From a virus: a stretch of DNA of 24,890 nt. The first letter of the stretch is position 1; every line of letters begins with the position of its first letter. The stretch covers positions 1 through 24,890 of the IMG/VR virus record IMGVR_UViG_3300018420_000108; one strand, written 5' to 3'. Positions 1-24,890 of the stretch are shown here, piece by piece. Below the pieces are notes generated by a model. The model was not told where the DNA came from, searched no databases, and worked only from the letters and a program-made list of their open reading frames with translations. The translations under genes and the position numbers were made by a program.

Positions 1-255
1 ATCAGCCGGCAAAGGTATTGCTAAAACATTTGTGGTAGCGTCAAATTCAAGATCTACGCCCATTCCACGACATGCCCAATATATTCTTGAAATAGAAACC
101 GAAGTACAAGCAGCACCCGCACTGTTACTAGCTAACGCTGATACGTCAACCTTTTTAACAGAGGCTTCGCCTGTGCCATCGCTCTCATTAGTAAATTTCA
201 AGATTGCGAGTTTTTCTCCATCTTGTATGGTTTGACTGGTTACTGTATCAGCCAT
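1..255 (-). CDS. Putative virion structural protein (3' end cut by window edge)
   Basis: The first 85 residues are visible and the frame is open to the window edge, so the C-terminus is missing. The start is an ATG at 255 with AAGGAG about eight bases upstream, 10 bases after the preceding gene stops. The protein begins MADTVTSQTIQDGEK and continues with short beta-type stretches (KLAILKFTNESDG, TSVSISRIYWACRGMGVDLEF). From memory this resembles small conserved structural proteins next to capsid genes in uncultured marine phages, but I cannot name a family. Its place after the capsid and beta-sandwich genes supports a virion role. No signal peptide or membrane segment is seen. Confidence 0.6.
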   Translation of the reverse strand, partial: MADTVTSQTIQDGEKLAILKFTNESDGTGEASVKKVDVSALASNSAGAACTSVSISRIYWACRGMGVDLEFDATTNVLAIPLPAD

Positions 256-265
256 GTTTTACTCC

Positions 266-976
266 TTACAGTTCAGTATTTGCTGTACGTTCTTTGCTTG
301 CGCCAATGTAATCGACAGTCAAAGTTTTTGCAGCAGCAGCACCATTTTGTATTCCAAACGAAAGAGCTAACTCTTCATCATCTGGAGCATTAGTGCTAAC
401 AACTGTGCCAGCTAGAACATTGTTTTGGAAGACATGAAACTTCTGATCTTTAGGATCGTAAACAAAACCTACAGTCATAAAAGTATCGTCGGCCAAAGCG
501 TTTGGCAAATCTAAAGTAGATTGCGTGCTGTCTTTTTCAACAACGAAAGTAACAGTAGTTCCGCCATCAGACTTTAAGAAGAAAATTCCATCTGTTACAT
601 CTAATGGGGTTGTGTCAGTCAGTTGTAAACCAGCTACGATGTCTGTTTCAGTCGCATCATTAGTTTTAAATCTCATGTTAAATGCTAACTGTTTGCCAGC
701 CTCGTACTTATAACCTTCTTTAACAAGTTGGAAAAAGTCATGGTCATTGTCTCCAGCTGCGTTGGTTACTAATAGTAAACCACCATCGCCATCAGCTAAT
801 GCTTCTGTTGCAGATCCAGTGCCATCTTCTGTTGTTGTAATAGTCCAATCGGACGCCAGGTAAGTATCAAAATCATTAAAATAAGTGTGATACTTATGGG
901 GTGCTGGAGCTTTTAATTTACCTAGTGTTGAATCAGCTCCAACATTGGTAACTCCAGAAGTGAAGTGTGTAGTCAT
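266..976 (-). CDS. Putative virion protein, beta-sandwich (concanavalin/LamG-like) fold
   Basis: This is a 236-residue protein. I use the ATG at 976 because AAGGAGG lies eight bases upstream; the longer reading from 1024 would run through a predicted RNA hairpin and has no ribosome site. After a short N-terminal arm, the protein is rich in alternating hydrophobic strands and Thr/Asp/Gly (FDTYLASDWTI near 33-43, KQLAFNMRFKT, DGIFFLKSDGG, TFMTVGFVYD, KFHVFQNNVLAGTV). That pattern is typical of lectin-like jelly rolls. Such proteins occur in phage capsid neighbourhoods as decoration or minor structural proteins. The role is inferred from fold impression and position. Confidence 0.6.
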   Translation of the reverse strand: MTTHFTSGVTNVGADSTLGKLKAPAPHKYHTYFNDFDTYLASDWTITTTEDGTGSATEALADGDGGLLLVTNAAGDNDHDFFQLVKEGYKYEAGKQLAFNMRFKTNDATETDIVAGLQLTDTTPLDVTDGIFFLKSDGGTTVTFVVEKDSTQSTLDLPNALADDTFMTVGFVYDPKDQKFHVFQNNVLAGTVVSTNAPDDEELALSFGIQNGAAAAKTLTVDYIGASKERTANTEL

Positions 977-990
977 AATCAGCCTCCTTA

Positions 991-1062
991 TAAATAGCCA
1001 TTGCGAGCACCATGCCCGCAACAATTAGTTCTACAAGATTGATGATACTACTAGGCTATTTA
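991..1062 (-). promoter_or_regulatory. Nested intergenic RNA structure ahead of the 236-residue virion protein
   Basis: Two inverted repeats fit inside each other. The outer arms, TAAATAGCC (991-999) and GGCTATTTA (1054-1062), are perfect and include the stop codon of the upstream gene. The inner arms (1001-1009 and 1013-1021) make a nine-pair stem with a three-base loop. One inner pair works only as a G-U wobble in the minus-strand transcript, which is the coding direction. The structure ends immediately before the AAGGAGG of the next gene and has no U-tract, so control of translation, RNA processing or stability is more likely than termination. Confidence 0.5.
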
Positions 1063-1560
1063 ATTCGCAACTTTGAGATCTTCCTGGTTGGCCAGGTATT
1101 CGAGTTGCGCCAGGGTGCTAGGCATGCTGGTGTGGTGAACACTGATACCTCCAGCTGCCGCCCAGGCGTCGCAGTTAGACTTTTTATCGTCAACCAGGAC
1201 ATCGCCAGATTTTGCGAATACTGCTTTGTGTTTGCCCTTGATTGTGCAAGTTACTACAACGTGTGGATCTACATGCTGGTGGATCCAGGCCATTTTATCA
1301 GCCACCACTAAAGGTCTGTTGATCTCACCGGTAGCCGTGAGGATCTCCCAGGGTAAACCGGTGTTTTTGACCAGGGCGATTAGATCTAACATGCCTGGCA
1401 TAACCGGTAAGTTTCTGAAAAGTCTTTTGTTTATGAAGTCGGCCTTTTGCTCGTCGTAGTGGCCCTCACCCTCCAAGGGCCCGTTTATGTAATCAGGGCC
1501 CTCTACTCCTTTGACAAAATCTGCCAAAACTCCATCCATGTCTAAGTATATTTTTTTCAT
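1060..1560 (-). CDS. HAD-superfamily 5'(3')-deoxyribonucleotidase-like phosphatase
   Basis: This 166-residue protein probably removes the phosphate from deoxyribonucleoside monophosphates in the cytoplasm. The HAD motifs are visible in order: YLDMDGVLADF at residues 5-15 (nucleophile Asp7, second Asp9), ILTATG near 73-78 (motif II Thr/Ser region), a Lys-rich stretch IKGKHKAVF near 108-116, and VLVDDKKSNCDAW near 121-133 (motif IV acidic pair). Length and the DMDGV start fit the NT5C-like family found in many phages. The start overlaps the preceding stop as ATGA. In a phage it may adjust dNTP pools or recycle host nucleotides; this is inference. Confidence 0.75.
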   Translation of the reverse strand: MKKIYLDMDGVLADFVKGVEGPDYINGPLEGEGHYDEQKADFINKRLFRNLPVMPGMLDLIALVKNTGLPWEILTATGEINRPLVVADKMAWIHQHVDPHVVVTCTIKGKHKAVFAKSGDVLVDDKKSNCDAWAAAGGISVHHTSMPSTLAQLEYLANQEDLKVAN

Positions 1561-1919
1561 TCTACTCTATCGTGTATTGGTACAGGACCTAAGCCGTAAA
1601 CATTCCCTATATCTTTACCCATTAACTCTCTGCATTTGTCGCCGAATCTTGAGTCAGTGGTAGAAGCAAAATTACCGCCAAAAGAGGCAGCCTTATCTAA
1701 TTTTGTCTCCGGCACTATCTTTAAAGAACATCCAAACCCAAATTCTTGTTTGATTAACTTAGCAGCCGGATAATCTTTGCAAGGCTCAAACGGACCACCT
1801 ATATCAGTTATGCAAAACCCTTTAACGTAAGATGACTCACCGCCATTTGTGCAATCTTCTCCGTAAAACAAGTCGTCCGGATGTTCTCTTTGTGTATAAA
1901 TATCAACATGAATTCCCAT
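1557..1919 (-). CDS. Hypothetical protein, Cys/Gly-rich, 120 residues
   Basis: I do not recognise a family. The 120-residue protein starts at an ATG overlapping the preceding stop (TAATG), with AGGAGG encoded in the end of the upstream gene. It contains four Cys residues (CTNGG, GFCITDIGG, PCKDYP, GFGCSLKI) plus one in DKCRELMG. The first half (IHVDIYTQREHPDDLFYGEDC) has a strand-like beginning. No signal peptide or membrane segment is seen. It sits between an LPD29-like gene and a nucleotidase gene, a set that looks like an accessory, non-virion cassette. Function is unknown. Confidence 0.6.
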   Translation of the reverse strand: MGIHVDIYTQREHPDDLFYGEDCTNGGESSYVKGFCITDIGGPFEPCKDYPAAKLIKQEFGFGCSLKIVPETKLDKAASFGGNFASTTDSRFGDKCRELMGKDIGNVYGLGPVPIHDRVE

Positions 1920-2377
1920 TACGCCACCTCCTTTATTGCGTTCTCAACTTCTTCCCAAGCGATAAAATTGTCTCTTCCATAAAGCAAGTCGCCCGCTAAT
2001 CTTTTGTATTCATAGTCGGGGTTGTTAGAAACGCCTAAGTTGACCTTGCCTCTAACAAACTCTTCAAGTTTTTCTAACGCCTCGTCTTGTAATCTCCAAT
2101 CGTATTTGATGAACAAGAACTTAGTCTGAGGTATGTCCTCTCTCAAGTTGCTGTTTTCGTAAATATCATACATGCCATCGAAGTGACCATATTTATATTT
2201 GGCCAACTCCTCTTGCAACGCTTTGTAAACCTCTGGATCAATTATCTCTTTGATCTCGACGTCTACGCTGTTGCCCATACTGAATTGTTCGCTTCTTACG
2301 CTGGCCTTGATATTTTTTTCTTTTAAGATCTTTCTTATCTCAGCCGCGCATCTTGCTACTTCACTTTTGTAAGTCAT
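1919..2377 (-). CDS. LPD29-like (large polyvalent protein-associated domain 29) protein
   Basis: The protein has 152 residues from the ATG at 2377, which has AAGGAGGAG just upstream; the in-frame ATG at 2413 has no ribosome site and lies where transcription would begin. The N-terminal half (CAAEIRKILKEKNIKASV, RSEQFSMGNSVDVEI, then FDGMYDIY) matches my knowledge of domain LPD29, which has the pattern IRK-LK, SVRS, S-G-SVDV. That domain occurs in phage and plasmid polyvalent proteins and as stand-alone proteins; its biochemical activity is not established. Here it is stand-alone and is the first gene after a terminator and promoter candidate, so it may be separately regulated. The C-terminus KEVA encodes the ribosome site of the next gene. 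Confidence 0.55.
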   Translation of the reverse strand: MTYKSEVARCAAEIRKILKEKNIKASVRSEQFSMGNSVDVEIKEIIDPEVYKALQEELAKYKYGHFDGMYDIYENSNLREDIPQTKFLFIKYDWRLQDEALEKLEEFVRGKVNLGVSNNPDYEYKRLAGDLLYGRDNFIAWEEVENAIKEVA

Positions 2378-2419
2378 TTCTCCTCCTTTTTTGTTGTTGT
2401 TTTCATGTCTCACATAGAT

Positions 2420-2447
2420 ATATTACAGTATTTGCATAAATATGCAA
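2420..2447 (-). promoter_or_regulatory. Candidate sigma70-type promoter with palindromic operator
   Basis: On the minus strand TTGCAT (2447-2442) and TAATAT (2425-2420) are separated by 16 bases, placing a transcription start near 2413 and a leader of roughly 35 bases before the ATG at 2377. The -35 box is embedded in a perfect palindrome, TTGCATA-TT-TATGCAA (2432-2447), a plausible binding site for a dimeric repressor or activator. The element lies directly downstream of the capsid-gene terminator, where a new transcription unit must begin. The -10 box is only a moderate match. Confidence 0.45.
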
Positions 2448-2483
2448 CTATTTACAACTATAAATATTGAAATAATTTAGGCC

Positions 2484-2510
2484 AAAAAAAAGGGCCCCGA
2501 AGGGCCCTTT
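2484..2510 (-). terminator. Rho-independent terminator after the major capsid gene
   Basis: In the minus-strand transcript AAAGGGCCC (2510-2502) pairs perfectly with GGGCCCTTT (2497-2489) around a TTCG tetraloop, followed by further T residues to 2484. A nine-pair GC-rich stem, an extra-stable UUCG loop and a run of eight U make this the clearest terminator in the window. It lies about 40 bases downstream of the capsid stop codon and should end the long late transcript that includes terminase, portal and capsid. Confidence 0.93.
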
Positions 2511-2546
2511 GTAACACTGAGTAATAAAGTGTGTTACGACTTCAAA

Positions 2547-3464
2547 TTATGCGCCTTGAGATCCGTAGATTCCTCTCCAATCCGAGAAACCGAACGAGTA
2601 TCTTTCTCTAGCTTTATATCTAATGTTGCCTGTTGAAAAGTCTGGCTCCATAGAAGTCTCCATTGGAGATCTTTGGAACATTTTTAGACCTTCGCCCATG
2701 CTGTTCACAGATGTAAGAACAAAGAAAGCATCAGGATCAGATAAGTAATGATTAACAACGTAACCACCAGGTAAAACACCTGTGTTTCTGATTGCGTTGA
2801 TGTCATTATCAGCTGTTCCAGATCTTTGAGTAGAGCTTAATATTCTGTCTGCAACAAAGACTAATTGTGGTGGAACCACAAGTTTGTCAGCTTGCACAGA
2901 AATTGTTAAACCTCTGTCGTCTGTAAACGTAGATATATCAATTAAAGCGTCCTCTAGTGAGGCTTCGTTAAGGTCTGCCATAGTAGTAGCTCTATTCGCA
3001 GCTGTTCCACCACCGGCTAGGGGGTGAGCAGTATTGATTAGAGAAACACCATCACCGCCAGTAAAACTGGAAGAGAAAGCGTTATTTAGTACGTCAGCGC
3101 CTTTGACTTCTTTGGTGTTAGCCATAGATTTAGCCAATGCTTTAACATATCTTTTACCTAGAGAGTCATAAAGGTTGTCTTCAACCGCTTCTTCTGTAAG
3201 TGCAAAAGCCAACGCAACAGTATCGTGCGTGTATCTTGCGCTAAAACTTTCGGAAGCATTGTCAAATTCAACGCCTTGTCCCTCTGATTTTACGGGTGCG
3301 CCGCCAAAACCAGTGACTAGCACTTCTTCTTCAAACGCCCTGTTTGAATCCTCGATTACAAAAATATCTTCATACTCTTGATCGTAAGAATCATAGGACA
3401 TACCAAAAAGTGCATTAAGTCCTGGTTCAAGCTCTTTCGCTAATTGTGCTCTTGAAATTGCCAT
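2547..3464 (-). CDS. Major capsid protein (HK97-fold, Mu-gpT-like)
   Basis: The 305-residue protein forms the phage head shell. Its pattern fits Mu T-like/HK97-fold major heads: an N-terminal helix region (AISRAQLAKELEPGLNALFG), an acidic E-loop-like stretch (EEEVLVTGFGGAPVKSEG), FALTEEAVEDN followed by a long helix (YVKALAKSMANTKE), INTAHPLAGG near 143-151, and a C-terminal beta part (NSMGEGLKMFQRSP, IRYKARERYSFGFSDWRGIYGS). Length is normal for the family. It has AAGGAG upstream and is followed by a strong terminator, as usual for an abundantly expressed head protein. Scaffold-like and portal genes lie upstream. Confidence 0.85.
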   Translation of the reverse strand: MAISRAQLAKELEPGLNALFGMSYDSYDQEYEDIFVIEDSNRAFEEEVLVTGFGGAPVKSEGQGVEFDNASESFSARYTHDTVALAFALTEEAVEDNLYDSLGKRYVKALAKSMANTKEVKGADVLNNAFSSSFTGGDGVSLINTAHPLAGGGTAANRATTMADLNEASLEDALIDISTFTDDRGLTISVQADKLVVPPQLVFVADRILSSTQRSGTADNDINAIRNTGVLPGGYVVNHYLSDPDAFFVLTSVNSMGEGLKMFQRSPMETSMEPDFSTGNIRYKARERYSFGFSDWRGIYGSQGA

Positions 3465-3476
3465 TTAATTAACTCC

Positions 3477-4064
3477 TTATGCTAAACCAGCACCTTTTTG
3501 TCCCATGATGTGATTCTGAATCACGCATAGTACATTGGTGTTGGACGATGCTACATCGTCGTTATTAGGATCCTGGGATATGTCAATACATTTTAGAGGT
3601 AATGTAGCGGTGGTAGCACCGGTTGTTACATCTAATTCTGTATTTGATATACCAGACTTAGTATCGCCTACTGGTGATCCGTCAACAATGTCGAAGTTTC
3701 CGAACAAGTCGGCGACAGGAAAAGTGTCGTCTGCTTGTACTTCAAAAACAACATTAGGATCATCAATAACACTTGCGATGATGTCCGAAGCAGAAATACT
3801 GCCCGGATAGTGATTTTTAAACACTTGCTCGCCTGTTGTAGGATCGGTGTATTGAACTCCGTTAAACACTCCGACAATCGGAACAGTTCCAGTTGCGGCA
3901 TGGCGCCCCAAAACTCCAGCTGTAAGCTGAGTTACCAAGTCTCCTTGGAATATTGGTGTTGTGGCTCCACTAGCAATTCTATATCTGGATTGACCTCCAG
4001 AATATGGTGCTCCGCCCATTTGACGAACAGGTTTTAAACCAAAAGCGGCATCTTTATTTGCCAT
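3477..4064 (-). CDS. Putative capsid-associated (decoration/head) protein
   Basis: This 195-residue protein begins MANKDAAFGLKPVRQMGG and contains many short strands with Gly/Thr/Asp (SRYRIASG, IFQGDLVTQL, VPIVGVFNGVQY, VVFEVQADDTF, NVLCVIQNHIMG). It resembles, from memory, conserved proteins encoded next to the capsid gene in marine podovirus-like genomes, often called structural. It has AGGAG before the ATG and only 12 bases separate it from the capsid gene, so it is probably made in similar amounts and could cement the capsid. No enzymatic motif is seen. Confidence 0.6.
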   Translation of the reverse strand: MANKDAAFGLKPVRQMGGAPYSGGQSRYRIASGATTPIFQGDLVTQLTAGVLGRHAATGTVPIVGVFNGVQYTDPTTGEQVFKNHYPGSISASDIIASVIDDPNVVFEVQADDTFPVADLFGNFDIVDGSPVGDTKSGISNTELDVTTGATTATLPLKCIDISQDPNNDDVASSNTNVLCVIQNHIMGQKGAGLA

Positions 4065-4087
4065 AAGATTTACTCCTATTTATCTAG

Positions 4088-4567
4088 TTACTTTTTCCCA
4101 AAAGTAACATTAGACTTTCTATCAGAGTCATACTTAACATATCGCCCGTCTTTCCGAGATTCGTTAAACATATTATTGTCTAACGCGTCCTTCTTACGAG
4201 CTGTTTGATCCTCATAATAAGCATTACGCTCCTCACGAGTCTCAGTAGGTATTTTCGCCAATAGTAGTCCTTCGCTATAAACTAAACCAGCATGTCTACC
4301 AGATTCAGCAACGGGGTAAGAGTATTCATCAGGTAGATCGGATCCTCTTACGAGTTCCCAACCTTCTCTAATTCTTCTCGCCACGTTTGCCTTATCCTCT
4401 ACTCCTAGCATAGATTCTCTTATCCATCGATATTCATATCCAGCTGGTGGTGGAGGAGTCTCTAGTTTTCTAACCGGTCTCCATGGTTGTCTGCGAGAAT
4501 TTTTATCGTGAGACTCGGACTCACGGGATGTTCTGGAATGTACGTTTTCGCTATTTTGCTCTGTCAT
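4088..4567 (-). CDS. Conserved phage head-region protein, charged, 159 residues
   Basis: The sequence is highly charged, with an N-terminus of Ser/Arg/Glu (residues 1-30) followed by WRPVRKLETPPPPAGYEYRW (about 29-48), IRESMLGVEDKANVARRIRE and GWELVRGSDLP. The proline run plus YRWIRES and REGWE signature recurs, as far as I recall, in genes between scaffold and capsid of many uncultured marine phages. Function is unknown; position suggests a head-assembly or virion component. The start overlaps the scaffold stop as ATGA. The C-terminus is basic (DSDRKSNVTFGKK). No membrane segment. Confidence 0.6.
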   Translation of the reverse strand: MTEQNSENVHSRTSRESESHDKNSRRQPWRPVRKLETPPPPAGYEYRWIRESMLGVEDKANVARRIREGWELVRGSDLPDEYSYPVAESGRHAGLVYSEGLLLAKIPTETREERNAYYEDQTARKKDALDNNMFNESRKDGRYVKYDSDRKSNVTFGKK

Positions 4568-5478
4568 TTTACCTCCCTATTCGCTATACGTTGTTTTTCT
4601 TTAGCAACAGATTTTAACCACGCTTCATCTGACATGCCGTGTGGCTTCAATCCTTGTAGAGTTTCGACTTCACTTTTGGTAAAACGTACGCCGTTCTCTT
4701 TGCCTTGTGTTTTTTGCCGACTTCCTACAGAAGCGGAGGCGACTCTTTGCACAGCGGGCCTGTCCTCACTTTGTTCGGCATTATCGGATCTAAGATCCGG
4801 ATAAACTTTATAAATTCTATCACTCAACTCATTGTAGTATTCGTCTGATTCTAAATCATAACCCTCACCAGCCAATGTGTTATGCACATGTTCTGCCCAG
4901 GCTGTAGCCTCTACGTTCTGGTCAAACCACGGATTGCTGTCTTTCCATCGCAACGCTTTGTCAGACGGCTCTATTGCTTGTTGCACAGGCTGTTGTACTT
5001 GTGCTTGTGGTTGTACTTGTTGAGTATTAACTTGTTCTTGTCTTTGTTGAGCTATTCTTACCCTTTCTTTCTCCAGGGCAACTTCACCTTTCAACGTATC
5101 AGCTTTAGAGAGCAGTTCAGCATCGCCGGAGGCATGAGCTTTTTTGTATAGCTCGTTTGCTTCTCTTTCTTTTATCTCTACTGTTTCTGCTTGTTTTGCA
5201 AGCAAAGACTGTTGAGCCTGGGATGCATGCTGATAATAAGCATGCACCTCTGCTTCTCTTTGTCTGAGCGCTGCTTCTAATTGTGCGGCTCTTTCCTCTG
5301 TTTCACGATTCCTCGCGTTTAATTTATTGATACGTTTAGAAACACTTTTAGTATAGTTTTCTAACTCGTCGTCACTTGTACTGGCTGCCTCTTGCACAGG
5401 GGCATCTGTTTCGGTGACTTCTACCTCTATATCCTCAACCTCTGGTTGAGCTACATTTACGTCGTTTTCTGGTGTCAT
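4564..5478 (-). CDS. Putative capsid scaffolding protein
   Basis: This 304-residue protein has the classic look of a head scaffold: an acidic, disordered N-terminus (residues 1-40), a long coiled coil (about 45-155, rich in Glu/Gln/Ala/Lys), a Gln-rich linker (QVQPQAQVQQPVQQ), a short conserved region (WKDSNPWFDQNVEATAWAEH, about 178-197) and a basic C-terminus (SVAKEKQRIANREVK) of the kind that contacts capsid protein. It lies between portal and capsid, the standard scaffold position. It overlaps the GroES-like gene by ATGA. The role is inferred from architecture and position. Confidence 0.7.
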   Translation of the reverse strand: MTPENDVNVAQPEVEDIEVEVTETDAPVQEAASTSDDELENYTKSVSKRINKLNARNRETEERAAQLEAALRQREAEVHAYYQHASQAQQSLLAKQAETVEIKEREANELYKKAHASGDAELLSKADTLKGEVALEKERVRIAQQRQEQVNTQQVQPQAQVQQPVQQAIEPSDKALRWKDSNPWFDQNVEATAWAEHVHNTLAGEGYDLESDEYYNELSDRIYKVYPDLRSDNAEQSEDRPAVQRVASASVGSRQKTQGKENGVRFTKSEVETLQGLKPHGMSDEAWLKSVAKEKQRIANREVK

Positions 5479-5915
5479 AAGCTCACTATATCATCTGGAT
5501 CAAGAATCGTGGCTATTACTTCATCATCGTTGATGATTCGTACCTCTGCACCATCCTCAAGTTTAAACCTAGAGCCAGAGTAGCGCCCTATTAAAACCCA
5601 TTGTTTTTCTTCACACCAAGGTTTATCTCCAAATCTTTTGCTATCGTTGTAACATTGTGGTCCCATCTTGACCACATAAGCAACAACTGTAGCCAAGGCC
5701 TCACGATTGACAGTTTCTTTTGCTAATACAATTCCGCCTTTTGTTTTTGCTTTCCCGGCGTAAGGAAGGACCAACATACGCCAACCTGTGGGTTGTGGCA
5801 TGCGGTCTAATAAAGAAGCGTCTAGTTTTTCTGGATCTAAGACTCTATCTTCCAGATCCACATAAGCCTCCGCTACTTTTTTAGCCATTACGTTATTATC
5901 TACTACCTGTGACAT
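5475..5915 (-). CDS. Phage GroES-like co-chaperonin (Cpn10 family)
   Basis: This 146-residue protein resembles GroES/Cpn10, which caps GroEL rings. The Cpn10 core begins about residue 38: MPQPTGWRMLVLPYAGKAKT (start strand), KGGIVLAKET (the mobile loop usually holds a GGI/L motif), VVAYVVKMGPQCYND, a glycine turn (VLIGRYSGSRF) and a final strand pair with INDDEVIATI. An N-terminal extension of about 35 residues is absent from bacterial GroES. By analogy with T4 gp31, a phage co-chaperonin can help host GroEL fold the capsid protein; the position just before scaffold and capsid genes supports this. No GroEL gene is in the window. ATG overlaps the upstream stop (TAATG). Confidence 0.75.
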   Translation of the reverse strand: MSQVVDNNVMAKKVAEAYVDLEDRVLDPEKLDASLLDRMPQPTGWRMLVLPYAGKAKTKGGIVLAKETVNREALATVVAYVVKMGPQCYNDSKRFGDKPWCEEKQWVLIGRYSGSRFKLEDGAEVRIINDDEVIATILDPDDIVSL

Positions 5916-6097
5916 TATATTTCTTTTCCTATATTGCTAATTTCGTCTAAAACAAAGTATAAAGCATTGAGCTCGCCTTGCAAATATTTGTAATGTTCCA
6001 TATCTTTTAGGCCACCGGACATAAATGTCTCTTGTATCTGCTTTTCTCTAGCATCAACTTTTTTCTTTATAAGATCTATGACCTGTATGTCGTCCAT
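5915..6097 (-). CDS. Small helical phage protein, 60 residues
   Basis: The protein is predicted almost entirely alpha-helical (IQVIDLIKKKVDAREKQIQE, then MEHYKYLQGELNALYFVLDE). The HYKYLQGELNALYFV segment resembles, from memory, small proteins found beside portal and capsid genes in marine phages. Function is unknown. It begins one base after the upstream AT-hook gene stops and its own stop overlaps the GroES-like start, so it is translated as part of the head operon. Confidence 0.6.
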   Translation of the reverse strand: MDDIQVIDLIKKKVDAREKQIQETFMSGGLKDMEHYKYLQGELNALYFVLDEISNIGKEI

Positions 6098-6409
6098 TTA
6101 TTTTGACTTGCTAGGTCTGCCTCTTTTTTTTGCTGGTGCTTTTTTTGTTGCTTTTTTCTTAGGAGCTGCTTCTTTTTTTGGAGCAGTCTTCTTAGCTGGT
6201 TCCTTCTTAGGCTTTTCTTCTACAGTTTCTTCTACTGGTAAACCAGCTTTGATCCTTGCCATTTTCCTAGAGATTCTTTCTAAATTAGCCTGGTGTTTTA
6301 TTTCCTCGGCTTCTGCTGCCGCTTTAGCATCTGCTTCTTCTTGAGCTCGTGCTTCTTTTTTGGCAGCTTTCAAGGCTTTTATGGCCTCTAGTTTGTAGGA
6401 AGTTGTCAT
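6098..6409 (-). CDS. Lys/Ala-rich AT-hook (histone H1-like) protein
   Basis: The first 50 residues form a charged helix (KALKAAKKEARAQEEADAKA). From about residue 62 the sequence becomes a Lys/Ala/Pro-rich tail made of KK-A-P-type repeats, ending in KKRGRPSKSK, where RGRP is the core of the AT-hook that inserts into the minor groove of AT-rich DNA. The tail resembles histone H1-like bacterial proteins. Binding of phage DNA during packaging, or of host DNA, is plausible. The gene lies directly after the portal gene and overlaps it by ATGA. DNA binding is inferred from composition and motif. Confidence 0.65.
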   Translation of the reverse strand: MTTSYKLEAIKALKAAKKEARAQEEADAKAAAEAEEIKHQANLERISRKMARIKAGLPVEETVEEKPKKEPAKKTAPKKEAAPKKKATKKAPAKKRGRPSKSK

Positions 6410-8892
6410 AATATCCCCTTAATTTTATTTTCTAATTCAAGCAATTTAAGATCTGTATTGGTTTTCAGTCTGTCTATTGCTACCTCAAGTTTATCATCTG
6501 CTATTTGTTTTTGCACATTCATGCGCTCAAGTTGTAACTCTGCATCTATTTGTTTCTCTTGAGCTCTCTGATTTTGTTTACTGTCAAACTGTTGCGATTC
6601 AAGATCTAACTCTTTATCTCTAAGATCCAGCTCGCGTTGTCTAATATCAACCAGTGGATCTCCGCCGCCACTCATACCTATAGATTGTAAAAAGTCATTA
6701 GCTAGTTGTGCCATGATTGCAGAGCTGTATTGCTCATTTATCATTTGTATTTGTTGACCTATTATCTGTGCTTCTTCTGGCGAGACTTGTTGCATTTGTG
6801 CTTGTATTTCACCAATTCTTTGTTTCATTTCATCTGGCATTTGTTCCTGGGCCAGCTGTGCCGCTAAGAATTGTAAATGTTGCATACAATGGCTGATAAT
6901 CAAAGCCTGGACTTGTGGACTATCTTTTACCAGATCTGTAAAAAACAGACTCCTATGTGTGTCTATATGTGCTTGGTGATTTTGTTCTGGAAAGGCCTGT
7001 GCTGGTTGGCCCATCAATAAAGTTGCATTTTCCAAACCAGCATCGACTGGCTTAGGTGTCATGTCTGGCGGTGGCATAAGTAGGGCGTCTACATTATCAA
7101 CGCCTAAAGCGGCGTACATACGTCTGTAAGCCTCATATATGCCCATAGGACCATGTACCTGTGGATTAGACTGTACCATTTGTAAAAGCTCTTGAGCTAA
7201 TGTCACTCTCTGGCTTTGTGAAAATATGTTTGGATCTGAAACCGGAATGATGTCTACTCTGTCGTCAAAGTCTTGTAGTTTTATTTGGTTTTGTCCGGAT
7301 CCCACCTGGAAGCTATAAACTGGTGGTAACGACTCACCGAAAACTTTTGCCAGTAAGTTAAATTCTAGTTTTTGTGAATAGTGCAATCTTTTGTGTATCG
7401 CACTCATTACTTTCGTGCCACGCTCTAGCAAAGCAACAGTTGTGCCCACTGGCATCGCTTGGTTCACGTCACCAATGTTCATATCTGCTATAGCTGCAAA
7501 TCTTTTACCGGAATCTACCAATATCCCTAATAACTGCATCAAAACATTACTTGGCTCTTTAATTGGCAGTGGTATAAGGTTTTCTCTAAGAGATCCTCCA
7601 GTTGTGTCTATATCTCTAAACTCTCCTGGTTGCAACGGATCGTCTTCATCTCGGATTCGCATACCTCTAGCTTTAAAACCAGCTGGTAAGTTTGCTAATG
7701 TTCCCGCATCTATTAATTGTCTTAATATTGAAGTTGATGCCTTTGATAAACCGCCGATCATGTGCGATAAACCTAAGCCATAGAAACCTAAGCCTGGCAT
7801 GAATTTGTATTGGACAAAGTAATTAATTTTGTTTTTAAGTAAATCGTTTTCCAGGTAATTACGTCTGATACTTAGTATTTTTTCTGAGGACTCTTCAATA
7901 GTAACAATATAAGGTAGTTTCAGTCCTGTTGTGTTGCCCTGTGCATCCCTGTCCTCATAGCCTTCTATATCTAATACAGTGTGTACCTCGTAAACAGTTC
8001 TGTTTCTATTTTCTTTGTACGACGGCGATATACCTTGTATTTCATCAATCGCATCTTGCACGTCAGATAGATCTTCGCTGTACCCGTCACTGCCTATGTC
8101 TACGTTTGCGTAAAAACCACTGATTTGTTGTTTTTTGATTTCATTAGAAGACATGTTGATTGCATGTGTAATACGCTCCGCACTGCTTATATCAGCTGCT
8201 TCATACGGAACAATTAGATCTTCTGGAGGTATAAATTTAGACATTGCTCTGTTAAGAACAAAGTCAAAGTAAACTTTTTTGAAAGCAGATCCGGCCAGAG
8301 GTAAGTAAAATAACATTTGGTCTAGTTCTGGATCGTACTCTTCCATTACATTCATAATGTAATAGTTCATAAACTCTTGCACTCTTTCAGCTTGATCTTC
8401 TGTTTCTACTGTCCTGGCACCCACTATTTCTGTCTTTACAGGTCCTTTGGCTGGTAACATTTCTTTATAGGCCTGGGCCTGGAATTGTGTTACAGCTTCG
8501 GCTAGGATTGGGTGTATCACCCCAGAGCTACCCTCGAATGGTTGTGATCTTTGGTCATCAAATTTCATACCCAGATATTTCAAACCATCTGTATAGGTTT
8601 TTTCCCATTCGCTCCTGGATTGTTTATCGCCCTTAATAGAGCTCAATAAATCATTTGATATGCTTTGCAAAATGTCCTCTGGCAATACTTCTGCCAGGTT
8701 CATATTGAAGTTTACTTGAGGTGCCTCTTGTTGTATTTCATCATCGATCAAAACTTCTTGGCCGCTTACTAATATTTCAGCTGCCTCTCTTATCTGATCT
8801 TCTCTGGTTGTGTCGGGTTGTATCTCAACAGCAGATCCCATGCTTCGCACGTTTGGATCTTGCTCTGTTCCTAGTTGTTTCTCAATCGCCAT
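6406..8892 (-). CDS. Portal protein
   Basis: This 828-residue protein forms the ring through which DNA enters the head. Size and pattern fit the large portals of P22-like and marine podovirus-like phages. Visible blocks include WEKTYTDGLKYLGMKFD near 96-112, SQPFEGSSGVIHPILAEAVT (about 115-134), the helix region QAQAYKEMLPAKGPVKTEIV, YDPELDQMLFYLPLAGSAFK with VYFD (about 184-210) and IPPEDLIVPYEA. The last 100 residues are a Gln/Glu/Asp-rich coiled coil (RQRELDLRDKELDLESQQFD), a usual barrel-like portal C-terminus. The gene follows terminase after one small gene. No clear ribosome site precedes the ATG; AAGGGTG lies 16 bases away. Confidence 0.88.
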   Translation of the reverse strand: MAIEKQLGTEQDPNVRSMGSAVEIQPDTTREDQIREAAEILVSGQEVLIDDEIQQEAPQVNFNMNLAEVLPEDILQSISNDLLSSIKGDKQSRSEWEKTYTDGLKYLGMKFDDQRSQPFEGSSGVIHPILAEAVTQFQAQAYKEMLPAKGPVKTEIVGARTVETEDQAERVQEFMNYYIMNVMEEYDPELDQMLFYLPLAGSAFKKVYFDFVLNRAMSKFIPPEDLIVPYEAADISSAERITHAINMSSNEIKKQQISGFYANVDIGSDGYSEDLSDVQDAIDEIQGISPSYKENRNRTVYEVHTVLDIEGYEDRDAQGNTTGLKLPYIVTIEESSEKILSIRRNYLENDLLKNKINYFVQYKFMPGLGFYGLGLSHMIGGLSKASTSILRQLIDAGTLANLPAGFKARGMRIRDEDDPLQPGEFRDIDTTGGSLRENLIPLPIKEPSNVLMQLLGILVDSGKRFAAIADMNIGDVNQAMPVGTTVALLERGTKVMSAIHKRLHYSQKLEFNLLAKVFGESLPPVYSFQVGSGQNQIKLQDFDDRVDIIPVSDPNIFSQSQRVTLAQELLQMVQSNPQVHGPMGIYEAYRRMYAALGVDNVDALLMPPPDMTPKPVDAGLENATLLMGQPAQAFPEQNHQAHIDTHRSLFFTDLVKDSPQVQALIISHCMQHLQFLAAQLAQEQMPDEMKQRIGEIQAQMQQVSPEEAQIIGQQIQMINEQYSSAIMAQLANDFLQSIGMSGGGDPLVDIRQRELDLRDKELDLESQQFDSKQNQRAQEKQIDAELQLERMNVQKQIADDKLEVAIDRLKTNTDLKLLELENKIKGIL

Positions 8893-8898
8893 AATATT

Positions 8899-9078
8899 TT
8901 AGTGTAACACCCTTGGTCTGGAATCAAAATCCAAATCCACTATGTCTGTTAGTTCTCCCTGTACCTCTAATCCGTGTGCTTCTGCTATTAATTCAGCATC
9001 ATCCATGCACTCTGCATGTATATCAGGTCCACAATATTCTTTGCCATCAAAGATAAACTTAGTGACAAAAATCTTCAA
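8899..9078 (-). CDS. Small conserved-looking gene between terminase and portal (TTG start)
   Basis: A 59-residue frame fills the interval between terminase and portal: it begins MKIFVTKFIFDGKEYCGPDI and ends DLDFDSRPRVLH. The start is TTG at 9078, overlapping the terminase stop; no in-frame ATG occurs until residue 25. The sequence is acidic with a strand-like start and a helical middle (HAECMDDAELIAEAHGLEVQ), and the ordered amino-acid pattern looks like real coding. Function is unknown. Proteins of this kind between terminase and portal are common in phages. Weak ribosome site, so it probably depends on translational coupling. Confidence 0.6.
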   Translation of the reverse strand: MKIFVTKFIFDGKEYCGPDIHAECMDDAELIAEAHGLEVQGELTDIVDLDFDSRPRVLH

Positions 9079-10559
9079 TAGTAAATTGTCCGGTTCGCCT
9101 TTAATAATTTCACCTCGTCCTCGTAGTCTTCTCTCAATGAGATAAAACCACCTTGTCTAAAACGCATCAAAGCCATTGTAGCACTATCGCAAAAGTCGTC
9201 ATAATCACCAAAAGGAAACGATGCCATTTCTTCTATGACTTCATCTGCAAAGTCGTGTTCTGGTGCCCAAACCATGCCAGATTCAAATATTGGAGCCACA
9301 CTGTTCATCCTGGCAATTTTATCTTGTCCTCTGCTTGGAGAGTATGCTGTAACTGGTATTCCCATTCTACGCAGCTCATGTGTAAGCGGTGTTCCAGATG
9401 CTTTTGCCTCTATCAATACACAATCAGGTTCCCAATATCGGTACTCTTCCATGGCCATTTTTTTTAGTTCTGGAAAGTCACAACGTACTCTTTTTGCGTC
9501 CAATAGTATTATTTCGTCCGCATTTTCATCGCCCCGGTTGAATATTGCCCAGGTTGTTATAGCTGAATAGTCTGCGGTTTCTTTTTTAGAAAACGCCGTA
9601 TCATAGCTTTGTATAACGTATGAGTAAGGCGGTATGTCTTCATCTTCCCAGCGGTTCCACCATTCTCTTTTTACTATAGATCCTTCTTCCGCTGTAGGGT
9701 TCTGCATCCATTGTGCGTTCCACTTAGATATAGGCAACGATGCTTTTACACTTAATAATTCTTCTTTTTTCCAAAACTCTGGCCATAAAGGTTGTTCTGA
9801 TTCTGGCATGATTGCCGGAAACTCTACTACTTCCCATTGATCCGCAAACTCGTCTGATTGTTTTCTTAGTACATTACCAACCAGATCTTTAGTGCTCCAT
9901 CTTGTCATTACTATCACAATTATTCCGCCAGGCTGTAAACGCTGTCTAGGACCAGACGTGTACCATTCGTAAGCAGATTCCATGGCTTTTGGTGACATAG
10001 CATCTTGTTCAGAGTGAGGATCGTCAATGATTAGCAGATCCGCACCACGACCTGTTATTGCACCACCAACACCAGCATAGAAAGACTCACCCTCTTTGTT
10101 TGTGGTCCATCGACCGGCACTTTTATTATCTGCCTGGAGCTGTAGATCCGGAAAGATGTGTTGATATTCTTCACTATCTATTATGTTTCTAACTCTTCTA
10201 CCGAAACGCACTGCGAGTTCTGCCGTGTGTGTTGTTTGTATTATTTTAAGGTTGCCCCTTCTGCCCATCATCCAGGCTGGGAAAAAGGTTGATGCAAACT
10301 CTGATTTAGAATGTCTAGGCGGTAAACACACAATTAATCTTTTTAGTTTACCTTCTGCTATGCGATTAAATTTTTCCGCAATAATCTTATGATGTCTGCC
10401 TTCAATAAAGTCTGGCCACATGTGATTTACAAAAGATATGAAATCGTTTTGGCAAGAGTCTTGCTTTTCTAATTGTTCGTATCTGTTCAGTAACGCTACT
10501 GCTTCCGCCTTATCAGTCTCAGACAGAATATCAAAGTCCTTATAGGAAACTTCGCTCAT
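9075..10559 (-). CDS. terL: Terminase large subunit (packaging ATPase/nuclease)
   Basis: The 494-residue motor pumps DNA into the head and cuts it. N-terminal ATPase: an atypical Walker A PPRHSKSE at residues 80-87, Walker B with DDP (LLIIDDP, 175-181), followed by HSEQDA, and a coupling-motif-like MTRWS at 218-222. C-terminal RNase H-like nuclease: YDTAFSKKETADYSA (Asp320), VLIEAKASGTPL (Glu384) and DDFCDSATMALMRF (Asp455/458). All key acidic residues are present. Length is normal. The ATG at 10559 lies five bases after a hairpin and has no clear ribosome site. No small terminase subunit is recognised nearby. Confidence 0.93.
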   Translation of the reverse strand: MSEVSYKDFDILSETDKAEAVALLNRYEQLEKQDSCQNDFISFVNHMWPDFIEGRHHKIIAEKFNRIAEGKLKRLIVCLPPRHSKSEFASTFFPAWMMGRRGNLKIIQTTHTAELAVRFGRRVRNIIDSEEYQHIFPDLQLQADNKSAGRWTTNKEGESFYAGVGGAITGRGADLLIIDDPHSEQDAMSPKAMESAYEWYTSGPRQRLQPGGIIVIVMTRWSTKDLVGNVLRKQSDEFADQWEVVEFPAIMPESEQPLWPEFWKKEELLSVKASLPISKWNAQWMQNPTAEEGSIVKREWWNRWEDEDIPPYSYVIQSYDTAFSKKETADYSAITTWAIFNRGDENADEIILLDAKRVRCDFPELKKMAMEEYRYWEPDCVLIEAKASGTPLTHELRRMGIPVTAYSPSRGQDKIARMNSVAPIFESGMVWAPEHDFADEVIEEMASFPFGDYDDFCDSATMALMRFRQGGFISLREDYEDEVKLLKANRTIYY

Positions 10560-10563
10560 AGTC

Positions 10564-10603
10564 GAGTTAGGTGGTCAGGTAGTGACGTAAAACCACCCAA
10601 CTC
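10564..10603 (-). promoter_or_regulatory. Hairpin immediately before the terminase start codon
   Basis: In the transcript GAGTTGGGTGGT (10603-10592) pairs with ACCACCTAACTC (10575-10564) across a 16-base loop, giving 12 pairs with one G-U wobble that forms only in the minus-strand RNA. No U-tract follows, so it is not a standard terminator. The stem occupies the place where the ribosome site of terL should be, suggesting translational control or RNA processing; a packaging-recognition site is another possibility. The remaining gap (10604-10641) holds only a weak GCGC hairpin (about 10605-10621). Confidence 0.5.
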
Positions 10604-10641
10604 TAAGCGCACAACGCGCCTGTGGGTAGTATTACATATCG

Positions 10642-11085
10642 TTAAACTTCGTGCCATGGTTCATCTTTGAAAAGTAAACTTTCGGCTTCTCTTCGCCTTA
10701 TCAATCCTTGTAGCGTCTTACCTCCAGCCTTATTCCATCTTTTCATTTCACTGGGTACTTTATCGTATTCTCCGTTATTTAAAACTTTAAGCATGGTTGA
10801 GCTACGAAGATTAGATCCTCCAAGATTGAAGGTCCAGGCTACTAAAGCGTCGAATTGATTTTGCGAAAGGGGCACCTCAACACATTTGTTTACCTCTTCT
10901 TCGAAATCTGCCACGTCTTCTAATAGCAATGCCTCTGCTCTTTCTTGTGAAATTTCCATGCCCATTTCGACACCGCGAGTAGATCCATAACCGATTGTGG
11001 GTACTCCCGCGCTACATAGGTAGCTTTCCAGCTTGCATCCCTCAAAACGCTTAATAAGCGCAATGCCTTCTTGTGATATTTCCAT
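10642..11085 (-). CDS. Endolysin, GH24 lysozyme (muramidase)
   Basis: The enzyme cleaves the glycan strands of peptidoglycan at lysis. I choose the ATG at 11085 (147 residues), which follows GGGGAGAG and the upstream stop; a longer frame to 11187 merely overlaps the nuclease gene. The active-site region reads KRFEGCKLESYLCSAGVPTI GYGST: Glu15 catalytic, Thr30 conserved, with Cys24 where T4 lysozyme has Asp20. That Glu-Cys-Thr variant is common in phage endolysins. LSQNQFDALVAWTFNLG (74-90) and the C-terminal GLIRRREAESLLF (127-139) are typical of the family. No signal peptide or signal-anchor is seen, so release should depend on a holin. Confidence 0.9.
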   Translation of the reverse strand: MEISQEGIALIKRFEGCKLESYLCSAGVPTIGYGSTRGVEMGMEISQERAEALLLEDVADFEEEVNKCVEVPLSQNQFDALVAWTFNLGGSNLRSSTMLKVLNNGEYDKVPSEMKRWNKAGGKTLQGLIRRREAESLLFKDEPWHEV

Positions 11086-11086
11086 A

Positions 11087-11482
11087 TTACTCTCCCCATT
11101 TTTTTGTTTTTGTGCCGCCGTGATAATCGACAGCAAGATTTTCTTTTTTGAGCAAATCAGCGACATTGCCTTTTTCACAAAAGACATCCGCTAATACTCT
11201 CCCATATTTATCTGTTCCATAAGACTTAATTGTAATATCGCCAACTAGCCATTCTTTAAGTTTTTGTTTTGCCAGTAAACCAAGTTCTTTTTCCTTTGCT
11301 CTCTCTGGGTATCTCTTAATATTGATCCTAGATTCCGGGGTATCAATGGAATTTATGCGTACGGCTTTGTTGTGTAATTGCACCGAGAAACCGAGATCTA
11401 TAGTCTCTAACCTTATAGTGTCTCCATCTGTTATAGATTTTAATTTACACTTATAAACGAAAGCGTATGGCTGCTTACTCAT
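11087..11482 (-). CDS. Staphylococcal nuclease (SNase)-like thermonuclease
   Basis: The 131-residue protein is a compact SNase OB-fold. Active-site residues are all in place: TDGDTIRL (Asp19, Asp21), VRINSIDTPESR (Arg42, Asp47, Glu50) and TDKYGRVLADV (Arg95), matching Arg35, Asp40, Glu43 and Arg87 of the staphylococcal enzyme. It lacks a signal peptide, so it should act in the cytoplasm, perhaps degrading host DNA or RNA, or in debris after lysis. It overlaps the upstream lipoprotein gene by eight bases and is followed two bases later by the endolysin start. Calcium-dependent activity is known for the family; the phage role is inferred. Confidence 0.85.
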   Translation of the reverse strand: MSKQPYAFVYKCKLKSITDGDTIRLETIDLGFSVQLHNKAVRINSIDTPESRINIKRYPERAKEKELGLLAKQKLKEWLVGDITIKSYGTDKYGRVLADVFCEKGNVADLLKKENLAVDYHGGTKTKKWGE

Positions 11483-11852
11483 TTTCTTCTCCCTGGTTTG
11501 TGGTCACAGTTCTGTAATAGACAACCACTTCTTTTAGTTCTTTGATGTATCTTTTTAGCTCTTGCATGTTGTAAGCCATCAATTCGTAATCTGGTACTGA
11601 CATCGCAAAAAATACTACAGATCCCTCTTCTTTTTCAACTCTTTGTAAAAACTCGTCTAAGTTTTTGTCTGACACTACATACCAATACGGATCTTTAAGA
11701 TCTACGGCCCTGGGCAATATCGGCTGTACGATATTTCGCTCTATCGGTTTGGTTACTATTTCTACCTTTTTACTTGGTATCAGGCTGCAACTGCAAGCCA
11801 TCGTCAAGACTGTCAATCCCAGCAGTATCTTTTTCAATGCTATCAAATACAT
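11475..11852 (-). CDS. Putative outer-membrane spanin (Rz1-like lipoprotein)
   Basis: This 125-residue protein starts with a hydrophobic signal (IALKKILLGLTVLTMACSCS) containing Cys20, a weak lipobox (LTMAC), then SLIPSKK. The rest is mature domain ending in a helix (YNMQELKRYIKELKEVVVYY). It overlaps the upstream i-spanin-like gene by 83 bases in another frame, the arrangement of Rz/Rz1 pairs that fuse inner and outer membranes at lysis. It is longer than lambda Rz1 and not especially proline-rich, so it could be another phage lipoprotein; position and overlap favour spanin. Confidence 0.6.
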   Translation of the reverse strand: MYLIALKKILLGLTVLTMACSCSLIPSKKVEIVTKPIERNIVQPILPRAVDLKDPYWYVVSDKNLDEFLQRVEKEEGSVVFFAMSVPDYELMAYNMQELKRYIKELKEVVVYYRTVTTNQGEENE

Positions 11853-12165
11853 CTTTAGTTCCTTTGTTTGCCCTGGTTTCGATCAAACCAGGTTTTGCTT
11901 TAGCTAATTTAGTTAAATTGTGACGCTTGAATATGTCCAGGTATCTGTTCATTTCAGCTTCAATCTCTTGGTTTTTAGATTGTAAGTTTAGTAATGATGA
12001 TGTTTGTAATGCAAAGTCGTTTTGTAAACTCTCAATAGCAGCTTTTTGTTCTGCGTCCCGGAGTTCAAAAGCATCATTCAATGCAGATAATCTTGAGTTT
12101 TGCCAGTACAAGACTGAACAAATAAAAACTAAAACTCCGATTACACCTAATAAAATCTTACTCAT
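11770..12165 (-). CDS. Putative inner-membrane spanin (Rz-like)
   Basis: The 131-residue protein has one N-terminal membrane segment (SKILLGVIGVLVFICSVLYW, residues 2-21), then a periplasmic coiled coil (about 22-80) and HNLTKLAKAKPGLIETRANK, a region typical of Rz-like proteins of T4-type and marine phages. AAAGGG precedes the ATG. The 3' end overlaps the lipoprotein gene by 83 bases. Together with that lipoprotein it should form the spanin complex that destroys the outer membrane in the last step of lysis. Confidence 0.75.
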   Translation of the reverse strand: MSKILLGVIGVLVFICSVLYWQNSRLSALNDAFELRDAEQKAAIESLQNDFALQTSSLLNLQSKNQEIEAEMNRYLDIFKRHNLTKLAKAKPGLIETRANKGTKDVFDSIEKDTAGIDSLDDGLQLQPDTK

Positions 12166-12185
12166 ATATTTCCCTTTTAGTGATT

Positions 12186-12224
12186 TTAATACATTTTTGT
12201 AACAATTTGCATCTTTTGTATTAA
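12186..12224 (-). other. AT-rich inverted repeat between cyclase and spanin genes
   Basis: TTAATACA (12186-12193) and TGTATTAA (12217-12224) form a perfect eight-base inverted repeat with a 23-base spacer, containing the smaller palindrome TTGTAACAA (12197-12205). It overlaps the stop codon of the cyclase gene and lies 21 bases upstream of the spanin start. It marks the only real gap between the curli/cyclase insert and the lysis genes. It could be an operator or an AT-rich attenuator; no convincing promoter boxes are visible. Confidence 0.3.
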
Positions 12225-13993
12225 TCTTCCAATAACGTGTAGATTTGCAGCTCTCTTGCTACACCTTTTACTTTGATTGGTGGTAGCTCTTTGCATATGT
12301 GATCCGACTTCAAAGCTGTGGATCTGCCAATGATTAGATCTACGCCAACTTCTTTACAGCTGGATTCTAGCCTTGCAGCTTCATTAACCGGACTGCCAAT
12401 ACAAGTATAATCAAAACGTGTGTCGGATCCCATATTTCCAACGATTGCTTCTCCGGAGTTTATTCCTATACCTATTGATACCGGAGGTAAATCTAAATCA
12501 ATCAACTCCAGGTTCAGTTTATCCATGTTCTTTCTCATTTGTATTGCACAATCTATTGCTGCGTTCTCGTGTCTTTTAAGTTCTAAAGGAGCTGAAAACA
12601 CTGCCATCAAGGCATCGCCGATAAATTTATCTACCATGCCCCCAAATTTTTTGACAGCTTCTACTTGGGCCGTTAAAGCTCGATTCATAATATAGGTTAC
12701 ATCTTCTGCGGACATAGATTCTGACATGGATGTAAAACCTCGGACGTCAGTGAAAAGCACTGTAATATACCGCCTGGATCCTCCGAGCTTGAGTAAATCC
12801 GGATTGTCCTGGAGCTCTTTTACTTGGCGTGGATCTAAATAATGTTCAAATTGCTTTTTGATCTGCTGTCTTAATATGTATTCTTCTCGGTATTTCAAAT
12901 AATACGACGTGCTGCCTATGATAAATTGGCTAATCAATGACCAAGTAACATCCAACAATAAACCATCTTGTATGGTGTAATAGCCAAACGTGGCCACAGA
13001 GCCGGCCGATATGCCAAAGTATATCAATCCTACAGTCATGCTTAATTTTTGCGTCAGAAACCACGAGAGAAGCGCTAAAAGCATGAATATTGCTAACTCA
13101 GCTCCCAGGTGCCACTCAGGGATCCTGGGCGAGTCCTGGATTAATATTGACTCTGCTACAGCTGCTTGCAGAAAGTGTGGGTACATCAAACCTTTGCTAG
13201 TAGGCACTTGAGGCATAATCCCGCCACCGGAAGTTCCTATTATGGTTATTTTGTCTTTGGCCCCGGATAAATCGTCTAAGGTAATAACTGGTGTATTAAC
13301 ATAAGAGATCCATTTTCTGTGTGCTGAATCTACAGATATAGGTGGCAGTGATGGCACTCGTATCTCACCATCACTCATATTTATAATATAAGTGTCTTCT
13401 CCTGTAAGTTGTTTAAGGATCTCTATAGGAAAGCTAGGCGCAAAACCTGTTTCTGTACGCAACAACAAAGGATATTGTCTTACTAGGCCATCAACATCTG
13501 TAGGAGCGGATGCCACCCCCTGAGAGGCATTTGCTTTGAGTATATCGATGTTTTCTACAACACCCCTGGCCTCATATCCTCCTCCTGTATCTTCTCCTAG
13601 AATTACTGTACCGACTGTTGGAGGGTAGTTACCTGTATCAGATTCAAACATAGCTAGGACAGAAGGCCCATAACTCAAGGCTTCTGCAAAGGCTTCGTCT
13701 CCCCCTAATCTATCCGGTTGTGGGAAGGTGAGGGCCCAGGCTTGTGAATAACTACCCGCATTGAGTAGATCTACCTGAATCTCTGCCAATCTTCTCCTGG
13801 GTAATGGCCAGCCACCTTCTTTTTCTATATCAGCTTCGGTTATGTCCAGGATAACAAAATTACCTGTAGGCTCTTGTTCTTTTACAAAAGCATCAAACGT
13901 CTTGAGCTTTAGGATCTCTAAAGGTGTGAGCTGCATCAATAAAGGTAAAGCTAAACCAATGAGTAAAGCTGGGAATATGTATTTTTTATTCAA
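12221..13993 (-). CDS. CHASE2-domain transmembrane class III adenylate cyclase
   Basis: This 590-residue membrane enzyme should make cAMP from ATP. Order of parts: membrane anchor (5-24); extracytoplasmic CHASE2 sensor (about 28-285, with FVILDITEADIEKEGGWPLP and the IIGTSGG segment); three membrane segments (about 297-362); short linker; cyclase domain (405-590). Catalytic residues are all present: metal-binding Asp416 (FTDVRGFT) and Asp460 (IGDALMAVF), substrate Lys456 and Thr530, transition-state Asn537 and Arg541. Lys with Thr is the class IIIb adenylate pattern. The start is TTG with AAGGAAA upstream, overlapping the FecR stop. Such CHASE2 cyclases are bacterial; finding one among phage lysis genes is unusual and suggests transfer from a host. 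Confidence 0.9.
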   Translation of the reverse strand: MNKKYIFPALLIGLALPLLMQLTPLEILKLKTFDAFVKEQEPTGNFVILDITEADIEKEGGWPLPRRRLAEIQVDLLNAGSYSQAWALTFPQPDRLGGDEAFAEALSYGPSVLAMFESDTGNYPPTVGTVILGEDTGGGYEARGVVENIDILKANASQGVASAPTDVDGLVRQYPLLLRTETGFAPSFPIEILKQLTGEDTYIINMSDGEIRVPSLPPISVDSAHRKWISYVNTPVITLDDLSGAKDKITIIGTSGGGIMPQVPTSKGLMYPHFLQAAVAESILIQDSPRIPEWHLGAELAIFMLLALLSWFLTQKLSMTVGLIYFGISAGSVATFGYYTIQDGLLLDVTWSLISQFIIGSTSYYLKYREEYILRQQIKKQFEHYLDPRQVKELQDNPDLLKLGGSRRYITVLFTDVRGFTSMSESMSAEDVTYIMNRALTAQVEAVKKFGGMVDKFIGDALMAVFSAPLELKRHENAAIDCAIQMRKNMDKLNLELIDLDLPPVSIGIGINSGEAIVGNMGSDTRFDYTCIGSPVNEAARLESSCKEVGVDLIIGRSTALKSDHICKELPPIKVKGVARELQIYTLLED

Positions 13994-15105
13994 TTTCCTT
14001 GCCTAATAGTTATAACATTGGAGGATCCGCCATTTACTTTGATAACGTGTTCTACCCCATTTTGAAACAATATAAGAGTGTATGCGCTAGATCCATCTAA
14101 GTCTAGGCGATAGGTGTCTCCTACAGATCTACGAATACTGACCTGTTGGCCCGTAATTATGGTTGTGATCTGTGTGTCTTTGTCCTGGCCTATGTTTGTC
14201 CCGGCTATAGTAATACCGGTTGCTATTTGATTGAGTTGATCTTCCTCTTCGTCTATAGCAAGCGCGTCAATCACATTCAAAAGATCTTCTAAGAAGTTTA
14301 CATCTAAATAATTAATATCCAACTCGGTAAACTCTAAATCCGCCTCGTTATCCAAGAAGTCCTCAGCTAAGAAATCTATATCAAGATCTGAAAATTCTAA
14401 ATAATCTGCTGTGCCCTGTTGTTGTGTTTCTTCTACAATATTCTCGCGTTCTTGCGGAGGATTTACAATAAGCATGTTGTCTATAAATTCTAGTGATATG
14501 TCTAATGTGACAGGTTTGGATGGAGCCTGGTTGTAAGTCATGGCTGTGGTTGCTTGATATGCTTGGTTTAGTATGACTTGGCCCATAGCCGTCTCTACCA
14601 CTATCTCTCCTACTTTGCCATCAGCACCAGGCAAAAGAATAACCAACGAAGATCCCGTTTCCGGAGTGGTAGTGATTGTAAAGTCTGTTCCACGCACATA
14701 AACGTCAGCACTTGGCGTCTGTATGCGTATTTTCTTTTTGTTGTTAAATTTACCTGTAACGAAACGAGCTGTGCCAGATGCGAAACGTAAAGCCATTTCG
14801 CTCTTGGCTGGGTTTGGATCGTAAATGTAGCTGTTGATAACTAATTTGCTATGGTCCATCACACGGACAACTGTTTCATCCTCAAAGGTTATGGCCACAG
14901 CTCCAGATTGAGTTTTAACATTATCTAACTGTTGTATAGGAAAAGCTAACTCCGCCCCGTAAGGCTGATCCCTAACTACCTGAGCGTTACCTCTAAGCTC
15001 GCTTATGGAGCCAATATCAACAACCGGTGCTTGTGCCCTGATCGTTTTGGACCACACAAACAGTTGAAGTAGAAGTACCAGAACTAAGAATCTTGAGCCA
15101 GTCAT
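13990..15105 (-). CDS. FecR-domain periplasmic protein with acidic tandem repeat
   Basis: The 371-residue protein carries a signal peptide (to about residue 26, cleavage after AQA) and a FecR domain (about 30-195): GSISELRGNAQVVRD, ELAFPIQQLDNVKTQSGA, ITFEDETVVRVMDHSKL and TPSADVYVRGTDFTI. Residues 235-277 are a very acidic tandem duplication (LEFSDLDIDFLAEDFLDNEA, then LEFTELDINYLDVNFLEDLL). The last 13 residues (GGSSNVITIRQGN) look like one curlin repeat. FecR proteins are periplasmic sensors or scaffolds; in bacteria they often neighbour CHASE2 cyclases. The ATG lies 89 bases inside the curlin-like gene and has no clear ribosome site, but it is needed for the signal peptide. Confidence 0.8.
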   Translation of the reverse strand: MTGSRFLVLVLLLQLFVWSKTIRAQAPVVDIGSISELRGNAQVVRDQPYGAELAFPIQQLDNVKTQSGAVAITFEDETVVRVMDHSKLVINSYIYDPNPAKSEMALRFASGTARFVTGKFNNKKKIRIQTPSADVYVRGTDFTITTTPETGSSLVILLPGADGKVGEIVVETAMGQVILNQAYQATTAMTYNQAPSKPVTLDISLEFIDNMLIVNPPQERENIVEETQQQGTADYLEFSDLDIDFLAEDFLDNEADLEFTELDINYLDVNFLEDLLNVIDALAIDEEEDQLNQIATGITIAGTNIGQDKDTQITTIITGQQVSIRRSVGDTYRLDLDGSSAYTLILFQNGVEHVIKVNGGSSNVITIRQGN

Positions 15106-15730
15106 TGTCTAAAGTTGATGATTGTGTAATGTTAAAGGTACGATTGGATCCATCGTGATCAAGATAAAAATAACCGCCAGCGTAACCTGATCCTGAGTAA
15201 GTAAGCGCATTATCGTTACCATCAATATTGACGTAGTTAGTTGCCGAATCTACGTTTATAGTTGACGTTATGGTATTGCTAGAACCATCGATAATCCAAT
15301 CTAAATCTAACGTGCTTGCCAAAGCTGTTGTAGCCTGGTTTAAAGTGAATGTGTTGCTAGAACCGGTGACGTCCACATTGACATTACTTGAATCTGCTCC
15401 GTAGGTATTCGTTGGATCTACTGACGTGGTAAAAGAGTTCGAGTTGCCGTCAAATTCATAGAAACCCGTGTAAGAATCACCAATGATCTTTCCTAACCAT
15501 TTATTGGAGTCGCCAATCTGATTTATGTCCAAAGTAGCGGCGGTCCCTGAGAACACAAACGCTGATACATCCCCAGCGGTACTGCCAGCACCACCGATTA
15601 TATTGCCTGATCCAAGCTGCTCTAAATCTATGTTTGATTCAGATGCGCCAGATGTTTGATCTATAAATATTTCATTATCAGCTGCAAAAAGCGGTGTTGA
15701 TAAGAACATTAGTAGTAATAGTTTTTTCAT
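15017..15730 (-). CDS. Secreted curlin-like (CsgA/CsgB-type) repeat protein
   Basis: From the ATG at 15730 (GGAGG upstream, ATGA overlap with csgG) the protein has 237 residues and a signal peptide (KKLLLLMFLSTPLFA). The mature part carries degenerate curlin-type units with Gly/Ser-x-x-Asn turns: NIDLEQLGSGN (33-43), TLDINQIGDSNKW (67-79), SSNTFTLNQAT (124-134), SSNTITSTIN (150-159), GNDNALTYSG (171-180) and GSNRTFNITQSS (194-205). The C-terminus CVVQNDQGTSTGC holds the only two Cys residues of the mature chain. It is the likely cargo of the neighbouring CsgG pore. Repeats are less regular than in CsgA, so amyloid formation is not certain. Confidence 0.75.
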   Translation of the reverse strand: MKKLLLLMFLSTPLFAADNEIFIDQTSGASESNIDLEQLGSGNIIGGAGSTAGDVSAFVFSGTAATLDINQIGDSNKWLGKIIGDSYTGFYEFDGNSNSFTTSVDPTNTYGADSSNVNVDVTGSSNTFTLNQATTALASTLDLDWIIDGSSNTITSTINVDSATNYVNIDGNDNALTYSGSGYAGGYFYLDHDGSNRTFNITQSSTLDNDWLKILSSGTSTSTVCVVQNDQGTSTGC

Positions 15731-16518
15731 TCTTTGTACCTCCAATACCCTAATGAAATGCCTTGGTCTATAATATCTTTTACAGCTGTCTCCAGACACA
15801 TCTGGAGAGCCACAGACATAGGCTCATTTTTTACTGCACCACCTTCTAATTCCACTAACTCCGTATTGTCGCTAATGAATCTAAAGACATCGTTGTTAAG
15901 CGATGCCGATAAAACTTTTTTTGTCGTCATAGTCTCTATGAGTACACGTCCTGTACTAACAGACACTAAGCGCAAACTTACTGTAATAATATCTTCACGA
16001 TAACTTTTATCGGTTCCGATACCAAGAAATCTTGCTCCCGCCCCCCCAGAGCTATTATTAGCTGAGTACGATAACACGCCCCCAGAAATCACTTGGTCTG
16101 CGAAAACGAGAGGCATGAGCTTTTGATCTTCGTCAAACGTATCGCGAGTAGAGCGTATAAGCTGCCTTTCTTTGGATACCGCTTCTAAGGCAACGCGTTC
16201 TACAGTTTCAAAGAAGCCAGAGTGTTTCAAAACGCGTATTAAATAAGCATGTGGCGCTTGAGTTATAGCTGTACTAAAAGTTGCATAGGTAGAGTTACTA
16301 CGTCGTTGTCCTGTTTCATCTTTGAAAGCATTGGGATAAACCGCTATAACTGGCTTTCTTACGGGTTCTGGTATGTCTGCTAAATCAGTATATAAAACCA
16401 CCAACTCTGGTTGTTCATACTTTTTTATCGGGGCAATGTTGTTTTCTATGGGATCAATCATTAGAGTACAACCGCTAAAAAGTAAAGCCGTTGAGAGGCA
16501 CAATAACCTCCGTAACAT
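15727..16518 (-). CDS. csgG: CsgG, curli-type outer-membrane secretion channel lipoprotein
   Basis: I choose the ATG at 16518 (263 residues), which has GAGGG four bases upstream and puts the lipobox LFSGC at residues 13-17; a longer frame to 16557 is possible. CsgG signatures run through the whole chain: KPVIAVYPNAFKDETGQRR (55-73), FSTAITQ (81-87), ERQLIRSTRD (117-126), ADQVISGGVLSYSANNSSGG AGARFLGIGTD (140-170), VSLRLVSVSTGRVLIE (180-195), VFRF (211-214) and NEPMSVALQMCLETAVKDII (231-250). The constriction-loop stretch keeps Phe81 but has Thr80 where E. coli has Asn55. E. coli CsgG forms a nonameric pore that exports curlins. It overlaps csgF by 44 bases. Confidence 0.92.
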   Translation of the reverse strand: MLRRLLCLSTALLFSGCTLMIDPIENNIAPIKKYEQPELVVLYTDLADIPEPVRKPVIAVYPNAFKDETGQRRSNSTYATFSTAITQAPHAYLIRVLKHSGFFETVERVALEAVSKERQLIRSTRDTFDEDQKLMPLVFADQVISGGVLSYSANNSSGGAGARFLGIGTDKSYREDIITVSLRLVSVSTGRVLIETMTTKKVLSASLNNDVFRFISDNTELVELEGGAVKNEPMSVALQMCLETAVKDIIDQGISLGYWRYKE

Positions 16519-16918
16519 TTCCCTCGGCATCTGTGATTGTAACTCTGACTGTTTCATCCGTTATTTCGTATTCTATAGTATTACCATCTAGCTCCATGGA
16601 GCCAAACTTGTTAGGGGTATCGCCAAACAAAGAAGACTCTATTTGTCTTGCTAAGTTTGCATAGATCCTGGAGGTTAGGTTACGCATAAAGCGAGCCTCA
16701 ACTGTATTTGTCTTGTCCCGTTCTAGCTTCTCAGCTAGGGCGGCAATCTCGTCCTTGATCGCTTGGGCCCGGTTTGTCTCTTGATTCTCAATAGTCAAAT
16801 AATGTGAAGACGTGCCGACGCCACTAAAGGAAGGACTCTTAAATTTGTGCACCATTTCGTCTGCTAGTAAGAACGGCGTAACAAATAAAAATGCACTAAG
16901 AGCTATTGTCTTTTTCAT
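16475..16918 (-). CDS. csgF: CsgF, curli assembly factor / CsgG partner
   Basis: The 147-residue protein has a signal peptide (KKTIALSAFLFVTPFLLA) followed by VHKFKSPSFSGVGTSSHYLT, matching the mature CsgF N-terminus, which has the form F-x-(N/S)-P-x-F-x-G and plugs into the CsgG pore. A helical middle (AQAIKDEIAALAEKLERD, LTSRIYANLARQIESSLFG) and a C-terminal beta sheet (GNTIEYEITDETVRVTITDAEG, VTEVIVPLNGF) also follow the CsgF plan, including the tail TEVIVP. AGGAG precedes the ATG. It overlaps the upstream small membrane gene by 23 bases. In bacteria CsgF couples secretion to surface nucleation. Confidence 0.88.
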   Translation of the reverse strand: MKKTIALSAFLFVTPFLLADEMVHKFKSPSFSGVGTSSHYLTIENQETNRAQAIKDEIAALAEKLERDKTNTVEARFMRNLTSRIYANLARQIESSLFGDTPNKFGSMELDGNTIEYEITDETVRVTITDAEGNVTEVIVPLNGFTF

Positions 16919-17159
16919 TTTTTTGTTTCTCCTGGTCTTTCAACCTAACAACTGTCTCTACCTTCTCCTTTAACCTTATCATATCTTGATCTAATTTTCT
17001 CAACTCGTCGGTGAGTCTGATAATTGTAGTTTTCATTTCTTGCACAGCTGGATCTATGGTTTTGGTGATTGTTTGCCACACAAAAAACACAAAATAACCC
17101 AAACCTATGACCATAACTGTAGGAAAACCAAACTTTTGTACAAGCTCTACTATGTCCAT
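16896..17159 (-). CDS. Small membrane protein with coiled coil (holin/BhlA-YvrJ-like candidate)
   Basis: From the ATG at 17159 (overlapping the previous stop as TGATG) the protein has 87 residues. One membrane segment (FGFPTVMVIGLGYFVFFVWQ, about 9-29) is followed by a charged coiled coil to the C-terminus. The plan, short exported end, one membrane helix with FPTVM...GYFVFFVW, coiled coil, is like YvrJ/BhlA/UviB-type holin-related proteins. It looks like a paralogue of the gene upstream, which has GLPIASGLIMAYFIFII. Lysis role inferred from topology and position. Confidence 0.6.
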   Translation of the reverse strand: MDIVELVQKFGFPTVMVIGLGYFVFFVWQTITKTIDPAVQEMKTTIIRLTDELRKLDQDMIRLKEKVETVVRLKDQEKQKNEKDNSS

Positions 17160-17455
17160 CAATCTCTTCTGGCGTCGATCTTGCCATCTTCTACAAAGTT
17201 TGAAGATCTAGCTATGCGGTCAAGATCCGGGGGTAAATTGAGTGCGCTCGATACTATGGTGTCTATGCGGATCATATCGTTATTCATAATCGACGCTCTT
17301 GTAATTAACATAGAGGTTATGCCCTGGACAGTTTTGATTTCAGAAACCAAACCATCCATAAGTTGTTTCATAATGATAAATATGAAATAGGCCATGATTA
17401 GGCCGCTTGCGATGGGTAGTCCTAGATCTCCTATAAGACCTATGGCCTGTTCCAT
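17159..17455 (-). CDS. Small membrane protein (BhlA/UviB-like holin candidate)
   Basis: The 98-residue protein has an N-terminal membrane segment (LGLPIASGLIMAYFIFIIMK, about 11-30) and then a helical domain (LVSEIKTVQGITSMLITRAS, MNNDMIRIDTIVSSAL). The order GLP-(8 residues)-YFIFII followed by a charged helix resembles bacteriocin/UviB-type small holin-related proteins. Start overlaps the preceding stop (TAATG). A tandem relative follows downstream. Whether it makes lethal membrane lesions cannot be told from sequence. Confidence 0.6.
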   Translation of the reverse strand: MEQAIGLIGDLGLPIASGLIMAYFIFIIMKQLMDGLVSEIKTVQGITSMLITRASIMNNDMIRIDTIVSSALNLPPDLDRIARSSNFVEDGKIDARRD

Positions 17456-17793
17456 TAGTCTTCGCCTTTAAACTTCTTACTTTGTCCGGATGTTCCCGCG
17501 TAGATTCCAAATACAGCTGCCATTGCGCCTACGACTATCGAGACTAGACCAGCTTGCTCCAGGTTAGGTTCTGGTATTTCCATAAACCAGGTCACGACTT
17601 TATAAAGTAAGACAATATAAACACTCACGAATACTCTTGGAAATATTCTCCAGGCATCGACTGTTCTCGCTAAATGAATCCACTTTTGAAATGGGTTATC
17701 GCCTAGATTCTGTGGTGTAACGTCAATGTCTAGCTCCAGTTTCTTTTTGATTACTGGCTCTTTTGCTACTTCGACGTTTGCTTCTTCGTTCAT
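17455..17793 (-). CDS. Two-helix membrane protein (class II holin candidate)
   Basis: This 112-residue protein has a hydrophilic N-terminus of about 50 residues and two membrane segments: IFPRVFVSVYIVLLYKVVTW (about 55-74) and AGLVSIVVGAMAAVFGIYAG (about 85-104), separated by a short acidic loop, then a charged tail (QSKKFKGED). Two helices with both ends probably cytoplasmic is the class II holin plan. From memory, TVDAWRIFPRVF-type sequences recur near lysis genes in marine phages. It overlaps the upstream gene by four bases. Of the four membrane proteins here this is my preferred main holin. Confidence 0.6.
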   Translation of the reverse strand: MNEEANVEVAKEPVIKKKLELDIDVTPQNLGDNPFQKWIHLARTVDAWRIFPRVFVSVYIVLLYKVVTWFMEIPEPNLEQAGLVSIVVGAMAAVFGIYAGTSGQSKKFKGED

Positions 17794-17972
17794 ATAAATT
17801 TAGCTAATACGATAGCTCCTACAATAAAAGGATATACTGCCCAAAGCATGGCTTCAAGTCGGTCAAAGCGTTTAGATCCGTCTTCTAATCTTTTTTCTAT
17901 GTTCTCGTAGCGAATAGTGCACTCGCGCTCGTGCGTTTCAATCTTTGCCATTGCTTCGCTAACATCAGACAT
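17790..17972 (-). CDS. XhlA-like coiled-coil membrane protein
   Basis: The 60-residue protein is a short coiled coil (VSEAMAKIETHERECTIRYE, IEKRLEDGSKRFDRLEAML) followed by one C-terminal membrane segment (LWAVYPFIVGAIVLAKFI). This is the plan of hemolysin XhlA-family proteins, which act with holins and endolysins in Bacillus prophages. The start overlaps the upstream stop (TAATG). The family assignment rests on architecture and the RLE...L-W pattern, not on long identity. Confidence 0.6.
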   Translation of the reverse strand: MSDVSEAMAKIETHERECTIRYENIEKRLEDGSKRFDRLEAMLWAVYPFIVGAIVLAKFI

Positions 17973-18139
17973 TACTTCTTTTTCTTTTTGCTTTTTTTAA
18001 CTCTAACCTCTGTGTAGGCTTCGTTCACGTCCGGGGTGGATTTGTCGTCAGCCACAAACTGGCCTTCTTCGTCTCTGGCTCTAACTTTTTTCCTTTCTGT
18101 GCCAGTCCAGAAGTCAACTACCTTTTTCCAAATGCTCAC
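17972..18139 (-). CDS. Small basic protein, 55 residues (GTG start)
   Basis: A 55-residue frame starts at GTG 18139, overlapping the preceding stop (TAGTG), and ends overlapping the next start (TAATG), so it exactly fills the space between two genes. It begins MSIWKKVVDFWTGTERKKVR and ends in a Lys-rich tail (VRVKKSKKKKK). The amphipathic start with two Trp could touch membranes. Similar short proteins with a KKxxxFWTG beginning occur, as I recall, among marine phage tail and lysis genes. Function unknown. Confidence 0.6.
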   Translation of the reverse strand: MSIWKKVVDFWTGTERKKVRARDEEGQFVADDKSTPDVNEAYTEVRVKKSKKKKK

Positions 18140-18336
18140 TACTTTTCTCCTATCTTTTTGGTGATTGACTCTAATTGAGGTTCTTCTTTTTCAGAAGCCT
18201 CGGCTAAAACTTTTATATGCTCCATAGTTTGTTTTCTAATCGCAGCTATGCTTTCAATTTCTGCGCCTTTCCAAGCACCTCTTTCTGTTGCTACGTCTAA
18301 TATTTGTAGCACGTTGACAAAGTATTGTTGTTCCAT
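18139..18336 (-). CDS. Small helical hypothetical protein, 65 residues
   Basis: The protein is predicted mostly helical (QQYFVNVLQILDVATERGAW, IESIAAIRKQTMEHIKVLAE) with an acidic/basic C-terminal end. I recognise no family. AGGATAA lies a few bases upstream of the ATG, which follows the DUF7936-like gene by three bases. It belongs to the string of small genes between the tail fibre and the holin candidates. No signal peptide or membrane helix. Confidence 0.55.
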   Translation of the reverse strand: MEQQYFVNVLQILDVATERGAWKGAEIESIAAIRKQTMEHIKVLAEASEKEEPQLESITKKIGEK

Positions 18337-18339
18337 AGT

Positions 18340-18693
18340 TTATCCTAGTATTTTAGTAACAGATTTTGGGGTTATCTTTTCTGCTATCTGTGAATCTAAA
18401 TTTGCTTTGTAAGCATCAACTGTACCAGTTTTTTTTGTATTCATAGCTGCTTCTACCCAACTTTGTACTTTAGCAGCGTCAAGACTTGACCAGTTTGTAA
18501 AATTAGATAAATCAGATGTATCTAATTCTTGAGTTCCATAGACATCAGATGTTTGTGGATTTCCATCTGCATCATTATTGCTATCATCTGTAGCTGTTAT
18601 TCGCCAATGTACGTTATACACTACATTTGATTTACCGCTTTTTGTTGGGTAAACGTCACAAGTGCTTACATCCCAAGTATAGTTAATTGCCAT
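18340..18693 (-). CDS. DUF7936-like small tail-associated protein
   Basis: The 117-residue protein begins MAINYTWDVSTCDVYPTKSG and continues SNVVYNVHWRITATDD, a signature I associate with the DUF7936-type family found next to tail fibre genes in cyanophages and other marine phages. A C-terminal helical part follows (DAAKVQSWVEAAMNTKKTG). Function is not established; its place right after the fibre gene suggests a virion or fibre-assembly role. The ribosome site is weak (AAGAGA). The gene lies inside a 2.3 kb stretch with no GATC. Confidence 0.65.
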   Translation of the reverse strand: MAINYTWDVSTCDVYPTKSGKSNVVYNVHWRITATDDSNNDADGNPQTSDVYGTQELDTSDLSNFTNWSSLDAAKVQSWVEAAMNTKKTGTVDAYKANLDSQIAEKITPKSVTKILG

Positions 18694-18709
18694 ATTATTT
18701 TCTCTTTTA

Positions 18710-20638
18710 TTACCCTTCTAAGGTTGTTACCCTTGCTTCTAATTCTTGTAACGCTTTAGTAAGCAAAGGTGTTAATTTACCATAATCCATTCCTTGCAGT
18801 GTGTCTCCATCTTTTTCGCCAAATACAGTATGAGGAACTATGCTTGAAACTTCGTGCGCTAAGAAACCCTCTTCGAGTGTGTTGGTTTCATCATCTATCC
18901 AGTTATATCTGACTGGTTTTAATTGTTTCAATCGTGTGGTAGCATCCCATGTATATTCTACATTTTCTTTTCGGCGATAATCTGACGTAGTAACATAAGA
19001 AGTAGCTGTAGTTGTTACTACTCTTCCTCTGGTTACACCATCTTTACCAAATAATATTTGGTCTATTGATGCGGTATCATCTCTATTTAAATTAATATAT
19101 CCACGACTAAGTTCTGTAGAATTTGCATCAACAGGAACGCTTGGACCAGAATTAGAAGTAACTCCCATCAGAAGATTACCAGTAGAGTCAATCCTTAATC
19201 TTTCACTATTATTTACAAGAAAACGCACATAATTATCTGTTTTTACTTGCATAGCCCAATTGCCATCTGCATCTAAGAAACCAATCTCACTAGCTTCTGC
19301 ATAAAGATAACCATCTATGTTGCCACTACTGTCCATCATTTTAAATTGATTGGAGTTAGCGTCTGGTCCTCTAAACTCAAAATGTTGACCTGATTGAACT
19401 TTAAATCTATTTATGCCATCAACACCTATGTAGTAGATATTATCGTCAGTATCGTAAAGGTTATAACCTACTTGCGTTCCACTAATATTATGATAAATAA
19501 CACCTGCGTTGCTATCAGACTGACCTGCTTCTAATATTAAATAGGTATCACCACTTGTAGGTTTAATGTGTAAAGGACCATCAGGACTCGCAGTTCCTAT
19601 ACCAACCCTATCATTACCACCATCAACGAACAACATATTAGCGTTGCCATTTGACTCGACTCTGAAGTCTACGTCTACTGAATCATCATTAAAGACAGCC
19701 TCGCCTTCGTTAAACTCAAGCCTATTGCGAGCAGTACCAGCTACCATTGTTTTTAGTGTTAATTGTGCATCTTCTGTGCCATCAGAAGCATCTCTTATTC
19801 TTGTTAATATTTGTCCGTAAATTACATCTTGAGAGTTGTCATTTCTTCCCTCAAATTGTATTTCTCCTAAGAAATCATCATCGGCTGGTGAACCAGAATT
19901 TCTATACATCCTAAGATTAGGTCCAACACTAGCATCTGCATCAGTAGTTGTAAGAGTTAAATTGTCGGTGTTATCTGCTAATGTAATTGTTGCGCCAGCA
20001 GAAGAAGTTATAGCACCATCTACTTGTAGTGTAGAAGCCATATCAACCGCACCATCTATATCTACTACATCTAGGTTAGTTGTTCCGTCTACGTCAATAT
20101 CGCCAGATATATCAAGAGAAGTAGCTGTTAAAACACCTGTAACACCCAAAGTACCACCAATAGTTGCATCATCTGTTACTGTTAGATCGTCTTGTACTTT
20201 TAAATCTACGACATTTAAACTTGCAAAAGCATCAGTAACTGCTGCTCCACTACCAGCACCATCTAAGTAAACCGCTTTTACATCGCCAGCTGGTATGGTT
20301 ACGTTAGCGCCAGTGCCTTGTGAAATTATTATATTTTGAGATCCACTCGTGCCGTTTTCAATAAAGTGCATCCTACTCATCGTGTTCGGTGCAATCGTAA
20401 TCGTACAAGCCGAGTCTAGTGTGCCTGTATATTTGATATACATAGCTCTACCAGGATCCGTAGATCCATCGGCTACAGTTGTGGTGTGTGTGTCTGCATT
20501 GGTGGTTATTGCCTCGGTTCCGAAGCCAAGTGCTTCACCAATTAGCTCCAAATTCGTATTTGTCTCAGTACCCCAGGTTCCAGAAGATTCCCCGGTACCA
20601 ATCTCTTTTAGTCTTAAATCATTTACATAAGTTGCCAT
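18710..20638 (-). CDS. Tail fibre/spike with C-terminal S74 chaperone domain
   Basis: This 642-residue protein is a receptor-binding candidate. The first 150 residues (TYVNDLRLKEIGTGESSGTW) attach to the virion; residues about 145-230 are regular beta repeats (LDISGDIDVDGTTNLDVVDI). Middle segments include VGIGTASPDGPLHI, a frequent fibre motif. From about 552 the S74 intramolecular chaperone appears: SDYRRKENV (Ser552, Lys557 as the self-cleavage dyad), LKQLKPVRYNW, GFLAHEVSSIVP and MDYGKLTPLL, ending in a helix (TKALQELEARVTTLEG). The chaperone trimerises the fibre and is then cut off. A GATC-free tract covering residues 152-642 hints at a different history from neighbouring genes. Confidence 0.88.
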   Translation of the reverse strand: MATYVNDLRLKEIGTGESSGTWGTETNTNLELIGEALGFGTEAITTNADTHTTTVADGSTDPGRAMYIKYTGTLDSACTITIAPNTMSRMHFIENGTSGSQNIIISQGTGANVTIPAGDVKAVYLDGAGSGAAVTDAFASLNVVDLKVQDDLTVTDDATIGGTLGVTGVLTATSLDISGDIDVDGTTNLDVVDIDGAVDMASTLQVDGAITSSAGATITLADNTDNLTLTTTDADASVGPNLRMYRNSGSPADDDFLGEIQFEGRNDNSQDVIYGQILTRIRDASDGTEDAQLTLKTMVAGTARNRLEFNEGEAVFNDDSVDVDFRVESNGNANMLFVDGGNDRVGIGTASPDGPLHIKPTSGDTYLILEAGQSDSNAGVIYHNISGTQVGYNLYDTDDNIYYIGVDGINRFKVQSGQHFEFRGPDANSNQFKMMDSSGNIDGYLYAEASEIGFLDADGNWAMQVKTDNYVRFLVNNSERLRIDSTGNLLMGVTSNSGPSVPVDANSTELSRGYINLNRDDTASIDQILFGKDGVTRGRVVTTTATSYVTTSDYRRKENVEYTWDATTRLKQLKPVRYNWIDDETNTLEEGFLAHEVSSIVPHTVFGEKDGDTLQGMDYGKLTPLLTKALQELEARVTTLEG

Positions 20639-20653
20639 ATTTCATGTCCTCTT

Positions 20654-21370
20654 TTATGCTGCGTCTCTACCGCCTTTAATTGTAGTATAGTTTGGTGTTT
20701 GAGTTGTTGCAACGTCTGAAAAACTCGGAGTCTGTGTCGTCGTAACATCGCTGTAGTTAGGTGTTTGGTCTGTATCTATCTCTCCATAAACTAAAATCGA
20801 GGCAATACTAACAGTTACGCTTTGTCCGGTTGGCACCACATTCGCTTTTGCGACAGTAGATACAGAGCCTAAAGCGCTCGTAACCGCAAAAGACGGCAAG
20901 TTAATTACTTCGTTTTCATGGACTATAACTGAGCCAATCGCTGAGGTAATAGATCTACCTGTTAATGTTAGATTAGCCTCTGCATCTATAGCTGGAGATC
21001 CTAAGCCAGATGTTATTGCGAGAGTAGTAGGCGTTACATTCGCCTCTGCATCTGTGCTTGGTGCGCCTAGGCCAGATGTTACGGCTCTACCTGTAAGCGT
21101 GACGTTAGCTTCGGCATCTACGTTAGGTGAACCTAAACCAGATGTTATAGCCTGTGTGGCGGGTACTACGTTAGCTTTTGCTACTACTGATACTGTTCCA
21201 AGAGAGCTTGTAACAGAAAATCCAGTTGTTGTGGCTATTGCGCCAGCTGCTACTGTTACTGTGCCCAGGCCAGATGTTATCGCACCGACGCTGCTTAGAT
21301 TTAATGGTAGTTCCGTGCCCCAAGCACCTTCGTCCCAGGCGCCACGTCCCCACCCATTAATTATTGCCAT
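20654..21370 (-). CDS. Repeat protein with eight 22-residue units, putative tail/virion protein
   Basis: The 238-residue protein starts with a Trp/Gly-rich block (IINGWGRGAWDEGAWGTELP), then about eight tandem units of 22 residues with consensus AITSGLGSP-VDAEANVTLTGR (about 27-195), and ends in three shorter units around TQTPNYSDVTT (about 200-228). The NGWGRG...WG start occurs, from memory, in structural proteins of uncultured marine phages. Lying between a polyvalent protein and the tail fibre, it is probably a tail or fibre-associated protein. Beta-rich repeats suggest an elongated stalk. ATG overlaps the preceding stop. Confidence 0.65.
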   Translation of the reverse strand: MAIINGWGRGAWDEGAWGTELPLNLSSVGAITSGLGTVTVAAGAIATTTGFSVTSSLGTVSVVAKANVVPATQAITSGLGSPNVDAEANVTLTGRAVTSGLGAPSTDAEANVTPTTLAITSGLGSPAIDAEANLTLTGRSITSAIGSVIVHENEVINLPSFAVTSALGSVSTVAKANVVPTGQSVTVSIASILVYGEIDTDQTPNYSDVTTTQTPSFSDVATTQTPNYTTIKGGRDAA

Positions 21371-21507
21371 TAAAGATTATCTCTTACTAAAACCAGCAAA
21401 ACTTTAACGTCTGTGAGCTCTTGTCTAACTGGGGCCGTCATAAAGTCTAACTCCAGCATCGCGTCAATCTTGTTGATTGCGCTGATAATTTTTTCTTTAT
21501 CGCTCAT
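21370..21507 (-). CDS. Small hypothetical protein, 45 residues
   Basis: A 45-residue frame starts at ATG 21507, with GAGGTAG about eleven bases upstream, and its stop overlaps the next start (TAATG). The sequence, MSDKEKIISAINKIDAMLEL then VRQELTDVKVLLVLVRDNL, is predicted helical with a hydrophobic end. It fills the space between two larger genes exactly, which supports it being real. Function unknown. Confidence 0.55.
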   Translation of the reverse strand: MSDKEKIISAINKIDAMLELDFMTAPVRQELTDVKVLLVLVRDNL

Positions 21508-21512
21508 TTTTG

Positions 21513-23375
21513 TTATTCTACCTCAAATATATCTACCGCTTTGCGGTTGTAATGATTTGTAAATTTTTGTAAACTAGAGTCAATGGAAACATTATATTTT
21601 ACATGGGAAGAAGGACCAGCTGTTTTAGATCCGGTTGGTGACGAAGACTTCGGATATTTTATTTCTCCAGGTAATACTGACTGGACATTAGCAACACCTA
21701 GCCAGGTAGCTGATTTCTTTGTTGACGGCTCGAAAATGTCTAAGACAGATTTCGTAAAGAAGTTTGGAGAGATCGGTAAAGATCTTCCAGAACTACCAGC
21801 TGTAACGTAACCCCCCTCAGCAAACTTTTTAACGTCTGTTTTAGAGCTTCTTTTTGTAATTTTAATAATACTGTCGTCTGGCACCACCATATTTGCAGAG
21901 CCGTCTGCTTCACTAAATATTTTACCGCCGTAAGGCAGTTTTTTTGGTGAGATGTACTCGTAAAATTTGACTCCATCTGGATCATTGAAACTTTTAGCTA
22001 TCGGTCCGCTCTGAAAAAAACTATCTATTTCTTTGCCTGTTGGATCTTTTTTTACAAAATCATCTGGCAATATTTTTTTTAATTCTTTTCTCAAAGTAGG
22101 ATGTTGTCTGCTGAAAGGTTCGGCCACTCTTAACAGTTTGTCACTAGGTACTTCTACCTTGTAGACGAAACCATCGTCACCCGCGTAGCTTGCAGTAGTT
22201 TTTTTGCCCTCTATGTTTCTGGCCGTAAAATAATGACCTCTACCATATCGATCTAGGCTTTTTGGTAAACCAAATTCATCTAGTGGTCTTTGAGTCATGT
22301 CAAATTTTTCAAATTTTGCTGGACTACCATGTAATCCCGATATGCCCTTGCCTGTGAAATAAAAATCTGGATCTATCTGGTCCTTTGCGTTTTTAAATAT
22401 AACCGCCATTTCATCTTGTAATTGTTCGCCCTCTAGCCTTATCTTTCTACCTATTTTACCGAGCTCTGTAGGATCTGTGGGCATGCCTTGTGGGAATAAA
22501 GATCTAAACTTTTCGTATTTTTTGTGTGCTTGATCGCCAGCTCGCCACATTGGAGCTGTAATTATTCCTACTTCTGCAACTAATTTTTCGCCGTTTGATC
22601 CTGTAAATTTAAGATTTATTTTGCGATCAACAAATCCTGTGCCTGGTTTAATGTCCCGGCCCTTATCGAAAACATCGTATCTTTGTCCTATGAATTTTGC
22701 TACAGCCTCTTCCTCGGCTGGTGTATTGACTACAATCCTGGTCCTTATAGGATCTGTGATTTGCGACATATCACCCTGGTATTTGTCCCTGGCTTTTTCC
22801 ACCATCCTTGGTATTTTCTTGGTGGTGCCGACGGGTAACATTGTATCGCTATCAATCTTTATGCCGAACTCTGGCAATGTGGTTTCCAGGTTAAACTCTT
22901 TGGCTATATCATCCATCTGCGTTTTAAACTCTGGACCAATCCTAAGCGCTCTGTCGTACATTTTGTTTGCGTCAGCTACCGGGTTTCCGGTAAATAGATC
23001 TTCTTGGTGCCTGGTCAAACCATAGCGGGGATCTTTGGGTAGGCTGCTTATGCCTCCTGGTTCTGTCTTAGTCTTAACCATTTGTTTCAAGACAGACTTA
23101 GGGCCCCTAGCAAGATCTCCAATCAATGGTATCGCACCCAAGCCAGACAAGGCGGCGATTCCCAAATTAGCTCCGCCTTGTCCTACTCGACCTTGGGTAA
23201 AGTCTCGAACCGCGTCGCGGCCGTATTTGGTAGCCGCTGCAACATCCGCAGCCATGCCTGGAGGGGTAAAACCAGCTGCTATCTGTGCTACTAGCGGTAC
23301 GTTTTCTTCATAACCTGTAACCGCCACATCGAGGAGATCTGGTTCAAACACATTGATGTTATTTTGGCTCGCCAT
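21513..23375 (-). CDS. Polyvalent protein: RelA/SpoT-like plus ADP-ribosyltransferase-like domains
   Basis: The 620-residue protein looks like a multi-domain polyvalent protein that may enter the cell with the DNA. Residues 30-100 are Ala/Gly-rich with weak hydrophobic segments (VPLVAQIAAGFTPPGMAADV, LGIAALSGLGAIPLIGD). Residues about 145-295 follow the RelA/SpoT nucleotidyltransferase pattern: DPIRTRIVV (208-216), a middle strand VDRKINLKF, and EVGIITAPMWRAGDQAHKKY (268-287) in place of the usual E-Q-(I/V)-R/K-T and A--H--Y. Residues about 345-510 follow phage-type ADP-ribosyltransferases: GLHGSP (His349), YGRGHYFTA (Tyr382), VYKVEVP and NMVVPDDSIIKI (495-506). Related phrases VFEP, DIFEP and DIFEVE recur at 9-12, 546-550 and 615-620. 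Ribosome site is very weak. Confidence 0.65.
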   Translation of the reverse strand: MASQNNINVFEPDLLDVAVTGYEENVPLVAQIAAGFTPPGMAADVAAATKYGRDAVRDFTQGRVGQGGANLGIAALSGLGAIPLIGDLARGPKSVLKQMVKTKTEPGGISSLPKDPRYGLTRHQEDLFTGNPVADANKMYDRALRIGPEFKTQMDDIAKEFNLETTLPEFGIKIDSDTMLPVGTTKKIPRMVEKARDKYQGDMSQITDPIRTRIVVNTPAEEEAVAKFIGQRYDVFDKGRDIKPGTGFVDRKINLKFTGSNGEKLVAEVGIITAPMWRAGDQAHKKYEKFRSLFPQGMPTDPTELGKIGRKIRLEGEQLQDEMAVIFKNAKDQIDPDFYFTGKGISGLHGSPAKFEKFDMTQRPLDEFGLPKSLDRYGRGHYFTARNIEGKKTTASYAGDDGFVYKVEVPSDKLLRVAEPFSRQHPTLRKELKKILPDDFVKKDPTGKEIDSFFQSGPIAKSFNDPDGVKFYEYISPKKLPYGGKIFSEADGSANMVVPDDSIIKITKRSSKTDVKKFAEGGYVTAGSSGRSLPISPNFFTKSVLDIFEPSTKKSATWLGVANVQSVLPGEIKYPKSSSPTGSKTAGPSSHVKYNVSIDSSLQKFTNHYNRKAVDIFEVE

Positions 23376-23406
23376 TCCAAGATTATAACTGAAACGGCGA
23401 GTTTTT

Positions 23407-24195
23407 CTATTCGTGTAGTCCCTGGAACTTTCTTTTTATAATTCTGTGAACTTTGTGATACGGGAAATCCTCGAATCCAGGAAACCTGTTTTGTATCTGA
23501 GTGGCTATCCTTCTAGCACCCAAGCCTTGTTCTCTAGCAGCTTTGATGAACTTGAGAACCTCTTGTTCTGCCGGAACCGGAATTAGCTTGGTTCTTCTTC
23601 TACTACCGGAGTTGTCGTACTCTTTTGTGTAACCAAAAGGAACATGGCCACCGATTGAGTAACCTTTTTCCGCGTAAACAATCTTGCCGCCGTTTAGCCT
23701 GGACATAATCATTTCTCTCTCAATCTCCGCAAACTGAGCCATGTTTGTAATGAGTTGTTGGTTGGCCATCCTGGTCATGTCCATCTTTGCCTCCAGGCCA
23801 GTCTTTTCTTTTTCCCTGGGTAGGACCACCGGTATGTCTGCAAACATATCGCAGAAGTAAAGCGTGATCCCGGACTCTTCCAGGGTAGGAATCATGTTGA
23901 CCATTTCCAGGAAGGACCTGGCAAGCCTGTCTAGTTTTGTAACTACTATCACATCATTGGCATCCATGACGTCGGTGAGCTCCCTGGATCCAGGACGTTC
24001 GAGTAATGGTTTCATGCCGCTAATCCCAGCATCAGTGAAGAACTGATCGACCGGTCTGCCGCCATACTTGTTGGCCACAAACTCTTCTATGGATCTCTTT
24101 TGATCTTCAAGCGAAGATCCATCCTTGGCCTGTTGTTCAGATGAAACTCTGATATAGCCGTAGATGTTATTGATTTGTTTTTTGGGTTGTATCAT
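23407..24195 (-). CDS. Serine recombinase (resolvase/invertase/integrase family)
   Basis: The 262-residue protein breaks and rejoins DNA through a serine. Catalytic domain: IYGYIRVSSEQQ (nucleophile Ser18 in RVS), SLEDQKRSIEEFV, FTDAGISGMKPLLERPG (52-68), VVTKLDRLARS (84-94, with Arg90 and Arg93), then a long helix with EIEREMIMSRLNGGKIVYAE (157-176). A short recombinase-type DNA-binding part follows: GGHVPFGYTKE and a helix-turn-helix (GLGARRIATQIQNRF, FPYHKVHRIIKR). It is far shorter than large phage integrases, so it could be an integrase, a resolvase or an invertase; no att site or invertible segment is visible. AAGGAGG precedes the ATG. Confidence 0.85.
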   Translation of the reverse strand: MIQPKKQINNIYGYIRVSSEQQAKDGSSLEDQKRSIEEFVANKYGGRPVDQFFTDAGISGMKPLLERPGSRELTDVMDANDVIVVTKLDRLARSFLEMVNMIPTLEESGITLYFCDMFADIPVVLPREKEKTGLEAKMDMTRMANQQLITNMAQFAEIEREMIMSRLNGGKIVYAEKGYSIGGHVPFGYTKEYDNSGSRRRTKLIPVPAEQEVLKFIKAAREQGLGARRIATQIQNRFPGFEDFPYHKVHRIIKRKFQGLHE

Positions 24196-24215
24196 GCTGC
24201 CTCCTTTATTAATTC
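24193..24215 (-). repeat. Third copy of the NELIKEAA / AAGGAGGCAGC junction
   Basis: In the frame +2 relative to the 85-residue gene, the bases before the recombinase start read NELIKEAA and stop as TGA overlapping ATG. The same peptide ends the clamp-like gene at 24630 and TKEAA ends the 51-residue gene at 24475. Each copy contains AAGGAGGCAGC six or so bases before the next start codon, so the repeat works as a Shine-Dalgarno cassette. Here the reading frame has no start, so it is a relic or the end of a frameshifted protein. Confidence 0.55.
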
Positions 24216-24217
24216 GT

Positions 24218-24475
24218 TTATCTTTGATGCCCCATGCTTACATCGTTATCTATCTTGTCACAGACAAAATCAAACATATCATTGAGACAATAACCATTTT
24301 CAGAACCCTCAGAGAATCGTTCAAAATGAATAAAATCCTCCCTTTGATTATGTTTAACTACAACGCTTGTATGTTTTTTCCAAACACAAAAATCCACAAT
24401 ATAATTTTTGTATTCAGATAAATAATTCAGAGGACCATCATAAATTGCGGGCACTTTTTTGAATGTACTTTTCAT
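24218..24475 (-). CDS. Hypothetical protein, 85 residues
   Basis: I recognise no family. The ATG at 24475 overlaps the preceding stop (TAATG) and has AAGGAGG upstream. The sequence alternates strands and aromatic residues (YKNYIVDFCVWKKHTSVVVK, EDFIHFERFSEGSENGYCLN) and ends DNDVSMGHQR. It probably is a small soluble alpha/beta protein. The stop comes before a conserved-looking junction peptide in another frame, so the original C-terminus may have been longer and altered by a frameshift. Confidence 0.55.
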   Translation of the reverse strand: MKSTFKKVPAIYDGPLNYLSEYKNYIVDFCVWKKHTSVVVKHNQREDFIHFERFSEGSENGYCLNDMFDFVCDKIDNDVSMGHQR

Positions 24476-24630
24476 TACGCTGCCTCCTTAGTAACTGTAA
24501 CAAACTCAAGACCATGTGTTGAAACTGAATTATGAAAGGCTTTTCTAGCTTCTTTTTCGTTATCGTAAGTGAGATTAAGGATATCATTCGTATCTCTATC
24601 TCTAATTGTTATGACATATCTTTCTTTCAT
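24475..24630 (-). CDS. Small hypothetical protein, 51 residues
   Basis: A 51-residue frame lies exactly between its neighbours, overlapping both by one base (TAATG at each end), with AAGGAGG before the ATG. It reads MKERYVITIRDRDTNDILNL, then YDNEKEARKAFHNSVSTHGL and ends FVTVTKEAA. A beta strand, helix, beta strand order (YVITIRD, EKEARKAFHNSV, FVTVTK) suggests a tiny alpha/beta domain of the kind seen in many phage early genes. Function unknown. Confidence 0.6.
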   Translation of the reverse strand: MKERYVITIRDRDTNDILNLTYDNEKEARKAFHNSVSTHGLEFVTVTKEAA

Positions 24631-24890
24631 TACGCTGCCTCCTTTATCAATTCATTTGGTTTGAATTTGTCTTTTGCAACCATGGCCATAATTAAGACAA
24701 TGCCCTCGTCTGTTTGAAAGACTGTGGGCCCGTTCTCTGTCCCGGTTGCAATAGTCACGGCTCCATTCTCTGCGTCGTTCAATACAAATCCTTTGAGCAA
24801 GTTAATGTACTTAACATCTAAGGCCGCGTGACTGTGCTCGACTTTAGTAGGAATCACTGCCTTGTAGTTGGGGAATCTTCCGTCTATTTC
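24630..24890 (-). CDS. Sliding-clamp (DnaN-like) C-terminal part, 5' end outside the window
   Basis: The frame is open to the window edge, so only the last 86 residues are seen. It begins EIDGRFPNYKAVIPTK, which matches the DGRFPDYRRV-P signature at the end of domain 2 of bacterial DNA polymerase III beta subunit. Then ALDVKYINLLKGFV and GPTVFQTDEGIVLIMAMV match the last helix and final strands (F-V-YVLDVL..., VVMPMRL). The first half of domain 3 is missing compared with E. coli, giving a compact form also seen, I believe, in some phage clamps. A clamp would point to replication genes beyond the right edge. A shorter GTG start at 24857 is unlikely because the signature lies upstream. Confidence 0.6.
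   Translation of the reverse strand, partial: EIDGRFPNYKAVIPTKVEHSHAALDVKYINLLKGFVLNDAENGAVTIATGTENGPTVFQTDEGIVLIMAMVAKDKFKPNELIKEAA

Follow-up and report, generated by a model that had tools for sequence, protein, structure and literature searches.

A marine phage protein combining a RelA/SpoT-like core with an optional ADP-ribosyltransferase cassette, a candidate host-takeover effector

The window analysed here, which is the whole 24,890-nucleotide stretch at positions 1 to 24,890 of the IMG/VR virus record IMGVR_UViG_3300018420_000108, carries on its minus strand a gene for a multidomain protein with a RelA/SpoT-like (RSH-like) domain, followed by an ADP-ribosyltransferase (ART) cassette (Table 1). 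The order of recombinase, RSH gene, repeat protein and fibre is the same in all 23 loci at which both sides were found. The recombinase adjoins the RSH gene in 22 of these, lying approximately 1.8 kb upstream in the remaining one (L143), and one extra gene precedes the repeat protein in L126. With the recombinase and the repeat/fibre pair as the conserved neighbours, no antitoxin or immunity gene adjoins the RSH gene. The terminase of the window phage is closest to that of phage 023Pt_psg01 (62%), then to that of Pelagibacter phage HTVC027P (60%), and the source phage is, judged by its genes, a relative of the HTVC023P-type pelagiphages and related to SAR11 phages. No RSH-like gene was present in the region of HTVC027P that was examined. 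Elsewhere, at 12221-16918 on the minus strand, the window phage carries a block of curli, FecR and cyclase genes; HTVC023P-type pelagiphages carry T8SS/curli blocks with FecR and cyclase (PMC9599517).

Table 1. Features of the window, given by nucleotide position; residue numbers are those of the 620-residue protein.
Feature	Position	Strand	Basis or remark
CHASE2 + class III adenylate/guanylate cyclase	12221-13993	-	
FecR	13990-15105	-	
Repeat ORF	15017-15799	-	
CsgG	15727-16557	-	
CsgF	16475-16918	-	
Tail-fibre protein with Peptidase_S74 chaperone	18710-20638	-	conserved second downstream neighbour
Repeat protein	20654-21370	-	conserved downstream neighbour
CDS, 620 aa: N-terminal region, RSH-like domain, ART cassette, C-terminal tail	21513-23375	-	single intact ORF; purifying selection
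Conserved C-terminal tail, residues 515-620 (VKKFAxGGYV ... DIFEVE)	21516-21833	-	conservation among relatives
Exchangeable cassette, residues 340-514, flanked by conserved QIDPxFY and VKKFAxGGYV	21834-22358	-	alignments
ART-PolyVal-like domain, residues 345-509, with H349, Y382, D500	21849-22343	-	profile comparison, alignment
RelA/SpoT (small alarmone synthetase)-like pyrophosphotransferase domain, residues 112-339	22359-23042	-	family profile, model, fold search
E268 codon, Mg ligand equivalent (RelQ E139 / RelP E174)	22572-22574	-	invariant in 28/28
F248 codon, acceptor-base Tyr equivalent (RelQ Y116)	22632-22634	-	Phe in 18/28, Tyr in 10/28
D208 codon, Mg ligand equivalent (RelQ D72 / RelP D107)	22752-22754	-	invariant in 28/28
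Gly/Ala-rich helical N-terminal region, residues 1-111	23043-23375	-	kept in close relatives; helices modelled with low confidence
Serine recombinase (resolvase/invertase family)	23407-24195	-	conserved upstream neighbour

Within the limits given in Table 1, the catalytic core of the RSH-like domain occupies approximately residues 183-295; the original prediction had drawn the two domains at 145-295 and 345-510, near to where we find them. Family-wide, close relatives of the protein are approximately 440-625 residues long. Short motifs of the form Asp/Asn-Ile/Val-Phe occur at residues 6-10 (NINVF), 545-548 (LDIF) and 614-618 (VDIFE), and close relatives keep both these and the VKKFAEGGYV that directly follows the cassette in the window protein.

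Searched alone against Pfam, the window protein yields a weak RelA_SpoT match at residues 185-238 (15.7 bits, E = 0.018), against a curated cut-off of 27 bits for this family (PF04607). Used alone, it found nothing in PHROGs, NCBIfam or PADLOC, and noise only in the PDB. As a lone match of this strength could arise by chance, the RSH assignment was tested with a homologue family. Relatives were gathered in five rounds of scanning IMG/VR by similarity to the window protein, using no RelA or known ART sequences, and gave an alignment (A9) of 28 sequences with identity down to approximately 30%. In named phages, tblastn of the whole protein returned no match, and searches with the separate domains returned noise (for example, a Streptococcus phage structural protein) together with one useful lead, Alishewanella phages. 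Two scans of genome contigs revealed no relatives in bacterial genomes or prophages, and no further RSH relative was found in eighty marine phage loci retrieved via the neighbouring fibre gene.

PF04607 was matched by 21 of the 28 A9 members (best E 1.1e-4), and every other family by three at most; scores of 18.5 bits for the window domain, and of up to 21.6 bits for its relatives, all lie below the 27-bit cut-off. When the A9 profile was compared with all PDB chains, the seven best matches were GTP pyrophosphokinases or Tas1 (E 2.6e-6 to 1.3e-3), with noise beginning at 0.09. AlphaFold2 supplied with A9 modelled residues 112-340 with high scores (pLDDT 91.5, pTM 0.85), and the best Foldseek matches of that model in the PDB were RelP, RelQ, an exported small alarmone synthetase, Tas1 and Rel (E from 3.2e-7), with query TM values mostly between 0.4 and 0.56 for the alarmone synthetases. 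Among predicted viral structures the best matches include large uncultured-phage proteins named DdrB-like or ART-PolyVal-like, as well as proteins named Tas1 and RelA/SpoT. Alarmone synthetases therefore head both the profile search and the structural comparison, and together with the model they bear out the RelA/SpoT-like fold that had been claimed from the letters of the DNA; we assign residues 112-339 a predicted Pol-beta-like RSH fold.

Residues of the active site were mapped by HMMER alignment to B. subtilis RelQ, the tagged chain being renumbered with an inferred offset of 7, which puts Y116 as expected. RelQ D72, E139, R77, K48, K56 and H155 correspond to D208, E268, R213, K186, K194 and H284 of the window protein, each of which is identical in every A9 member covering it. 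Given the roles described for the mapped residues in RelP and RelQ, comprising Mg ligands, adenine stacking, phosphate contacts and a ribose contact (PMC5794853), R213 would be the equivalent of an adenine-stacking arginine, K186 and K194 of the phosphate lysines, and H284 of the ribose histidine. In the ATP-site set of R46, K48, S52, K56, R59, R77 and H155 (RelQ numbering), K48, K56, R77 and H155 are kept and the others are replaced in the alignment: R46, one of two adenine-stacking arginines, by T184; S52, the phosphate serine, by R190; and R59 by D197. Further replacements are S118 by D250, H120 by K252, and Q141 by G270. The guanine-stacking tyrosine of the G-loop, Y116, is F248 in the window protein, and R251, at the position of RelQ Y119, is invariant in the family. 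The original prediction had noted that the usual glutamine and arginine are missing from EVGIITAPM, and had supposed a divergent enzyme; the reading is correct, with Gly270 in place of the glutamine, Ile272 in place of the arginine and the catalytic glutamate (E268) retained, and so is the supposition of divergence. As the most distant members (L157, L159, L160, L163, and L164) retain the glutamine of the E-I/V-Q motif, its loss arose within the lineage of the window protein. Taken together, the donor side is largely conserved and the acceptor side changed. From this pattern we consider it most likely that the enzyme is active and its acceptor altered; a catalytically dead RSH-like domain is possible, given the changed residues.

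On the ART part, the Pfam family PF18760 (ART-PolyVal) falls below its cut-off (E 0.013 for the window, 0.0037 for L003). The IMG/VR sequence L131 matches the window ART by tblastn (E 1e-6), PF18760 at 2.2e-15, and also the ART of the virion RNA polymerase (vRNAP, CBX87992.1) of Roseovarius Plymouth podovirus 1, the prototype of polyvalent ARTs, with an active site of His, Tyr and Asp (PMC5512222). A profile headed by this vRNAP, and including Agrobacterium, Alishewanella and L131 relatives, was aligned with the window family by hhalign at 96.0% (E 4.2e-9, 132 columns), compared with 0.1-0.3% for unrelated control pairings, and an HMM of the same profile matches the window over the full domain (E 2.2e-8). 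H349, Y382 and D500 align with the H-Y-D triad, that is with the histidine of strand 1, the tyrosine of strand 2 and the aspartate of strand 5, where strand positions are those given by alignment. A full-length structure model from 7 sequences reached a pLDDT of 34.9, with low confidence across the ART part. The triad, the HMM and the profile-profile comparison with ART-PolyVal uphold the phage-type ART originally predicted, and indicate membership of the ART-PolyVal / Tox-ART-HYD2 family.

Comparison among relatives revealed three states between the conserved QIDPxFY and VKKFAxGGYV sequences. The ART is present in the window, L001, L002, and L003; a second module of 112 residues, unrelated to the ART, takes its place in L104, L145, and L146; and only a few residues are found in L004, L007, L010, L096, L102, L103, and others. 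L003, with the ART, and L010, without it, are 98% identical over the N-terminal and RSH parts and 99% identical in the tail; likewise, L103 and L104, respectively without and with the second module, are 92% identical. L104 and L145 share 94% identity in the second module but only 53% in the N-terminal and RSH parts. For the window and L003, synonymous divergence amounts to 2.2 over the RSH part compared with 0.9 over the ART and tail; for L104 and L145 the values are 2.2 and, for the 3' half, 0.5. It therefore seems that the 3' half moves as a unit. Presence and absence of the cassette were each seen in several metagenome contigs independently, for which reason an assembly artefact was set aside as the cause. 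The ART is an optional cassette, gained, lost or replaced at one fixed site. The two domains do occur in one phage protein in the order originally predicted, but the ART is not the fixed half of a fusion as which it had been presented.

The second cassette (in L104 5386-7131, L145 1791-3485, and L146 5455-7149) contains LYHRT...IYFST motifs that resemble an ART on visual inspection; it matches only phrog_6170, an uncharacterised PHROG, and nothing in Pfam or the PDB. A conserved module of 87 residues (RQPIEVL...GGKSTLEALE...PVKIF) lies N-terminal to the RSH domain in L105, L126, L153, L154, L155, and L158, and a reading of this module by eye as ParB-like was dropped, as neither Pfam nor the PDB supports it. 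The proteins of L157, L159, L161, and L162 are far longer, at 683-916 residues, and have the RSH-like domain near the C-terminus; that of L159 also matches an acetyltransferase family below threshold (PF00583, E 0.013; 16.2 bits, cut-off 20.7), and at these four loci no recombinase, repeat-protein or fibre neighbour was found. Overall, the RSH domain is combined with the ART or with other modules in arrangements that vary among relatives, as in phage polyvalent proteins.

Nine pairs gave a dN/dS estimate for the RSH part; six of them lie at 0.07-0.12 and the other three at 0.15-0.39, the value of 0.39 for L103 versus L104 reflecting weaker constraint. For the ART the estimates are 0.12-0.14 between the window and its diverged relatives L001 and L003, and 0.39 between L001 and L003 themselves, which are near-identical and differ by very few changes. 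Low values in both parts point to selected function.

We propose that the protein is a small host-takeover effector of the polyvalent type, in which an RSH-like pyrophosphotransferase core, with or without an ART, slows or redirects host growth, and we give this reading a probability of approximately 0.55. Its constant core would most likely move pyrophosphate from ATP to a 3'-hydroxyl, and as the acceptor-side residues are replaced, the acceptor may be other than the classical GDP/GTP, such as an adenine nucleotide or the end of a tRNA. The optional cassette would most likely ADP-ribosylate a host macromolecule. Acting together early in infection, possibly after delivery in the virion, the two domains would retard the growth of the host or redirect it, and the effector would probably serve to reprogramme or poison the host cell.

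The timing of action may differ from this scheme, in that the protein could act late in the infected cell after its synthesis there, being neither packaged nor injected, which would be compatible with either enzymatic reading. No virion signal is known for the protein, and most polyvalent proteins are larger, such that late action is credible at rather less than even odds; against it stand the conserved position of the RSH gene immediately upstream of the tail-fibre genes, and the argument that the polyvalent class is virion-borne (PMC5512222). A different departure from the proposed effector would be an RSH-like domain that is not catalytic, but rather a nucleotide-binding sensor, sponge or scaffold that binds ATP or alarmones, or interferes with host RSH or CapRel-type proteins, leaving the optional ART as the only enzyme. 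The replacement of the R46, S52, R59 and Q141 equivalents tells against an active RSH domain, as does the phenylalanine at F248, since in FaRel2 the same Tyr-to-Phe change at the acceptor-base position perturbs the acceptor and so weakens catalysis (PMC11782079). Nevertheless, down to approximately 30% identity the Mg ligands and the equivalents of K48, K56, R77 and H155 do not vary, which is more than binding by itself would need, and most relatives are without the ART, so the RSH part alone is worth keeping; we regard a non-catalytic domain as unlikely. That the protein is a structural or internal component of the virion, with both enzyme folds as relics devoid of enzymatic role, would suit its location beside tail genes and the loss of the ART without loss of the rest, but is highly improbable given that purifying selection preserves active-site residues in both folds.

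Returning to an enzymatic effector, a more specific version can be put forward tentatively, whereby a pyrophosphotransferase of novel acceptor specificity, to which the invariant arginine at the RelQ Y119 position may relate, forms a constant platform on which the ART and other cassettes replace one another at a single site, in the manner of polymorphic toxins, and which the phage makes against its host or against rival phages. Marine phages that infect SAR11-type bacteria rank among the most numerous in the ocean, and little is known of the proteins with which this group takes over its hosts. With approximately 30 homologues in which the fold is clear and the candidate catalytic residues do not vary, some carrying the ART in nature and others lacking it, what each domain contributes can be tested directly, and the natural split between Phe and Tyr at the acceptor-base position offers a ready comparison for what such synthetases modify.

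The protein shares with RelQ/YjbM and RelP/YwaC the fold, the Mg ligands and the K48, K56, R77 and H155 equivalents, but departs from them in the replacement of the R46, S52, Q141, S118 and H120 equivalents, in the phenylalanine at Y116 and arginine (R251) at Y119, and in the fusion of its RSH domain into a multidomain phage protein. With Tas1, which is among the PDB profile and fold matches, and with the toxSAS enzymes FaRel2 and CapRel, it would share the use of an RSH fold as a conflict effector, as proposed here; unlike them, it has no adjoining antitoxin or immunity gene, and its acceptor loop differs. The vRNAP of Roseovarius Plymouth podovirus 1 (CBX87992.1) has an ART of the same family, by a chain of matches and by profile comparison, with the same H-Y-D residues, but there the ART is part of a virion RNA polymerase, whereas in the window protein it is an insertion that an RSH protein can do without. 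Phage polyvalent proteins with ART and RelA/SpoT domains have already been reported (Iyer et al., 2017, PMC5512222), a prior description that, along with the optional status of the cassette, escaped the original prediction, which was otherwise right as to folds, order and phage setting. An uncultured-phage protein listed in UniProt as 'ART-PolyVal-like domain-containing protein' (A0A6J5MFM5) contains a region with the RSH fold (Foldseek E 7.9e-8), and the pairing of RSH and ART is therefore probably not unprecedented; that protein differs in its length of 981 residues, and is 24% identical over the aligned part. The polyvalent proteins (PMC5512222) likewise join an RSH-type nucleotidyltransferase to Tox-ART-HYD2 (ART-PolyVal) in phage proteins with modules mixed among relatives; relative to these, the window family is shorter, has one constant RSH core with its own active-site substitutions and a single exchange site, and belongs to SAR11-type marine phages. 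The novel elements are the pelagiphage lineage, an active site peculiar to this family, and exchange at one fixed site, for which natural pairs of proteins with and without a cassette exist.
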